NCBI RefSeq assembly: GCF_900636535.1
Contig: NZ_LR134289.1
Coordinates: 4,799,501-4,863,500 of the forward strand
Length of the DNA stretch: 64,000 nt
Origin: Chryseobacterium gleum
Lineage (GTDB): Bacteria > Bacteroidota > Bacteroidia > Flavobacteriales > Weeksellaceae
Direction: 5' to 3'
Shown here: positions 1-64,000 of the stretch, one piece after another
Numbering within the stretch: position 1 is the stretch's first letter
Layout: every line of letters begins with the position of its first letter
Notes under the pieces: model-generated
Databases searched by the model: none
What the model was told of the DNA's origin: nothing
Seen by the model: only the letters and a program-made list of their open reading frames with translations
Made by a program: the position numbers and the translations under genes

Positions 1-2763
1 ATGCGTATTTTTGATTCCTTGCGATTCCAGAATTTCTACACATCTTAATTGATGTATTATTGCATCATCCAAATTGTTTTTCAAAATGGAACTTTCCGAT
101 AATTTATTGTAGTAGCTAGATAATAGAAGTTCATTTCTCTTTTCTTTGGGTATTGAATTATGATATTTAATAGCTTTCTTGATCAATGACTCAGATTCAT
201 CAAAATTTTTGTTCCTACGGTGAAGTTCAGACAATATACTATACCCTACGCCGACTTGTGCATCATGATAAAAATAATTTTGTTTTCTAAGGGCTGCTAC
301 TTTTTGGAGACATTTGAGTACGTTTTCTGGATCATCTTTTAAAAGATATGCCTGCGCCAGATTTTGTAATGATGTAATAAACATTAATAAATCACCGTTT
401 TTAAAATCACGAGAATGTTGTAAATATAAATTATTAGCTTTTCTTTGGTATTTAATAATATCATCCAAAGAATTTTCAATATTTAATGTTGATGCTAGAT
501 TGTTATACATTGCTCCCAAGCAAAGCGCATCCTTTCCTAAATATTTTTCAGTTCTCTTTATCAAGTCTGCCCATAATTCATCGCTATTATCACGTATAAA
601 GAAGAATGATGATAAATGCAAATATTCATTTTCAAGAAGTAAAAGCGGCTGATAAATACTTGTCCGATACTCTTCTTTAATGTTATTTAAAATTGATTCA
701 GCATATTTTAAAAATCTGAATGATTCTTTTGGATTATTATAACCTTCGGTTAATCTATGTGTTAGCCAAGATATATATAACATGAAACCTATAAAATCGC
801 TATTCCCAGCTCTTAATCTATATATAATTGTTTGTTGGAGTATTTTATGAACTCGTATACTTTTCTTGTCATTCTCGTATTGTACAAGCCCTTTCTTTTC
901 TAAAGAATTAATTGAGTTTATATAACTTAGTTTGTTAGCATCATAAAATTCCTTACCACAAATTAATACTAAATCTTCAATGACAATATCTGTAGATGGG
1001 AGTAAGGCAAGATAATCCAAAAAGAACTTTTCTGTATCGTTGATACCTTTTACAGAAAATTTTTGCAGAATAAAGTCAAATATAGCCGTTACTTTATTCT
1101 CCTTATCATAAAGGTCAATATCTATTTTGAGCAATTCATTATTTAGATTTTGTGTTTCTAAGGAATTAAATACAAACTCTAAAGTTAGATCAAATCCATT
1201 CTCAATAGTTTTGGCAACAAGCTCTATGATAAGGGTGTTAAACTCGATATAATTTATAAAAGATTTAAATACTGTTTCGTCAAATTCCTTTGAACAATGT
1301 AATTTAAAAAGGCTGATTGCACTGTCATAATCCAAATACGGAAGTAAGTAAGGGTTTAACGTTTTAAGTTTTGCTCGCGTAAGAAATATTTTCTTCCAGT
1401 TTCTTAAATTCGCGATGTTGTTAAGAGCAGAATAAGTCTCGTCATTTTCTTGGATGTCTAGTATGATAAGGTTATTTTCACCAATTTTATCTAGCTCATT
1501 CAATATAATATTAAACTGTTCTTCTACAGTTTTATCCTTATCCAAATTGATACGCAAGTTAGAAAGCAACAGGTTATTAAAGACAAATGAAGTTTCTATT
1601 GATTTTTCGATATTTAACCATACGACGTTATTAAATTTATTGCGGTTAATTGTAAGAAATTTTTTAGCAAATGTTGTTTTTCCAACACCACCATAATTAT
1701 TAACTGTTATAAGTTTTTTTTTGTTGAGAATATCAAATACCTCCTTAAGTTCATTTTCCCAACCAAATACTTCTTCAACATCATTGACATATGGAACTAA
1801 TGTCAAATCAAGCTTTTCTAATGTATTTGGTCTTAGCTTTTCTATTAATACAGCTTGACTTTCCTGTACGGATTCAACCGCTTTAATTCTATCCTTTATT
1901 TCCTCTAATTCAAAACCAATTAATTGTATAAATTTTGAATCAATTCTTTGAAATATTTCAGTATCTGTTAGATTTAAAAGGTTTTGTAAGTCCAAGCTTG
2001 CCAGGCAGCGCATCGAAGCTTCGGTTTCTTGTGAACATCTGTATATTTCAGACAAAAGAACTCTAAAAATAATTTCGGTCGGCTTATCACCAAATACTTT
2101 GTTCTTTAATAAGGATAATATGTTTTGCCTAATTTGGAAAATAGCTTCCTCTGTCGTAATTTCTCCGAAATCCCAGTGGACAGCTCTACAAAAATCTTCA
2201 ACAATTAAATCATCCGAGAGAATAGTGCAAAGCGCTTTATAACTTTCGTTGATTTCAAGCTTTTTTATTGAAGTGATATTTTGACGGTTAAGTTTAGCCA
2301 GCCTTATTTTATTAGATTCACCTTTAAGTATTTCTCTATTTTTCTTTTTTAAAGATTCAAGGTCTGTAGAATTATCAAAAACTTCTCTGTTAAGCCATTT
2401 TCCCAATAATTTTTCTCTCTTTTGTATTCCAGAATTGGTAAGAAAAGAGAATTTTGGCGTAATGTTGTTTTGCTTGTACCTAAGGTAGGTTATAAAAAAG
2501 TCAAATAGAGTATGTTTAATCTCTTTTGAATTTAAACTAAAATCTGAACTATAGCATTTTAATTGTGTGAACACAAGGTTCTTTCCAACTTCTTTAATAT
2601 CATTGTCAACTTCTGTATAAATGGGACTGTCATCTCCATTTATAAAGTTAGTTATCCATTTCTTTAAGAAAGATAAGTACTGATAATAGAAACCTCTATT
2701 CGTTGAAATCGCATCGCCATTTCTTTTAAAAATCTTAATTGAGTTTAGGTCTATATCTGGCAT
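1..2763 (-). CDS. STAND NTPase with N-terminal nuclease-like domain and C-terminal TPR-like repeats (Avs-like defence protein), partial
   Basis: An open frame runs leftward from an ATG at 2763 to the window edge (921 codons seen, no stop), so the C-terminus is missing. The N-terminus has RGFYYQ (residues 23-28), then E51, DND (53-55) and QLK (67-69). This spacing matches PD-(D/E)XK nucleases of the Cap4/DUF4297 type found on anti-phage NTPases. A Walker A GGVGKTT lies at residues 358-364, with a Walker B-like LIILDIQ about 75 residues on and a sensor-like FLTRAK after it. The last 250 residues are helical and TPR-like. I infer a pathogen-sensing STAND ATPase whose C-terminus recognises a phage protein and whose N-terminus cuts DNA. 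The nuclease assignment rests on motif spacing only. It is divergently placed to the graspetide operon. Confidence 0.72.
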   Translation of the reverse strand, partial: MPDIDLNSIKIFKRNGDAISTNRGFYYQYLSFLKKWITNFINGDDSPIYTEVDNDIKEVGKNLVFTQLKCYSSDFSLNSKEIKHTLFDFFITYLRYKQNNITPKFSFLTNSGIQKREKLLGKWLNREVFDNSTDLESLKKKNREILKGESNKIRLAKLNRQNITSIKKLEINESYKALCTILSDDLIVEDFCRAVHWDFGEITTEEAIFQIRQNILSLLKNKVFGDKPTEIIFRVLLSEIYRCSQETEASMRCLASLDLQNLLNLTDTEIFQRIDSKFIQLIGFELEEIKDRIKAVESVQESQAVLIEKLRPNTLEKLDLTLVPYVNDVEEVFGWENELKEVFDILNKKKLITVNNYGGVGKTTFAKKFLTINRNKFNNVVWLNIEKSIETSFVFNNLLLSNLRINLDKDKTVEEQFNIILNELDKIGENNLIILDIQENDETYSALNNIANLRNWKKIFLTRAKLKTLNPYLLPYLDYDSAISLFKLHCSKEFDETVFKSFINYIEFNTLIIELVAKTIENGFDLTLEFVFNSLETQNLNNELLKIDIDLYDKENKVTAIFDFILQKFSVKGINDTEKFFLDYLALLPSTDIVIEDLVLICGKEFYDANKLSYINSINSLEKKGLVQYENDKKSIRVHKILQQTIIYRLRAGNSDFIGFMLYISWLTHRLTEGYNNPKESFRFLKYAESILNNIKEEYRTSIYQPLLLLENEYLHLSSFFFIRDNSDELWADLIKRTEKYLGKDALCLGAMYNNLASTLNIENSLDDIIKYQRKANNLYLQHSRDFKNGDLLMFITSLQNLAQAYLLKDDPENVLKCLQKVAALRKQNYFYHDAQVGVGYSILSELHRRNKNFDESESLIKKAIKYHNSIPKEKRNELLLSSYYNKLSESSILKNNLDDAIIHQLRCVEILESQGIKNTH

Positions 2764-2973
2764 TCCTTAGTGAACAGTTTTAAAATAAACTCAAATATAT
2801 CATTTATTGAAATAATTTGAACAAGAAAAACATTCTTGAATTCTCTAAATCTAAAAATCAATAGCTCAAGATTTTTATATGCTGTTACCCATTCTGTTTC
2901 TGATATGTATAATTTTTTCTGATGAAAAATGAAAGGATAATTATTATTTTTACGAAATATACCTGAGACAGAT

Positions 2974-3306
2974 ATGAAGCCATTAATATTAGACTATAAA
3001 ATTGTTCGTTCGGAGCCAGATTTTGCCCCCAATTACCAATATGATTCATTAGAATCCCTCAATATGCTGGAAATTGACGGTACAAAGATCCCACTAATTG
3101 ATGCATCAACCGATATTATGGTAGCGTTAGCTACCGTCACAAAAGTTACAGCTGAAAGTGATACTAATGCATTGTCTTTTGATTTAACTACCAGGACTAA
3201 GGTAAGTGGTGAAAAAGATGACTATAATTTAGATTATGTGATGTATACTACAAAAACTCTTGTTAAAATGGAAAATGATGATACACGTACTCCTTATAAC
3301 CAATAA
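2974..3306 (+). CDS. Graspetide (omega-ester peptide) precursor with three core repeats
   Basis: This 110-residue acidic protein has no signal peptide. Its C-terminal half holds three copies of a TxTxVxxExD pattern: residues 54-63 (TVTKVTAESD), 73-82 (TRTKVSGEKD) and 93-102 (TKTLVKMEND), spaced 19-20 residues apart. The second and third are preceded by T and followed by a second D. Thr/Lys donors followed by Glu/Asp acceptors are the hallmark of graspetide cores, whose side chains are joined into ester or amide macrocycles by an ATP-grasp ligase. That ligase is the overlapping next gene. Residues 1-50 would be the leader; I see no microviridin-type PFFARFL motif. Some such precursors are annotated only as hypothetical, so function is inferred from the repeats and the neighbour. 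Confidence 0.72.
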   Translation: MKPLILDYKIVRSEPDFAPNYQYDSLESLNMLEIDGTKIPLIDASTDIMVALATVTKVTAESDTNALSFDLTTRTKVSGEKDDYNLDYVMYTTKTLVKMENDDTRTPYNQ

Positions 3307-4261
3307 AGCAGATGTTACAACTGATTTTGTAGTAAAAAGGCTTAAAGAGAAAAAAATAGAGTTTTACAGACTAAATACTGAAGAGTTAGGTGATAATGTT
3401 GAGGTAAATTTAGATTTTCATAAAGATAATTTTAAAATATTCGACAGAATAACTGGTAATCAAATAGATCTATTGGATATTAAAAGCGTGTATTTTCGCA
3501 GACCAGAACTGCCCAATGATAATCCAGAGCTTAGTAGGGCCGAAAATCAATTTATACGCAATGAGATTAGTTATACATTAGAAGGTATCTATAAAATTTT
3601 AAATTCAGCATACTGGTTAAATAATGTTAAAAATATTAGAAATGCTGAAAATAAAATATTTCAACTGCGATTAGCAAAGAAGATAGGTTTTACCATTGCC
3701 CACAGTTTGATTACAACTAATGCTGGCTCAGCAATGAATTTTTATGAAATGAATGAAGAGGACTGTATTATTAAACCGATTCGTACAGGATTAATATCTG
3801 ATGATGGAAATGAAGAAGCGATCATTTTCACCAATAAAATATACCTCGACAAAAATAATGCTCAGCGTGTAGAAAGATGTCCGACATTTTTCCAAAAGCA
3901 TATAAAAAAGAGAGGAGATATCAGGGTGACTGTAGTGGGAGATAAGGTTTTTTCGGCCTTCATACGCTCACAAGATTCTGACGACTCAAAAGTGGATTGG
4001 AGGGTTAGCCAAGATGGACTAAAACACAGTAATTATACATTACCAGTAGATATTTCAGCTAATTGTATCAATCTGCTGAAAGAGTTGGATTTAAATTTCG
4101 GTGCGATAGATCTCATTTTAAATGAAAATGGTGAATATGTATTCCTTGAAATTAATCCCAATGGCCAGTGGGCATGGATCGAAAAATTGCTTGGTTTAGA
4201 TATTTCGGGTGCTATAGTAAATTTGTTAAAAGATAAAGGTGATGAACGAAAAACTACATAA
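3275..4261 (+). CDS. MvdD-like ATP-grasp ligase (graspetide macrocyclase)
   Basis: The 328-residue protein starts MMIHVLLITNKAD, the usual N-terminus of microviridin-type ligases. ATG 3275 or 3278 is preferred over an upstream TTG at 3260. Motifs include YFRRPE in the N-domain, DCIIKPI in the ATP-binding lobe, DIRVTVVGDKVFSAFIRSQ near residue 215, a DWR motif after it, and the metal-binding FLEINPNGQW near residue 290. The enzyme would phosphorylate Glu/Asp side chains of the precursor core and let Thr/Ser/Lys side chains attack, giving omega-ester or amide rings. It overlaps the precursor gene by about 30 bases, so the two are probably translationally coupled. The family is clear; the substrate follows from context. 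Confidence 0.85.
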   Translation: MMIHVLLITNKADVTTDFVVKRLKEKKIEFYRLNTEELGDNVEVNLDFHKDNFKIFDRITGNQIDLLDIKSVYFRRPELPNDNPELSRAENQFIRNEISYTLEGIYKILNSAYWLNNVKNIRNAENKIFQLRLAKKIGFTIAHSLITTNAGSAMNFYEMNEEDCIIKPIRTGLISDDGNEEAIIFTNKIYLDKNNAQRVERCPTFFQKHIKKRGDIRVTVVGDKVFSAFIRSQDSDDSKVDWRVSQDGLKHSNYTLPVDISANCINLLKELDLNFGAIDLILNENGEYVFLEINPNGQWAWIEKLLGLDISGAIVNLLKDKGDERKTT

Positions 4262-4862
4262 ACTTAGAGAGCTAGTATGGCCGTTGCTTGAAGAGGATAT
4301 TAATAATGACATATCTAATCAGTGTTTAACAGAAGAAGTCGAAGCCGTTGAGGAAAATCCAGTTCTGAAAATTGAGGATGAAAATCTGGATCTTGCATTG
4401 CAATTACAAGGTAAGATATATCAAGAAGAAGATGATCGAAGAAAAGGTACTGAATCCAAAGCAGCTCTATTTATGGGATCTTTAAGTTTGGCTAATACTA
4501 TTGTAATAGGTGCAAATACATTAATATGGGGCAAAGAGATCCCAAGTGGGGTTGTTAAAACTTCGGTGTTTATATCGATCGTTTTAGCAATTTATACACT
4601 CAGAACGGTATGGTTTTCAGTAAAAGTTTTGGAAAGGGGAACCTACCATGTACTAGGTAATGAGGATATAAATATTTCAGGCGATAAAAACAAATACAAA
4701 AGAGACATTATTTCATCATTTTTCAAAATAATAAAGGGTAATGAGGCCGTAATAAATATGAAGGTTTCGCATTTAGTTATGGCGCAAGAATATTACAAGA
4801 GGGCAATGTTTGTTATATGTTTATATGCATTCATGGTTTTCTATTTTTGTTTTTTCCTTTAG
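4242..4862 (+). CDS. Small membrane protein of the graspetide operon
   Basis: The ATG at 4242 lies inside the end of the ligase gene (20-base overlap), so this is a third member of the operon; a GTG at 4239 is a weaker start. The first 60 residues are soluble and acidic. They are followed by a charged DDRRKGTESKAA stretch and two hydrophobic segments near residues 68-92 and 101-125, then a soluble part and a third hydrophobic segment at the extreme C-terminus. The charged helix followed by a close TM pair recalls SLATT-type and cyclic-nucleotide effector membrane modules, but I cannot place it in a family. It could be an exporter component, an immunity protein or a membrane effector; no ABC exporter is present. 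Confidence 0.6.
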   Translation: MNEKLHKLRELVWPLLEEDINNDISNQCLTEEVEAVEENPVLKIEDENLDLALQLQGKIYQEEDDRRKGTESKAALFMGSLSLANTIVIGANTLIWGKEIPSGVVKTSVFISIVLAIYTLRTVWFSVKVLERGTYHVLGNEDINISGDKNKYKRDIISSFFKIIKGNEAVINMKVSHLVMAQEYYKRAMFVICLYAFMVFYFCFFL

Positions 4863-5209
4863 TGTAAATCCAGAATTCGCTTAGACAAGTATCGTTCATT
4901 TAAACCTTTGTAAAAGTTTTTGATAGATTCAAATATTTTATATAACCTTTTCTGATCTCTACTCAGATCCGAACTATCTTTTTTTAAATAGCATATAACC
5001 TCTATTTTAATAATTTTCAAATTACTTCCATGATTCTGCAATAAATATAAATTATGTTATTGCCAGTCAGTAAAACAAAATCTGAGCGAAACATAAAAAG
5101 CATTTTGTAAAAACACGTATATAAACGAGTCAAATAAATTTTTCTGTTTTTCGTTTAATATATATTTAGGAGCTTTAAAATAATAATGAATATGTAAAAT
5201 ACCCATGCC
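4863..5209 (+). other. Non-coding gap
   Basis: This AT-rich stretch lies between the graspetide operon and the serine recombinase. Short open frames on the minus strand have no recognisable features and no consistent context. I see no RNA gene or clear terminator hairpin here. The segment just left of the recombinase start is where an attachment site for it would be expected, but none can be pinned down without a second copy. Confidence 0.4.
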
Positions 5210-6787
5210 ATGCAAGCCGTTTATCTGTACATACGAGTCAGTACTGATGAACAGGCTGTAAAAGGATATTCCCAACGCAGCCAGTTGGACCGACTTGTGC
5301 TTTATTGTAAAGATCACAATCTCATTGTTACCAAAACCATTTTCGAAGACTATTCGGCAAAAACATTCAACCGACCGGAGTGGAACAAACTTTTCGCTGA
5401 GCTTAAGCTCACTAAAAACCAATCATCACTTATTCTCTTTACGTATTGGGATCGATTCAGCCGCAATATTATGGACGCTTATAAGATGTTAGAAAGATTG
5501 CAGAGTATGAAAGTTTCCATTCAGGCAATTGAACAGCAGTTAGACTTCTCAATCCCGGAAAGTAAAATTATGTTGGCAATGTATTGGGCTACTTCTGAAG
5601 TAGAAAACGATAAAAGAAGTCGTAATGTGCGTTTGGGAATGCAAAAAGCAAGACTAGAAGGAAGATGGATCAATAAAGCTCCTCTAGGATATAGAAATAA
5701 AATCACATCTGATGGAAAAAAATATATAGCCATCTATGAGCCGGAAGCATATTTTATCCGTGAAGCTTTCACAGCTATAGTAAGACAAAATAAATACTGT
5801 TTAAATGACATATACAAAGAGTCGGTATCAAATGGGCTTAATTGCAGCAGAAGTGCTTTTTACCGATTGGTAAGAAATCCTATTTATTGCGGTAAAATAA
5901 AAATTCCGGCATTTGAAAATAAACCAGAAAAAATTGTTGAAGGTGCTCATGAGCGTCTTATACCTGTCGTTTTATTTGATCATGTTCAAAGAATAATAAA
6001 AGATGCGGATTTAAACCATCCTAAGAAATTAACTTCAAAAAGGATAGCTAATGAAAATTTAATTTTTAGAGGTATCCTACAATGTCCTAATTGTGGAAAG
6101 ACGCTGACAGGAAGTGGTTCACAAGGCCATATTAAAAAATATTATTACTACCACTGTATGGGGCATTGTTCATACCGGGTAAGAGCTGACCTTATCAATT
6201 TGAGTTTTCTTTCATTTCTTAAGAAGAATAGAGTGGTAGAACCATTTTTAGAGCTTGCAGATAGTATTTCAAAAGAAATTTACAGTGAAGAACACCATGA
6301 CTATACTCAGAAAAAAGAGGAGATAAAGAAAGAAATGGAAAAATTGATTGATAGGGGATTTAATGCACAAAAGCTATTTTCAGATGGAAATATTGACTAT
6401 GATGATTATATACTAATAAGAAGTCGCTGCCAAGAATCTTTAAAAGATAATACTGATAAGTTGAGACAGCAGGCTTTAAAAATAGTGGCTGAAAAACATA
6501 CAGAGAAAGGAACAGGTTATATAATTAACCACTTAGGGGAGTTTTATGAAAATTCAGATACTATAACCAAACAGAGAATTATCAGGTTATGTTTTCCGGA
6601 GAAGGTAAAAGTAATAGAAGGGAATATTGATAAAATGCTCTCAGAAAGTGTTAAAGTCATATTTGGATTAACCGTTCCAACCTCGAAAATAAAAGAAATC
6701 CATGGTCAGCAGATAGAGCAAAGAATAGTTGAATTTTTTAAAGAATTATATTTTTTAGGGTATGAACAAAACTTGAAAAATATCTAA
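5210..6787 (+). CDS. Large serine recombinase (site-specific integrase)
   Basis: The 525-residue protein begins MQAVYLYIRVSTDEQA, the resolvase/invertase N-terminus with nucleophile Ser11 in YIRVS. A conserved YWDRFSRN follows near residue 84. Next come the Recombinase domain (about 165-270), a zinc ribbon with CPNC near residue 290 and CMGHC near 315, and a coiled-coil region at 360-430. This is the usual layout of large serine integrases that move phages, ICEs and accessory islands. It may mobilise the defence/graspetide block to its left or an older element. The ICE to the right shows no intact integrase inside this window, so its partner sites are unknown. Confidence 0.9.
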   Translation: MQAVYLYIRVSTDEQAVKGYSQRSQLDRLVLYCKDHNLIVTKTIFEDYSAKTFNRPEWNKLFAELKLTKNQSSLILFTYWDRFSRNIMDAYKMLERLQSMKVSIQAIEQQLDFSIPESKIMLAMYWATSEVENDKRSRNVRLGMQKARLEGRWINKAPLGYRNKITSDGKKYIAIYEPEAYFIREAFTAIVRQNKYCLNDIYKESVSNGLNCSRSAFYRLVRNPIYCGKIKIPAFENKPEKIVEGAHERLIPVVLFDHVQRIIKDADLNHPKKLTSKRIANENLIFRGILQCPNCGKTLTGSGSQGHIKKYYYYHCMGHCSYRVRADLINLSFLSFLKKNRVVEPFLELADSISKEIYSEEHHDYTQKKEEIKKEMEKLIDRGFNAQKLFSDGNIDYDDYILIRSRCQESLKDNTDKLRQQALKIVAEKHTEKGTGYIINHLGEFYENSDTITKQRIIRLCFPEKVKVIEGNIDKMLSESVKVIFGLTVPTSKIKEIHGQQIEQRIVEFFKELYFLGYEQNLKNI

Positions 6788-7226
6788 AAATAAATATATT
6801 GAACATAGGTTTGTAGAATACATTTAAATAAAATTAAATTGTCATAATTACTTTAAAAATGAATTGGATAATATTGATTATTCGTATTTTATTTCGTTTT
6901 TGTTTTTAAAAAGTTCGAAACCTTTCTGAATAACTTGACAGGTTTCGAACTTTTGCTTCCAAGGAATATATGATTTATGTTAAATAGTTGTTTTTCAGTG
7001 TTTTAATTTTGTGTAGAAAGTTCGAATCCTGTTTGGATCATTGTGTTTTTAAAGAGTCTTAGCTTCAAAACAAACTGAAAAAGATAAAATATTTGTTTTT
7101 TAAAGAGATATTTTGTTTTAGAAAATAAAGAAAAAGGGGGTAAAATACATTAAATAGGCTGATTGATGGGTATTTATAAATAAAATGACACCATTTGGCC
7201 TAAATTGTCCTAATGGTGTCATTAAG
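6788..7226. repeat. Non-coding AT-rich zone with a 15-bp perfect inverted repeat
   Basis: Positions 6909-6923 (AAAAGTTCGAAACCT) are perfectly inverted at 6940-6954, giving a strong hairpin with a 16-nt loop. The arm contains TTCGAA-CC, the T-loop signature of tRNA genes. A further copy of AAAGTTCGAATCC occurs at about 7019-7031. The hairpin is followed by only TTTTG, so it is not a convincing intrinsic terminator for the recombinase. I see no gene. The element belongs to the family of T-arm-like sequences described for the next kilobase. Confidence 0.5.
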
Positions 7227-7664
<438 letters not shown>

Positions 7665-7745
7665 TTATCATTGAACCGTTTGGTACAAGATTTGAATTGG
7701 ATTTTGCGCATAACTATCTGAAAAATAATGATTTGCGAGTTGTTT

Positions 7746-7802
7746 AAAAAAGTTCGAATCCCATTAACATATCTATATGGGATCGTATTTTCGAACTTTT
7801 TT
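7746..7802. repeat. Inverted repeat carrying T-arm-like sequence
   Basis: AAAAAAGTTCGAA at the left is inverted as TTCGAACTTTTTT at the right (ending 7802). Inside, ATCCCAT pairs with ATGGGAT, making a long imperfect hairpin. It shares AAAAGTTCGAA with the 6909-6954 repeat about 840 bases upstream, so the two are related copies. Confidence 0.6.
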
Positions 7803-7924
7803 AACTGTAATTCCTTGTTGAATAATTTTATTATTCTGAAAAACAATAAGTTGTGTGTAGGTTTGTGGGTTCGAATCCTGTGACCATTCCCTTTTATCGT
7901 AGTATTATTCTTAAAATAGAAGCT

Positions 7925-7951
7925 ATAGAGTTGGCGTTTAGCCAACTCTAT
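7925..7951. terminator. Intrinsic terminator hairpin
   Basis: ATAGAGTTGGC and GCCAACTCTAT form an 11-bp stem with a GTTTA loop followed by TTTTTGTTTT. It sits about 35 bases after a degenerate tRNA 3' end (near 7890), where a tRNA terminator would be expected, so it probably served a tRNA operon that has decayed. Confidence 0.65.
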
Positions 7952-8480
7952 TTTTGTTTTATCTTCAAAATCTGTGGATGATATTTTAAAAGAATTATCC
8001 ATTGAATTTTAATTTTTTATAATTGTTGATTTAATTTAGGCTGTATTAATTCCTTCAAAAATTTGTGGGGCTATAATTTTTAAAGGTATCATTTGCAACT
8101 TTAAGTGAATTCACTTTTGGAGGTGGTCTTTTCAATCTTTTTTTCATCTTCTTAATTTTTATTTTTTATAATTTGGTTATTTATGAATGAACAATAATAT
8201 CATAATTGAATAGGAGATCTTAGATTTATGTGTTCATCGTATATCGTCTGTAATTTCCTCATTTATAATAAATAATTTTTCCATAATGAATATTTGGAGT
8301 TTTAGAAAAAATATCTGTAGTATTTTTTTAAATATATGATAGTCTGATAGTCGGAAACTTGTGTAAAGATCCTAATTATTGGGTGAGCAATAAGGAGTAA
8401 AGTGCTTGTAGCGTATTTTTTCCTACAGATTCCTAATCATGTAGTCAATTTTCAGGTGCCAACAAGTGATATTTGATCTA

Positions 8481-9089
8481 CTAATCTTTTTTGGCGCGAA
8501 TTCTACTTAAAGTTGATTGTGTGATTCCAAGATATGAAGAGATCATGCCCAACGGTATGCGAGCAATAATATTGGGATATTTTTCAAGAAGATGATGGTA
8601 GCGTTCTGTTGCACTAAATACCCGTAGTTCGTTTGCCTTTTCCTCGGCTTTGATATAATAATGCTCCGTAAGAATCCGTCCTATATAATTGAATTCAGGA
8701 AATATCTGGTATAACATCATCAGATTTTCATAGCTAAGCACCAAGAGACTTGTATCTTCTACAGTTTCTAATACCTCAAAAGATCGTTTTTGACTAAAAA
8801 AACTATATACTGAAATGGCAAGATCACCCTCGAAAAGAAGCCAAGAAGTTGTGTCCTTACCATAGCTATCCAAGTAGTACGATCTAACAATCCCCTTAAC
8901 AATAAAAAAAAGTGATTTTTGGATTTCATCTATGTCGAGTAGAATATGCTTCTTATTTACTTTTACCAAATGTGTATTTGAAAATAAGGCAGCACGCAGT
9001 TCTGGTGACATGGAATGGATACTTCCGAGAAATTCCAATAAAGATTCCTTAGCTGTATCTTCTTCCACTGCATTTACAATATTTCTCAT
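8481..9089 (-). CDS. Crp/Fnr-family transcriptional regulator
   Basis: A cyclic-nucleotide-binding-like beta-barrel is visible (ILLDIDE, LFFIVKGIVRSYYLD, SFEVLETVEDTSLLVLS). A C-terminal winged HTH of the Crp type follows (ATERYHHLLEKYPNIIARIPLGMISSYLGITQSTLSRIRAK). I prefer the ATG at 9089 (MRNIVNAVEED, about 202 residues, near the family's usual length). An in-frame ATG at 9164 would add 25 residues with no Crp-like features. Bacteroidetes members of this group often lack the residues needed for cAMP. It is divergent from the lipoprotein/ferredoxin pair at 9248 and may control it. Confidence 0.85.
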   Translation of the reverse strand: MRNIVNAVEEDTAKESLLEFLGSIHSMSPELRAALFSNTHLVKVNKKHILLDIDEIQKSLFFIVKGIVRSYYLDSYGKDTTSWLLFEGDLAISVYSFFSQKRSFEVLETVEDTSLLVLSYENLMMLYQIFPEFNYIGRILTEHYYIKAEEKANELRVFSATERYHHLLEKYPNIIARIPLGMISSYLGITQSTLSRIRAKKD

Positions 9090-9247
9090 TTTACTTCTGG
9101 AAAGATTAAATGTATAGTTAGTAACGATATTGGAATTTACGTGAAAAATTTCAATTAAACACACTTTTTTTTGCCTTTTATCAAAAATATTACCTGTAAA
9201 TAGTGTTTAATTTGTTATTCTGAAAACCATATTACAAAAATTTATTT

Positions 9248-9781
9248 ATGAAAAGAAGTACATTTATTAAAAAGGTATTGCTACTCAATGCCTCTTTATG
9301 TTTAGGTTTTAACCTATTGTCCTGTGCCGAGGAGGATTTCGTGCCTGTGCATGGAAATGGGATTCCGGAAAATGACCTTAGAAATCTTCGCAACTTATTG
9401 TTGACAAATAGTACTATATACGTTACCTCGCCCAGAAAGCATAGGGAAGCTAGGAAAAATATGAAAATAGTGCGTGTTGAACTCGATCCTAAACTTGTTG
9501 AAAATATAACAAAAAAAACATTCAAGCCATTAGCTAGGACTAACTTAGATATCATTGGAGCATTGATATTCAAAAAGAACGTGAATGTGGATATTTTAGT
9601 TAATAGGGGATTTCGTCACCTGTTTGAGTTAGTGAGTGATGATGTAGTTATGATCAGTTATAAAACCCCGAGTTCACTTTCAAGACCGCTAGGACGTGGA
9701 CAAACGATTTATTACATTTCTGATAAGGATCTGAAAGAAAATAAAAATATTCATATTAACCAACTAAATGCACAGTCATGA
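9248..9781 (+). CDS. Lipoprotein of unknown function
   Basis: The 177-residue protein begins MKRSTFIKKVLLLNASLCLG and continues to a lipobox-like LLSC, so it is probably exported and lipid-anchored. The mature part is basic with no repeats or catalytic motif I recognise. Its stop overlaps the start of the ferredoxin-like fusion gene by four bases (ATGA), so the two form an operon and may act together at the envelope. Confidence 0.7.
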   Translation: MKRSTFIKKVLLLNASLCLGFNLLSCAEEDFVPVHGNGIPENDLRNLRNLLLTNSTIYVTSPRKHREARKNMKIVRVELDPKLVENITKKTFKPLARTNLDIIGALIFKKNVNVDILVNRGFRHLFELVSDDVVMISYKTPSSLSRPLGRGQTIYYISDKDLKENKNIHINQLNAQS

Positions 9782-10677
9782 ATAACTCGATATATGGAAC
9801 AACCGATCCTGACTACGAACAGGATGGATTTCAAATTTCCCAAGAAAGATGCGAAGGATTCAGTCATTGCGTAAATATCTGTCCAGTTGAAGCATTGACA
9901 CTTGTAGAAGGTTATGTAAATGAAATATTGAATATCCGGGCATTATATGTTCAACTTGATACATGTATCATGTGCGGTGTCTGTGAACCGGAGTGCCCAA
10001 CGGAAGCAATTATGCTGCGCCTGAGCGGTGGTAGTCCGGGTACTACTCCGGGGACAAACCCAGGTTCTGACGGGGGTGGAACAGGAGGAAATTCGAGTGG
10101 ATCTTTTTCGGCAATTGCACCCGTATCAACAATCAACCTGGAGGACCGACTGAACTGTTTCAACAATGTTGTAGATAATATAAATACAACATATAAAGTA
10201 ACTTTGAACGCACATAGGATAGACCTCAATTCTGATAAACCGGGGCATGCTTATCTTACTATTGAAAAATCAAACGGAAACCAGCTACAGCGGTTATCAT
10301 ATGGCTTCTACCCAAAATCCGGTGCAGCATCGGCTACCATGCAACCTACTCCCAGTGCTATGGGAGAAGAATCGAGTGATGAATACCGAAGAAGTGACGC
10401 AAGATATAGCCTTTATGTTACCAAGACACAATTCAATTTAATTATTAGTCAGTCTATTGCCTTATCAAAAGTACCCTATGATCTCAATGAAAATAACTGT
10501 ACACATTATGCTACCGATGTATTTAATTTACTCCTTCCGAGCAATGGACAATTAAATAATAATGGATTTTTGACACCAGATGGCGTTTATACTTATTTGG
10601 CAAATCTGAAACAGGAAGGCAATCCAAATATTCAATTAGGTCGAATCGTTCCGCCAACTAGCACAATTTGTAATTAA
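9778..10677 (+). CDS. Ferredoxin domain fused through a Gly/Ser/Pro linker to an NlpC/P60- or LRAT-like domain
   Basis: Residues 20-75 form a dicluster ferredoxin. The second cluster motif is complete (C63, C66, C69, C73-Pro). The first has C25, C31 and C35-Pro but Phe28 where the second Cys should be, as in proteins that bind a 3Fe-4S cluster. Residues 84-110 are a low-complexity G/T/P/S linker. The C-terminal half carries GHAYLTIE (H157) and later NCTHYATDVFNLL (C241, H243), an arrangement seen in papain-like NlpC/P60 or LRAT-fold hydrolases and some secreted toxins. No signal peptide is seen. I know of no standard protein with this fusion. The cysteine-hydrolase reading is inference from motif layout only. 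Confidence 0.6.
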   Translation: MNNSIYGTTDPDYEQDGFQISQERCEGFSHCVNICPVEALTLVEGYVNEILNIRALYVQLDTCIMCGVCEPECPTEAIMLRLSGGSPGTTPGTNPGSDGGGTGGNSSGSFSAIAPVSTINLEDRLNCFNNVVDNINTTYKVTLNAHRIDLNSDKPGHAYLTIEKSNGNQLQRLSYGFYPKSGAASATMQPTPSAMGEESSDEYRRSDARYSLYVTKTQFNLIISQSIALSKVPYDLNENNCTHYATDVFNLLLPSNGQLNNNGFLTPDGVYTYLANLKQEGNPNIQLGRIVPPTSTICN

Positions 10678-11043
10678 GGATTATAAGTATTAGCTTTTTT
10701 GTAGAAAAGTCTTTAAGAATGTTTGACAGCCAGGAATGATAATAAGAAAATCAGGTAATAATTTTATCTTATCTTTTATTGGAATAGCAGTCTAATTTCT
10801 TTGTAGTATTAATATTATTTTATTTAATACTATGAATTCCCATGCGGCAATAATTAAACTTGTTGATAAACCGGATTTTTGCAAAATCCGAGCAGATACC
10901 AATTGTGTTACTGCAAATAATTAAGCACCCTTGTAACCAATACATAAGAAATAAATTATAGTGTATATTTAATTTTGTTTTATCTCAATATGATGGGATA
11001 TATTTTAAAGTGTGGGGCATAATCACTTTAAAAAAAAAATCAT
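10678..11043. other. Non-coding gap before rteC
   Basis: This 366-base gap has one clear hairpin: CGGATTTT at 10872-10879 pairs with AAAATCCG at 10883-10890 across TGC. No T-run follows. The left edge of the ICE could lie here, because gene content changes from accessory to ICE core, but no direct repeat can be identified from one end alone. The rteC promoter must lie near its right end. Confidence 0.4.
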
Positions 11044-11886
11044 ATGAAACAGGCATATAAAAACATTTTATTATCTATCGAGAAAGAAGAGATAAATGTG
11101 TCAAGAAGCAAGAAAAGTGCTATTGATGAAGCTTATCACATGGTCTCTTTTCTCGATAAAACTTTAACGGAATTAAAAGCACAAATTAATCTTAAAGGAT
11201 TTGAGAGTATCCTTGATGAAATCATCTTTTTCAAACGTGTGAAACCTGAAATTTTGGGCATGCTGATGTTTTACAATAAAGTTGTAAAAATAGAGGCATA
11301 TAGCCCGATAAATTCAGAGCTCACAGAGCCTTATTATACAGAACAGGTAAGGTTACTCAATAAGGAATACAAAAAGCATATCGCTTCTTCTGACTTTTAC
11401 AGTTATTACCGTACAGGTCGATCTGATAAGGATGAATACTACTTTAGGCTCGGTAACATCAACTATTTCGATGGTGTGGACAGTTTCTTCTTTGAAGTTG
11501 ACCGTGAGTTTTCGACCTACTACGATTACAAGATTGCACAGATCAAAGCATATGATCTCTATCATTCCTATCTTTCAGGAAAATTCAACCGCCAGGAACC
11601 AACGGACAATACTAACTTTGATATCAATGAAGATGCTGAGTTTTCCTGGACTGATTCAAAAAATGCACTGATAGAACTTATCTATGCGCTTCATATTTCG
11701 AGAAGTGTTTCAAATGGACGGGTGGGGTTACGAAAGATCAGCCAAATGTTTGAAGATATTTTTGAGGTCAGTCTTGGGGATATCCATCATGCATTTTACC
11801 AAATGAAATTCAGAGCAGGTCAGAGAGCCCGATATTTACATTTTCTGAAGCATTCACTTGAACAGTATATGGATAATGATTTGTAA
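11044..11886 (+). CDS. rteC: RteC-family regulator of ICE excision/transfer
   Basis: The 280-residue protein matches RteC throughout: an N-terminal helical region, FEFFK-like IIFFKRVKPEILGMLMFYNKV, YYFRLGNINYFDGVDSFFFEVDREFSTYYDYKIAQIKAYDLYHSYL, and a C-terminal helical domain with ALIELIYALHISRSVSNG. In CTnDOT, RteC is the last regulator of the RteABC cascade and activates the excision operon. rteA/rteB and tetQ are absent here, so its own trigger is unknown. A strong terminator follows at 11910. Confidence 0.9.
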   Translation: MKQAYKNILLSIEKEEINVSRSKKSAIDEAYHMVSFLDKTLTELKAQINLKGFESILDEIIFFKRVKPEILGMLMFYNKVVKIEAYSPINSELTEPYYTEQVRLLNKEYKKHIASSDFYSYYRTGRSDKDEYYFRLGNINYFDGVDSFFFEVDREFSTYYDYKIAQIKAYDLYHSYLSGKFNRQEPTDNTNFDINEDAEFSWTDSKNALIELIYALHISRSVSNGRVGLRKISQMFEDIFEVSLGDIHHAFYQMKFRAGQRARYLHFLKHSLEQYMDNDL

Positions 11887-11909
11887 TTAAAAAAAGCCAA
11901 TTTTTTCAG

Positions 11910-11946
11910 AGAGGGGTAATCTATTAGATTACCCCTCTTTTTTTTT
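11910..11946 (+). terminator. Intrinsic terminator of rteC
   Basis: AGAGGGGTAATC (11910-11921) pairs perfectly with GATTACCCCTCT (11927-11938) across TATTA and is followed by a run of T to 11946. It is a textbook Rho-independent terminator. Confidence 0.9.
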
Positions 11947-12125
11947 ACCCATATCTAGTCATACTGTACCCATAGAGTCAGCCTCAAAATAGATTTATCA
12001 ATGATTTTTCGCAATTATAATTAGAAAAAAAAAATTCAATATGACTGCAATATGGGTAGACCCACTTGTAGAAATAGCCGGAAAAACTAGGCCAATTTTG
12101 GCTCTGTAAACAAACAGCAAAAGCT

Positions 12126-12425
12126 ATGAATATTGACAGAGTTGAATTTTTGAATTGGATGGAGCGCATTATGAAGCGTTTTGACATCCTTGCCGGAGAC
12201 CTTGAAAGCAGAGAAAAGAAACGATTGAGTATTGACGGGGAAGAGCTGCTGGACAATCAGGATGTCCTTCAGATGTTAAAGATAACTTATCGCTGTCTGC
12301 AGCGCTATCGTACCATTGGCAAGATCAAATACTTTACCATAAGCGGCAAAGTGTTCTACAAAAGTTCCGATGTCCACCAGTTTATCCGCGACAGTTATCA
12401 CGGTGGCAAATATACGCCTATGTAG
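12126..12425 (+). CDS. Helix-turn-helix (excisionase/MerR-like) ICE protein
   Basis: The 99-residue protein has a short N-terminal helix and a winged-HTH core (LLDNQDVLQMLKITYRCLQRYRTIGKIKYFTISGKVFYKSSDVHQFI). This is the form of the HTH domain (DUF3853/helix_turn_helix_17 type) found near rteC in Bacteroidetes conjugative transposons. These small proteins serve as excisionase-like or regulatory factors. It precedes the DUF4099/topB operon by 72 bases. Confidence 0.8.
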   Translation: MNIDRVEFLNWMERIMKRFDILAGDLESREKKRLSIDGEELLDNQDVLQMLKITYRCLQRYRTIGKIKYFTISGKVFYKSSDVHQFIRDSYHGGKYTPM

Positions 12426-12497
12426 GAAAACAGCGGATAGCTACCGCAGATGACATTCAACAAAGGATAGATTCGAACAAAGTAAAAACTTTTTATT

Positions 12498-13886
12498 ATG
12501 AGCGAACAAACAATTTCTAAAGAAAACGGACAGCAGGTACTGGAAGCATTATCGGATATCCTCCTGGTACTTGATAAGAAAAAAAACCGTATTGAGGCAG
12601 TAAAAGGTGTGGATGAAGAAGGAAATCTAAAGACAACTGAGCCAAAGAAGTCAAATCTACTGGATTTTATGAGAATTGATAAGGGAGATGCAATAAGTAA
12701 TTTCTTTTCCAACTTCTGGCGCAGGCTTAATGACCCGATATCATTCCGGTTTTTCAGGGCTCCTGAAATTGACTTGAATGAGGTTGCAAAAAAATTGCAG
12801 AAAGCAATAGACCATCCTACACCGGAGGGCAATAAACTTTTGGATGCCCTTGAGATTAAGTATGACAACAAATTAAATCAAAAAAATATGGATACAAATC
12901 AAAACTCAGAAGGCGCAGCGCCAGCAACTGAAACCAAATCGGTTTACAAATACAAAGTCGAGGATATTGACTGGACAACACTTGAAAAATTTAACCTGAA
13001 TCGTGCACTACTTGAAAAGAATGGACAATTGGACAAAATGTTAAAAGGGTATAAATCAGACGGAGTTTACAGGATCGAAGGAAATTTTGACAGTGTAGTC
13101 GTGAAAGCTGATGCCCGATTGTCACTAAGAAAAGCAAAAGATAGTGATCAGGTAAAAGTCATGACGCATGGTGTCCGAATCGAACCGGATCTTAAAAACC
13201 AGTTTTATGGGCATTCTTTTTCCCCTGAAGATAAAGAGAATCTTTTAAAGACTGGGAACATGGGGCGAGTTGCAGAACTCACAAACTATTCAGATGGTAC
13301 TAAAGTAAAGTCGCTTATCAGCATTGATAAACTCACCAATGAGGTCGTGTCATTTCCAGTGGAGCGTATCAAGATCAGTGAAAAGTTTGGGGGAGTTAAG
13401 TTAAATCCCGAACAGAAAGCCGAACTTCTTGAAGGAAGACCAGTTCTTGTCGAAGGCATGGTAAATACAAAGACAGGTGAAGTCTTTAACCAGCAGCTGC
13501 AGTATAACGCGGATGCTAAAAAGCTGGTCTTTATTGGGCAAAGTGAAGGACAGCAGCAGGGGCAGAATAATGCCATCCCGAATGAATTTAGAGGTCAGGT
13601 CCTGGATGAGAAGGATAGAAAACGTCTGGAAGATGGTGAAGTTATTTTTATGAAAGGTATTGTTAATAAAGAGGCAACAAAGGTTTACAATGGATATGTC
13701 TGGCAGAATAAGCAAACCGGTAGGTTGGAATTCGATTTTGACAACCCTCAGCAGGAGAAAACCCAGAAACAGGCCGAAACTCAGGGATCTGATCAGGGGC
13801 AGGCAAAAAAACAGGATGATACTGCCAATAACGCGCAGAAAAATGCTGCTAAAAAGGAAAATGCCAGAGGGCCGAAAATGCATTAA
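12498..13886 (+). CDS. DUF4099/DUF3945 ICE protein
   Basis: The 462-residue protein has a charged N-terminal part and a DUF4099-like segment near residues 150-190 (DIDWTTLEKFNLNRALLEKNGQLDKMLKG). DUF3945 repeats follow, with two copies of LxxxQKAELLEGRPVLVEGMVN-like sequence (the second reads RKRLEDGEVIFMKGIVN). A Gln/Lys-rich tail ends the protein. It is always found with topB in these ICEs and is assumed to aid DNA processing during transfer, but no biochemical role is known to me. It ends 11 bases before topB, so they are co-transcribed. Confidence 0.85.
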   Translation: MSEQTISKENGQQVLEALSDILLVLDKKKNRIEAVKGVDEEGNLKTTEPKKSNLLDFMRIDKGDAISNFFSNFWRRLNDPISFRFFRAPEIDLNEVAKKLQKAIDHPTPEGNKLLDALEIKYDNKLNQKNMDTNQNSEGAAPATETKSVYKYKVEDIDWTTLEKFNLNRALLEKNGQLDKMLKGYKSDGVYRIEGNFDSVVVKADARLSLRKAKDSDQVKVMTHGVRIEPDLKNQFYGHSFSPEDKENLLKTGNMGRVAELTNYSDGTKVKSLISIDKLTNEVVSFPVERIKISEKFGGVKLNPEQKAELLEGRPVLVEGMVNTKTGEVFNQQLQYNADAKKLVFIGQSEGQQQGQNNAIPNEFRGQVLDEKDRKRLEDGEVIFMKGIVNKEATKVYNGYVWQNKQTGRLEFDFDNPQQEKTQKQAETQGSDQGQAKKQDDTANNAQKNAAKKENARGPKMH

Positions 13887-13897
13887 ACCCTGATCTG

Positions 13898-15982
13898 ATG
13901 AAAGCGATTATAGCAGAGAAGCCCTCAGTAGCCAATGAACTGGCTCGCATTATTGGGGCGACAGAGAAGAGGGACGGTTATTTTGAAGGTGGAGGGTTTT
14001 TTGTAACCTGGGCCTTTGGACATCTTGTAGGACTGGCGATGCCGGAGGAATATGGGATTAAGGGATTCAACAGGGAATCCCTCCCCATCATTCCTTCTGA
14101 ATTCAAATTGAATGGAAGAAAGGTGAAATCTGGGAATGGCTATGTCTATGATGAGGGTTCAAAGAAGCAGCTTGAAATTATTGACTCTGTATTTAGAAAG
14201 AGTGACAGCATCATTGTGGCGACGGATGCCGGAAGGGAAGGAGAGGTGATCTTCCGGTTTATCTATCAATATCTGGGCTGTACCAAGCCCTTTGAGCGTC
14301 TGTGGATAAACAGCCTTACGGAAAAGGCAATAATCCAGGGATTTCAGAATCTAAAACAGGGAAGTGAATTTAATGGTCTATTTGCGGCCGGCAGAGAACG
14401 GTCACAATGTGACTGGCTTGTGGGAATAAATGCGACACAGGCGCTTACCATTGCGATGGGTGATGGCTTATTCTCGTTGGGACGGGTGCAGACGCCTACG
14501 CTCGCAATGATCTGTAAGCGTTTTCTTGCGCATAAAGCATTTGAGGTCAAAAATTATTTTCAGCTGGAACTATCCTTTATAAAAGAAGGGATAAGTTTCA
14601 GAAGTCAATCCGAGGATAAGTGGGATGCTAGAGAAAAGACAGAATCCATCATGCGGACGCTCGAACGCTGTGGGAACGCTGAGATAAAAGAGGTGGAAAA
14701 AAAATCGGGTACGATACAGGCTCCCCTTCTTTTTGACCTTACGGGATTGCAGAAAGAAGCGAATAAAAAGCTGGGTTATTCTGCCGAACGGACACTTGAG
14801 ATTGCTCAGAAGCTTTATGAAAAGAAATTTATAACCTATCCCAGAACGGGTTCTAAGTACATACCGGAGGATATCTGGCCAGAAATACCCACTTTAATCC
14901 TGGCTTTAGGTTCCCGGACATCCTGTAAGGAAGCTGTTGATCATATCAAGTGGGAACGCTATAATAAGCATATCGTAAATGATGTGAAGGTTACGGATCA
15001 CCACGGCATATTGATTACTGAAAATATTCCTACCAGGCTGGAAGGAAGCGAAGATGCTTTGTACGATATGATCGCAAAACGACTTCTTGAATCTATTTCC
15101 CCGCCCTGCCACCGGGAGATCACAGACATACGAATCTCAGCACTTCATTATGATTTTAAACTGAAAGCTATCAGGATCACTTCTGCTGGCTGGAAATTGA
15201 TCAATGGAAATTTTGAGGTGGAAGGTGAGGATCTTGTCACTGATTTTCCTGATCTGCAGACCGGAATGCAGCTGAACATTGATGCTGTAAATGTACTTGC
15301 GAAAAAAACAAAACCCCCGATGCTCTATACGGAGGCAGACCTCCTTGCGACAATGGAAAATGTAGGCAGTACAGTTGAAAACGAGGAAGAACGAAAAATC
15401 CTAAAAAACATCGGTATCGGCACACCTGCCACACGGGCTGCTATTATCGAAACCCTTTTTGATAGGGGATATATCCTTCGGGAGAAAAAGAGTATAGTTC
15501 CCACCGATAAAGGCATGCTTGTTTATGAAATAGTGGGGGACAAGAAAATTGCTGATGCTGCGATGACGGCGCAATGGGAGATTGCATTCGAAAAAATTGA
15601 AAATGGAGAGATTGATGCGGAACTTTTTCATGCGGAGGTTGAGCTCGCGGTACATGAAATAACCAATGAATTACTGGGCGTAAAAAGAGCTTCCGGGGAT
15701 AATACGGATCTATGCTGTCCTAAATGTAAGGGCAAAGTGATCCTGCGTGAAAAAGTTGTTAAATGCAGAGATGAAGCCTGTGATTGGGTATTATTTCGCA
15801 ATATCTGTGGCGTTCAGCTAAGTTATCGGGAAATTGATGCCCTTCTTGTAAAAGGCAGAACCCCATTGATAAAAAAGATGATGGGCAGAAATGGGAAATC
15901 CTTTAATGCCTACATACTTCTGGACGGGTCTGGTTCAACATCCTTTGAATTTGAACAAAAAAAGAAAGGAAAATACAAATAG
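13898..15982 (+). CDS. topB: Type IA DNA topoisomerase (topoisomerase III)
   Basis: The 694-residue protein has the Toprim domain (MKAIIAEKPSVANELA and ATDAGREGE near residue 110), the topoisomerase core with RERSQCDWLVGINATQA and SLGRVQTPTLAM, and the active-site FITYPRTGSKYIP (Tyr about 314). The usual text is YPRTDS; here Gly replaces Asp. A C-terminal zinc-finger-like CCPKCKGK...CRDEACDW is present near residues 606-630. It relaxes and decatenates single-stranded regions during ICE replication or transfer. A terminator lies 27 bases after the stop. Confidence 0.93.
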   Translation: MKAIIAEKPSVANELARIIGATEKRDGYFEGGGFFVTWAFGHLVGLAMPEEYGIKGFNRESLPIIPSEFKLNGRKVKSGNGYVYDEGSKKQLEIIDSVFRKSDSIIVATDAGREGEVIFRFIYQYLGCTKPFERLWINSLTEKAIIQGFQNLKQGSEFNGLFAAGRERSQCDWLVGINATQALTIAMGDGLFSLGRVQTPTLAMICKRFLAHKAFEVKNYFQLELSFIKEGISFRSQSEDKWDAREKTESIMRTLERCGNAEIKEVEKKSGTIQAPLLFDLTGLQKEANKKLGYSAERTLEIAQKLYEKKFITYPRTGSKYIPEDIWPEIPTLILALGSRTSCKEAVDHIKWERYNKHIVNDVKVTDHHGILITENIPTRLEGSEDALYDMIAKRLLESISPPCHREITDIRISALHYDFKLKAIRITSAGWKLINGNFEVEGEDLVTDFPDLQTGMQLNIDAVNVLAKKTKPPMLYTEADLLATMENVGSTVENEEERKILKNIGIGTPATRAAIIETLFDRGYILREKKSIVPTDKGMLVYEIVGDKKIADAAMTAQWEIAFEKIENGEIDAELFHAEVELAVHEITNELLGVKRASGDNTDLCCPKCKGKVILREKVVKCRDEACDWVLFRNICGVQLSYREIDALLVKGRTPLIKKMMGRNGKSFNAYILLDGSGSTSFEFEQKKKGKYK

Positions 15983-16008
15983 TTCATGATGTGATTTTGG
16001 TTGGTGAA

Positions 16009-16040
16009 GTCCGGGACCTGCAATGGTTCCGGGCTTTTTT
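16009..16040 (+). terminator. Intrinsic terminator after topB
   Basis: GTCCGGGACC (16009-16018) pairs with GGTTCCGGGC (16025-16034), including two or three wobble or weak pairs, and is followed by TTTTTT to 16040. Confidence 0.85.
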
Positions 16041-16151
16041 GTGTAATGGGAATATCTTGGCAAGAATAGGAAAGCTTAGGAATCAAAACAAAGATTAGTC
16101 CATTAGCTGATTAGGTTTACCGCTATAAAGTTTTAAAAAAAATATAGCGAT

Positions 16152-16589
16152 ATGAAAAATCATAACCAGGACTTTTCCTACTACCAGCTAAAGTTGCAGG
16201 ATCACATTGATTCCAGTTTTCCCGAGAGATCAGGGGACGTTAAATTTATTAGCCAGCGTGCAAGGTGGGCCGCAAATGCTTATGAGGGGGCTTTCCGCTC
16301 AGCTAATCCGATCATTAAATGTAATGAGATTGCTGATTACATTTTATATGAAGGACTGCATTTTTCCAGATTTGATACACTATTTGAAGTGCTGACCTAT
16401 GAATTTTCGGATGTTTTCGATGAGCTCGATTATCGTGATTTTGCATTAAAGGTCCTTCCAAAATGTGAGGAGATCTTTGGTCATTATGAGCTGACTGATG
16501 ATTTTGCATATACAACTGACTATGATCTGCTGTATACGGAGCTAACCGGTTTCATCGCCATCTGGATTGAGCAAAATGGCATTCGATAA
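16152..16589 (+). CDS. DUF1896-family ICE protein
   Basis: The 145-residue acidic protein ([44 protein letters not shown]...[23 protein letters not shown]) matches DUF1896, a small family that sits directly before the giant methylase/helicase of Bacteroidetes ICEs. Its end overlaps the next gene by 14 bases, which suggests coupled translation. Role unknown; it may be a partner of the helicase. Confidence 0.88.
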
Positions 16590-19500
16590 GAAGCGGAACA
16601 TCCGCCAGAACATTGAAGCTATCCGGACGGTTTTCTCCATCGAAAAAGAAGGAAGAACAGCAACAAACGATGAAATATCCATACTAAAGCAATATTCAGG
16701 ATTTGGAGGATTAAAGTTCATCTTGAATCCAGTAGGGCAGCCAGACGATATAAATCAGTGGAAGGCTTCTGATATGCCATATTTTCCACTTACACAGGAA
16801 TTGTTTTCGCATATTAAGGACAATTCTGAAAGTGAAAACAGTTATAGGGAGTATATATCCAAAATTAGAGGTTCTATCCTCGATGCGTTTTACACACCTA
16901 CGGAAATCACTCAGAGTATTGCAGCAGCAATTACAGACACAGGAATTTCTATATCAAGCATTCTTGAACCTTCAGCTGGGGTGGGAGCATTTATCGAGCC
17001 ATTTACTGGCATCGACGGCCGCAGAATATGCGCTTATGAACAGGATTTACTAACCGGGAAAATCTTGAAAAATCTTTATGGCTCCAATGCTGATATCCGC
17101 ATTGATAGCTTTGAAAATATGCACGAAGAAGATACAGGATACGACCTGATTATAGGTAATATTCCTTTTGGAACTACTTCTATTTTTGATCTTTCTTATT
17201 CCAGAGGAAAAGACCAAGCACGAAAATTTGCTGCACAGAGCGTGCATAATTATTTCTTTTTGAAGGCAACTGATAAGTTAAGGGAAGGTGGGCTCCTTGC
17301 ATTTATAACATCGCAGGGAGTTCTAAACAGTCAGTCCAATTTTCCTATCCGGGAGGCACTAATGAACGAGCACCGCTTTGTTTCTGCATTACGTTTACCC
17401 AATAATCTTTTCGAAGAAAGTGGAACATCAGTAGGAACAGACCTGATTGTTTTGCAGAAGAGCAGCGGGCCACGGTCACTGTCCGGACGCGCACTTGATT
17501 TTATGGGAACCAGCGAAAATTGTAATCTGCTATTTAACAACCCCAATCACATCATTGCGACACGATCTTTTCAGGATACTGACAAATATGGAAAGCCTAT
17601 AACAATTCATTTACATGATGGTGGGACTGAAAGAATTGCAGAAGATCTTTACCGAAAGCTTTCTGAGGACTTTCAGCGGTATTTTGACCTTAAAATGTTT
17701 AATGAACATAAAGTAACAGCAATTGACACTAAAGTTTTATCAAAGCCTGCTGATAACATTCCTGAGAAAAATATCATTCATAACAGTGGTGATAAAAGAG
17801 CTATACAGCTCGATCTTTTTTCCGATCAAGTGCTCGGAGAAATGTCTGTTAAAAAGACCAAGAGAAGAGGTAGAAAGACGTCTCAAAGCAATGTTACAAA
17901 ATTTAAACAGCTTTCCTTTTTTGATTCCGGAGAAATCGGCACGGTGGATCAGAAAGATAAACTGGATACTGAATTAAATCATAATGAAAAGAAAGCTAAT
18001 ATTCAAAAACATTCGTCCAATTCCTCAAAGAAAAGGGTTGAATCTCTTTCGTTGTTCCATGAAATCGACGATAGTAAGGTTTGCAAAAATGAACCGGAAA
18101 CTTTTGCAGGAGAAGTAAAATCTTTTTATCGGGAGAATACGCTGATTGTTTCAAACGGTAGGGTAGGTAAACTAAAAATGAACCGCCGGGACAGAGCTTT
18201 TATTTTTCAGCCGATTGAATTATCCGTAACGGACAATAAACGTATCCAAAGTTATATTAAGCTGCGGGACAGCTATCAACTACTTTATGATTTTGAAGCC
18301 AATAACAGGCTGGAGGATGTAGAGACCAGAAAACTTTTAAACTGGACCTATGATGATTTTGTGGCTCGGTTTGGAAATTTAAACACGGCAGAGAACATTA
18401 AATTTATAAAAATGGATGCTTCGGGGAATGAAATTCCCTATCTGGAGCGGGTGGTTGGCGGTGTAATACATAAGTCTGATATTTTTGACCATCCGGTCAG
18501 CTTTTCGACAAGAGAAGTCACGGTAAACAGTGCTTCTGAAGCTCTATCTGCCTCGCTTAACCTGTCGGGTAGTGTTGATCTGGGGTTTATGGAAGATATC
18601 AGCGGATTTACTGAAAGTGAATTGCTCGAAAATTTACAGGGTCAGATATTCTACAATCCACTTTCAGGCAAAATGGAGGTTTCCCAAAAGTTTTTGGCTG
18701 GAAATGTCGTGTTAAAGGCCCGTCAGCTGACCGAGTATATTTCCTTGCATCCACAAGACACAGAAGCCCTAAAAAGCCTAGCGGCGCTTGAAAAAGCCCG
18801 GCCTGAGCCCATAAAATTTGATGAACTGGATTTTAACCTGGGCGAACGATGGATCGGATGTGATATTTACAACAGGTTTGCCAGCCACCTTTTTGATACG
18901 GAAATCAAAATTTACTATTCGGAAAGCAGTGATGACTTTTCGGTCAATGCAAAAGCCAGCAATATAAAAATCACTGAAAAATATGCGATAAAGTCGGAGA
19001 GCAGAACATTTGACGGACTGAATCTACTGCGTCATGCCTTGGTGAATACGACCCCCGACATTACCAAAACAGAATATCTCGCGGACGGAACTGCTGTAAA
19101 AGTCAAAGATATGGACGCTATACAGATGGCGAATGGAAAAATTGATGAAATAAGAAATGAGTTTACGGACTGGTTATATCAGCAGAATGATGATTTTAAA
19201 AATGAGCTGACAGCACGCTACAATGACCTTTTTAACTGTCATGTAAGACCTCATTACGACGGTGGTCACCAGACCTTTCCAGGACTGGACCGTGCAGCAC
19301 TAGGTATTGAGGATCTATATGATAGCCAGAAAGATGCCATCTATATGCTTAAAAGCAACAATGGTGGTATCTGCGACCACGAGGTAGGAGCCGGAAAGAC
19401 ACTTATTATGGTCGGGGGCGCACAGGAAATGAAAAGGCTGGGTCTTGTTCATAAACCGATGATCATTGCGCTGAAAGCCAATGTCCATGAAATAGCCGAA

Positions 19501-21906
19501 ACCTATCGAAAGGCCTATCCATTAGCGAAAATTTTATATCCGGGTAAAAAAGATTTTACACCACAGAAAAGGTTAAAAATCTTTGGTGATATCAAAAATA
19601 ATGACTGGGACTGTATCATACTAACGCATGATCAGTTTGGAATGATCCCCCAGTCTCCCGAGTTACAGAAAGAAATTTTAGAGGCAGAACTTCATTCTGT
19701 GGAACAGAACCTGGATGCCCTGCGCAATCAGGGAAAGGATGTATCGGGTGCAATGCTTAAGGGTGTGGAAATTAGAAAGAAGAACCTTAACGTAAAATTG
19801 AAAACGCTGGAACATGATATTGAAAACCGTAAAGATGATGTGGTTGATTTTAAGATGATGGGAATTGATCACCTGTTTGTGGACGAAAGCCATAAATTCA
19901 AGAATTTGATGTTCAACACGCGCCATGAGCGTGTCGCTGGGCTTGGAAATGTTCAGGGAAGCCAAAAGGCGCTCAACCTGCTTTTTGCGATACGCACTAT
20001 TCAGGAAAGAACAGGAAAGGATCTCGGGGCCACATTCCTCTCCGGTACGACAATTTCAAATTCACTGACTGAGCTATACTGTCTGTTTAAGTTTTTAAGA
20101 CCCAATGCGCTGGAACGACAGGGAATAAACTGTTTTGATGCCTGGGCTGCTATCTATGCCCGAAAGTCCATAGACTATGAATTCTCGGTAGCGAACAATA
20201 TTGTGCAAAAAGAAAGGTTCAGGCATTTTATCAAGGTTCCCGAACTTTCACAGTTCTATACTGAAATTACCGATTATCGTACAGCAGCAGATATCGGTAT
20301 AGACCGGCCCACAAAAAATGAGATCCTTTACCATATTCCCCCAACTGCCGAGCAGGAAATCTTTATTAAAAAATTGATGGAATTTGCGAAGACCGGCAAT
20401 GCTGAATTACTTGGGAGGCTGCCTCTGTCACCGACTGAGCAGAAAGCGAAAATGCTTATTGCAACGGATTACGCAAGGAAAATGTCCCTGGATATGCGTC
20501 TGATCTCTCCACGATATGCTGACGACCCCGGAAACAAGGCTTCGGTTTGCGCAGGTAATATTGCAAAATATTATAGGGATTACAATGCACAAAAGGGGAC
20601 ACAGTTTGTTTTCTCAGATCTTGGAACCTATAAGTCGGACGAATGGAACATCTACAGTGAAATAAAAAGAAAGCTTGTTCATGATCATTGTATACCAGCA
20701 GATGAAATTCGTTTTATTCAGGAAGCGAGGACCGAAGATCAGCGTAAGGAGCTGATAAAAGCGACGAACGAAGGCAGGATCAGAGTTTTATTTGGATCTA
20801 CTGAAATGCTGGGAACAGGTGTAAACGCGCAGAAAAGGGCGGTTGCTGTACATCATCTTGACATTCCCTGGAGGCCGTCGGATCTGGAACAGCGGGATGG
20901 TCGTGCGGTACGAAAAGGGAATGAGATTGCTAAATTTTTTGCTGGAAATAAGGTTGATGTCTTTATTTATGCTGTTGAAAAATCCCTTGATGCGTATAAA
21001 TTTAATACATTGGCGAATAAACAGCGCTTTATAGGCCAATTAAAAAGCAATACGATTGCGGTGAGAACACTTGATGAAGGAGGTATGGATGAAGTGTCAG
21101 GAATGAATTTTTCCGAATATGTAGCTTTACTTTCCGGCAATACCGATCTGCTGGAAAAGGCGAAGGTTGAAAAGAAGATATCTGTTCTGGAAAGCGAGAA
21201 GCATGCATTTTTACGTTCAAAATGGAGTTCTTCCTCCAAACTTGAAAACCTGACAGAAGAACTTGAAACAAGATCCTCGCGGTTAGAAAGGTTCAATGCC
21301 GACTGGAACAATTTTCAGAACCGGGTACAGAGGTCTAAGGATGGAAATATATTAAATCCAATACAGCTGGATGGGCTTTCTAAAGATGCGAGTATAAAGG
21401 AAATAGGTGCTAGACTCAGTAAGCTGGCTGCTGTATCAAGAACTGGAGGAGATTATGAGGAAATAGGGTCATTATATGGTTTCCGTTTACTTGTTAAAAC
21501 AGAAATGACTCAAAAAGACAGTTCCAGCCTTGTGGAAAGAGATAACAGGTTTTTCATTTGCGGTGAGGGTAATATCAAATACACCCATAACAATGGTATC
21601 ATGGCAAGCGATCCAGAGCGGGCGAGTCTAAATTTTATCAGTGCACTGCAGAAACTTCCCGGACTTATCGAGGAAGACGAGAAAAAATTGAAGGCACTGA
21701 AAGAGGATCAGGTTGTGCTTAAAGATATTGTTTCTGGAAGCTGGAATAAAGAGAAGCAGCTCGCGTCGCTTAAGACGGAATTAGCTTCTGTTGAACGTAA
21801 AATACAATTATCCTTAGAAACAGATAAAAAGGATGGGGCGGAAGATGAAAAAGTTGAAGTACTTGAAGAGGAGAAGTCAAAAAAAAGCAATCAATTCAAA
21901 ATCTAA
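16576..21906 (+). CDS. Giant N6-adenine methylase / SNF2-type helicase fusion of the ICE
   Basis: I use ATG 16576 ([12 protein letters not shown]); a TTG at 16567 is weaker. The 1776-residue protein has an N-terminal methylase domain with an SAM-site [11 protein letters not shown] and the catalytic variant [10 protein letters not shown] near residue 194. A middle linker includes a lysine-rich [10 protein letters not shown] stretch. A superfamily 2 helicase follows: Walker A HEVGAGKT near residue 937, DESH near 1101, and motif [15 protein letters not shown]. The C-terminus is a coiled coil. Such proteins are found in nearly all CTnDOT-like elements. They probably protect or remodel element DNA in the recipient, though this is inference. 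Confidence 0.9.
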
Positions 21907-21969
21907 AGTCATCTCTTTTTATATAAGATGGAGGTGTATACATTCTATTGGCGGAGATCAAAATGAAAG

Positions 21970-21994
21970 GAAGCTATCCAAGTCGGATAGCTTC
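21970..21994. repeat. Perfect 10-bp hairpin between convergent genes
   Basis: GAAGCTATCC (21970-21979) pairs with GGATAGCTTC (21985-21994). It lies between the 3' ends of the helicase and mobC, where a bidirectional terminator is expected, but it has no T-run on either side. I call it a hairpin rather than a proven terminator. Confidence 0.5.
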
Positions 21995-22064
21995 ATATTG
22001 TTCGGAAAGAGGATATGACAATTTTTTTAACTTTATATGTGAGCAAAAGAAATAGGTGAAAAAT

Positions 22065-24056
22065 CTACTTTTTATCTTTTTTGATTAAGTGAGATAATTC
22101 AGGATCGTTGTTAATTCTTGATAGCTCATTTGAAATTATGATGGAAACATCAAGTTTTATCTTGCGATAATTTTCGTCAATTTCTTTTTCCATAATATCT
22201 TCACCAGTGTCTGAAAGAAAGGACCGAATCTGTGGAATCGGTTTATAATTCTTGGTTTCATTGGCAACTTTTTCATTATCTACTACGATCTGGGCATGGA
22301 AAATTTTTTGTTCTATTTTCTCCCCAAAATTGTCAGCGACAGCTCCGACAAACATTCCCTGTGATAAAGTTGAAATCTTAGATGCGGGTATCAGGCTATC
22401 CAGCTGCGTAGAAATGGATGAGCTTGTATCATTTCTATTGATACTGATTGACTGTCTTTTTTGTACAATTTTCCCAAATCTTTCGGAAAGGTTTTTTGCG
22501 GTATCTCCAACAACTTGGCCAGCGAATATATTACCCACAATATTTTGGATTACTTTGGACTCTTTATCACCGTAATCCCGTGTCAACATTGAGTAATCCT
22601 GCAATCCCAGGCATACCGAAATCAAATTACTTCTGGCACTGGCTATCAGATTATCGAGGCCCCTAAAAAATATTTGTGGCAACTCATCGATAATTAGGGA
22701 GCACTTTAATTGCTTCTTTTTGTTGATTAAACGGACAATCCTAGAATTATAAAGACCTAAAGCAGCGGAGTATATATTTTGTCTGTCGGGATTGCTTCCA
22801 ACGCATAAGATCTTAGGAGCGTCAGGATTGTTAATATCAAGACTAAAATCGTTTCCGCTCATTACCCAATAGAGTTTGGGAGATATAATTCTTGATAATG
22901 GTATTTTAGCCGACGCGATCTGCCCTTGGAGCTGATCTTGGGCTCCGCCTTCCCATGCATCAAGGAAAGGACTTAAATAGTTTTCCAGTTCCGGATAACT
23001 AGTCAGAATGGTAAAAAGGTCGGCGTACTTCTTGTTCAAAAGTTCAATAGCGTGGGGAAATGTACAATACTTGCCATCTTGATAAATCTTAAGAAACCAG
23101 ATAATTGAAGCAAGTAGTATTATGGGAGATTCAACAAAGAAATCGCCCTGTTTCTGAATCCATGTTCTGTTTAAGTTTAACATTATGGTATATGCTGATT
23201 CGTATGCATCTGATATATCTGTCAAAAATGATGGACTTAAAGGATTACAACGATGGCTGCGACGTGGATCATCAAAGTTTAAGACATAAAAATGTGGTCT
23301 GACCTTATATTTATCATAATGCTTCAACAAATGGTTATATACAATGACAGAAAGATCATCAAACTTAAAGTCGAAAACATACATCGAAAATCCCTTCTCG
23401 ATGTGTTGCTTGATATAATTATTGATTATAGCATAGCTTTTTCCAGATCCTGGGGTCCCAGCAACTATTGCTGCACGAAAAGGATTGACCACATTAATAT
23501 ATCCATCGTTCCATTTACCCTTATAGTAGAATTTGGTAGGTAAGTTGACGGAATATTCGTTTTCGATAAGTCTGGTTTCCTGTAAGAAACTTTCATTTTC
23601 GTTATTAAAAGGGTCATCCATTAACCTGCTTTTCAGCAGTCTGCTCATCCATAGTCCTGCAACCATAAGTAGGATAAATCCAGCAGAGGTTGTTAGCATA
23701 TAGAGCAAAGCAGAAATTTGGATAAGGGGAAAGTTTAAAAGGTAAAGTATTAAACCTATTATCAGGCAGCTATTGATATTTGTCCATTTTATCTTTTCAT
23801 TTTTTACTCCTTTTGTACCCAAACAACTTAGTGCCAATAGAATCAGGGCAAATAACTTACTATTAAAGGAATTGGAAAACAGGCCTGAGGTTCTTTGAAA
23901 ATTCTTCAATATCCTCTCCAAAACTTCAAGGGTCCATCCCTGTACATGAAAGAAAGAATAACAGAACCAATAGAAATTCATCAGTAGCAATAAAATACTT
24001 ACTGCGCGCATAAAGGCCATGATCTTGGCCAATCCCCGTAAATCGTCTTCTTGCAT
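22065..24056 (-). CDS. mobC: Type IV coupling protein MobC (TraG/VirD4-like)
   Basis: The 663-residue protein has several N-terminal membrane segments (up to about residue 140). A soluble ATPase follows with Walker A VAGTPGSGKSYAI, Walker B-like CSLIIDELPQIFF and the C-terminal VVGDTAKNLSERFGKI. It is the YWFCY-type coupling protein of Bacteroidetes ICEs, which brings the relaxosome to the mating channel. In related elements it follows mobA and mobB directly. Here 25.6 kb of cargo lies between it and mobB, so it needs its own promoter in 24057-24290 or depends on read-through from the cargo. Confidence 0.9.
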   Translation of the reverse strand: MQEDDLRGLAKIMAFMRAVSILLLLMNFYWFCYSFFHVQGWTLEVLERILKNFQRTSGLFSNSFNSKLFALILLALSCLGTKGVKNEKIKWTNINSCLIIGLILYLLNFPLIQISALLYMLTTSAGFILLMVAGLWMSRLLKSRLMDDPFNNENESFLQETRLIENEYSVNLPTKFYYKGKWNDGYINVVNPFRAAIVAGTPGSGKSYAIINNYIKQHIEKGFSMYVFDFKFDDLSVIVYNHLLKHYDKYKVRPHFYVLNFDDPRRSHRCNPLSPSFLTDISDAYESAYTIMLNLNRTWIQKQGDFFVESPIILLASIIWFLKIYQDGKYCTFPHAIELLNKKYADLFTILTSYPELENYLSPFLDAWEGGAQDQLQGQIASAKIPLSRIISPKLYWVMSGNDFSLDINNPDAPKILCVGSNPDRQNIYSAALGLYNSRIVRLINKKKQLKCSLIIDELPQIFFRGLDNLIASARSNLISVCLGLQDYSMLTRDYGDKESKVIQNIVGNIFAGQVVGDTAKNLSERFGKIVQKRQSISINRNDTSSSISTQLDSLIPASKISTLSQGMFVGAVADNFGEKIEQKIFHAQIVVDNEKVANETKNYKPIPQIRSFLSDTGEDIMEKEIDENYRKIKLDVSIIISNELSRINNDPELSHLIKKDKK

Positions 24057-24287
24057 AATAAACTGTTTTCGGCATAGATATAAGGATGGCTATGACTATT
24101 TTCCAATGTGAACTACAGGTACCTATAATGACCTATATTGTCTCAATTTTGTTGATTAGTTAATTGATTTATAGATGATTAATATCAGATGTTATGCATT
24201 GCATATATTGTACCCACGTTATATCTTTGGAGCCGTTAAATTTTAAGGAAGAATTTATTGGGCTTAAATATTACTAAATAGAAGATA

Positions 24288-25166
24288 ATGGGATGTTTTA
24301 TTGATCGCTGTCGGAAAGTGATGGATGATATGGAATTAGGAATTGTGAAAAAGAAAGACGGGGATCTATATAGTGCATTCACAATTCGGAGTATGCGCAG
24401 TAACATCCGTGTGGTACAAAGTTTTGTAGTTGCTACGCGTGGTGTACTTAGAATGAAGGACGTAAATAAAGAACTTGTAGCCGATTTCCATCAATTTTTG
24501 CTTGATAAAAATCTGGCTAAAAATACTATTTCAGGAAGACTTAACGGACTTCGATTTTGGATAAGAAGATTTTGCGGTGAAAAATTACTTGATTACTGTG
24601 GCGAACGTGGTAAATACCCGATGGAAATTACCACAGCAATTGCTTTAAGTATTGAGGAATTAAGGACATTGTATATTTAAATTTTTGAAAAATATCACTG
24701 TAAGGCAACGGACATTGGATGGCCATGTTTTTTTTGAAATATTAACGGGTAAAAAAGGTACTCCTGTCGTTATTCCAGCCGCCATAATTGTTATAAAGAT
24801 CTTTGAAAAATACGGCAATTCCCTGCAAAAGGATTTTCGGAATCACACTATAATATTACGCTTAAGAAAATTGTTGAAAAGTCCGAAATTGAAAGAGAAG
24901 TTGTTTTTTTTAGAACGCAAGGAGGGAAGAAAACGGAAAAAATTGTAAAGCTTTCATCATTAACTAGTAGTCATACAGCAAGGAGAACCTTTGCAACTAA
25001 TGGCTATCTCGCGGGAATAAGCCCATTCGACCTGATGAAGATAACGGGCCATAAGTCGCTCAATTCTTTTTTTAGATATATGAGATGTGATAATATCGCA
25101 GTTGCCCTGAAAATTTCCACACACCAATTTTTTAAGATAGACCTTTCGGAAACAGTAATTGACTAA
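24288..25166 (+). pseudogene. Decayed tyrosine recombinase
   Basis: Three pieces in two frames make one integrase. Residues from 24288 to the stop at 24680 give the SAM-like core-binding domain (RSNIRVVQSFVVATRG...LLDKNLAKNTISGRLNGLRFW...LSIEELRTLY). A second piece in the +1 frame runs to 24948 (FFEILTGKKGTPVVIPAAIIVIKIFEKYG). From 24948, back in the first frame, come SHTARRTFATNGYLAG and KITGHKSLNSFFRYM (HxxR, GH and candidate Tyr) to the stop at 25166. The first catalytic Arg box is missing. It is dead and probably marks the left end of the cargo insertion. Confidence 0.8.
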
Positions 25167-25229
25167 AGTATTTATTTTTTGATGTAAAATTCCTATAATT
25201 AGGGAGAATTTTACACGTAACTTTTTTCT

Positions 25230-25490
25230 ATGCAAGACACAATTGGCAAATATGAGGAGCATTTTGACAAACAGGTATTCAGGGTAACTTATAAATTGAA
25301 GGATTATCAGGTAATTTTACTTAAAAAGGATCTTAAAAAAGATCTTAAGGAAATAAGCATACTTTTAGATGGTGTAATTCAGAAAATGATTAAAGAGGAG
25401 GGAAAGTGGCTTTTTGAACATGGTAGTGACCGGGAGCTAGCCAACGATATATGGCGTGCGATTTCATTACGGTACCGAATTTTCGCATAA
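25230..25490 (+). CDS. Small hypothetical protein
   Basis: The 86-residue charged protein (MQDTIGKYEEHFDKQVFRVTYKLKDYQ...WLFEHGSDRELANDIWRAISLRYRI) has no motif I know. Its stop abuts the stop of the convergent phosphatase gene at 25491. It lies just inside the cargo next to the dead integrase and could be an orphan of the element that brought the cargo. Confidence 0.5.
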   Translation: MQDTIGKYEEHFDKQVFRVTYKLKDYQVILLKKDLKKDLKEISILLDGVIQKMIKEEGKWLFEHGSDRELANDIWRAISLRYRIFA

Positions 25491-26282
25491 TTATTCATGC
25501 ATGTGTGCGACATATTTGTAATCATCATAAAGGGTGTCCAGTGCGTCTGACTGCCAAATTTCTTCCGTATCAATATTCCTTATAGTCAATTTTCCATTTG
25601 ATCCAGCTCCAGTATCCATATTAGTGATATTTAAAGCTTCCATAGGTTGGCTTTTTCCCCAATTTAGCGTAGAGGTATGACCCACATAAATACTTTCAAA
25701 ATGAGTAACTATTTCAAAAGTGTCCATTCTTTTTCCTTCATCTACATGGCTCAATGCTTCGGTCCACAGTCTGCGATCCCAATAGTAGTTTTTTTCTGGC
25801 TGTTCAAAGAAATCTAGGTATCGATCAAAACCACCATGAACAAAGCATATATTGTCATCTAAAATATAGTATGGTTTTTGATCCCGAAAAAACTGTCGAT
25901 GCAATGGCGGGATATCAGAAGAGTTTAAGGAAGTTTTAAATCCTGATCCTTTGGAAAAGCACACCTTTGGACCATCTTTGTATTTCAGATAAGATTCTAT
26001 TGTTCCTTTTCCACTGTAATTCCATGATACAGGATGAAAATCAGTCTGGATAAACTCTTGGAACCATGCGTCATGGTTTCCCTTAATCGCTATCAGATTT
26101 TTAATTTTTAAAAGTTCCTCTACACATTCGTAGACTTCGTTATGACCATCGGCTACATCACCGAGTTGAATTAAGGTGTCATTTTGATAATCAAAAGCCG
26201 ATCTATTTAAACATTGAATTAAAGCTTTATAGGCTCCGTGGAGATCACCGATAATGAAGGTTTGACCTTTTTGCTTTTTCAT
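25491..26282 (-). CDS. PPP-type metallophosphoesterase (Ser/Thr protein phosphatase family)
   Basis: The 263-residue protein carries the dinuclear-metal motifs GDLHG (residues 12-16), GDVADG (41-46) and GNHD (68-71), with later histidines in CFVHGGFDR and HFESIYVGHT. This is the layout of bacterial PPP phosphatases related to PrpA/ApaH. It is the last gene of fluoride unit 1, 157 bases beyond the previous gene. Fluoride is a classic inhibitor of such Mg/Mn phosphatases, so an extra copy or a repair role under fluoride stress fits; the substrate is unknown. Confidence 0.85.
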   Translation of the reverse strand: MKKQKGQTFIIGDLHGAYKALIQCLNRSAFDYQNDTLIQLGDVADGHNEVYECVEELLKIKNLIAIKGNHDAWFQEFIQTDFHPVSWNYSGKGTIESYLKYKDGPKVCFSKGSGFKTSLNSSDIPPLHRQFFRDQKPYYILDDNICFVHGGFDRYLDFFEQPEKNYYWDRRLWTEALSHVDEGKRMDTFEIVTHFESIYVGHTSTLNWGKSQPMEALNITNMDTGAGSNGKLTIRNIDTEEIWQSDALDTLYDDYKYVAHMHE

Positions 26283-26439
26283 TTTCCCTCATCATTATGG
26301 TATAAATTTACAAAATTTCAGTTACAATAAAGGGCAATTTCAACCTATTTTAAGGAGAAAACCTTAATTGTTTACGTTTGAAATCATGTGCTTTTGAATT
26401 GATTATCTTGATTTTTAAGATGCAACTTTTTAATATAAC

Positions 26440-27207
26440 TTACATTTTCAGGAAATCATCATAAGCATTAGATAGTCCAATTTCATGGATGTGAGCGATG
26501 GTTTTTTGAACATCATAATCTACATAATGAAAACTAACCTTTACTGTATCAGGTGATGATAGATCCGAGTTGTGGTCTATTTCCAATAACGTATAGCAAG
26601 ATTTATTATCTCCGTGTTTTGGTTTGCCCACAGAGCCTACATTAATTGCATGCCTGTAAATTTTTCGGTTAGCCTCTTCGCAGAATATACTTTTATGATA
26701 GGGAATATGGGTATGTCCCATCAGTAAAATATCTGCTTCAACGCTATCCATCATTTCCAATAGATATTCTTCATAACAATCTTCTTTGATATATTCTGTA
26801 TTGGAAAGTGTACTGCCGTGTACCATCGCGACTTTTATCTGCTGAAAAGGGAAGCGGAACTGTATCTGCAACATAAAAGGGAGGCTCAGAAGAAAGCTTC
26901 TGTTATCCGAAGTAATGGTTTCATTCACCAGTTTGATTGATTCATAACCAAACTTTTTTTCGGCTTCTGTTTTAAATGAAAAAGGGAAGGAAGATTTTTT
27001 GTAGGCTATTCCCTCATCATGATTTCCCTGGAGACAGGTGATTCCGTAGTAGCGCACTGCTTCAATGACCTCATTATCCCATCCTGCAAAGTTGACCAGA
27101 TCCCCAAGGCAGTAAATATCGTCCGGTTTATGTTTTTTTATATCTCCCATTACCGTTAACAAAGCCGGAAGATTTGCGTGTATATCGCTGATAAATGCTA
27201 ATTTCAT
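26440..27207 (-). CDS. Metallophosphoesterase (YfcE/MPP family)
   Basis: The 255-residue protein opens MKLAFISDIHANLPAL (D8, H10), then GDLVN (35-39), GNHDEG (61-66), MVHGS and LLMGHTHIPYH, the complete calcineurin-like metal set. It resembles cytosolic phosphodiesterases of the YfcE/CpdA-like group. It lies 24 bases downstream of a UspA gene in fluoride unit 1 and is likely co-transcribed. A spare metal-dependent phosphatase fits the theme of the unit. Confidence 0.85.
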   Translation of the reverse strand: MKLAFISDIHANLPALLTVMGDIKKHKPDDIYCLGDLVNFAGWDNEVIEAVRYYGITCLQGNHDEGIAYKKSSFPFSFKTEAEKKFGYESIKLVNETITSDNRSFLLSLPFMLQIQFRFPFQQIKVAMVHGSTLSNTEYIKEDCYEEYLLEMMDSVEADILLMGHTHIPYHKSIFCEEANRKIYRHAINVGSVGKPKHGDNKSCYTLLEIDHNSDLSSPDTVKVSFHYVDYDVQKTIAHIHEIGLSNAYDDFLKM

Positions 27208-27231
27208 AATTTTAAATTTTAAGCAAGATTA

Positions 27232-27675
27232 TTAATTTGTCATTTCACGCGGCGTAATCAAAACCGGTATTTTAGCATGTTTTAGAACATAGTCTGCTAC
27301 CGATCCCATTAAAAGTCTGGTTAAACCAGTACGTCCGTGAGTTCCCATAACAATAAGTTCAGCTTTCCATTGTTCAGCGACATTCAGTATTTCCTTATGA
27401 GGTTCTCCTTCGGGGGTAAAACGAAATACTTTATCAACTCCATCATATAATTCTATGTATTGCTGAATAGTATTCTCTGCTTCCTGTAATAAGATGGCAT
27501 GCTGCTGCCCTTCATTAATACCAAGATCGGGGTTGGGCAGTTCTTTTACAGCATCAATGACAAAAACAATTGCGATTGATGCTGAAATCTGGTGTGCCAG
27601 TTCAAAGCCGATACGCGCAGCTTTCATGCCGTAGGCACTGTCATCAACGGCAATGAGTATTTTACTGAAATTCAT
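27232..27675 (-). CDS. Universal stress protein (UspA family)
   Basis: The 147-residue single-domain protein starts FSKILIAVDDSAYGMKAARIGFELA and ends with the ATP-binding signature GTHGRTGLTRLLMGSVADYVLKHAKIPVL (GxHGxxG...GSVAxxV). It is one of four Usp genes in the cargo. It follows crcB by seven bases in fluoride unit 1. Usp genes are among the known companions of fluoride riboswitches; the molecular job is not clear. Confidence 0.92.
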   Translation of the reverse strand: MNFSKILIAVDDSAYGMKAARIGFELAHQISASIAIVFVIDAVKELPNPDLGINEGQQHAILLQEAENTIQQYIELYDGVDKVFRFTPEGEPHKEILNVAEQWKAELIVMGTHGRTGLTRLLMGSVADYVLKHAKIPVLITPREMTN

Positions 27676-27682
27676 GATATTT

Positions 27683-28054
27683 TCATTTAATTGTTAGTGT
27701 TCCCAAGTAAGTAGCTAAAAGCCCTAAGCCGACACTGAAGATCAGATAGAGTGCACAATAGAGATAATCTCCCTGTCTCAGCAGACTGATACTGTCATAA
27801 GAAAAACTTGAAAATGTTGTAAAACCACCGCATATCCCGGTAATCAAAAACCATCTCCATTCCGCAGTCATCCAGCTGAATTTTTCAGTCAGTCCAAAGA
27901 ATATCCCGATCAAAAAACATCCCACGACATTGATCAGAAATGTTCCGAGCGGAAAAGTGATGTGAAAATGTCTGGCAACAAGATCCTGAACGAGATAGCG
28001 GAATACACCGCCGATCCCGCTTCCTATCCAAATTATGAGTATCGCTTTTAGCAT
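27683..28054 (-). CDS. crcB: Fluoride channel CrcB/Fluc
   Basis: The 123-residue protein has four membrane segments and the Fluc signatures GSGIGGVFRYL, PLGTFLINVVGCFLIG and GICGGFTTFSSFSYD. Fluc dimers export F- passively with high selectivity. It sits in fluoride unit 1 between DUF190 and UspA, all under riboswitch copy 1. The full set of conserved Asn, Arg and Phe positions makes this a functional-looking copy. Confidence 0.96.
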   Translation of the reverse strand: MLKAILIIWIGSGIGGVFRYLVQDLVARHFHITFPLGTFLINVVGCFLIGIFFGLTEKFSWMTAEWRWFLITGICGGFTTFSSFSYDSISLLRQGDYLYCALYLIFSVGLGLLATYLGTLTIK

Positions 28055-28066
28055 TGGTTTATTTTT

Positions 28067-28429
28067 TTATGTTTCCCAGAATTCGACTTCTTTGTAGATA
28101 ATGATCTTATCCTTTAGCAGGACATGATGCTTTAAAAAGAAGTTTTCCAGTTTTTCCCTTTCGTCGATGAGCTCGATACATATAGCCAGGTTCGTATTGT
28201 TTCCTTCAAGCTGGTAGCGCTGGACTTTTCCCTCGCGGGAAAATCCCGAATGCGTCTGGTAAACAGATGCATTCAGGATACCATCTTTTTTAGCGTCAGA
28301 GACAATATGAAGATACGCTGATTTTGGAAACATTTTTCTAAAAAATGAAGCTTCGCTATCTTTTACCTTATGGGAGGGCTCTATGTAGATCTTGAGTTTT
28401 CCCAGTGATTTTTTTATGATCTCTTTCAT
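28067..28429 (-). CDS. DUF190 protein (CrcB-associated)
   Basis: The 120-residue protein (LKIYIEPSHKV...AYLHIVSDAKKDGILNASVYQTHSGFSREGKVQ) has the core of DUF190, a PII-like ferredoxin-fold family usually adjacent to crcB. It probably modulates the channel or senses a small ligand, but this is inferred from genomic association. It ends 12 bases before crcB. Confidence 0.88.
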   Translation of the reverse strand: MKEIIKKSLGKLKIYIEPSHKVKDSEASFFRKMFPKSAYLHIVSDAKKDGILNASVYQTHSGFSREGKVQRYQLEGNNTNLAICIELIDEREKLENFFLKHHVLLKDKIIIYKEVEFWET

Positions 28430-28466
28430 ATTGTACTATTTTATTCACGTTCTACTTTGGGACGGA

Positions 28467-29849
28467 TTATTTTCTTTTGATCATCTTCCTATATCTGCTG
28501 ATATGGTGTTTCAGGAAATGTTCCCTTCTTTTTCCGGCCTCGGATAGCGATCCATCGGAAGAAAAATAGGAATCAAATATTTTGGGCACTTCAATTCTTT
28601 GGGCGCTGTAGATTCCTGAATGGCCACTAAAGAAATAGGCGGTAAAGCAGGCTATTGCATAGTAAAGTGTATACTCGCCACCAAAGAGTTCTATCCCCAT
28701 CAGCGTACAGGCAAGCGGCGTATTGGTCGCACCGGAAAATACAGCGATAAATCCAAGTGCCGCAAAAAGTCCTACCGGCGCGTTCATCAGATCAGAAAGT
28801 GTGTTACCCAGCGTTGCACCGATATAAAATAGCGGGGTGACTTCACCGCCTTTGAAACCGGTTCCTAAAGTGACAGTCGTGTAGACCGTTTTCCAGAGCC
28901 AGCTCCATGGATCTGAACCTCCCGCATGAAATGCAGATTGGATTGTAACCGCCCCCTGATATTCGGGGTCTACTCCCAGGCTGAGATAATCAGGCTTACC
29001 GTTAATGAAAGTCAGTAAAATGATCACGCATCCACCTATAACAGGAATAAGCCATTTTTTTGAAACGGAGGCAACCATGACATTTTTGATACGATGTGCC
29101 ATTTCAGCAAAAATAAAACTGGCAAGCCCAAATGCAATTGATGCAATGATAATCTTTCCGAGCAGCAGCAGATCAAATGGGATATACTGTGAAAGCCAGA
29201 ATGACTGATCCATAGGAGGTATCGCATCTATATGATAATGGGTATGGTGGATTTTCCATGCGGATACAGTGATATCACCGACAGTCCCGGCAATAAGACA
29301 GGGCAGGAGGGCATCGTATTTTATTTTTCCGATAGCCAATACTTCCAGTGCAAAAATGGCTCCGGTCAGCGGTGTTCCAAAAACAGCACCAAAACCGGCA
29401 GCTATACCTGCTGTCAATACAATTCCGGTATCGCGCTGATTGAGACGGAACCATTTTCCGAACATCTGGGCAATACTTCCACCAATCTGCACCGCTGTCC
29501 CTTCACGTCCCGCTGATCCGCCAAAAAGATGTGTTATGACGGTAGCGAAAAGGACAATGGGAGCCATTCTTTTGGGTACTCCACCTCCCGGCTGATGTAT
29601 TTCATCCATAATCAGGTTATTTCCTTTCTCTGAGGATTTACCGACAGATTGGTAAAGGAAATGAATCAATAGTCCTGCCACTGGCAAAAGATATAGCAGA
29701 TAAGTATGGTCAAACCTATAATGGATAGCGAGGTTCAATATCCATAGAAAAAAGGCTACGATACTACCTATAGCAACCGAAATAGGAATTACAATGACAC
29801 TCCACCGAACCAGCTGCCGAAATATGCTGACATGTTCCATTCTCATCAT
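28467..29849 (-). CDS. eriC: CLC-type fluoride/proton antiporter (CLC-F)
   Basis: The 460-residue CLC protein has GNNLI at residues 76-80 in place of the chloride-type GSGIP, and GREGT at 114-118. Both are marks of the fluoride-selective CLC-F branch. Further CLC features are GAVFGTPLTGAIFALE and GGEVTPLFYIGATLG. It exports F- in exchange for H+, and pairs with Fluc and the proton pump of unit 3. It begins 5 bases after the pyrophosphatase stop, so they are co-transcribed. Confidence 0.95.
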   Translation of the reverse strand: MMRMEHVSIFRQLVRWSVIVIPISVAIGSIVAFFLWILNLAIHYRFDHTYLLYLLPVAGLLIHFLYQSVGKSSEKGNNLIMDEIHQPGGGVPKRMAPIVLFATVITHLFGGSAGREGTAVQIGGSIAQMFGKWFRLNQRDTGIVLTAGIAAGFGAVFGTPLTGAIFALEVLAIGKIKYDALLPCLIAGTVGDITVSAWKIHHTHYHIDAIPPMDQSFWLSQYIPFDLLLLGKIIIASIAFGLASFIFAEMAHRIKNVMVASVSKKWLIPVIGGCVIILLTFINGKPDYLSLGVDPEYQGAVTIQSAFHAGGSDPWSWLWKTVYTTVTLGTGFKGGEVTPLFYIGATLGNTLSDLMNAPVGLFAALGFIAVFSGATNTPLACTLMGIELFGGEYTLYYAIACFTAYFFSGHSGIYSAQRIEVPKIFDSYFSSDGSLSEAGKRREHFLKHHISRYRKMIKRK

Positions 29850-29854
29850 ATGCG

Positions 29855-30412
29855 TTATTTACTTTTTAGCTGAGGTACAATTTCCGTGGTATAGGAGATC
29901 AGACTGTCATTGATACAGTTATAAGCAGATTCACGGTTGCTGAACCCCAATACTTCAACCTTTTTATTTTCCAACTTTTTATAATCTTCAAAGAAATTCT
30001 TGATCTCATGTAAGGTATGAGGTGGAAGATCTTCTATATTTTCGATGTGTTTCAATGAAATATCATGTGAAGCTACTGCGATGATCTTATTGTCCTGAAC
30101 ACCGCCATCGATCATTTCCATCATCCCGATGACCCTTGACTGTACGATTGTCAGAGGGACCAGATTTTCGGTACAGATAACCAGTATATCCAGTGGATCA
30201 TGATCGGTGTAATAGGTATGGGGAATCAGTCCATAGTTTGCAGGATAATGGATGGAGGAAAATAGAACCCTGTCTACTTTAATCAGGCCGGAGGGCTTAT
30301 CCAATTCATATTTAGTCCTGCTTCCAGCCGGTATTTCTATTACCGCCGTCACTTCAAATGGCAGATTTTCTCCCGGAGAAAGATCGTGCCATGGATGTTG
30401 TGTTCCTATCAT
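29855..30412 (-). CDS. ppa: Inorganic pyrophosphatase, family I
   Basis: The 185-residue protein has the Mg-site motif DHDPLD (70-75), upstream YPANYGLIP, and downstream VIGMMEMIDGGVQDNKIIAV and NFFEDYKKLENKKVEV, all standard for family I PPase. The family usually reads DGDPLD; His replaces Gly here. Pyrophosphatase is strongly inhibited by fluoride, so this looks like an extra copy supplied under fluoride control. Whether it is more resistant cannot be told from sequence. Confidence 0.93.
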   Translation of the reverse strand: MIGTQHPWHDLSPGENLPFEVTAVIEIPAGSRTKYELDKPSGLIKVDRVLFSSIHYPANYGLIPHTYYTDHDPLDILVICTENLVPLTIVQSRVIGMMEMIDGGVQDNKIIAVASHDISLKHIENIEDLPPHTLHEIKNFFEDYKKLENKKVEVLGFSNRESAYNCINDSLISYTTEIVPQLKSK

Positions 30413-30419
30413 TGTTGAG

Positions 30420-31703
30420 TTATATGTTATTATTTTTAAAAGCCGCTATGCCTGCAAATTGTGATTCAGTGCCTAGTTCATCCTCTATTCTGAGCAATCT
30501 GTTGAATTTGGAGACCCGTTCTGAGCGGCAGCCACTTCCTGTTTTTAGCTTTCCTGCGCCTTTTGCTACGGCCAGATCCGCAATAAAAGTATCTTCGGTT
30601 TCACCGCTGCGATGAGAGATAAAGCATCCGTAATTGTTCTGGTAGGCAAGCTGTACCGTATTTAAGGTTTCCCAGACTGTACCTATCTGATTGGGCTTGA
30701 TCAGGATCGAATTTGCGACCTTCTCATCAATTGCTTTTTGAAGGATCTTGGGATTGGTGCACAGGATATCGTCGCCGATAAGTTCCGTATGTTGCCCAAG
30801 TTCTTCGGTCATGGATTTCCAGCCGTCCCAGTCATTTTCACCCATGCCATCTTCCAGCGAGATAATCGGATATTTTTGAAGCCACTGTTTCCAAGTATTT
30901 AAAAGCTGTTCTGAGGAAACGAGCTCTTTAGTAGATTTGAAAAAGCAGTATTTGCCATCCTGCCACATTTCACTTGTTGCGGGATCAAGACAGATCGATA
31001 TATCCTGTCCCGGTTTATACCCTGCAGCGTGGATGGCTTCAAGAATAACTTCTATGGCTTCTTCATTGGATCTGAGATTGGGAGCGAATCCTCCTTCGTC
31101 GCCCACACCTGTAAAATATCCCTTTTTATTGAGAATACTTTTTAATGTATGAAAAGTTTCTTCGCCCATTCGGATAGCTTCCCTAAAAGATGGCGCATTG
31201 TGCGGGGCAATCATAAATTCCTGGAAATCGATATTATTGTCTGCGTGCTTCCCACCATTGATCACATTCATACAAGGAACCGGAAGGACCAGATTACCAC
31301 TGCTATTAAGATAGCTGTATAATGGAATTTCCTGCTGCTTTGCGGATGCCCGGGCAAAAGCCATGGAAACCGAAAGTATCGCGTTGGCACCGAGATTTGA
31401 CTTTTCAGCTGTGCCATCAAGGTCAATCAGGAATCTATCGAATTCTTCCTGACTGGAAAAACGCTTACCTTTTAGGGCGGCGGCAATGATATTATTTACA
31501 TTCGATACCGCATTCAGTACACCTTTACCACCATACCTGGAGGGATCACCATCCCGTAATTCAACCGCTTCTTTCTCTCCGGTGCTTGCGCCTGAGGGAC
31601 AAATTGCTTTGCCCTGGCCGTTATCTAGCCAAAGTTCAGATTCTACTGTTGGATTTCCTCTGGAGTCCAATACTTCTCTGGAAATGATTTTAGTTATCGT
31701 CAT
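30420..31703 (-). CDS. eno: Enolase
   Basis: The full-length 427-residue enolase has SGASTGEKEAVELRDGD, the Mg ligands in DGTAEKSNLGANA and ISLEDGMGENDWDGW, GDDILCTNP, and the signature SILIKPNQIGTVWETL with SHRSGETED. Enolase is the classic fluoride target through a Mg-fluoride-phosphate complex. It lies within riboswitch unit 1, between a Usp gene and pyrophosphatase. This is probably a second enolase beside the chromosomal one, a bypass copy for fluoride stress. Confidence 0.95.
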   Translation of the reverse strand: MTITKIISREVLDSRGNPTVESELWLDNGQGKAICPSGASTGEKEAVELRDGDPSRYGGKGVLNAVSNVNNIIAAALKGKRFSSQEEFDRFLIDLDGTAEKSNLGANAILSVSMAFARASAKQQEIPLYSYLNSSGNLVLPVPCMNVINGGKHADNNIDFQEFMIAPHNAPSFREAIRMGEETFHTLKSILNKKGYFTGVGDEGGFAPNLRSNEEAIEVILEAIHAAGYKPGQDISICLDPATSEMWQDGKYCFFKSTKELVSSEQLLNTWKQWLQKYPIISLEDGMGENDWDGWKSMTEELGQHTELIGDDILCTNPKILQKAIDEKVANSILIKPNQIGTVWETLNTVQLAYQNNYGCFISHRSGETEDTFIADLAVAKGAGKLKTGSGCRSERVSKFNRLLRIEDELGTESQFAGIAAFKNNNI

Positions 31704-31744
31704 ATTGTAATGTGTTATTGTTATTTTTAAATAAACTTTAAATT

Positions 31745-32191
31745 CTATTGTTCTGTTTTTGAAAGGGGTACCAAAATTATCGGAATATTTGTGCTGTGCA
31801 GGAGATCGTCCGCGGTGCTACTAACAAAAAAGCGACTAATACCTGTTTGGTGATGTATTCCGGCTACGATGATCTGAGCTCCCCATGCAGTCGCGGTATC
31901 GAAAATGACATCCCTTACTGGACCCTTTACCAAAAAAAGTTCTGTAGGTGTGCCTTTAGCAAACATGCTTTTCATTCTGTAAAGAAAATCGCTTTCGACA
32001 GGCTGTTGATCCTTATTTAGGCTGTTGACGTATTCAACCAAAGTGTCCGCTAGGTTAATATCGCTGTCTTCCACCATGAGTATGCCTACCCGGGCATGGA
32101 TCTGCCTGGCCATGTTGTAACCGTATTCAACAATTTTTTCCGAAGAGGCCGAACCGTCGACGGCAATTAAAATTTTAGAGATAAGTTCCAT
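31745..32191 (-). CDS. Universal stress protein (UspA family)
   Basis: The 148-residue protein (ISKILIAVDGSASSEKIVEYGYNMARQIHARVGILMVEDS) ends IIVAGIHHQTGISRFFVSSTADDLLHSTNIPIILV. The nucleotide-loop residues GxHxxxG are kept, but the GS after them reads SS. It is closely related to the next upstream Usp and probably arose by tandem duplication. It is the second gene of fluoride unit 1. Confidence 0.9.
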   Translation of the reverse strand: MELISKILIAVDGSASSEKIVEYGYNMARQIHARVGILMVEDSDINLADTLVEYVNSLNKDQQPVESDFLYRMKSMFAKGTPTELFLVKGPVRDVIFDTATAWGAQIIVAGIHHQTGISRFFVSSTADDLLHSTNIPIILVPLSKTEQ

Positions 32192-32242
32192 ACTACTTTA
32201 AGTTGACAGGATGAATTAATTGATAATGATTCATTATTTTGT

Positions 32243-32686
32243 TTATTCCATTTTATTTACGGGTACTATCAACATGGGAATCGTTGTTTCATGAAGGATT
32301 CCCTCTGAAATGCTCCCCATAAAAAATTTACTGATTCCCCTGCGAGCATGTGTTCCTGCTACGATCAATTGCGCATTCCACTGGAGTGATGTTGAAATGA
32401 CAGTTTCCTTTATTTCTCCCTCTACCACAAAGATTTTCGTATCTATACCGAGTGCATATTTTTCCCGCATGCTTTCCAGAAAATGTTTTGCATGCATAAA
32501 GGTATTGTCCCCATAAATTGTTTCATAGGGCATCACAGTATCAATTGGATGAAGTTTGGAATCATCGACGAGCAGCAGGCCTACTCTTGCCTGCATCTGG
32601 TTAGCCACTAGATAACCGTACTGGATCACTTTCTCCGAAAATGGGGTTTCATCCGCTATGATCAATATTTTTGTCAAAGGTTCCAT
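32243..32686 (-). CDS. Universal stress protein, first structural gene of fluoride unit 1
   Basis: The 147-residue Usp (LTKILIIADETPFSEKVIQYGYLVANQMQARVG) ends with GTHARRGISKFFMGSISEGILHETTIPMLIV. Its ATG at 32686 lies inside the end of the 73-codon leader ORF (13-base overlap), which suggests its translation depends on ribosomes that have read the leader. It is most like the Usp heading fluoride unit 3. Confidence 0.9.
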   Translation of the reverse strand: MEPLTKILIIADETPFSEKVIQYGYLVANQMQARVGLLLVDDSKLHPIDTVMPYETIYGDNTFMHAKHFLESMREKYALGIDTKIFVVEGEIKETVISTSLQWNAQLIVAGTHARRGISKFFMGSISEGILHETTIPMLIVPVNKME

Positions 32687-32895
32687 AATATTTTATTTTT
32701 TATTGGTTGATGTAGGGTAACTGTGTGAACAACGAATAGAGCGCCCGACAATAGATGAAGCGGGATGATGAAAGGCATAACAAACCGACCGACGTGGGGA
32801 TAACAATCGCTGTCCGGTAAAAGTTTAAAGCTGCTTTTATTGTAGTGTAGAAGGAATTTTAAATACATAACAAACCTGATTAAAATGTTAAACAT
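32674..32895 (-). CDS. Leader ORF 1 between the fluoride riboswitch and unit 1 (putative)
   Basis: The 73 codons begin with ATG inside the loop of the riboswitch hairpin (MFNILIRFVM) and end 13 bases into the Usp gene. The same arrangement, with M-F/Y-N-I-L-I at the start, recurs at the other two riboswitches, although the middle parts differ. The ends also share a short similarity (HTVTLHQ here, HTVSVSK in copy 2, QSVSCLQ in copy 3). It may be a regulatory uORF, or an open frame kept open by chance over a structured leader. Confidence 0.35.
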   Translation of the reverse strand: MFNILIRFVMYLKFLLHYNKSSFKLLPDSDCYPHVGRFVMPFIIPLHLLSGALFVVHTVTLHQPIKNKILWNL

Positions 32896-32960
32896 CTAAT
32901 TTAATCAGGCGTCATCAGCTCTTTTAGAGCGGTTGGGTAAGGAAGAACACCATTTCCTTT
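32876..32960 (-). promoter_or_regulatory. Fluoride riboswitch (crcB motif), copy 1
   Basis: On the minus strand from 32957 the leader reads GGAAATGGTGTTCTTCC, then AACCGCTC, AGAGC and GCTGATGACGCC. These are the conserved blocks of the fluoride aptamer, with P1 formed by GGTGT and ACGCC and P3 by GCTCT/AGAGC. The 3' edge of P1 runs into a 10-bp hairpin, CCTGATTAAA pairing with TTTAATCAGG (32876-32909), which can form only if the aptamer end is released; this is the likely switch. A -7-like TATATTTAC lies about 20 bases upstream. It controls usp-usp-eno-ppa-eriC-DUF190-crcB-usp-MPP-MPP. Confidence 0.93.
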
Positions 32961-33047
32961 TTTGTTAAAGTAAATATAGACTTTTTTTGACAATTAACCT
33001 ATTTTTTTAGGGAAATTATGCGCAGAAAAATAAAGAAGATATTGGGA

Positions 33048-34030
33048 TCATCTCACCGGCGTATCAATTGTTTCAAAAGCTAAGGCAAACTCCTTCAGAT
33101 CCTGTTTCATAAGATTGACAATTGATTCAATCTGATCAAGCATGTCTGCCCGTTTACTGAGCTGCTCAGCAGTGTATTTACCTCCCGCTCCGAAATACAG
33201 ATCCAGTGATTTTCTTTTTCGCTCGGCTTTAATCCCTGAAATCTCTCCAAGATCCATCCATTTTTGTTTTATCTGGTTCCTCAGTGAACCCCGGAGGCAG
33301 TCGGAGCTATCTTCATAATTTAGATAATACCAGACGGCGGGAGGAAAGATGGTGGAAGTTTCTCCTGCATGCCAGATATCACCCAACGGATTTCTTTTAT
33401 GATAAAATTCCACTTTGGTTTTGTTTGTCAATATCAGTACTCCGGCAACTGCTCCAGCTATACCCGTACCGATTCCCAGATAATCATTGGCATTTCCTTT
33501 ATTGACCAGAAATCCAGATGCGAGTGCCCCTGAAGCACCTATTACCAATCCGCCTACTGTTAATTTGGTTTCTATATTGTCTTCTTTATCCTTTAGATAA
33601 CTGGCGATCTGATCAGCCCTTTCTTCTTCGCAGTCCATTTCAGATGCTACCGCAGAAATTTCCAGTGAAGCTATATTAATACGCTGATTAATTTTTTGTG
33701 TACATTCCAGCAGTTCCAGACGTTTTTCAGTAGAAGGGTGTTCCGCGTAATCTTTTTAAGGTCAGCATACTTTTTTAATAGGTGCAGGGCACCGATAGCA
33801 TTGGCTATATTCAGGCTTTTTCTGCCGAAGTTTTTCTTTAGATCTGAATCAATTTTTAAATGTTCGATCGGAGTCGGAATATCCTGTGCGGTATAGGAAT
33901 AGATACTGAGCTGGTTACAGTTACTTTTTTCCAGCTGTATTTTAAGCTGCTCATTCCTCAGCCCGGCACATGATGTCATTAAGTAACAGAAAGATACGGC
34001 AACCAGCGCGCTTATCATTGGATTCTTCAT
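33048..34030 (-). pseudogene. Lipoprotein with Gly-rich membrane segments, frameshifted
   Basis: The start (MKNPMISALVAVSFCYLMTSC) is a lipoprotein signal with Cys21. The frame breaks at a T5 run (33753-33757 on the plus strand). One extra base joins KKYADLK to KDYAEHPSTEKRLELLECTQKINQRI and on to the second piece, whose first Met is at 33638. The reconstructed product is about 327 residues, with a Gly-rich hydrophobic stretch (KLTVGGLVIGASGALASGFL...GIAGAVAGVLILTNK) and a charged C-terminus. No family is recognised. It is the last gene of fluoride unit 2. The break could be real decay or a homopolymer sequencing error. Confidence 0.65.
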
Positions 34031-34067
34031 CTATTTTTATGGTTTTGATTGTTTTTTTATTGATTAA

Positions 34068-35557
34068 TTACTCGAATATTTTATTATAGAGATCTTCTGC
34101 AAAGCTTGTTGGCAGTGGAAATCCTTCGGTAAGTTTACCAATCTGTGTATCTTTTTCTCTAGATGCCTGAAGGAACAATATACTGTCTGTTTTATTCTGA
34201 TAATAACTAAATGCGAAATCGTAGAGATGCGTGACAAAAAAGACTTTAATATTACTGAGCTGAAGGGCAGAAACAATCTGCGTGGCGACATCCGATCCTT
34301 CTTTTTCATTGGTTGCAGCGAAAGATTCATTGAAAAGAACAAAGTCTCCTTTCTTCAAATGACGGACAATTTCATTCATCCTATGAAGCTCTTCGTCAAA
34401 TTTTCCGCTGTTCATTGACCTGTCTTCTTCTTTTTTAAAATGAGTGGCGATGTGTCCTGCAGGATTACTCTTAAATTTTGTGGCGGCAACAAAAATTCCA
34501 CTTTGCATCATCAATTGGGCAATACCTACACTTCTTAAAAATGTTGATTTGCCGCCCCTGTTTACTCCCGTAATAATAAAGAGCAGTTTTTTATCACCGG
34601 AGATATCATTTCCAACCAGCTGATGTCCGGCTGTAAGAGCAAGGCATGGATCGTATAGTCCAGTGACATTAAATGATTCCTGGTGTGTAGGTACAGGTTC
34701 AGGGAATCCGACCGGCATTTTTAGATTCTTTAACCTGTCATGAAGATTAATGCACCCTAAATAAAAAGCCAGCTCATCCCGTATCAGGGTGAAAAAATCA
34801 GTGAGATGGTCATTGGCCTGTGCAAGTGTGTTTGCGGTACGGTTGACCATTTGATCGTTGAGACTGGAGAGTGCATTGCACCCACCGATATCCCTGGGGT
34901 TGATCTCAAAATAATAGCCTTCGATCTTTGAGGGAAAGAGCCAGTTCCACCAGGTATGTTTTTTTTGGTATTTTTTCTCAATGTATATTGTGTTCCTTTG
35001 TTAGCTCTTCCCAGCTCTACACTGGTATGGATTCGGCCGTACAGTTTCAGACTTTTTAAATTTTCCATTACCTGTATGAAGTATGCATCATCCGTCTGTT
35101 CTATGAATATGCGGAAGAAGCGGAGCATTCCATCGGACTGAAATTGCGAGATAACCTGAGCAGCAATTTCGCGAAATTGACGTAAAAAATCCATAGAAAT
35201 TTCCATAAGTGCAACAGAACTGTGCAACAGCGAGGTAGGATGCTTGATAAAAATACCATACCAACTTGTTTTTTTGCTTTCAATAGCTTTTAAGGAAAGG
35301 TCAAACAGTGACTTTATAATCGCACTATTTGCTAGACAATCTTTCAAAATATTTTGTCTGTAGAGGATTGTGGGAATGTCATTTATATCTTCCTGAAGGA
35401 GGACCTTGGGAACAACAGTATCAATGACATTATTTCCGTCAGACATCGTATCAAGCAGTACCTGTAGTTCCAGGTCCTTCATAAGTTCATCACTATTCCA
35501 TACCAGCGGTTGGCCAATATTGAAATCACGGTTAGGATATAAAAGATAAGGATTCAT
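34068..35557 (-). pseudogene. MutS-like ATPase 2, frameshifted
   Basis: Two overlapping pieces make one protein of about 495 residues. The N-terminal piece (35557 to about 34970) has a MutS core/lever-like helical region ending TQYTLRKNTKK. One added base in the T8 run at 34959-34966 continues into HTWWNWLFPSKIEGYYFEINPRDIGG. The C-terminal piece then gives Walker A ITGVNRGGKSTFLRS, signature-like HFKKEEDRSMNSGKFDEELHRMNEIV, Walker B GDFVLFNESFAATNEKEG and the His switch FFVTHLYDF. It lacks a mismatch-binding domain I. Its start overlaps the end of MutS-like 1 by four bases. Confidence 0.8.
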
Positions 35558-37092
35558 GAGGCAATGCGTTTTAAGAGCTGGTTAAAAGATAGTCCGTAAC
35601 GTTCTGCCAGTGATCGTGCATATGCTTTTCCATCAGGATCTTTTTTAATGATCTTAAAGGTTCTCTCGGCATCCGGACTTTCCGGGTTAACCGTTGCTGA
35701 CATACTTATTGAGGTTTTTGTGGCTGCAGAAAGCTCTTCAATAAACGTTACCCAAACGCAGTACGACCCAATCTTTTCTACTTGCTCTATAATCTTTGAA
35801 GAAAGGAACTTACTGTCAAGGAGTGTTGTGGAAGAGAATATTTCATTAAGAATGATGATGCTCCGGGTAGATGCTCGCTGTATAATTGCATGTATCCTGT
35901 TGAGATCATTTTCAAGTTTGCTCTGTTGCAGCTGGATATCCTCTGATTTTTCAAAATGAGTTAGGATGTTGTCACAATGGAGTATTTTTGCGTTGCTTCC
36001 GGCAACTGGAAGCCCAAGATTGCCAAAGTAATGGACTTGGCCAAAAGTTCTTGCAAAAGTGGTTTTACCTCCCTGGTTAGGGCCTGATACAAATATGATC
36101 CGCTCTTTGCCGGAAAGAGAAAAATTGTTGAGTACAGGTTTTTTTTCAAGGGCAACAAGATGTGAAGCCAGTGCGGTATCGAACGTATCAAAGGCAAAGA
36201 TATCAGCCTGTACCGGTGTAATTTCCGGATAACAGAAAGGGGAGCCATTAACTTCAATTTTTTTAAAATATTCTAAATAAGAAAGGTAGAAATGGACATC
36301 CCTGTCAAAATCCTGAATAATCTCATCTTGGAAATCCTGATTATTAAGATAAAAAAGTACGATCTTATCAAAGACAGCAGGATATAGTGTGGCAACTCCT
36401 TTGAGGATCTGAGCCTCCACATCATTCATATGGACGGAAACCGGAAATTTTTCAAGGTAGTTTTTATTATTACCACTTAAAAACCTGGAAAAAAGCGTTC
36501 TGGTTTCTTTATCGTAATCATCCTGTGATCTGTAGGGAAGTACCCTGACTAGCAGACCCTCAACCATGAGATCGTATCTGATTTTCCCTATTTCTGAAAA
36601 CAGCTCTTCGATCATTTCGCGGCCGGCTATAAACTCAGAGGAACCTACATATTTGGATAGGTACTGAAAAAAAGCGCTGAATCCTTCGCTTTGAAGCTTC
36701 AGTGTCCCCAATTTTTCGTAAAGGGTCTGTACGATGGTGCAATAGGCATATACGGAATCCATGAACAATCTTTCCTTCTGGAATTCATAACGACACTTTA
36801 TTGCATTTTTCAGCATCATGCGCATGTCCCGCATTGCAGCGGAAAAGTCCAGTAATATTTCATATAGTTCAGGAGTGTCTATTTCCTGCATGATCTGCTG
36901 CCGGTAGGTTATGGTATCACGGTTCAATGGCCAATTGGAGAAAATTGGTCGAAGTTCATATTCTTCCTTGCCGCGGATTACCTCACTGATAATCTGGTCT
37001 ATATTCAGATCGATCATAAATTGGGGCATTAGGGGACTGGTTTTGGAAGCAGGAGTTTCCCCAGACCTGTACAATAAGCTTTTAAAATACAT
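35554..37092 (-). CDS. MutS-like ATPase 1 of fluoride unit 2
   Basis: The 512-residue protein has a helical core and a C-terminal MutS V-like ATPase domain: Walker A VSGPNQGGKTTFART, the loop ILTHFEKSEDIQLQQSKLENDLNRI, Walker B SIIILNEIFSSTTLLD and VWVTFIEEL. It lacks the DNA mismatch-recognition domain, and has no Smr nuclease like MutS2. MutS-type genes are known companions of fluoride riboswitches, but their purpose there is unexplained. Its ATG lies inside the end of leader ORF 2 (11-base overlap). Confidence 0.88.
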   Translation of the reverse strand: MYFKSLLYRSGETPASKTSPLMPQFMIDLNIDQIISEVIRGKEEYELRPIFSNWPLNRDTITYRQQIMQEIDTPELYEILLDFSAAMRDMRMMLKNAIKCRYEFQKERLFMDSVYAYCTIVQTLYEKLGTLKLQSEGFSAFFQYLSKYVGSSEFIAGREMIEELFSEIGKIRYDLMVEGLLVRVLPYRSQDDYDKETRTLFSRFLSGNNKNYLEKFPVSVHMNDVEAQILKGVATLYPAVFDKIVLFYLNNQDFQDEIIQDFDRDVHFYLSYLEYFKKIEVNGSPFCYPEITPVQADIFAFDTFDTALASHLVALEKKPVLNNFSLSGKERIIFVSGPNQGGKTTFARTFGQVHYFGNLGLPVAGSNAKILHCDNILTHFEKSEDIQLQQSKLENDLNRIHAIIQRASTRSIIILNEIFSSTTLLDSKFLSSKIIEQVEKIGSYCVWVTFIEELSAATKTSISMSATVNPESPDAERTFKIIKKDPDGKAYARSLAERYGLSFNQLLKRIAS

Positions 37093-37267
37093 AGGCTGAC
37101 TTTTTTAAGATTATGAAAATGGAGAACAGCAAATGCTTAGATACGGAAACGGTGTGAAGACAAAGTAGACCTATGGGATACCATGGCCCAAAAAAAGCTG
37201 TGAAAAATAAGATTTTGATGAAAAGCTGTAATAAATCCATGACTGAACTGATTAAAATGTTAAACAC
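37082..37267 (-). CDS. Leader ORF 2 between the fluoride riboswitch and unit 2 (putative)
   Basis: The 61 codons start MFNILISSVM in the riboswitch hairpin loop and end 11 bases into the MutS-like gene. The middle is strongly hydrophobic (LLQLFIKILFFTAFFGPWYPIGLLCL), unlike leader ORF 1. The shared position and start, and the overlap with the structural gene, argue for a coupling role; the weak sequence conservation argues against a defined peptide. Confidence 0.35.
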   Translation of the reverse strand: MFNILISSVMDLLQLFIKILFFTAFFGPWYPIGLLCLHTVSVSKHLLFSIFIILKKSAYVF

Positions 37268-37335
37268 TTAATTTAATCAGGCGTCATCAGCTCTTTTTTT
37301 GGAGCGGTTGGGAAAGGAAGAACACCATTTCCTTT
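37248..37335 (-). promoter_or_regulatory. Fluoride riboswitch (crcB motif), copy 2
   Basis: On the minus strand from 37332 the blocks GGAAATGGTGTTCTTCC, AACCGCTCC and AGCTGATGACGCC match copy 1, with a longer P3 loop. The switch hairpin is CTGATTAAA with TTTAATCAG (37248-37280). TATATTTAC upstream is the probable -7 element. It heads the MutS-like/MutS-like/lipoprotein unit and lies between that unit and the end of the P-type ATPase gene, so it may also receive read-through from unit 3. Confidence 0.93.
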
Positions 37336-37399
37336 TACTAAAGTAAATATACAACTTTTTTATCAATCCGTGAATTCGTTAGTAGAAGGGCTATAATTA

Positions 37400-39730
37400 T
37401 TAGCTTTTCCTTCTGTAAAAAAGTATTTTTAAATAGTCCAGCAGAACTGTAAACATTACCGATATCGTAAATAATATTACAATGTGAGCCAGCGGAACGG
37501 CCTGCATTAGGATACCAGCACTTGCCAGGATTGCTGATATAATTATATTTCCGGTTGTGACAGCGATGACCATTCTGCTCGGCCAGAATTTCCAGAAAGC
37601 ATTTTTAACTCTGGTACAGTAAATGGTAAGCTGAGCCGAAAATATCAGGTATAGAAACATGTAGGTCTGAATCTGCTGCATTGGAACGTTCATCTTTCTC
37701 TGCATCAGGTAAATAAGCGTTACTCCCAATGTGGTCCATCCAAGTGCAAATATACCGGATATCTTTAAAATTCGTTTCATATCCCACTGTTCAATCTTTT
37801 GCGATATGGCAGCCCTATCTGTACCGAGCGTGATCGTAACCAGATCATTGAATACTACAACGAGCACAATAAGGTTTAGCGGAATAACAAAATCTTCAGT
37901 GAGTATATATCCTGCGGTCAGCAGCACGGAAAGCTCGATCGTTCTGGAAATCTTCGTGATTGTCCATGTGAGCATCCTTCTATAAACTTTCATTCCTCCC
38001 TGGATTACTTTAATGATATCCGAAAGTCCGGGTTGGGTCAGGATAACTTTGGCAGATGCCTTGGCCACATCGGTGGCATCCTTTACAGCAATTCCTATCT
38101 CTGCCTGCTTAAGTGCAGGAGCATCATTCATTCCATCACCGGTCATTGCGGTAATCAGCCCTTTTTGTTGAAGGGATTTGATGATCTGGTATTTATCTTC
38201 GGGATATATATTGGCCACTGAATCATATTCCATTGGTGATTGCAACACTTGATCCAGAGTTCCTGCCCTGTTGCCGATAGCCAGATCTTCACCTATGGCT
38301 TGCGCGGTCATTGCAGTATCACCGGTAATCATTATTATTTTAACGCCCATTCCCTTGATTGTCTGGACTAGCTGGAAAGCGTCTTTTCGCGGGTAATCGG
38401 CAAGTGATAGAAGGCCACATATCCTTGTGTTTTCCTCACCGAGAACTGCGACTGCAAGGACACGGTTACCTGTTTTAGCCATCCTGTGATAAACTTCGTT
38501 TATCCGCTGAGGTGATGAGGTATACTGTTCCATCACCATTGGTGACCCAAGAATGATTCTTTGGACTTTATTTATGTCCGATACTGTTGCCTGTGAAAAT
38601 TTATTGACCGGATTAAACGGCATAAATTCTTGACGGTTTAAAGGTTGAATATTTCTATTTTTTATTTCTTTTAGAATGGCAATATCCACAGGATTTAAGG
38701 ATGAACTATCGCAGCATGCAGCGGCATATCTCAGCACCTCATTTTCGGTTTCTGTGGATAATGCTGTGATCTCTGAAAGGACTGGTCGGTTTTCAGTAAG
38801 TGTTCCGGTTTTATCAACACACAGCACCTGGATCGAGGCTGCTTCCTGCAGAGCTGTAAGACCGGTTACCAGAACCCCTTCTTTGGCGAGAGAACGGGCC
38901 TCAAGCGCGTTTGCAACAGTGAAACTTGCCGGCATTGATATCGGAACCGTAGCAATGACCAGTACAATAAAAAAAGGCAATAGGGGTAATAGCGCCAGTC
39001 CATTAATTATTGCAGAAATCAGGAGAACTGCAGCAAGGAAGAGATCTATTACAGCCAGATAGCGTACAACGCTGAAAAGGATCTTTTCCAGATGCCCCGG
39101 TGCGGAAGCTGTCTTTACAAGCTCCGCTGTTTTTCCAAAATAACTGCTGCTACCCGTGGCTGCTACTTTAACCAGTGCCTCGCCCGAGCGGACAACAGAA
39201 CCACTGTAGATATTTTCATTTTCATTATAGGAAACAGAAGCAGATTCTCCTGTCACTGAAGATTGGTCCAGTTCAAGTGCTCCTTTAATCACAATACAGT
39301 CAGCGGGTACGATATCACCAGCTTTAAGGTGAATATAGTCCTGGGGCACAATTTTTTTTGCCATTAAAAATTGCCATTTGCTATTTCTTACCACGCGCAC
39401 CCTTACCTGTATGTTTTGCTTTAAAAAATTAAGTGCTTTACGTGCGCGTCGTTCCTGCAGTTCCCCTATGATAGCACTGAAAATAAGTAGAACAACAATG
39501 ATTGATCCCTGTAGAAGTTTGCCCAGTGCAATCTCCAGTATCAGTGCCATCTCCAATATCCAGGGAATGGGCCCCCAAAGACGTCTTAGTACACCTTTAA
39601 GACTATTTGTATGTTCTTCGGGTATTTCGTTATAGCCGAATTTGTTCAGGGCATCTCTGACTGCAATATCTGAAAGTCCCGTTTGCCCGCTTTCAAAGGT
39701 ATTCTCAAAATTATTATCCTGTGCTGTCAT
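37400..39730 (-). CDS. P-type (IIIA) proton-exporting ATPase
   Basis: The 776-residue P-type ATPase has the phosphorylation site VLCVDKTGTLTENRP, the actuator motif SSVTGESASV, MITGDTAMTAQ and TGDGMNDAPALKQAEIGIAV. The absence of N-terminal metal-binding domains and the overall length match plasma-membrane H+-ATPases of type IIIA. HF enters by diffusion and releases H+ and F- in the cytoplasm, and CLC-F spends a proton gradient, so a proton pump in a fluoride unit makes sense. It is the last gene of unit 3, 23 bases from the RND gene. Confidence 0.9.
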   Translation of the reverse strand: MTAQDNNFENTFESGQTGLSDIAVRDALNKFGYNEIPEEHTNSLKGVLRRLWGPIPWILEMALILEIALGKLLQGSIIVVLLIFSAIIGELQERRARKALNFLKQNIQVRVRVVRNSKWQFLMAKKIVPQDYIHLKAGDIVPADCIVIKGALELDQSSVTGESASVSYNENENIYSGSVVRSGEALVKVAATGSSSYFGKTAELVKTASAPGHLEKILFSVVRYLAVIDLFLAAVLLISAIINGLALLPLLPFFIVLVIATVPISMPASFTVANALEARSLAKEGVLVTGLTALQEAASIQVLCVDKTGTLTENRPVLSEITALSTETENEVLRYAAACCDSSSLNPVDIAILKEIKNRNIQPLNRQEFMPFNPVNKFSQATVSDINKVQRIILGSPMVMEQYTSSPQRINEVYHRMAKTGNRVLAVAVLGEENTRICGLLSLADYPRKDAFQLVQTIKGMGVKIIMITGDTAMTAQAIGEDLAIGNRAGTLDQVLQSPMEYDSVANIYPEDKYQIIKSLQQKGLITAMTGDGMNDAPALKQAEIGIAVKDATDVAKASAKVILTQPGLSDIIKVIQGGMKVYRRMLTWTITKISRTIELSVLLTAGYILTEDFVIPLNLIVLVVVFNDLVTITLGTDRAAISQKIEQWDMKRILKISGIFALGWTTLGVTLIYLMQRKMNVPMQQIQTYMFLYLIFSAQLTIYCTRVKNAFWKFWPSRMVIAVTTGNIIISAILASAGILMQAVPLAHIVILFTISVMFTVLLDYLKILFYRRKS

Positions 39731-39753
39731 CTTATATTAATTTAAAGTTTTTA

Positions 39754-42700
39754 TCAATCATATTTTTTCGCAAACGTCGGTCTTTCATAAATGGCCTTTA
39801 GCAATGTTGGGAAAACAAACAGGAGCAAAGGGATACCTGTCATAAATCCACCGATAACGGCAATGGCTAATGCCTGCTGCATCTGGGCACCCATTCCAAG
39901 ACCGAGGGCAAGCGGCAGCAGTGCAAGGATGGCACCGATTGCGGTCATGAGCTTCGGGCGTATACGCAGGGCAAGGGCATAGTTGACCGATTTTTCTACA
40001 TTTCCTTTGGATTTTTCCATATTGAACATAAATTGATTGACTGTAAAAATGGCGTTTTCAGCTATAATCCCAACAATCATTATAATCCCGGTATAACTGC
40101 TCACGTTCAGGGGTGTGTTTGTCAGGTAAAGTGCGATCAGACACCCAGGTATTCCCAGTATGGAAATCAGCAGGACGAGAAGCGATATGCTCCATTGTCT
40201 AAAGAGGAAGAGCAGAACTGTAAATACTAAAAGACATGCTGCAATGAGAATGGTCAACAGCTCCCGGAATGACTGTTGCTGTTCTGCATAGGCACCACCG
40301 AAGTTGACATAATAACCTGAAGGTAGATGGAGGTTCGCTGAAAAAATTTCTTTCAATTGCGCTACGGCCGTTCCGAGATCCTTACCGGCTAATCTTGAAG
40401 TCAATACGATACAAAGTTTCAGGTCTTCACGTTTATAATCGATTTCACCTTTTTCAGATTTTATACTGCAAAAAAATGAAAGAGGTCTTAGACTTCCATC
40501 TGGCAAAAAAATCATCTGTTTTAATATCTTATTGACATCATTCTGTTGATAGCCGGTCAGGCGTAATCTTATCTTTCGCATCTGCTCACCGTCCTGGATC
40601 TGTCCCACCTGTAGGTTTCCGAGCATAGATGACTGAACTGGAGAGGGCTCTGTAACAGCGGCATTGTCTCCAAGTACGATACCTTCGGTGTACATACGGA
40701 GCTGATTCTGAAAGTCAGTCTGACTAATTCCATAAAGTGCAAGCCTGGCATTGTCTGGACGGACAACAAGGGTGGGGCCTGCAGAAATCATTCCACTTGA
40801 TATGTCTACCAGTCCCTTCGTATGTCGCATAATACTGTCGGCCTGTTTTGCTAGCCTTTCGAGTTCTCTCTGATCACTTCCGAAAATTTTTACTTCTATT
40901 GGACTGGGCGTACTCATCAGATTGCCCAGAAGATCCTGTATACGCTGTCCGAATTCTATGTTCATAACGGGTACGGAAGTCTGTATACTTTTTCGGAGCT
41001 GGTCGATAACCTCCTTAGTATCGTGTTTTCTGTCTTTTTTTAGCTGGATAAGATAATCACCATAATTAGGTGCTACGTTCCTGAAATCCAGCCTTAAGCC
41101 TGTACGTCTGGAATAGCTCTCCACATCGGGGTTTGAAAGGATCGTTCTTTCCATCCTCTGGCAGAGCAGATCTGTCTCCTCAATCGCGGTTCCACTAGGC
41201 GAAAAATAATCTAATACGATGGTTCCCTCATCCAGCTCAGGAAGAAAACCTGTCTGTAACTGACGGGAAGAAAACCAGCCCGCAAAAATTATAAAGAATA
41301 TAAAAGAATAAGCCAAAAATGGCTTTCTATAGAGTTTGGTAAGCCAGGTATACTTATTTATATTTTGTTCATCATGGCTGTGGGAATTTTTATGCGGTCT
41401 GTATCCGATCAAAAGATGCAGAACAGGTGTTACGATCCATGTAGCGAAAAATGAACATACCAGTGTCAGTTCCATCGTTACAGCGAGTTCCTTAAAGAAT
41501 GCTCCCGCCAGCCCGCCCATAAGAACAAAAGGAAGAAATATAACGATGGTGCTGAGGGAAGAACCCACCATTGCAGGATAAAGATCGGTTATGGCATCTT
41601 TTACGACCTCAAACCTGTCCTTTTCGGGATGGTCTTCATGCATACGGTAGATCTGTTCAACGATGACAATGATATCGTCAATGAATAAGCCCACAGCTGC
41701 TGCAATTCCACCCAGCGACATGATATTGAGGGTAATACCGAAAATATGTAGTGTAATTAGGGTAAAGCCAAGTGTAACGGGAAGAGTCAATATCACAACC
41801 GTACTGGCTCGCCAAGACCGCAAAAATAGGATGACTACCACGATTGCCAGTAGTAATCCTTCCAGAATAGTATGGATCACACTGTCAATACTGTCACCAA
41901 CAAAGGCTGATTGATTATAATATGGCCTCAATTTGACTCCTTTGGGCAGGAGTCTTTTAATTTCACCAGCTTTGGCATCCGCATCTTTGGCGAACTGGAC
42001 AAGATTGACTCCCGGCTGCTTGACAAGATCGACAATAACTCCGGGATGGCCATTTGTATTGATCGCATTGAATTCAACCTGTTGCTGAAGTTCTATTCTG
42101 GCTATATCAGAGAGACGTATAAGACGCTGGCCACTATTTTTGACAATGATATCCTTCAGTGATTCGGCATCATTGATACGGTTATCCGTGAGAGTGAGAT
42201 ATAGTCTACGGAAATCTGAAATTTTACCATTGGAGAGTACAAAATTATTCTGCCTGAAGAGTTGTACCAGATCCTCAGGGCGTATTCCCAGAGAAGACAT
42301 CTTAATAATATCGGGAACGATCACAAATTCCTTTGTTTTTCCGCCACGTAAGATAACGGTTGAAACTCCCTCTATCTGGGAGAATAGAGGTCGAACGCTA
42401 TTCATGGCCAGATCTCTTAGTCCTACTAGTCCGATTTCATCACTTGCACTCTCCAGGGTGAAGCCATAAACAGGAAACAAGGACTGGTTATAGCCTTCCA
42501 CAGCTATATTCGTTCCGCTGGGCAAAAGGTTTTTTATTTCGTTCAGCCTACTTTCTATCAATAGTTTAGCATTGTTTACATCAGTTCCCCAATTGAAGTA
42601 TATCTGTATATCTGAACTTCCCCGACTTGTGACACTCTTGACCACAGTGACACCTTTTATTCGCTTCACAGCACTTTCAATGGGTTTTGTAACGGTAATC

Positions 42701-42876
42701 ATCATACGGTCTATGGGGATTGAACCCACGTCCGCTATGAGTTTTACTTTTGGAAACATAACCTCTGGAAATAGGGCCGTCTGCATTTTGCTAAAGGTGA
42801 ACAGTCCTAGGGATATTAATAACAGAGCTATAAAAAAAAAGGGCTTGTTGTATTTTTTATAATAGTTTTTATGCAT
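39754..42876 (-). CDS. RND efflux transporter, inner-membrane pump
   Basis: The 1040-residue protein has the RND layout: TM1 then a large periplasmic loop (VKLIADVGSIPIDRMMITVTKPIESAVKRIKGV), the TM4 region AAAVGLFIDDIIVIVEQIYRMHEDHP with the paired Asp relay, and a repeated second half. It is of the CusA/AcrB superfamily without the metal-pump methionine clusters I would expect for copper, so the substrate is open. It is coupled to the fusion protein and outer-membrane factor upstream. The link to fluoride is only its place in the unit. Confidence 0.92.
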   Translation of the reverse strand: MHKNYYKKYNKPFFFIALLLISLGLFTFSKMQTALFPEVMFPKVKLIADVGSIPIDRMMITVTKPIESAVKRIKGVTVVKSVTSRGSSDIQIYFNWGTDVNNAKLLIESRLNEIKNLLPSGTNIAVEGYNQSLFPVYGFTLESASDEIGLVGLRDLAMNSVRPLFSQIEGVSTVILRGGKTKEFVIVPDIIKMSSLGIRPEDLVQLFRQNNFVLSNGKISDFRRLYLTLTDNRINDAESLKDIIVKNSGQRLIRLSDIARIELQQQVEFNAINTNGHPGVIVDLVKQPGVNLVQFAKDADAKAGEIKRLLPKGVKLRPYYNQSAFVGDSIDSVIHTILEGLLLAIVVVILFLRSWRASTVVILTLPVTLGFTLITLHIFGITLNIMSLGGIAAAVGLFIDDIIVIVEQIYRMHEDHPEKDRFEVVKDAITDLYPAMVGSSLSTIVIFLPFVLMGGLAGAFFKELAVTMELTLVCSFFATWIVTPVLHLLIGYRPHKNSHSHDEQNINKYTWLTKLYRKPFLAYSFIFFIIFAGWFSSRQLQTGFLPELDEGTIVLDYFSPSGTAIEETDLLCQRMERTILSNPDVESYSRRTGLRLDFRNVAPNYGDYLIQLKKDRKHDTKEVIDQLRKSIQTSVPVMNIEFGQRIQDLLGNLMSTPSPIEVKIFGSDQRELERLAKQADSIMRHTKGLVDISSGMISAGPTLVVRPDNARLALYGISQTDFQNQLRMYTEGIVLGDNAAVTEPSPVQSSMLGNLQVGQIQDGEQMRKIRLRLTGYQQNDVNKILKQMIFLPDGSLRPLSFFCSIKSEKGEIDYKREDLKLCIVLTSRLAGKDLGTAVAQLKEIFSANLHLPSGYYVNFGGAYAEQQQSFRELLTILIAACLLVFTVLLFLFRQWSISLLVLLISILGIPGCLIALYLTNTPLNVSSYTGIIMIVGIIAENAIFTVNQFMFNMEKSKGNVEKSVNYALALRIRPKLMTAIGAILALLPLALGLGMGAQMQQALAIAVIGGFMTGIPLLLFVFPTLLKAIYERPTFAKKYD

Positions 42877-42893
42877 CTTATTCTGATATCATT

Positions 42894-43802
42894 TTATTTA
42901 ATACTCACCAGTGCACTGTCTCCAAGACCGTAATTTCCGCTTACCAAAATTCTGTCTTCTCCGGTGAATTTTGGGTTTTTAATTTCGATCATTTCACTAT
43001 CCTGATCTCCAAGTTGAATGGATACTTTTATGGCCAAAGAATCATTGACAAGTTTCATTACCCAGAATTTTTCCATCAGTTCATCACTCAGTACTGCCTT
43101 TTTGGGAAGAAGGAGGGCTTCTTTATTTTTGTAAAGTACCATTTCAAATTTTGCAATGGTTCCTGACGGTATATAATGGGCATTATCCAATTTGGCCATA
43201 TAGGGTATAGTCTGTAATCCAGTTATTGCCTGTATAACCGGTGTCTGGAGACGGGCATTAAAGGCTGTACCGTCGGGAAGAATAATCTTACCGCTTGTGT
43301 TCTCTGCGATATATCGATTGTATTCATATGGGATATTGACCTGAAAATAGAGGCTTTTTTCATCTGTTATGTCGCATAGTACAGCTGCCTCCGGAACAAA
43401 TATTCCCGGTTGCGATTGTGGAAGAGACGTCACCACTCCATCCATGGGCGCATATACGTTCACAAGCCCATAATTTTTATCGAGCGGTATATCGCTTCCG
43501 AGATTTCCAAGTGCGCGCCGCTCTTTTGTCTCAATTGTATAGAGCAATTGCCCTTTATGTACCCGGTCGTTAAAATTGATCTTTACGAACTTAATTGTTC
43601 CCGCGATGGGGGTTTCTACTGTAGTATGGCGCAGGTATTGGGCGATGGAAGGTAAAGGCTCAATATGAGCCATGGTACCCTTGCGCATTGAGGTAAGGCT
43701 TACGAGTGATTTTGCCCTGATTTTTTCTTCATCGGTCTTTTTTTGTACACAACCGTGTAGGATAAGAACCACAGATAGTATCGGTATGATTGAAAGTTTC
43801 AT
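42894..43802 (-). CDS. RND membrane-fusion (periplasmic adaptor) lipoprotein
   Basis: The 302-residue protein opens with a lipoprotein signal (VVLILHGC). Lipoyl/barrel-sandwich halves follow (VETPIAGTIKFVKINFNDRVHKGQLLYTIE and VNVYAPMDGVVTSLPQSQPGIFVPEAAVLCDI), then a beta-barrel domain. The hairpin between the lipoyl halves is very short, as in minimal adaptors. It bridges the RND pump and the TolC-like factor and lies between their genes. Confidence 0.9.
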   Translation of the reverse strand: MKLSIIPILSVVLILHGCVQKKTDEEKIRAKSLVSLTSMRKGTMAHIEPLPSIAQYLRHTTVETPIAGTIKFVKINFNDRVHKGQLLYTIETKERRALGNLGSDIPLDKNYGLVNVYAPMDGVVTSLPQSQPGIFVPEAAVLCDITDEKSLYFQVNIPYEYNRYIAENTSGKIILPDGTAFNARLQTPVIQAITGLQTIPYMAKLDNAHYIPSGTIAKFEMVLYKNKEALLLPKKAVLSDELMEKFWVMKLVNDSLAIKVSIQLGDQDSEMIEIKNPKFTGEDRILVSGNYGLGDSALVSIK

Positions 43803-43825
43803 GTCTTTAAATAAATTGAGAGGTT

Positions 43826-45124
43826 TTACCAGTTCCAGTAATTATAATTATTAATTGTCCACAGGCGGGCTGTATGTAGGGAAACCCTATTGTTGAGCAA
43901 TGCTGTGTTGCTCCGGAGGGTGGTCAGGTATTCGATCACAGACCCCTGTCCTGCGGCGATCTGTTTTTGATAATATTTCAGAAGTTCTTCATATTCATTG
44001 ATCTGTCTGTCAATGGAGGTAATTTGCTCCTGCTGTGAATTGATCAGTTCCATAAAAGCTTTTTTTCTGTTTTCGTTTTTTGACTTGAAAAAATTACTGT
44101 TTATAGTCGTCGCCTCTTGGAGCACCCGTAGTTTTTCATCATTTAGTTTCCGTTGATTTCCGTCAAAAATTTTTTGTGTAAAACGTATTCCTATTAGCAT
44201 TCCAAATCTTTTGGGGATATCAGACAGGTAATCTGCATATAATCCAGCCGTAGAATAGAGACTAACGGTAGGGAGGTATTGAAGGTTGAATAACTTGCGG
44301 TTGGTTTCAAGATTGAGACTGTCCAATTTATATTGCTTAATAAATCCTGAACTGTCTACTTTGGGGGGATTGTGGATTTCTATAGCTAACGGATCAAGTT
44401 CGACAATATCCGTTTTCGTAATACCACAGAGGCTATAAAGCTCCAGTAGGTGTACCTGATAACTATTCTGAAGTGTTTTAATAGCAGTCTGCTGTTGTGA
44501 GAGTTCTATTGTCAATAATTTGGCATCACTTAATCTGGACAGACCACTAGTAGATAATTTTTGGACAATTGCAATTTGCTGCTGGGTAATTTCACTGGTG
44601 TGTCGCATCGCTTCCCGTTGACCAATGTCCTGGAGGCAAAGGATGTATTGATCTGTAATAAGCTTTTCAATATCGTGAACAGCGAGAATTGAAGAGTTGC
44701 CAAGGAGCTCATTCTGTATTTTCATCTGCTGCTGGGCCATGTCAATACGTTTTTTATTAAACAGCGGTTGATCCAATGTGAGTACCCCTTTATACAAACC
44801 TCCGTTGGTTGCAGAGAAATCCAGTCCATAATAGTCGGTGATACTTTTGGACGGGTTTATTTTGATCCCGCGGTTGTCTGCATCATTTGCATATACAGGT
44901 GCCATCATATAATCCATCTGAGCTGTAACCAGTGGTTTGGTCAGACCTGCAAGGATCCTTTTTGTCTCAATTTCATTGGCTTTGGACTGCAGAATATTGG
45001 TTTTTAGCATAGGTGCATTCGTTGTCGCAATCCTGATAAAGTCGTTCAGGTTCCGCTGGGCCATAAGTTTATGCGGGTTAAAAGCAACCAGTATCAGAAA
45101 TAAAAGTTGGATTTTTTTTACCAT
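43826..45124 (-). CDS. TolC-like outer-membrane efflux protein
   Basis: The 432-residue protein starts with a signal peptide ending HKLMAQ. Two long helical repeats typical of outer-membrane factors follow (LNDFIRIATTNAPMLKTNILQSKANEIETKRI... and GMLIGIRFTQKIFDGNQRKLNDEKLRVLQEATTI). It forms the outer-membrane duct for the RND pump encoded next. It starts 114 bases after the sensor kinase gene, so a separate promoter driven by the response regulator is possible in that gap. Confidence 0.9.
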   Translation of the reverse strand: MVKKIQLLFLILVAFNPHKLMAQRNLNDFIRIATTNAPMLKTNILQSKANEIETKRILAGLTKPLVTAQMDYMMAPVYANDADNRGIKINPSKSITDYYGLDFSATNGGLYKGVLTLDQPLFNKKRIDMAQQQMKIQNELLGNSSILAVHDIEKLITDQYILCLQDIGQREAMRHTSEITQQQIAIVQKLSTSGLSRLSDAKLLTIELSQQQTAIKTLQNSYQVHLLELYSLCGITKTDIVELDPLAIEIHNPPKVDSSGFIKQYKLDSLNLETNRKLFNLQYLPTVSLYSTAGLYADYLSDIPKRFGMLIGIRFTQKIFDGNQRKLNDEKLRVLQEATTINSNFFKSKNENRKKAFMELINSQQEQITSIDRQINEYEELLKYYQKQIAAGQGSVIEYLTTLRSNTALLNNRVSLHTARLWTINNYNYWNW

Positions 45125-45238
45125 ATATTTACTATTGTTATTGTCTTGGTGGATAATTCCATATAATTTATCCTGGCAAAAATACTTTTGAGATTCTGGA
45201 GAAATTCTGGATTTAATGGCGGTAACCGGAGAAAATAA

Positions 45239-46537
45239 TTAAGGATTATCTGGCGGTATAAAATCAACTTTAAATGTATGCCATGATCCCCCCGAATGAA
45301 CGTAGCTGATTTTCCAGCCACTTTGGTCACAGATCTCTTTTACGATTGCCAGTCCGAGGCCACTGCTTCTGTTATCGGTTGATTTTTTACCGAAACGCTG
45401 AAATAGTGCAGTATGGTCAAGTCCTTTCCGTTGCCCGGTATTGGTAATGGTAAGGGATTTTTTTTCGATTAGGATATCAATACGGCCGTTTTCAATATTA
45501 TGCCTTATGGAATTCAGCAATAGGTTGTTGATGAGAATTTCTGTTAGGACTTTATTGGCATTTAGGTGAAGCTCCCCACCGATTTGAAGTTCAATCAACA
45601 GGTTTTTCGCTGCTGCCTGTTCGGTAAAATAAGGAACGACTTCTGAAATGATGTCGTTGAGCAAGAAATTGCGATGATCAGCAAACTGGTTGTTCTCAAT
45701 CTTGGAGAGCAGTAAAAGGTTTTTATTGATACGGCTCAATTTTGACACTGACTGATACAGCGAATGCAGTATCGTGATTTGTTCTTTGCTAAGCGTATTA
45801 TCCTGAAGGAGAAGATCGAGCTTTGACTGGAATACCGCCAAAGGCGTCTGCAGCTCATGAGAAGCATTTTGAGTAAACATTTTTTGCATGGAATAGGAGC
45901 GCATACTCTGGTCGATGAGTGTTGAAAGCCGGTTATTCAACTGTTTGAACTCTATAATTTTCGTCGCAGGAAAATTTGCCTTTGTTCCTTTTTCGATATT
46001 GAAGTTTTCGATTATTTCAAGGGTTGTGTAGAAGGGTTTCCAAAGTTTATTTGAGATCAGCACCGTGATAAAGAAGATAACCGTGAGTAGTATAACCAAA
46101 ATTCCGAGATAGATCCAGACAATCGTTTTTATCAAGTCTTCGGATTCAACAAGGTTCAACCGGATCATCAGTATAAAGGGTTTTCCTTCGATGTGGATAT
46201 CCGCATATAAAACCCGGTATGGTTCCCATTCAGGTACTAGTTCATCATAAAACTTTTGCTGGAGTATCTGGTTTCTAGAATAATTGGTTGGGATGGAAGA
46301 AAAGATTCTGGTATCTCTATTAAACCTGTTCCATTGAGGAATATCTTTTATGAATAGGTCTTTCTGATTATTGACAACGAATTCTGTTTTACGTAGAAAT
46401 ATAGCTTCATCAACATCCTCCTGATATAGCTTTTCAAGCGTATAATAGATAAATGGGGCACTGAGCAATAGGATAAAAATTGCTGAAACAGAGTAATAGA
46501 TTAACGTTTTATGTAATAACCTGTTCATGATTCCCAT
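45239..46537 (-). CDS. Sensor histidine kinase
   Basis: The 432-residue membrane kinase has TM segments near residues 11-33 and about 140-165 flanking a periplasmic sensor domain. A HisKA domain follows with NASHELQTPLA (His227), then HATPase_c motifs (LINNLLLNSIRHN and SGLGLAIVKEI). It overlaps the response-regulator gene by 13 bases. It may sense envelope stress or an ion and control the RND genes downstream. Confidence 0.92.
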   Translation of the reverse strand: MGIMNRLLHKTLIYYSVSAIFILLLSAPFIYYTLEKLYQEDVDEAIFLRKTEFVVNNQKDLFIKDIPQWNRFNRDTRIFSSIPTNYSRNQILQQKFYDELVPEWEPYRVLYADIHIEGKPFILMIRLNLVESEDLIKTIVWIYLGILVILLTVIFFITVLISNKLWKPFYTTLEIIENFNIEKGTKANFPATKIIEFKQLNNRLSTLIDQSMRSYSMQKMFTQNASHELQTPLAVFQSKLDLLLQDNTLSKEQITILHSLYQSVSKLSRINKNLLLLSKIENNQFADHRNFLLNDIISEVVPYFTEQAAAKNLLIELQIGGELHLNANKVLTEILINNLLLNSIRHNIENGRIDILIEKKSLTITNTGQRKGLDHTALFQRFGKKSTDNRSSGLGLAIVKEICDQSGWKISYVHSGGSWHTFKVDFIPPDNP

Positions 46538-47199
46538 TTATAACCCATACCGTAGGTTGTTTTAATATAGTCTTTGCATCCTGCTTCAGTCAGTTTCTTT
46601 TTTAGATTTTTAAGGTGGGAGTATATAAAATCATGATTATCCATCATATCGGCCATTTCACCGGAAAGATGTTCCGCAATGGCAACTTTCGAGATGTTCT
46701 TGTTTTTATTACCTACAAGAAAAAGCAACAGATCAAATTCTTTTCTTGTCAATGTTAAAAGCAGACTATTGACTCTTACTGTTTTTGCCAACAGGTCGAT
46801 GTAAATTTCGTTAACATATATACCATTCGTACTTCCAAAATGTTTACGTCTGATAACCGAGTAGATGCGTGCACCAAGTTCAGAAAGATGAAAGGGCTTG
46901 GCCAGGTAATCATCTGCACCAAGTTTTAAACCATCTATTTTATCCTCGATAGCATCTTTTGCTGAAATGATGATCACGCCATCTTGTTTGCTTCTCGATC
47001 TAAGATTTTCCAGGATGCTGAGTCCATCTCCGGAGGGCAGCATAAGGTCGAGCAGGATACAGTCGTAATTATATTCTTCCGTTTTAAATATAGCCTCCTG
47101 GTAATCAGATGCAAATTCACAGACATAATTTTCACCCTTGAGATAGGATGAAATATTTTCTGCAAGTTCCTTTTGGTCTTCGATAATCAAAATTTTCAT
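46525..47199 (-). CDS. OmpR-family response regulator
   Basis: The 224-residue protein has a receiver domain with phosphoacceptor Asp51 (CILLDLMLP), acidic pair ED near residue 7-8 and Lys in LAKPF, followed by a winged-helix effector domain (LTLTRKEFDLLLFLVGNKNKN...IKTTYGMGYKWE). It pairs with the overlapping kinase. It is downstream of the PAP2 gene by 60 bases in the fluoride unit. Confidence 0.93.
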   Translation of the reverse strand: MKILIIEDQKELAENISSYLKGENYVCEFASDYQEAIFKTEEYNYDCILLDLMLPSGDGLSILENLRSRSKQDGVIIISAKDAIEDKIDGLKLGADDYLAKPFHLSELGARIYSVIRRKHFGSTNGIYVNEIYIDLLAKTVRVNSLLLTLTRKEFDLLLFLVGNKNKNISKVAIAEHLSGEMADMMDNHDFIYSHLKNLKKKLTEAGCKDYIKTTYGMGYKWES

Positions 47200-47259
47200 G
47201 GCTTAAAGGTAAAATCTGAATTTTGGAGAATTTCTGGATTTTTGTGATAGTCTATAATC

Positions 47260-47898
47260 TTATGAAAGGAGTGAATTTTTAGATTCGGGAACTTCTTTGA
47301 GTACAAATCGTTTGGTAAGCAATCCGATGATAAGTCCTACAGCAGTTCCCACGATTATCCCGCCTAAGACATCAGAGGGGTAATGGACACCGTTATAAAT
47401 CCTACTATAGCTCACCAGTAACATCCAGATGAAAAGTTTGACTTTTATATCTTTATGATGAGGGGGTAGAATTATGGAAAGTAGTACAGTTAAAGCCATT
47501 GCATTGGCAGCATGGGAGGATACAAAACCGTAAAGACCACCGGGACCTGCTTTACTGAGACGTATCAATGGTATGAGCAAGGGCTCATGTGAAGGGCGGA
47601 GACGCTGAACAAGATGTTTAATCAGTCCTGATGATATCTGGTCAGCTAATGTAATGGCTATTGCGATCGCAACAAAGATGTACAAACTCCGTTTTTTATA
47701 TACTTTTACTAAAAATAACGCAAGGGCCAGATATAGTGGGACCCAGAACCACTTATTACTTGCCCAGTACATGACCTCATCCAGTGCATCATTATGTGCA
47801 TGGTTGATGTAAAGAAGCAAACGTTTATCTAAATCTTTGAGTTTTACAAAAAAGTCTGAAAGAACAGCTAGACCTAAAATAATGAGATTATGTGACAT
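47260..47898 (-). CDS. PAP2-family membrane phosphatase
   Basis: The 212-residue multi-spanning protein has the three acid-phosphatase motifs: KHLVQRLRP, GFVSSHAAN and SRIYNGVHYPSDVLGG. Such enzymes dephosphorylate lipid pyrophosphates (undecaprenyl-PP) or phosphatidic acid. As another phosphatase in a fluoride-controlled unit it fits the replacement theme, though PAP2 enzymes are not metal-dependent. It ends next to the VIT-like gene (1-base gap). Confidence 0.9.
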   Translation of the reverse strand: MSHNLIILGLAVLSDFFVKLKDLDKRLLLYINHAHNDALDEVMYWASNKWFWVPLYLALALFLVKVYKKRSLYIFVAIAIAITLADQISSGLIKHLVQRLRPSHEPLLIPLIRLSKAGPGGLYGFVSSHAANAMALTVLLSIILPPHHKDIKVKLFIWMLLVSYSRIYNGVHYPSDVLGGIIVGTAVGLIIGLLTKRFVLKEVPESKNSLLS

Positions 47899-47899
47899 T

Positions 47900-48436
47900 T
47901 TAAATTACATTTAGTTTATATCCGATATAGGCTACAAAGCATCCTGCTGCCAGCAGTGAAATTGACCACTTTGTAGCGCTTCCATAAGTAAGATGGGCAA
48001 TACCGATGCCTACTGTCACGAGCATGATAAGGGCTATTATAAGGGCTATCCATTGCATAGTAGGAAAAATCAGTGCAACAATCATTGGTATCATCGCACT
48101 TGAAAAGTTGCAAATGGAAGAAATAATAACGCCCCGCAGACTATCTTTCAGTATCCGCTTTCCGAGCTGCGTTGTGGCAAGTTTGCCGTGCGATGCAAGA
48201 TTAAGCTGTTTTTCAGCATGGATCAGGTGGGTGTGCTGGCGTGAATATTCTGAAAAAAAATAGATAAAGGCTCCTGATACCGTGGTGGCAAATGCTACTT
48301 TCAATGCCAGCGATAAAGTGATCGGCATGCCTTCAGATGTTAGGACATGACCGGTCACCAGTGCCAGAACAGTGAGAATTCCATCTATCAATCCCAACAG
48401 CAATGCAAAAAGGTTATTTTTAAACAGATTTTTCAT
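47900..48436 (-). CDS. VIT1/CCC1-like membrane protein
   Basis: The 178-residue protein has about five membrane segments and the VIT-like opening FALLLGLIDGILTVLALVTGHV, with an amphipathic EYSRQHTHLIHAEKQL segment after TM2. VIT1/CCC1 proteins move Fe2+ or Mn2+. Metal handling may matter because fluoride acts through metal-fluoride complexes. Its stop is just before PAP2 and its start overlaps the DUF211 gene by four bases. Confidence 0.75.
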   Translation of the reverse strand: MKNLFKNNLFALLLGLIDGILTVLALVTGHVLTSEGMPITLSLALKVAFATTVSGAFIYFFSEYSRQHTHLIHAEKQLNLASHGKLATTQLGKRILKDSLRGVIISSICNFSSAMIPMIVALIFPTMQWIALIIALIMLVTVGIGIAHLTYGSATKWSISLLAAGCFVAYIGYKLNVI

Positions 48437-48717
48437 CGCGTGCGGTGAACGGGTGTGATCATCTTTTTGCCAGCAAGCAACTGGTCAAGACTGTGTACAA
48501 CAGCTCCTGTTTTTTCGATGGCATTTACGATGTCGTCATAGGGGAGATCGATTCCTTCAACAGTAATTTCCATACCGACTGTCTCCATATCTATTTCGTT
48601 GACCACAATGCTCAGTCCTTCTACCTGCTCTATGCTTTCTATAGCCGTGGCAATTTCAGTGATATCGGGAAGGTCCTTGGCTTTATCGACATCCAGTAAT
48701 AATTGTCTTATACCCAT
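48433..48717 (-). CDS. DUF211 protein
   Basis: The 94-residue protein (GIRQLLLDVDKAKDLPDIT...VEGLSIVVNEIDMETVGMEITVEGIDLPYDDIVNAIEKTGAVVHSLDQL) matches DUF211, a ferredoxin-like fold best known from archaea. Function unknown. The four-base overlap with the VIT-like gene suggests a functional pair. Confidence 0.85.
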   Translation of the reverse strand: MGIRQLLLDVDKAKDLPDITEIATAIESIEQVEGLSIVVNEIDMETVGMEITVEGIDLPYDDIVNAIEKTGAVVHSLDQLLAGKKMITPVHRTR

Positions 48718-48720
48718 GAT

Positions 48721-49176
48721 CTACATATTTTGCATTGTTTTATTTTTCTCGGGTACGATCAGCATTGGAACAGGTGATGAATGTAGAATATCTTCGCTTA
48801 CACTTTCCTTGAATAGTCTTCCAAGACCTTTACGCTCGTGCGTGCCGGCAACAATTAGTTGGGCATTCCACTCTCTGGCTGCAGATAGAACACTCTCTTT
48901 TATTCGTCCGTCCATTACAAAGATTTTTGTTTGTACTCCATCAGAGAATTTCATAGAAAGGTTTTCCAGATAGTGCATGTTTTGCATAAATGTTTTATCG
49001 GATTCGGCGGGGTTAACTTCTGTAAGCATATCCATATGATATTCTTTGGAATTTTCAACATGCAGCAAAGCAACTTCAGCTGTCAACTGCTTGGCTAAAG
49101 TATAGCCACATTTTACAACATTTTGTGACAAAGGAGTTTCGTCAACCATGATTAAGATTTTTTTTATTGATTCCAT
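48721..49176 (-). CDS. Universal stress protein, first structural gene of fluoride unit 3
   Basis: The 151-residue Usp (IKKILIMVDETPLSQNVVKCGYTLAKQLTAEVALLHVENS) ends GTHERKGLGRLFKESVSEDILHSSPVPMLIV. It resembles the Usp at the head of unit 1, so the riboswitch and its first gene were probably duplicated together. The last residue codon is 3 bases from the DUF211 start. Confidence 0.9.
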   Translation of the reverse strand: MESIKKILIMVDETPLSQNVVKCGYTLAKQLTAEVALLHVENSKEYHMDMLTEVNPAESDKTFMQNMHYLENLSMKFSDGVQTKIFVMDGRIKESVLSAAREWNAQLIVAGTHERKGLGRLFKESVSEDILHSSPVPMLIVPEKNKTMQNM

Positions 49177-49205
49177 AGTATTTTGGATTTAATTGTTAAT
49201 AGATA

Positions 49206-49421
49206 TCAATTAGTGATTGAATACGGCTGAAGACATGAAACAGATTGATATCTTCCCGAAAAGTAAGGTTGCTTGAAATTGTATATAGGGATAGGATTAC
49301 ACCAGATCATCCGACGCAAATAAAGATGGTTTATCATCCTATGATAAACAAAATATAAATTGTTATGGGCGTTTGAAGATTGTTTTAGAAGCATGCTCAA
49401 CCTGATTAAAATGTTATACAT
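49206..49421 (-). CDS. Leader ORF 3 between the fluoride riboswitch and unit 3 (putative)
   Basis: The 71 codons begin MYNILIRLSM in the hairpin loop of riboswitch copy 3 and end 29 bases before the Usp start. It is polar and aromatic, unlike leader ORFs 1 and 2, but has the same start, a third Met at residue 10 and similar length. Confidence 0.3.
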   Translation of the reverse strand: MYNILIRLSMLLKQSSNAHNNLYFVYHRMINHLYLRRMIWCNPIPIYNFKQPYFSGRYQSVSCLQPYSITN

Positions 49422-49485
49422 CTAATTTAATCAGGCGTCATCAGCTCTTTAGAGCGGTTGGGTAAGGAAGAACACCATTTCCTTT
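49401..49485 (-). promoter_or_regulatory. Fluoride riboswitch (crcB motif), copy 3
   Basis: On the minus strand from 49482 it is nearly identical to copy 1 through the aptamer and the switch hairpin (CCTGATTAAA with TTTAATCAGG, 49401-49435), with a shorter P3 loop. TACATTTAC upstream is the probable -7 element. It heads the ten-gene unit from Usp to the P-type ATPase. It is about 140 bases from the end of mobB, so the cargo's right edge lies between 49485 and 49623. Confidence 0.93.
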
Positions 49486-49622
49486 TTTCTTTAGTAAATG
49501 TATTAATTTTTTTTTAATCGCACTCTTTTTTTTAAAATATTTCCGACCTAAGCGAAGCTAAGGAGTTTCAATCTTTCTTAGTATGCTCATATTTGTATCA
49601 GCGCTTTGCTTGTTTTTACGCC

Positions 49623-50906
49623 TTAGTTTTTGCTCTGCCTTCTCCTTCTCTTCTTTTTTTTCATGTTGAACTCAAATATCTGTTCCTCTGGATCTTCGGA
49701 CATTCCACCTAACAAAAGTGAATCCAACAGTCCCCATTCACCTATTAAACTTCCGCTGTTTATCATAAAATCGAATAGCGGATGGAGTTCATCTTTAAGA
49801 GATATCATATTTATATTCGTGTGATTTGGAGGTGTGGTTTGTTTGTTGCTAGGCGGTTCACTGAGTTTGTTGTCGGCAAACAGCTTTTGGAATACGTTAG
49901 CAGAGAATTGCTTGCCCAAATGTGAACCGTTTAATACATGACCGGTATTGTGATCTATAAAGGTAATTCCATACAATCTGCCCTGTTCATTTCTTCTGAT
50001 TACTGTATTTATTCCGTGCTCTATTAAATAAGTGGTAAACTCCTTTTCATTGCTGGTTATTGTTAAGGCCGCAGAAATAATCAGACTGGTTTTCTCTTTA
50101 ATTTCGGGACGTAGTATTTTACTCTTTTCAAAATGTGATCGAAGAGCTATAAGTCCCGCTTGTTTTCCGAAGAGGGATGCTTTAAATGGATTACCTATTT
50201 TAGTACCGCCAGCATCCAGAACGCTATAAACTAATCCTTCTTTGATCTCGCCTTTATAATTTTTTTTTATATGTTCGGCGTTAATATTGAAAAGTGAAAG
50301 GAGAGCGTTGTAGCTACCCAGGTTTTGAAAGTTATAATAGGCAGGTAGGTAACGGACAATCGACGCAATCTGACTTTTAATATTTCCTTTGTTGTGATCA
50401 ACAGGGGTGAACGAAAAACGCTCATCAGAACTTATCTTTTGATCTGCTGGAATTAATTTGTATTTTTTTTCAATCTGGCGGCAGATTTCCATTGATTTTT
50501 TCTTCTCAAAAACATCAGATATTTTTATTCCGTTTTCATCTACTGTTGTTGATACAATGTGGATGTGTGTTCTATCGATATCATTGTGCTTAAAAACCAC
50601 ATAGGGTTGATTAGCATAGCCCATTTTGGTCATGTACTCATTTGCAATGTTGATGAAGTCGTCATCCGATAAAATATCATGCGGATCTGGATTGATCGAA
50701 ATATGGATTGCAGTTTTTTCTGTGTTCTTATTTGCTGCAAGGTTCGGGACGAATGAAGCTAATATTTGTCCTGTCGTATAGTTTCCATCAGGCGTTTCAA
50801 GCATATTGTTCATGTGTAATATCTGACCGTTATCCCGTAAAACTTTGTTATGATTATATAGCAGTGCACCATATATTTTTGAGCCACGACCTATTTTTGC
50901 GATCAT
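49623..50906 (-). CDS. mobB: Relaxase/mobilisation nuclease MobB
   Basis: The 427-residue protein has the relaxase fold of the MobP/BfmB type: MIAKIGRGSKIYGALLYNHNKV, AIHISINPDPHD, and the three-His metal motif KHNDIDRTHIHIVS (H107, H114, H116). It nicks oriT and pilots the single strand into the recipient. It overlaps mobA by four bases. A Lys/Arg-rich end (KKKKRRRRQSK) may bind DNA. Its usual partner mobC is 25 kb away across the fluoride cargo. Confidence 0.92.
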   Translation of the reverse strand: MIAKIGRGSKIYGALLYNHNKVLRDNGQILHMNNMLETPDGNYTTGQILASFVPNLAANKNTEKTAIHISINPDPHDILSDDDFINIANEYMTKMGYANQPYVVFKHNDIDRTHIHIVSTTVDENGIKISDVFEKKKSMEICRQIEKKYKLIPADQKISSDERFSFTPVDHNKGNIKSQIASIVRYLPAYYNFQNLGSYNALLSLFNINAEHIKKNYKGEIKEGLVYSVLDAGGTKIGNPFKASLFGKQAGLIALRSHFEKSKILRPEIKEKTSLIISAALTITSNEKEFTTYLIEHGINTVIRRNEQGRLYGITFIDHNTGHVLNGSHLGKQFSANVFQKLFADNKLSEPPSNKQTTPPNHTNINMISLKDELHPLFDFMINSGSLIGEWGLLDSLLLGGMSEDPEEQIFEFNMKKKKRRRRQSKN

Positions 50907-51331
50907 AAATGTTGTTTTTTAGCAAGATGTTCGTTTTCAAATTTTTTGCTGAGGATCAAAATTTCCCGGCAGATATTAGCGAGTTCTATGGTCAACGCTT
51001 CAAGTTTTCCTATATAAAAGACTGTTTTTTTATCACCGAAATTTGTGTGCAGGATCTTTACGATCTGATTATAGTTAACACCGATTGCCCTGAACTGACC
51101 AAAAAACTGCGTTAATTTTGTGCAGTAATCCATTGCTCCTTTATCTATAATCACCGAATTTATCTTCCTTTCAAACAATAGAGATACAATAAACTTAGCT
51201 TTATTGTCAAGTCCTGATTGATCCAATAATGCTAAAAATCTCGTGTTTTCTGTATCCGTGAGGCGGAAAACATAACGATGGGTTGCCTTGTCGATTTTGG
51301 GTTTTCGACCTCCTTTCCGATTTGTTGTCAT
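50903..51331 (-). CDS. mobA: Mobilisation accessory protein MobA
   Basis: The 142-residue protein (KGGRKPKIDKATHRYVFRLTDTENTRFLALLDQSGLDNKAKFIVSLLF...FFGQFRAIGVNYNQIVKIL) is the ribbon-helix-helix-like relaxosome protein of Bacteroidetes ICEs, with the FxxQxxxIGxNYNQ motif of MobC/BmgB-type accessory proteins. It binds oriT next to the relaxase, and its promoter must lie in the oriT region to its right. Confidence 0.88.
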   Translation of the reverse strand: MTTNRKGGRKPKIDKATHRYVFRLTDTENTRFLALLDQSGLDNKAKFIVSLLFERKINSVIIDKGAMDYCTKLTQFFGQFRAIGVNYNQIVKILHTNFGDKKTVFYIGKLEALTIELANICREILILSKKFENEHLAKKQHL

Positions 51332-51437
51332 ATCTTTTTTTCAAAACCTAATTGAAAGCGATTAACATTCAAGCTCATGAGCCATTAAAAACCTAGTTTT
51401 TCCTACTGATTCATAAGATATCTAAGACAACATAAAA

Positions 51438-51540
51438 GGTAAATCCGACTTCGGAGGATTACCCAGCCCTCGGCAGAGCAAGTAGTTTTGGGGCACAAAA
51501 CGAGTTTTGAGGCACTCAAAACACAACTTGCTCTGTTCTT
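51438..51540. other. oriT candidate: nested cruciform
   Basis: CAGAGCAAGT (51474-51483) and ACTTGCTCTG (51526-51535) form a 10-bp outer stem. Inside are two tandem hairpins: GTTTTG/CAAAAC (51485-51501, loop GGGCA) and GTTTTGAG/CTCAAAAC (51504-51522, loop GCA). The two loops carry the related GGGCAC and AGGCAC. A separate hairpin (GGTAAATCC with GGATTACC) lies at 51438-51463. The place between mobA and traA and the stacked inverted repeats are what an oriT looks like; the nick site cannot be assigned. Confidence 0.55.
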
Positions 51541-51751
51541 GGGAACAGATATGAGAAAGAATAGAATAAAGCTCGCATCATAAAGAGCTTTCGGAAACCG
51601 TAGGTAAAAAGAGGAAAGGTAGTAAAGCTTCTGCTTTACAGCCCCTACAGTTGCATTCTTTTGCATAGAGCATGTCAGTAAGAACTATGGTAAACTGACC
51701 GTCTTACAAAGCAAGTAATAGTAAAATCATAAAAGTATTAGGTTTTAAAAC

Positions 51752-51790
51752 TGTAAAAGCATAAAACTATAAAAGTGTAAAAGCATAAAA
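51752..51790. repeat. Direct repeats upstream of traA
   Basis: TGTAAAAGCATAAAA occurs at 51752-51766 and again at 51776-51790, 24 bases apart, with further partial copies of ATAAAAGT around them. The spacing is near two helical turns, typical of protein-binding iterons. A site for the ParA-like TraA's partner or for a tra regulator is plausible. Confidence 0.5.
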
Positions 51791-52007
51791 GTGGTAAAAT
51801 ATGAGGTCATAAATAGAGCAAGTTTTTTTACCAGCCTACCATATTTTAAGAAGTACATATGATTTACAAATAAGATATAAGGCTTTACGCAAGGTCTTTT
51901 TTAAATCTGCAATACTGACTATACATATATTTTACGACGCATTTGTAAACTTAGGTTCTTGCTCTTTGCTACAACTGTAAAATTAACAAGCTATAAAATA
52001 ATATAAT

Positions 52008-52775
52008 ATGGAAAAAAAGAAAGAAACCTTAAAGGTAAGTATCTATGCGCAGAAAGGCGGAGTTGGTAAGTCGACAATGACGATTCTTCTTGCGAGCGTT
52101 CTGCATTATCGGCTTGGATATAATATCGTGGTACTGGATTGCGATTTTCCGCAGCACAGCCTTCTCGGTATGCGCGAAAGAGATAAGCGGACAATTATGG
52201 AAAGCGATTTCCATAAAAAATTGGCTGTTAAACAATTCCATACGATCAATAAGAAAGCTTATCCGATCATAAAGTGTAAGGCGGAGAACGCACTTGAAAA
52301 AGCCTTTGACTACTGTGAGAGCAGCTCCGTTCAGCCGGATATTATTTTTTTCGATCTCCCTGGAACTGCAAATACGCAGGGCGTTATCGGTGCTTTAAAG
52401 GGCATGAACTATATTTTTTCGCCAATTACCGCAGACCGGCTGGTCGTTGAGAGTACATTGGCATTCAGTGAGGTTTTCCTGAAACTTCCCGCACAGAACA
52501 AAAATGCCATTGAGCAATCACTGTTTCTATTCTGGAATCAGGTTGATGGTAGGGAAAAGACAGGTCTTTATGATTCTTATCAAACTGTAATAGAGGGATT
52601 ATCACTGAAGAGTATGGCAACAAGGATCATGGACAGTAAGCGGTTTCGGAAAGAAATTGATGACACAGGAAGCTATGTTTTCAAGTCCACGCTGCTACCT
52701 GCGGACTTACAGATTTTAAAAGCTACGCGTGTAGATGAATTTGTTAAAGAATTTTTAAAAATAATTCATATCTGA
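52008..52775 (+). CDS. traA: TraA, ParA/MinD-family ATPase
   Basis: The 255-residue protein has the deviant Walker A KGGVGKST (residues 16-23), VVLDCDFPQHS (Walker A'), and IIFFDLPGTANTQGVIGA (Walker B). It is the first gene of Bacteroidetes tra operons and may position the transfer machinery or maintain the element. No classic ParB follows; two DUF3408 proteins take that place. Confidence 0.9.
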   Translation: MEKKKETLKVSIYAQKGGVGKSTMTILLASVLHYRLGYNIVVLDCDFPQHSLLGMRERDKRTIMESDFHKKLAVKQFHTINKKAYPIIKCKAENALEKAFDYCESSSVQPDIIFFDLPGTANTQGVIGALKGMNYIFSPITADRLVVESTLAFSEVFLKLPAQNKNAIEQSLFLFWNQVDGREKTGLYDSYQTVIEGLSLKSMATRIMDSKRFRKEIDDTGSYVFKSTLLPADLQILKATRVDEFVKEFLKIIHI

Positions 52776-52776
52776 G

Positions 52777-53184
52777 ATGGCAATAAAGAAAGATCGTAAA
52801 GAATTTGAGAAGCCCATCATAGATGAGGAGTACCTGATGAACATTATGAGTGGCGATGAGCCTTTGCCAGAGGCAAATCCAGAGAAAGCCGCCGATAGAG
52901 ATATAATGCCAACGGTTAAAGTTGAGAAGTCCAGACCAAGATCCGGTAAAAAAATGGATTACGAAGAACTGTTTCTTGTCAACCGTTTTCCAACCGGGAG
53001 GAGTGGAAAGGTTGTCTATATCCGATCTGAATATCACGAACGGCTCCTGCGCATAGTGCAGTTAACACGTGAGGAAAAAATAACCCTGTATTCGTATATA
53101 GACAATATACTGGAAAATCATTTCCGAGAATATGGGGATGAGATTACCGAGTATTTCAATAAAAAATTTAAACCCATTTTATAA
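52777..53184 (+). CDS. DUF3408 conjugation protein (TraB-like)
   Basis: The 135-residue protein has a disordered charged N-terminus and a C-terminal DUF3408 domain (YEELFLVNRFPTGRSGKVVYIRSEYHERLLRIVQLTREEKITLYSYIDNILENHF), a ribbon-helix-helix-like DNA-binding candidate. One base separates it from traA. It is probably the DNA-binding partner of TraA. Confidence 0.85.
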   Translation: MAIKKDRKEFEKPIIDEEYLMNIMSGDEPLPEANPEKAADRDIMPTVKVEKSRPRSGKKMDYEELFLVNRFPTGRSGKVVYIRSEYHERLLRIVQLTREEKITLYSYIDNILENHFREYGDEITEYFNKKFKPIL

Positions 53185-53185
53185 G

Positions 53186-53482
53186 ATGAAAAAGCAACAG
53201 AAAAAGGTTGAAGTTACTGTAAAAGTACATCAGCAGATAACTTATGAAAATGTGAATTACGAATCACTTTTCCTATCAGATATTTTGATGGATAAACGTG
53301 GCGATAAGAGCATCTATGTCAGCGTAGAGCATCATACCAGATTAGCCAGGATCGCCAATGTGATCGGTGAGGATAAAATCCCGTTATATGCGCTGCTGGA
53401 TAATATATTAAGACATCATTTCACGCTTTTTGAAGAAATGCTCGTCAGGGAGTTCAAGGACAAATCAAAGCCACTTTTTTAA
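53186..53482 (+). CDS. DUF3408 conjugation protein, second copy (TraC-like)
   Basis: I choose ATG 53186 (MKKQQKKVEVTVKV, 98 residues) because earlier in-frame codons lie within the previous gene. The C-terminal domain (YESLFLSDILMDKRGDKSIYVSVEHHTRLARIANVIGEDKIPLYALLDNILRHHF) is clearly paralogous to the preceding gene, so the pair arose by duplication and may form a heteromer. Confidence 0.82.
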   Translation: MKKQQKKVEVTVKVHQQITYENVNYESLFLSDILMDKRGDKSIYVSVEHHTRLARIANVIGEDKIPLYALLDNILRHHFTLFEEMLVREFKDKSKPLF

Positions 53483-53486
53483 GATC

Positions 53487-54101
53487 ATGGAAACTTTAAT
53501 ACAGACCGTAATATTGTTCTGCCTAATTGTCGTGATTATACTATTGCTGGTCGATAAGGTTAGGTTCATAAAACCACAGCGGAAAATATTTCGAAAGGTT
53601 GAGCAGATAGCTGAACCGGATGTGATAGGGAAGGTCACAATTCCTGAAAAAGCAAAAACACCCGCCTGGCTTGCCAATAGGAAAAAGTTAATCGAACAAA
53701 TGTTGACAAATAAGGCGGATCAGGGCAACGAAGATCCAACCAGAAATGACCTGGAAAAGGAAGATGTCTCCAGTTCTAATATTGAGGAACCTGACGAAAC
53801 CGATAATATTCCAGAGGATGATGACCGGTTTGGGCAGGCAGTTTCTTTAAATGAACTTACAAAAGTTGGGGACCTGTTGAAGCAGGACAATCTGGATGCA
53901 GCCCAGGAAAAAGAAACAAGTGACATCCTCCACAAAATGGAGGGAACGGAGTTTCTTGCGATGATGCAACAGTCCATCGATGGGGCTTCGCAGAAGATCG
54001 CCAGGCTTTTGGATAAGTCGCTATCGGAAAAGCATAATGTCATTCCGAAAGAGAACCAGAATAATGCTCTGGACAATTTTAATATCGGAGACTTTATCTG
54101 A
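53487..54101 (+). CDS. TraD-like conjugation protein with one membrane segment
   Basis: I choose ATG 53487 (METLIQTVILFCLIVVIILLL). This gives a single N-terminal membrane anchor and a long acidic, low-complexity cytoplasmic part (204 residues in all) with no enzymatic motif. Position after two DUF3408 genes fits the TraD slot of related operons. Function unknown. Confidence 0.65.
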   Translation: METLIQTVILFCLIVVIILLLVDKVRFIKPQRKIFRKVEQIAEPDVIGKVTIPEKAKTPAWLANRKKLIEQMLTNKADQGNEDPTRNDLEKEDVSSSNIEEPDETDNIPEDDDRFGQAVSLNELTKVGDLLKQDNLDAAQEKETSDILHKMEGTEFLAMMQQSIDGASQKIARLLDKSLSEKHNVIPKENQNNALDNFNIGDFI

Positions 54102-54148
54102 TACTGAATTTTTAAAGCACTAATCAGTAACAATAAAAAAAAGGAGCT

Positions 54149-54550
54149 ATGATAGCAAAGGATGATCCCGATTATGTGATCGAAGAATACAAAGGCCGGA
54201 TAATAGCCAGTCATAAAAATAATGTTTCCCAAAAATCAATGGACAACATAATCATCGTTTATGATAAGCTTGATTTTCCTGATTACGGATTTTACATCGG
54301 ACTTGATGACTCTAAAAGTGCAGGCTACAGGAAAATGGAACCTGTCAATATGGATGATGCTAGAGGTTATATTGATTGGTTAGCAGAAGTGACCAATAAA
54401 AACGACCTCCAGCAAGATGCCTCAGTTTCTGTTCCCATTCCGATTAAAGAAATTGTGGGCCAGATCTTATCTGAGGTCGCTTTGAGAAGGCTGGAAAATA
54501 ATGAGGCACAGTTCCCGAGGAAATCCCGGAAAAAGGGTAGAGGGATCTAA
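54149..54550 (+). CDS. Unknown protein of a three-member paralogous block in the tra operon
   Basis: This 133-residue soluble protein contains DDPDYVIEEYKGRIIASHKNN and DNIIIVYDK. The same sequence pattern recurs in the C-terminal third of the next gene (ENDPDFTLQEYRNYIIASSNDT, DLTIIYEK), so it is a stand-alone form of that domain. It ends with a basic PRKSRKKGRG tail. No known family is recognised. Confidence 0.6.
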   Translation: MIAKDDPDYVIEEYKGRIIASHKNNVSQKSMDNIIIVYDKLDFPDYGFYIGLDDSKSAGYRKMEPVNMDDARGYIDWLAEVTNKNDLQQDASVSVPIPIKEIVGQILSEVALRRLENNEAQFPRKSRKKGRGI

Positions 54551-54578
54551 CTAGATATTCATAAATAATAAAGAAAGT

Positions 54579-55784
54579 ATGGAAGCAAACCTACCAGTAA
54601 TTGAACTATGCGGAACCAAATTTCAATTTGATATTGATAGATTAGTTTTAATTGAAAAAAATGATCCAAATAATTTGTTGTTTTTCAACGAAATGCTTGA
54701 TCATCTTACCCATTACGAATTTTTTTACAGTAAAATAAATAAAAATACTCCTACGGAAAGATCTTTAGGTCCCGCTGATGATATCTTTCATGAATCCGAA
54801 AAAAGTAAGGAAGAATTTGCTCAGTCAACAGTAAAAGTAAGCGTTCCAAGAATTGCTGAGATTGATCCAGAAGGTATGATGCGGAAATACGGCTGTAGCG
54901 TGGATGACATTAAAAATAAAACTGATTTTGACATCATCGTGGATCAGGAGGTACTCAGACGAAGGGTATCTGGCGAACGTGTAAAAATTGATATTGCGGG
55001 TATAGTTTATGAAATAGATGCTATTGCTAATTCACTTCGACCACTGAACGGCGATATGGATAGTATCAAATTAACAGCGTATCGGTATGATTATTTTATT
55101 GATGATGAAAGTTGCTATTACTTATACTGCAATATGAATGATGGCCATATCGTCGATCTGCTTCGAGATCAAACGGTCGAAAATTCAATAGAGTTTAAAG
55201 TTCCGGATCTTACAAACTTAGATCCAATTGCAGTTATCAATAATTTTCATTTCCTTACAGATCTTGAACTATATTATCAGGATCTTAAAATGTTTCATTT
55301 TGCCGAACCGTCACAACAACAGATCAATGGAACCGCTTTATTAAACAGTGATTTTACAGTTAAAAATCCAGATCTGAAGACCTTGATCGTGATCTCAGAA
55401 AATGATCCTGATTTTACTCTGCAGGAATACCGAAATTATATTATTGCGAGTAGCAATGACACTGGCTATCCTGCTAAAGACCTGACCATAATCTATGAAA
55501 AAAACAACAAACCGTACAATGCACAGGTGATCATTCCTTTTTCTGAACATTCAGCCAGCAATATGAAGCAGTCAGGTGTAAATGAAGCAATGAAACATAT
55601 TGACAATTTAGTCGATAAAGCGAATAATATATCCAGTAATTCTATATTGAGCAGACTTCTTCCCATTAATAAATATCTCGAACTGTATCATTCGCAAGAT
55701 CAAATAGAAGCTAAAAAATTATTGATCAAAAATGAAAAATCAGCAATAGAGAATCCCAAGAAAGGGAAGAGGCCAAAATTTTGA
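54579..55784 (+). CDS. Two-domain unknown protein joining both paralogous modules
   Basis: The 401-residue protein has an N-terminal part homologous to the 264-residue protein downstream (shared TDFDIIVDQEVLRRR versus TDFELMVDQEALTRR). Its C-terminal part is homologous to the 133-residue protein upstream. It is more AT-rich than the tra genes. It ends in a basic tail (PKKGKRPKF), like its two neighbours. This looks like a fusion or ancestral form of the two single modules. No enzymatic motif is seen. Confidence 0.6.
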   Translation: MEANLPVIELCGTKFQFDIDRLVLIEKNDPNNLLFFNEMLDHLTHYEFFYSKINKNTPTERSLGPADDIFHESEKSKEEFAQSTVKVSVPRIAEIDPEGMMRKYGCSVDDIKNKTDFDIIVDQEVLRRRVSGERVKIDIAGIVYEIDAIANSLRPLNGDMDSIKLTAYRYDYFIDDESCYYLYCNMNDGHIVDLLRDQTVENSIEFKVPDLTNLDPIAVINNFHFLTDLELYYQDLKMFHFAEPSQQQINGTALLNSDFTVKNPDLKTLIVISENDPDFTLQEYRNYIIASSNDTGYPAKDLTIIYEKNNKPYNAQVIIPFSEHSASNMKQSGVNEAMKHIDNLVDKANNISSNSILSRLLPINKYLELYHSQDQIEAKKLLIKNEKSAIENPKKGKRPKF

Positions 55785-55904
55785 AATTAGATAGGAAAAT
55801 TAAGGAAAAATGGTACCTCAATATTCTGCAATTCACCAAATATTTAACTGTACGATAGAATTTAGCTCAGCAATTAAATTAATAAAAATAATAAAAGCTG
55901 AGTT

Positions 55905-56699
55905 ATGGAAAAAGAACTACCGATCTATACAGATCCAGATTACGGAATCGAGTTTATCGTTGATGTGGAGAAATTCGAATTTCGGGAAAGGGTCAACCCC
56001 GAAACCCGTTACACATTAGAAGATATGATCGATCTGGAGGAAGAGGGATACCGCTTTGATCATTTCGACAAGACGAGTAGACAGAATTTAACTATAACTC
56101 CTCCACAGTTTGTAACGCTTGCCCCTAGGGAGATGGCAGAAAAGTACAATAAGGCTGTTGAGGAAATTCTATTGCTGACTGATTTTGAGCTCATGGTCGA
56201 TCAGGAGGCACTGACAAGAAGAATTAAACATGGAGAACTTCCAACGGTTGAAATTGGAGGACACATCTTTTATGCAGATGCACGGATAGATCTTTTGAGG
56301 CCTAAAGATGTTCTATCAACAATGGGTATACGTTTTGATGATCTGGAGGATTGGTATGTTGAGGATAAAAATGTCTATGCCTTTCCTTACGATCCCAAAA
56401 ATTTTGAAATAGGAGATCGAGAATGGGATAAAATACTGGACTACCCCATAGATTTAATTTTTGTTGAAATTCCTTATTCAAGAACCCTTGATCCGGTGGG
56501 ATGGAACCGAAGAAATGGATGGGAGGAGATGGAAGGTTTGAAAGAAACGGGCCTCAGACTTGACTTTAAGGCCGAGTTGGTGCCGTGGAATAAATCTGGA
56601 ATTGATGAAATTATCTCGGAAAATAGACTTAAACAGCCGATCAGGGAAGCAGTTAAAGACAATGAAAGGAAAGAAAATAAAAAGGGGCGGAAAATGTAG
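55905..56699 (+). CDS. Unknown protein, single-module paralogue
   Basis: The 264-residue acidic protein has LPIYTDPDYGIEFIVDVEKFEFRERVNPETRY at the start, REMAEKYNKAVEEILLLTDFELMVDQEALTRR in the middle and a basic tail (KENKKGRKM). It shares its layout with the first two thirds of the 401-residue protein. It is the last gene before a strong terminator, so 52008-56699 can be one transcript ending here. Confidence 0.6.
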   Translation: MEKELPIYTDPDYGIEFIVDVEKFEFRERVNPETRYTLEDMIDLEEEGYRFDHFDKTSRQNLTITPPQFVTLAPREMAEKYNKAVEEILLLTDFELMVDQEALTRRIKHGELPTVEIGGHIFYADARIDLLRPKDVLSTMGIRFDDLEDWYVEDKNVYAFPYDPKNFEIGDREWDKILDYPIDLIFVEIPYSRTLDPVGWNRRNGWEEMEGLKETGLRLDFKAELVPWNKSGIDEIISENRLKQPIREAVKDNERKENKKGRKM

Positions 56700-56714
56700 C
56701 CTAGGGCAATACAG

Positions 56715-56745
56715 CCGCCAGACTTTCAAGTCTGGCGGTTTTTTT
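56715..56745 (+). terminator. Intrinsic terminator splitting the tra region
   Basis: CCGCCAGACTT (56715-56725) pairs perfectly with AAGTCTGGCGG (56728-56738) and is followed by TTTTTTT. It ends the traA-to-paralogue transcript. traE onward needs a new promoter in 56746-56890, where a second small hairpin (CCCGC-AGAG-GCGGG) lies about 30 bases before the traE start. Confidence 0.9.
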
Positions 56746-56890
56746 ATGGCTTTTTCCGAACTCCGATTAGGACAATAACGGCAAACTTAGTACGTCTCGT
56801 ACCACCTGCCCCCAAATCCGATACTATCTGCAACACCTTTGTTTCCAAGCCCGCAGAGGCGGGTATTACAAACTTAAAATGTAATGAAAC

Positions 56891-57199
56891 ATGAAAAAAT
56901 CAAGACAAAAAATTCTGCTGGCGTTGCTGTTTATTTCGCTTATCAGCAATGGGGCTTTTGCGCAAGGAAATGGCGCTGCAGGTATTCAGGAGGCAACGCA
57001 GATGGTTACAAGCTATTTTGATCCTGCCACGAAGCTGATTTATGCTATCGGTGCTGTGGTCGGACTGATCGGCGGCGTGAAAGTGTACAACAAATTCAGT
57101 TCGGGCGACCCTGACACTTCAAAGACAGCGGCGAGCTGGTTCGGTGCCTGTATATTCCTGATCGTAGCAGCGACCATCTTAAGATCATTTTTCCTTTAG
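56891..57199 (+). CDS. traE: TraE (DUF4134) conjugation protein
   Basis: The 102-residue protein has a signal-like N-terminus (KILLALLFISLISNGAFAQ) and two further membrane segments around GAVVGLIGGVKVYNKFSSGDPDTSKTAASWFGACIFLIVAA. This is DUF4134, a VirB2-like pilin candidate. It is the first gene of the structural tra transcript. Confidence 0.9.
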   Translation: MKKSRQKILLALLFISLISNGAFAQGNGAAGIQEATQMVTSYFDPATKLIYAIGAVVGLIGGVKVYNKFSSGDPDTSKTAASWFGACIFLIVAATILRSFFL

Positions 57200-57225
57200 G
57201 CTAACCCACTTAAATTTTTTCAATT

Positions 57226-58065
57226 ATGTCAAAAAATAAGATGGTCACGCCATTGACCTATTATGGCGGAAAGCAACAGCTGGCCAGGATCATTATTCCG
57301 CTTATTCCACCCCATTATACCTACGTAGAGCCGTTTGTGGGAGGAGGCGCAATTTTTTGGTCGAAACCGAGATCTGAGGTTGAGGTGATCAACGATTACA
57401 ACCGTGAGCTGATCAACTTCTATGAGATGGTGAAAAATCAGTTTGTTGAACTGGAAAAAATGATAAGGATCACACTACACAGCAGGTCGCTCCATAGTGA
57501 TGCGCTTGTGATCTATAACAATCCCCATCTCTTTGACAGATTACAACGGGCCTGGGCAGTCTGGGTTTTATGTAACCAGTCTTTCAGCGCAAAGATCGGC
57601 GATTCATGGGGTTACGATGTACGGAATCAGACTTCTTCCAAAAGATTGAGCAATAAGCGTGCGTCATTCTGTGAAGATTATGCAATACGCCTTCAAAATG
57701 TTCAGATCGAAAATACAGATGCCATTAGGATCATCAATTCACGCGATCACGAAAAGGCTTTTCACTACTGTGATCCGCCTTATTTTAACAGTGACTGCGG
57801 TCATTACGATGGGTATAGCAAACATGATTTTGAATCTCTGCTATTGTGTCTATCCAATACGAAGGGAAAGTTTCTTTTGAGCAGCTATCCTAGTGATATC
57901 CTGAACAAATTCAGCCGCGATCTTGACTGGCATACTGTCAAAATGCAGAAAGAGGTGCTGGTCGATAAACATTCGGGAAAAGTACCCAAGAAAAAGATCG
58001 AAGTACTTACCGCCAACTATGACCTGCATATCGTGCAGGGAACGCTAAACTTTAAATCATACTGA
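57226..58065 (+). CDS. Dam-type N6-adenine DNA methyltransferase
   Basis: The 279-residue protein has LTYYGGKQQLARIIIPLIPPHYTYVEPFVGGGAIFW (SAM-binding) and the catalytic YCDPPYFNS near residue 182, the alpha-group order of Dam/MboIIA-type enzymes. No restriction gene is adjacent. It lies between traE and traF, which are normally consecutive. It could modify ICE DNA so that the transferred strand survives host restriction, or act as a regulator; the target site is unknown. Confidence 0.9.
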   Translation: MSKNKMVTPLTYYGGKQQLARIIIPLIPPHYTYVEPFVGGGAIFWSKPRSEVEVINDYNRELINFYEMVKNQFVELEKMIRITLHSRSLHSDALVIYNNPHLFDRLQRAWAVWVLCNQSFSAKIGDSWGYDVRNQTSSKRLSNKRASFCEDYAIRLQNVQIENTDAIRIINSRDHEKAFHYCDPPYFNSDCGHYDGYSKHDFESLLLCLSNTKGKFLLSSYPSDILNKFSRDLDWHTVKMQKEVLVDKHSGKVPKKKIEVLTANYDLHIVQGTLNFKSY

Positions 58066-58066
58066 A

Positions 58067-58435
58067 ATGAGAACCTGGAATATCAATAAGGGTATCGGCT
58101 GTACAGTTGAATTTAAAGGTTTGAAAGCGCAGTATCTCTTCGGATTTGCCGGAGGATTGTTATTGGTCCTGATCCTGGTTATGGTGCTGTACATGGCTGA
58201 TGTAAATATGTATATCTGCCTTTCGGTCGGCTGTATTTCTGCATCGCTGATTGTTTGGAAAACTTTCAGTCTGAACAACAAGTACGGTGAACATGGGCTG
58301 ATGAAGCTAGGTGCAAAAAGAAAGCATCCACAATTTATCATCACCCGTAAACCTGTCCAATCTTACCTTAAATACCCAGTTGCAAAAGGTGAGAAAATCC
58401 AAAATTTTAACACTAAATCTTCAAGGCTATCATGA
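58067..58435 (+). CDS. traF: TraF (DUF4133) conjugation protein
   Basis: The 122-residue protein (MRTWNINKGIGCTVEFKGLKAQYLFGFAGGLLLVLILVMVLYMAD...NNKYGEHGLMKLGAKRKHP) is DUF4133, a VirB3-like inner-membrane component with two close membrane segments. Its stop overlaps the traG start by four bases (ATGA). Confidence 0.9.
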   Translation: MRTWNINKGIGCTVEFKGLKAQYLFGFAGGLLLVLILVMVLYMADVNMYICLSVGCISASLIVWKTFSLNNKYGEHGLMKLGAKRKHPQFIITRKPVQSYLKYPVAKGEKIQNFNTKSSRLS

Positions 58436-59799
58436 GAAATATCTCTAAAACAACTACTTTAGAAAGCCGTTTTCCTCTCCTTGCAATTGAGAACGATTGT
58501 ATTATATCGAAAGAAGGAGACCTTACCGTGTGTTTCCGTGTAAGGCTACCGGAAATTTTTACGGTGGGCACGGATGTGTACGAATCCATTCATTCCTCAT
58601 GGAGTAAAGCGATCAAGACTTTGCCGGATTATAGTATCCTGCACAAACAGGACTGGTATCTAAAGGAAAACTACCAGCCGGATCTTGAAAAAAGTGAACA
58701 CAGTTTTTTGTCACGTTCTTTCCAGCTGCATTTTAATGAGCGGCCGTTTCTGAACCACTACTGCTATATTTTTCTGACGAAAACGACAAAGGCACGGATG
58801 CAGTCCCAGAGCAATTTTAGCAGCTTGTGCAAGGGAAATCTTGTTCCCAAAGAAATAAAGGATAAGGAAGGAATGCGTCGTTTCCTAGAATCGGTAAGCC
58901 AGTTCCAGCGTATCATCAATGACAGTGGTCATATAACAATGGATCAGCTGAGTGAAGCTGAAATATTGGGGAGCGAAATGAAAACCGGAATCCTTGAACA
59001 GTATTTTACACTGTCACGTGATGCCAATCCCGTTCTGCAGGATATGGCTCTGGGAGCAGAGGAACTTAGGATCGGAAGTAAGAGGATGGTACTTCATACC
59101 TTATCCAGTACAGACGATCTTCCCGGAGCTGTTTCAGACTGCCATCGCTATGATAGGCTTTCCACAGATCGCAGTGACTGTATGTTGTCTTTTGCCAGTC
59201 CTGTGGGACTGATGCTCAGTTGCGACCATATCTATAACCAGTACCTGTTCATCGATAATAGTTCTGAAAACCTCAAAAAATTTGAGAAGTCCGCCAGAAA
59301 TATGCACTCATTGGCACGTTATAGCCGGGCGAACCAGATCAATAAAGAATGGATAGAGCGTTATCTGAATGAAGCACACTCCCACGGTTCACCATCGATC
59401 AGGGCCCATTATAATGTATTTGCGTGGAGTGAAGACCGACAGGATCTGCGTAATCTGAAAAATGATGTCGGAAGTGCACTTGCTCTTATGGAATGTAAAC
59501 CCCGTCATAACACAGTAGATGCCGCCACTCTATATTGGGCGGGAATTCCGGGCAATGCCGGCGATTTTCCAGCCGAAGAATCCTTTTACACTTTCATCGA
59601 ACCGGCATTGTGTTTTTTTACGCAGGAGACCAACTATCAGGATTCACTTTCTCCTTTTGGGATCAAGCTTGCGGACAGGCTGACTGGCAAACCTGTGCAT
59701 TTGGATATCAGTGACTTGCCGATGAAAAAGGGGATCACGAGCAATAGAAACCGTTTCATTTTAGGGCCATCTGGGGGTTGGCGGGCTATTCTTAATTGA
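58432..59799 (+). CDS. traG: TraG conjugation ATPase, N-terminal part up to the interrupted Walker A
   Basis: The 455-codon frame gives the N-domain of TraG (VirB4-like). It reaches NRNRFILGPSG (last shared Gly codon GGG at 59773-59775), then reads eight foreign residues (GWRAILN and so on) to TGA at 59797-59799. In intact relatives the text continues SGKSFFTN. The rest of TraG is open from 59826 in a frame shifted by two. If the intervening 50 nt are skipped in translation, TraG has its normal length, about 842 residues. Otherwise this ICE cannot energise transfer with its own TraG. Confidence 0.85.
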   Translation: MRNISKTTTLESRFPLLAIENDCIISKEGDLTVCFRVRLPEIFTVGTDVYESIHSSWSKAIKTLPDYSILHKQDWYLKENYQPDLEKSEHSFLSRSFQLHFNERPFLNHYCYIFLTKTTKARMQSQSNFSSLCKGNLVPKEIKDKEGMRRFLESVSQFQRIINDSGHITMDQLSEAEILGSEMKTGILEQYFTLSRDANPVLQDMALGAEELRIGSKRMVLHTLSSTDDLPGAVSDCHRYDRLSTDRSDCMLSFASPVGLMLSCDHIYNQYLFIDNSSENLKKFEKSARNMHSLARYSRANQINKEWIERYLNEAHSHGSPSIRAHYNVFAWSEDRQDLRNLKNDVGSALALMECKPRHNTVDAATLYWAGIPGNAGDFPAEESFYTFIEPALCFFTQETNYQDSLSPFGIKLADRLTGKPVHLDISDLPMKKGITSNRNRFILGPSGGWRAILN

Positions 59800-59825
59800 G
59801 TAGCCCGCCAGCCCACCCAAAAAAT
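59776..59825 (+). other. 50-nt GC-rich hairpin insert inside the TraG Walker A motif
   Basis: Between Gly codon GGG (59773-59775) and Gly codon GGA (59826-59828) lie exactly 50 nt that have no counterpart in TraG. GGGTTGGCGGGCTA (59775-59788) pairs with TAGCCCGCCAGCCC (59801-59814) in a 14-bp stem with one G-U pair and a 12-nt loop holding the stop TGA. Skipping from the first Gly to the second gives P-S-G-S-G-K-S, the exact Walker A of TraG. The design (matching Gly codons, 50-nt gap, hairpin, early stop) recalls phage T4 gene 60 bypassing. An IS scar with a TGG duplication is the main alternative. Confidence 0.6.
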
Positions 59826-61007
59826 GGAAGTGGAAAATCATTCTTCACCAATCATATGGTGAGACAGTATTATGAGCAAGGAACTCATGTGCTATTAGTA
59901 GATACGGGTAATTCTTATCAGGGGCTTTGCGAACTGATCAAAGGTAAGACTAAGGGAAAAGACGGGGTTTATTTCACCTATACGGAAGATAACCCTATCT
60001 CGTTCAATCCTTTTTTTACCGAAGATAATGTCTTTGATATCGAGAAAAGAGAAAGTATCAAGACCTTGATCCTGACTTTATGGAAAAGGGATGATGAAGC
60101 ACCAAAGCGAAGCGAAGAAGTAGCATTGTCCAATGCAGTCGCAGGATATATCGAAAGGATTAAAAACAGTAATGAGATACCCTGTTTTAATGGATTCTAC
60201 GAATACGTCAAAGGGGATTACAAAAAAGTCCTTCAGGACAAGGAAGTTCGGGAGAAAGATTTTGATCTGGCGAACTTTTTAAATGTTCTTGAACCCTATT
60301 ACAAAGGTGGTGAATACGATTACTTATTGAACTCAGAAAAAGAGCTTGATTTGCTTAATAAGAGATTTATTGTCTTTGAAATTGATGCGATCAAAGATCA
60401 CAAAATCCTGTTTCCTGTGGTTACGATCATCATTATGGAGGTCTTTATCAACAAGATGCGTCGGTTAAAAGGTATCCGTAAGATGATTTTGATAGAGGAG
60501 GCTTGGAAGGCAATCGCTAAGGAAGGAATGGCTGAATATATCCGCTATTTATTTAAGACCGTCAGGAAATTTTTCGGTGAGGCGATTGTGGTCACGCAGG
60601 AAGTCGATGATATCATACAGTCTCCCATAGTCAAGGAAACAATCATCAACAACAGTGACTGCAAGATACTACTCGATCAGCGGAAATACGCCAATAAATT
60701 TGACGAGATCCAGAATATGCTCGGGCTTACAGAACGGGAAAAATCGCAGATACTTTCGATCAATCAGGACAATGATCCGAACCGGAAATATAAGGAAGTA
60801 TGGATAGGACTTGGAGGAACGCATTCAGCGGTCTATGCGACAGAAGTGAGCGAGCAGGAGTATCTGGCATACACCACGGAGGAATCGGAGAAAATGGAAG
60901 TGATGGATCTAGCGCATGAAATGGGCGGGGATGTTGAAGCCGCCATAAAAAAAATCTCACTGAAAAAGATCAAAGGGTTAACGCCCGGCGATCATCCCAA
61001 TAATTAA
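59796..61007 (+). CDS. traG: TraG conjugation ATPase, C-terminal part
   Basis: True TraG similarity starts at 59826 (GSGKSFFTNHMVRQYYEQGTHVLLVDTGNSYQGLC) and runs to the stop with Walker B RKMILIEEAWKAIAKEGM, FGEAIVVTQEVDDI and NNSDCKILLDQRK, all of the VirB4-like motor. No credible start codon in this frame exists near the beginning: the ATG at 59824 is out of frame and only a TTG at 59796 in the hairpin loop is available. Independent expression of this piece is thus unlikely, which favours bypass, or loss of function. Confidence 0.85.
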   Translation: MSSPPAHPKNGSGKSFFTNHMVRQYYEQGTHVLLVDTGNSYQGLCELIKGKTKGKDGVYFTYTEDNPISFNPFFTEDNVFDIEKRESIKTLILTLWKRDDEAPKRSEEVALSNAVAGYIERIKNSNEIPCFNGFYEYVKGDYKKVLQDKEVREKDFDLANFLNVLEPYYKGGEYDYLLNSEKELDLLNKRFIVFEIDAIKDHKILFPVVTIIIMEVFINKMRRLKGIRKMILIEEAWKAIAKEGMAEYIRYLFKTVRKFFGEAIVVTQEVDDIIQSPIVKETIINNSDCKILLDQRKYANKFDEIQNMLGLTEREKSQILSINQDNDPNRKYKEVWIGLGGTHSAVYATEVSEQEYLAYTTEESEKMEVMDLAHEMGGDVEAAIKKISLKKIKGLTPGDHPNN

Positions 61008-61029
61008 ACAATCTTAAAAATTTAAAAAA

Positions 61030-61662
61030 ATGAAAAATTTATTAATGACCGTGTTTATGGTAATGGCAATTACCATAACACAAAAAGTAAAAGCACAATG
61101 GGTTGTAACTGATCCGGGCAATCTGATCTCAGGTGTTCTGAACAGCGCCAATGAGATTGTACAGACCTCAAATACTGTAAGTAATGTGGTGAAGAATTTT
61201 AACGAAGTCAAAAAAGTCTATGAACAAGGCAAAGAGTATTATGACAAATTAAAGGCCGTCAACAACCTGGTGAAAGATGCGAGAAAAGTGCAACAGACCG
61301 TCCTTTTGGTCGGGGATGTCAGTAATCTCTATGTCAATAATTTTTCCCGTATGCTGAACGACAAAAATTTCTCTGCAGCGGAACTGGTAGCAATTGGAAA
61401 TGGGTATTCATCGCTGCTGAATGAGAGTACAGAACTGCTCAAGGAACTGAAGCAGATCGTAAGTTCCAGCAGCCTTTCACTGAATGATAAGGAGCGTATG
61501 GAAATTATAGACCGTGTCTACAAGGAGGTAAAGGAGTACCATAGCCTGGTAAGATATTTTACGAACAAAAATATCTCTGTCAGTATCCTGCGTGCAAAAA
61601 AGCAGAATGACACCAAGCGTGTCATGGACTTATATGGTACAGCTAATCAAAAATATTGGTAA
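61030..61662 (+). CDS. traI: TraI (DUF4141) conjugation protein
   Basis: The 210-residue protein has an N-terminal signal peptide ending KVKAQ. A helical, coiled-coil-rich body follows (NEIVQTSNTVSNVVKNFNEVKKVYEQGKEYYDKLKAVNNLVKDARKVQQTV), the DUF4141 hallmark. It is a VirB5-like periplasmic component and starts 22 bases after traG. Confidence 0.9.
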   Translation: MKNLLMTVFMVMAITITQKVKAQWVVTDPGNLISGVLNSANEIVQTSNTVSNVVKNFNEVKKVYEQGKEYYDKLKAVNNLVKDARKVQQTVLLVGDVSNLYVNNFSRMLNDKNFSAAELVAIGNGYSSLLNESTELLKELKQIVSSSSLSLNDKERMEIIDRVYKEVKEYHSLVRYFTNKNISVSILRAKKQNDTKRVMDLYGTANQKYW

Positions 61663-61677
61663 TAAATTCTTACGGTT

Positions 61678-62703
61678 ATGGAATTTAATAATTTACATGA
61701 GATCCTTCGGGGCCTCTATGATGAAATGATCCCGATGTCGGAAACGATGGCAGTTGTCGCAAAAGGAGTTGCGGGTCTGGGAGCTCTGTTTTATGTGGCG
61801 TTAAAGGTCTGGCAGGCACTGAGCCGGGCGGAACCTATTGACGTTTTTCCCTTACTGAGACCTTTTGCAATAGGCATCTGCATCATGTTTTTCCCGACGA
61901 TAGTATTGGGGACAATTAACGGTGTACTTAGCCCAATTGTTAAGGGTACACACTCTATGCTGGAAGGACAGGTTCTGGATCTAAACACTTTGCAACAGCA
62001 AAAAGATGTACTGGAAAAAGAAGCGATGTTGCGGAATCCCGCAACGGCCTATCTGGTCTCGGACGAGGAATTCGACAAAAAGCTTGATGATCTGGGTTGG
62101 TCTTTTGAAGACATTGCAACGATGATGAATATGTACAGGGATCAGGCGGTTTATAATATAAAGCAGGAAATCAAGCAGCAGTTGCGCGAATTACTGGAAC
62201 TTTTATTTCAGGCGGCGGCACTGGTTGTGGATACGATCCGTACATTTTTTTTAATTGTTCTTTCGATACTCGGACCCATTGCTTTTGCTATTTCTGTGTG
62301 GGATGGTTTTCAGAGTACGCTCAACCAATGGCTTACACGGTACATAAGTGTATATCTGTGGCTTCCAGTTGCTGATCTTTTCAGCGCAATGCTGGCGAAA
62401 ATAAATGCCATGAGCGTCCAGCGGGATATAGAGCTCTTAAGTGATCCCTCATTTGTGCCCGATCCTGAAAATAGCGTTTATCTGATTTTTATGATCATAG
62501 GAATTGTTGGATACTTTACCATTCCAACTGTTACCAGTTGGATCATTCAGGCTGGAGGTGCAGGAAACTTTACCCGTAATGTCAGTCAGGCTGCGATGCG
62601 TACAGGAAATGTTGGCGCTGCCGCTGCCGGAGCTGCAGTGGGGAATATCGGGGGTGAACTGTTGGATAATAAAAGCAATGGACAGGGACAAAAAAGCAAT
62701 TGA
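61678..62703 (+). CDS. traJ: TraJ conjugation membrane protein (VirB6-like)
   Basis: The 341-residue polytopic protein has membrane segments around residues 24-42, 57-76, 180-205, 260-285 and a conserved YISVYLWLPVADLFSAMLAKINAM, the TraJ signature. The C-terminus is Ala/Gly-rich. It forms part of the inner-membrane pore of the mating apparatus. Confidence 0.92.
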   Translation: MEFNNLHEILRGLYDEMIPMSETMAVVAKGVAGLGALFYVALKVWQALSRAEPIDVFPLLRPFAIGICIMFFPTIVLGTINGVLSPIVKGTHSMLEGQVLDLNTLQQQKDVLEKEAMLRNPATAYLVSDEEFDKKLDDLGWSFEDIATMMNMYRDQAVYNIKQEIKQQLRELLELLFQAAALVVDTIRTFFLIVLSILGPIAFAISVWDGFQSTLNQWLTRYISVYLWLPVADLFSAMLAKINAMSVQRDIELLSDPSFVPDPENSVYLIFMIIGIVGYFTIPTVTSWIIQAGGAGNFTRNVSQAAMRTGNVGAAAAGAAVGNIGGELLDNKSNGQGQKSN

Positions 62704-62705
62704 TT

Positions 62706-63329
62706 ATGGAATTCAAAACATTAAGAAATATTGAAAACAGTTTCAAGCAGATCAGGCTATACGCAATTGTCTTTGCAATATTGTGTTTAGCGGTAGCAGC
62801 TTTTGCAGTCTGGAAATCATATTCCTTTGCATCGGTACAACGGGAGAAAATTTATGTTCTTGATCAGGGAAAATCGCTGATGCTGGCACTCTCACAGGAT
62901 GCAAGCATAAACCGCCCCGTTGAGGCACGTGAGCATGTCAGGAGGTTCCACGAGCTTTTTTTTACGCTGGCACCAGATAAAGCTGCGATTGAAAGCAATA
63001 TGAAACGGGCGTTCGACCTGGCGGATAAAAGTGCTTTTGATTATTATCGTGACCTTTCTGAAAAGGGGTATTATAACAGGATTATCTCCGGGAACATTCA
63101 GCAAAGAGTTGAAGTGGACAGTGTGGTCTGTGATTTTAATTCGTATCCATATTCTGTCACCACCTACGCCAAGCAGTTTATCATCCGGTCCAGTAATCTT
63201 ACTCGAAGGAGCCTTGTCACATCATGCAATCTGCTCAATAGCGTCCGGTCAGACAGCAATCCACAGGGCTTCCAGATTTTAAAATTTTCAGTCCTTTCCA
63301 ATAAGGATGAGGAAGTGATAGAGCGGTAG
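62706..63329 (+). CDS. traK: TraK conjugation protein (VirB8-like)
   Basis: The start MEFKTLRNIENSFKQIRLYAIV at 62706 is preferred; a TTG at 62700 is weaker. The 207-residue protein has one N-terminal membrane anchor and a periplasmic domain with VREKIYVLDQGKSLMLALSQDASINRPVEAREHVRRFHELFFTL, which is TraK. It starts two bases after the traJ stop. Confidence 0.92.
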   Translation: MEFKTLRNIENSFKQIRLYAIVFAILCLAVAAFAVWKSYSFASVQREKIYVLDQGKSLMLALSQDASINRPVEAREHVRRFHELFFTLAPDKAAIESNMKRAFDLADKSAFDYYRDLSEKGYYNRIISGNIQQRVEVDSVVCDFNSYPYSVTTYAKQFIIRSSNLTRRSLVTSCNLLNSVRSDSNPQGFQILKFSVLSNKDEEVIER

Positions 63330-63384
63330 AGAAAATTAGTTCTCTTCTTAAAAGGGGGAGGCGTTATGGTTCAAAATTTAGAAA

Positions 63385-63666
63385 ATGAAAAATATTAGAA
63401 CAACAATTGATAATGAGCTTGAGAAGCTCGATCTGAGATGGCGGAATTTACCCGTCCGTAAGCAGATCAGATATGTACTTTATCTATTCGCCTTCTACCT
63501 ACTTATGGGCGTAGGCGTACTGGTCAAGGTATTTTATGATCTGGGAAAAGGGGATAAAATCGATATAAGCCATATCGAGGTGCCCGCAGTAATTCATAAT
63601 GAATCTTCTTTGAAAGATTCTGTTAGAAATCCTAAAACTATACACAATGGAAGAGAAAGAGAATAA
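63385..63666 (+). CDS. traL: TraL (DUF3989) conjugation protein
   Basis: The 93-residue protein (LRWRNLPVRKQIRYVLYLFAFYLLMGVGVLVKVFYDLG) has one membrane segment and matches DUF3989/TraL by position and layout. Its end overlaps the start of traM by 20 bases. Confidence 0.8.
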   Translation: MKNIRTTIDNELEKLDLRWRNLPVRKQIRYVLYLFAFYLLMGVGVLVKVFYDLGKGDKIDISHIEVPAVIHNESSLKDSVRNPKTIHNGRERE

Positions 63667-64000
63667 GAGGATCAGTTTAATTGTGGATGAAGATTCTACA
63701 GAAAATCCGGAAAGTAGTTCCTCAAAAAATGATAAGCTTAAAAAGCCCATCATCTTTGGCCTGATGGCCATTGTTTTCATCGCCTGTCTTTACTTAATAT
63801 TTAAGCCTAAAAATAGTGGTGAGGAAAATAAAGACAAAGGTTTAAAAAATGCCGTACCCGAGGCAACGGATAAAGGACTGCAGGCCGATAAACAAAAGGC
63901 ATATGAAAAAGAGATGGTTGAGGAAAGGGAAGCGGCAAAGCGTAATTCCCTGATGTCTTTGTCAGATTATTGGAGTGGTGCAGACACATCGGTTAACGCT
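63647..64000 (+). CDS. traM: TraM conjugation protein (VirB10-like), partial
   Basis: An ATG at 63647 opens a frame to the window edge (118 codons). It has an acidic N-terminus, one membrane segment (IIFGLMAIVFIACLYLIF near residues 35-53), then a charged periplasmic linker with EKEMVEEREAAKRNSLMSLSDYW. This is TraM. The rest and the remaining tra genes lie beyond the window. Confidence 0.85.
   Translation, partial: MEEKENKRISLIVDEDSTENPESSSSKNDKLKKPIIFGLMAIVFIACLYLIFKPKNSGEENKDKGLKNAVPEATDKGLQADKQKAYEKEMVEEREAAKRNSLMSLSDYWSGADTSVNA

What the first reader, a model, noticed from the sequence alone, without database searches (positions are those of the whole stretch)
59700..59850. TraG Walker A interrupted by a 50-nt hairpin with matching Gly codons: possible translational bypass element
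The frame stops seven codons past G-P-S-G, and the correct continuation S-G-K-S resumes after a Gly codon exactly 50 nt downstream in another frame. The gap is a GC-rich 14-bp hairpin with an in-frame stop in the loop. Skipping from GGG to GGA restores a perfect TraG Walker A and normal length, and no good start exists for the downstream half. This has the ingredients of T4 gene 60 bypassing and of mitochondrial byp elements, placed in the most essential motif of a conjugation ATPase. An IS excision scar (TGG on both sides) or a DNA-level on/off switch are alternatives.
Basis: partly seen in the sequence, partly recalled or inferred. Interest (0 to 1): 0.9.

Follow-up and report, generated by a model that had tools for sequence, protein, structure and literature searches.

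The report
Possible ribosome-skipped hairpin in conjugation gene
A conjugation gene of a Chryseobacterium mobile element is cut inside its ATP-binding motif by a 50-base hairpin that recurs at the same codon in 20 genomes, and the likeliest reading is that ribosomes skip it, a trick rarely seen in bacteria.

Summary
traG (a VirB4-type conjugation ATPase) is split inside Walker A by 50 nt: GGG 59773-59775, a GC-rich hairpin with stops in all three frames, GGA 59826-59828. The halves match profile TIGR03783 at 1-448 and 449-826. The insert sits at the same codon at 23 sites in 20 Bacteroidota genomes (collated); both halves are full length at 19 and under purifying selection (median dN/dS 0.036 and 0.038). 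The gap is 46, 47, 49 or 50 nt. In clades A+B silent sites of the first 7 codons after landing are nearly frozen (rank 1 of 339 windows), in intact genes not. Split copies fall into at least two separate traG lineages (p-AU 8e-10 and 1.5e-4), so the insert has moved between genes. Translational bypassing explains this best (about 0.6). No protein or RNA data were available; reinitiation at a TTG and removal from RNA or DNA are not excluded.

The parts
58432..59775 (+). upstream half of traG, codons 1-448, ending in the take-off codon
   Evidence: TIGR03783 positions 1-448 of 829, 823 bits; DUF3875 and the first 39 positions of P-loop_TraG
59773..59775 (+). proposed take-off codon GGG (Gly of G-P-S-G)
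   Evidence: GGG in 28 of 28 locus rows; the search pattern of that script required GG and left the third letter free; all 29 loci found by the hairpin alone met that flank pattern
59776..59825 (+). 50-nt coding gap
   Evidence: 46, 47, 49 or 50 nt among the copies
59773..59817 (+). hairpin: arms 59773-59791 and 59798-59817 (59815 unpaired), loop 59792-59797
   Evidence: folds; 98.6% of 208 cells paired, 15 of 19 pairs invariant, no two-sided change (11 distinct sequences)
59793..59803 (+). stop codons in all three frames: TAA 59793, TGA 59797, TAG 59801
   Evidence: 11 of 11 distinct gaps have stops in frames 0, 1 and 2; the TAG is part of the arm pattern used
59796..59798 (+). TTG, the only in-frame start candidate for the downstream half before Walker A (rival explanation)
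   Evidence: CTG in L036, out of frame in L059/L064
59826..59828 (+). proposed landing codon GGA, the first GG after the hairpin
   Evidence: GGA in 28 of 28 rows (GG required by the pattern, third letter free); no GG in the tail of 11 of 11 distinct gaps
59829..61007 (+). downstream half of traG, from S-G-K-S to the stop
   Evidence: TIGR03783 positions 449-826; P-loop_TraG positions 40-410
59829..59864 (+). landing context with nearly frozen silent sites (first 7 to 12 codons)
59844..59863 (+). possible second hairpin TTCACC/GGTGAG 15 nt after the landing codon
   Evidence: all six pairs in 5 of 5 distinct split sequences, 6 of 31 near intact and 10 of 50 intact ones; few distinct sequences, weak evidence

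Best explanation
The insert is a programmed translational bypassing element. Proposed steps: ribosomes translate traG to Gly448 (GGG); the hairpin that starts at this codon stalls them; peptidyl-tRNA-Gly lets go of GGG, the ribosome passes the 46-50 nt gap without decoding, and the tRNA pairs again at the first Gly codon behind the hairpin, GGA, where decoding resumes with S-G-K-S in whatever frame that is. Shown here: anatomy, conservation, purifying selection on both halves, and no tRNA-Gly(CCC) among the tRNA genes found, so that tRNA-Gly(UCC) would read GGG by wobble and GGA exactly. Inferred: that ribosomes pass the gap at all, the stall, the role of the downstream sequence, and that full-length TraG is made.
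For: The halves abut at profile positions 448/449. dN/dS medians 0.036 (upstream, 34 pairs) and 0.038 (downstream, 33 pairs) of 120 pairs of 16 rows, the rest being saturated or too close to use. GGG/GGA at the ends while the gap length has remainders 1 and 2 modulo 3, as expected if landing resets the frame. Stops in all frames and no GG between hairpin and landing in 11 of 11 distinct gaps. In clades A+B 0.058 silent changes per silent site in the first 7 codons after landing against 0.780 overall, rank 1 of 339; intact groups rank 159, 331 and 219 of 339. Gly anticodons found: UCC (3 genes) and GCC (2 genes). Both halves identical in a Chryseobacterium (L004) and Sphingobacterium multivorum (L034), the upstream half also in a Flavobacterium (L055), so elements with the split gene have travelled. 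G170 (JUb7) has one TraG match, the split one (11 of 12 candidates scored). T4 gene 60 has a take-off stem-loop, a 50-nt gap between GGA codons and a 3' stem-loop at the start of ORF2 that helps landing (PMC11194080, passages).
Against: No peptide, ribosome profile or RNA was seen. The hairpin shows no two-sided compensatory change, and part of its sameness in the named collection is a condition of the arm pattern. The frozen flank may in part come from co-conversion when the insert moved; clade B alone is not extreme (rank 9 of 339 for 7 codons, 36 of 334 for 12), and clades A and C are zero with ties (ranks 7 and 23 of 339). Take-off is not followed by a stop as in T4, and no nascent-peptide signal was identified; silent sites before take-off are only mildly conserved (A+B rank 37 of 434). 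In 9 of 11 distinct gaps a TTG is in frame with the downstream half, as reinitiation would need. Take-off and landing codons match in two of three letters. 3 of 23 sites carry further breaks (L035, L055, L101). Some genomes, the window's included, also hold intact traG genes, so help in trans is possible there.
Confidence: 0.6

Rival explanations
1. traG has become two genes. Ribosomes stop at the TGA in the loop and restart at the overlapping TTG, so TraG works as two chains.
For: TTG overlaps TGA; TTG is in frame with the downstream half at 27 or 30 nt in 9 of 11 distinct gaps; selection on both halves would fit two chains as well.
Against: C. pennae (L036) has CTG instead; in ZHDP1 (L059/L064) the downstream frame has no start before Walker A and a TAG 24 nt before landing. 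Each is one assembly, and the second differs by one A in a run of A, where an error is possible. The start would lie in the loop of a very stable hairpin. The split falls inside the P-loop, and by my reading of the 11 gaps no downstream half carries the first Gly of GxxxxGKS.
Confidence: 0.13
2. The gap is removed from the RNA (splicing-like, or by cleavage and ligation) before translation.
For: Sequence-level constraint on both hairpin arms and about 20 nt downstream would suit a nuclease or RNA site; the joint is exact.
Against: No Rfam family reaches its cut-off in window 59600-60000; the insert is far too short for a self-splicing intron (established knowledge). A processing gene going with it was not systematically sought; the ORFs upstream of traG in 12 loci showed none that I recognised.
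Confidence: 0.1
3. The gap is removed from the DNA in some cells or at transfer: an on/off switch or a mobile insertion with exact excision.
For: The insert sits in separate traG lineages at one codon and the flanks show local transfer, so something moves it.
Against: All copies compared keep it, also those 100% identical between families; but most were found by its presence, and the intact genes seen are not close twins, so this is weak. The repeat at its ends is only GG in some copies. A recombinase was not sought.
Confidence: 0.09
4. A dead insertion: traG is a pseudogene that happens to hold a hairpin.
For: 3 of 23 sites carry further breaks (L035, L055, L101).
Against: dN/dS near 0.04 in both halves; both halves full length at 19 of 23 sites, one more cut by the locus edge; gap better conserved than its flanks.
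Confidence: 0.03

Closest known systems
Bacteriophage T4 gene 60 bypassing
   Same: 50-nt gap (here 46-50), Gly codons at both ends, hairpin at take-off, stop codons in the gap, conserved sequence and a possible stem-loop just after landing (T4 3'SL: PMC11194080, passages; PMC5009743, passages)
   Different: Here GGG to GGA instead of GGA to GGA; no stop directly behind take-off; no recognised nascent-peptide signal; a hairpin of 17-19 pairs fills most of the gap; it lies in a chromosomal conjugative element, at one codon in many species
Inserts bypassed in Magnusiomyces capitatus mitochondria (byp elements)
   Same: Short inserts in otherwise conserved genes (81 positions, 12 of 15 genes; PMC5009743, passages); hairpin shape and mobility are recalled, not read here
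   Different: Bacterial; one gene and one site only in what was searched; GC-rich; no dispersed copies found
Reported 29-nt hop in a Prevotella loescheii adhesin gene
   Same: Also Bacteroidota and a hop over a block of nucleotides (one sentence of PMC5009743)
   Different: 29 nt, another gene, not followed up according to that review; sequence not compared here
Streptomyces phage Hau3 terminase (likely bypassing)
   Same: Proposed bypass in a bacterial mobile element (PMC5009743, passages)
   Different: Much shorter gap; may involve the UUA codon; no such hairpin in the passages read
TraG family conjugative transposon ATPase (TIGR03783)
   Same: Both halves belong to it far above cut-off; most close intact relatives have one frame of about 800-880 aa
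   Different: Interrupted inside Walker A

Membership tests
programmed translational bypassing (T4 gene 60 type) | two halves of one protein separated by a non-coding gap that no simple frameshift can cross | tested here: met
   profile positions 1-448 and 449-826; gap 46-50 nt, remainders 1 and 2; stops in three frames
programmed translational bypassing (T4 gene 60 type) | take-off and landing codons readable by one tRNA | tested here: met
   GGG/GGA in 28 of 28 rows; only UCC and GCC Gly anticodons found (first look scored 150 of 396 candidates); the match is by wobble, not letter for letter
programmed translational bypassing (T4 gene 60 type) | stop codon directly after the take-off codon | tested here: not met
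   first in-frame stop 24 or 27 nt after the start of the take-off codon
programmed translational bypassing (T4 gene 60 type) | stem-loop including the take-off codon | tested here: met
   predicted folds
programmed translational bypassing (T4 gene 60 type) | stem-loop at the start of the second ORF | tested here: inconclusive
   5 of 5 distinct split and 6 of 31 near intact sequences can form it
programmed translational bypassing (T4 gene 60 type) | nascent-peptide signal upstream | tested here: inconclusive
   R in place of K eight codons before the end in 26 of 28 split rows, K in 46 of 46 near intact ones; no KKYK-like signal was looked for
programmed translational bypassing (T4 gene 60 type) | full-length product from unspliced mRNA | not testable with these tools
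   no proteomics or RNA data
byp-like mobile element | movement between genes or lineages | tested here: met
   one clade rejected in both half-gene trees; movement only between traG copies
byp-like mobile element | copies in several different genes | tested here: not met
   17 of 17 Bacteroidota loci of the genome-contig scan are in traG; 12 of 12 copies in 173 genus genomes likewise. Elements with other arms would be missed
pseudogene | relaxed selection | tested here: not met

The most novel reading that the evidence does not exclude
A site-specific, mobile bypassing element of bacteria: a hairpin cassette with three-frame stops and its own landing context that homes into one codon of the Walker A motif of conjugation ATPases in Bacteroidota integrative elements and is made harmless, or used for control, by ribosome bypassing.
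Probability: 0.4. Interest if true: 0.93.

Novelty: new variant of a known kind. Interest (0 to 1): 0.85.

Why it matters
Bypassing of tens of nucleotides is established in T4 gene 60 and yeast mitochondria; other bacterial cases are only likely, or were not followed up, in the review seen in passages (PMC5009743). A case with 23 natural copies, defined ends, length variants and insert-free relatives would let the rules of take-off and landing be worked out by comparison and reporters, and would show that a conjugation machine depends on a recoding step. It would also mean that such genes look broken but are not.

Tried and rejected
Dispersed repeat: rejected; single copy in its genome and only in traG among the Bacteroidota loci found. 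Model R1 in 386 genomes of the order: two strong places, both split traG (G000, G067); 86 of 386 genomes have some match at E up to 1, and the weak ones were not looked at one by one. The element is rare: 2 of 395 genomes drawn from the phylum. Viral origin: 16 viral contigs with the arms have other loops and surroundings. Phage records: no match. Plasmid records: only 26-base pieces for the element, and traG relatives, whose frames I did not check. Fifteen of the 32 loci (Planctomycetota, Actinomycetota, Pseudomonadota and others) are unrelated hairpins and were dropped from the counts. DNA methyltransferase 57226-58065: in the window and L055, in none of the other 11 loci listed nor, by motif, in any other locus held, so not part of the system. 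Long-range pairing of upstream codons with the landing site: in the best fold of 9 of 18 distinct sequences by my reading, so not a constant feature. Prevotella topA as a recalled bypass case: the listing and the passages gave nothing on it, so it is not used.

Conditions of the searches that shape the counts: required ten or nine bases of each arm; the protein searches did not, and 7 of the 11 distinct gaps also turned up through these. The flank pattern required G-P-x-G and GG-S-G-K; all 29 loci found by the hairpin alone met it.

Earlier reports: ten paper searches, seen as listings, showed no title or abstract on bypassing in Bacteroidota traG. PMC3022353, listed for bypassing and Prevotella, was not opened. 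Most subscription journals are not in the library.

Full report
Observation. Window 58432-61007 holds a traG gene of a Bacteroidota integrative conjugative element, followed by traJ and traK. The upstream frame ends seven codons after G-P-S-G, at a TGA in the loop of a hairpin; the downstream frame resumes with S-G-K-S. Between Gly GGG 59773-59775 and Gly GGA 59826-59828 lie 50 nt. The upstream half covers positions 1-448 of TIGR03783 and the downstream half 449-826 of 829; Pfam P-loop_TraG is likewise cut at 39/40. The closest solved relative of an intact TraG is a VirB4-like ATPase, 4ag5, and the Walker A motifs align. The stretch folds with z = -4.36.

Not a local accident. A search of 59 genomes with the downstream half found the same short frames (400-403 aa instead of about 840) in G025, G032 (twice) and G010. 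A search of 173 genomes of the genus added more. The arms of the hairpin were found in 10 of those 173 genomes, 12 copies, and in 32 loci of the named genome collection, of which 17, all Bacteroidota, are at this codon of traG and 15 are unrelated hairpins. Put together by contig, there are 23 sites in 20 genomes: Chryseobacterium, Sphingobacterium, Parapedobacter, Niabella, Myroides, Flavobacterium and a Chitinophagaceae MAG. The window's genus is inferred to be Chryseobacterium because same-genus genomes G096, G088, G170, G190 and G119 have contigs of the same length as named Chryseobacterium records; the same equality was used to merge sites seen twice. Both halves are full length at 19 of 23 sites; L038 is cut by the locus edge in its upstream half; L035, L055 and L101 carry further breaks. 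The element is rare in the phylum at large: 2 of 395 sampled genomes.

Selection. With the halves taken apart, median dN/dS is 0.036 for the upstream half (34 pairs) and 0.038 for the downstream half (33 pairs), the highest 0.11; these are the usable ones of 120 pairs of 16 rows (L059 and L064 are one site), and between clades silent sites are saturated. The insert with take-off is 98-100% identical between the window and L003 and L004, and 89% identical to L005 and L030, while the flanks are 86-94% and 71-78%. A dead insertion would not behave like this.

Ends and gap. In 28 locus rows take-off is GGG and landing GGA; the gap is 50 nt in 17 rows, 47 in 7, 46 in 2 and 49 in 2 (rows overlap, some being one site seen in two collections). 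The script asked for GG at both ends and left the third letters free; the 29 loci found by the hairpin alone all meet it. Among 11 distinct gaps, 11 have stops in all three frames and none has a GG between the hairpin and the landing codon. So the first Gly codon that a released tRNA-Gly could meet behind the hairpin is the right one, in whichever frame it lies. ARAGORN on the 84 tRNA matches and their surroundings gives Gly anticodons UCC (3 genes) and GCC (2), no CCC, so GGG should be read by the UCC tRNA through wobble, and GGA is its exact codon. The first look scored 150 of 396 candidates, so a missed gene is possible. The hairpin's 19 pairs are kept in 98.6% of cells; 15 never vary and none shows a two-sided change. 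Sequence, and not only pairing, is conserved; for 4 of the 11 gaps this is partly a condition of the search.

Landing context. Between clades, silent codon identity is 0.844 in the first 15 codons after landing and 0.22-0.54 in the other 15-codon windows of both halves. Intact traG pairs show 0.425 there and 0.42-0.56 elsewhere (467 pairs of 60-88% identity). Within clades A+B the first 7 codons rank lowest of 339 windows; in three intact groups the same window ranks 159, 331 and 219. Taken alone, clade A has no silent change there (rank 7 of 339, tied; rank 1 of 334 for 12 codons), clade C none (rank 23, tied; 13 of 334), and clade B is less striking (rank 9 of 339; 36 of 334). Upstream of take-off the effect is mild (A+B rank 37 of 434). 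A short stem, TTCACC with GGTGAG, 15 nt after the landing codon, can form in 5 of 5 distinct split sequences and 6 of 31 near intact ones; with so few sequences this is a hint only, but T4 gene 60 has a 3' stem-loop that helps landing (PMC11194080, passages).

Origin. In trees from the downstream half without its first 35 codons (63 rows) and from the upstream half without its last 25 (61 rows), split copies fall into at least two distant groups; holding them together is rejected (p-AU 8.4e-10; 1.5e-4). The shortest histories need three changes in each tree; well-supported branches force three and two. The programs warn of long branches at the outgroup and of uneven base make-up in some rows. 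Clade C (Sphingobacterium type) is close to intact genes such as L113 along most of traG, yet near the insert it is less like L113 (0.67-0.73 from -60 to +90, against 0.83-0.86 overall) and more like the window (0.97 and 0.90 in the first 60 nt, against 0.68-0.76); windows of 30 nt are noisy and a few distant ones dip too. The insert, with a short stretch of flank, has therefore moved between traG lineages, by gene conversion or by homing. Part of the frozen flank may come from this. Against that being all of it, clades A+B form one group in the upstream tree (99/94) and still keep the flank frozen while their other silent sites have diverged; in the downstream tree the intact L066 joins that group and its inner order is open. 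Split copies also share arginine in place of lysine eight codons before the end in 26 of 28 rows against lysine in 46 of 46 near intact ones.

Spread of the element. traG of L004 (Chryseobacterium) and L034 (Sphingobacterium multivorum) is identical in both halves, and L055 (Flavobacterium) shares the upstream half exactly. Elements with the split gene have thus crossed families. In G170 the split gene is the only TraG match. Other genomes, the window's included, hold intact traG genes too, so help in trans cannot be ruled out there.

Mechanism. Bypassing fits the exact joint, the constant codons, the free gap length, the stops in every frame, the hairpin at take-off and the conserved landing context. 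Reinitiation at the TTG is the main rival; it fits 9 of 11 distinct gaps, but not C. pennae or ZHDP1, and would split the P-loop between two chains. Removal from RNA or DNA would give the same protein and can be told apart only by experiment. The review seen in passages (PMC5009743) relates that the gene 60 insert may have protected against cleavage by the nuclease of a homing endonuclease; a like origin would explain the choice of a conserved motif, but was not tested.

Known or new. The same review names T4 gene 60, yeast mitochondria, a likely case in phage Hau3 and an unfollowed Prevotella loescheii report. The ten paper searches listed under Tried and rejected, seen as listings, showed nothing on this element. 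It works like gene 60 bypassing if the reading is right, but it lacks the stop directly behind take-off and a known nascent-peptide signal, so it is filed as a variant and not as a proven member.

Noticed in passing
window 57226-58065: A D12-class adenine DNA methyltransferase (PF02086) sits between small tra genes just upstream of traG; also in L055 but in none of the other 11 loci listed.
   Followed up: partly
window 25491-49176, minus strand: Cargo block with ORFs that look like phosphoesterases, ClC channel, pyrophosphatase, enolase, MutS-like pair, P-type ATPase, an RND efflux trio (best RND models below cut-off), a two-component system and a universal stress protein; names other than RND judged by eye.
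   Followed up: no
G000:C1:4375600-4376100 and 4387500-4390500 (L174, L173): Two dense arrays of 4 and 17 tRNA genes for many amino acids, perhaps from a phage or plasmid.
   Followed up: no
window 1-2763 and 3260-4862: A large ORF that resembles a STAND-type defence NTPase, and near it an ORF that resembles an ATP-grasp ligase with a small membrane ORF; judged by eye.
   Followed up: no
G000: The genome holds at least four further traG genes with open frames of 798-840 aa besides the split one, so more than one conjugative element is likely present.
   Followed up: partly
G115:C22:728436-731947: Another traG broken near codon 227 of the downstream half with about 2.4 kb between the pieces, possibly a larger insertion.
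   Followed up: no
L085-L088, L091-L098, L100: Thirteen viral contigs share a TTGGCGGGCTA hairpin shortly before an ATG, unrelated to traG, perhaps a phage regulatory or terminator hairpin.
   Followed up: no
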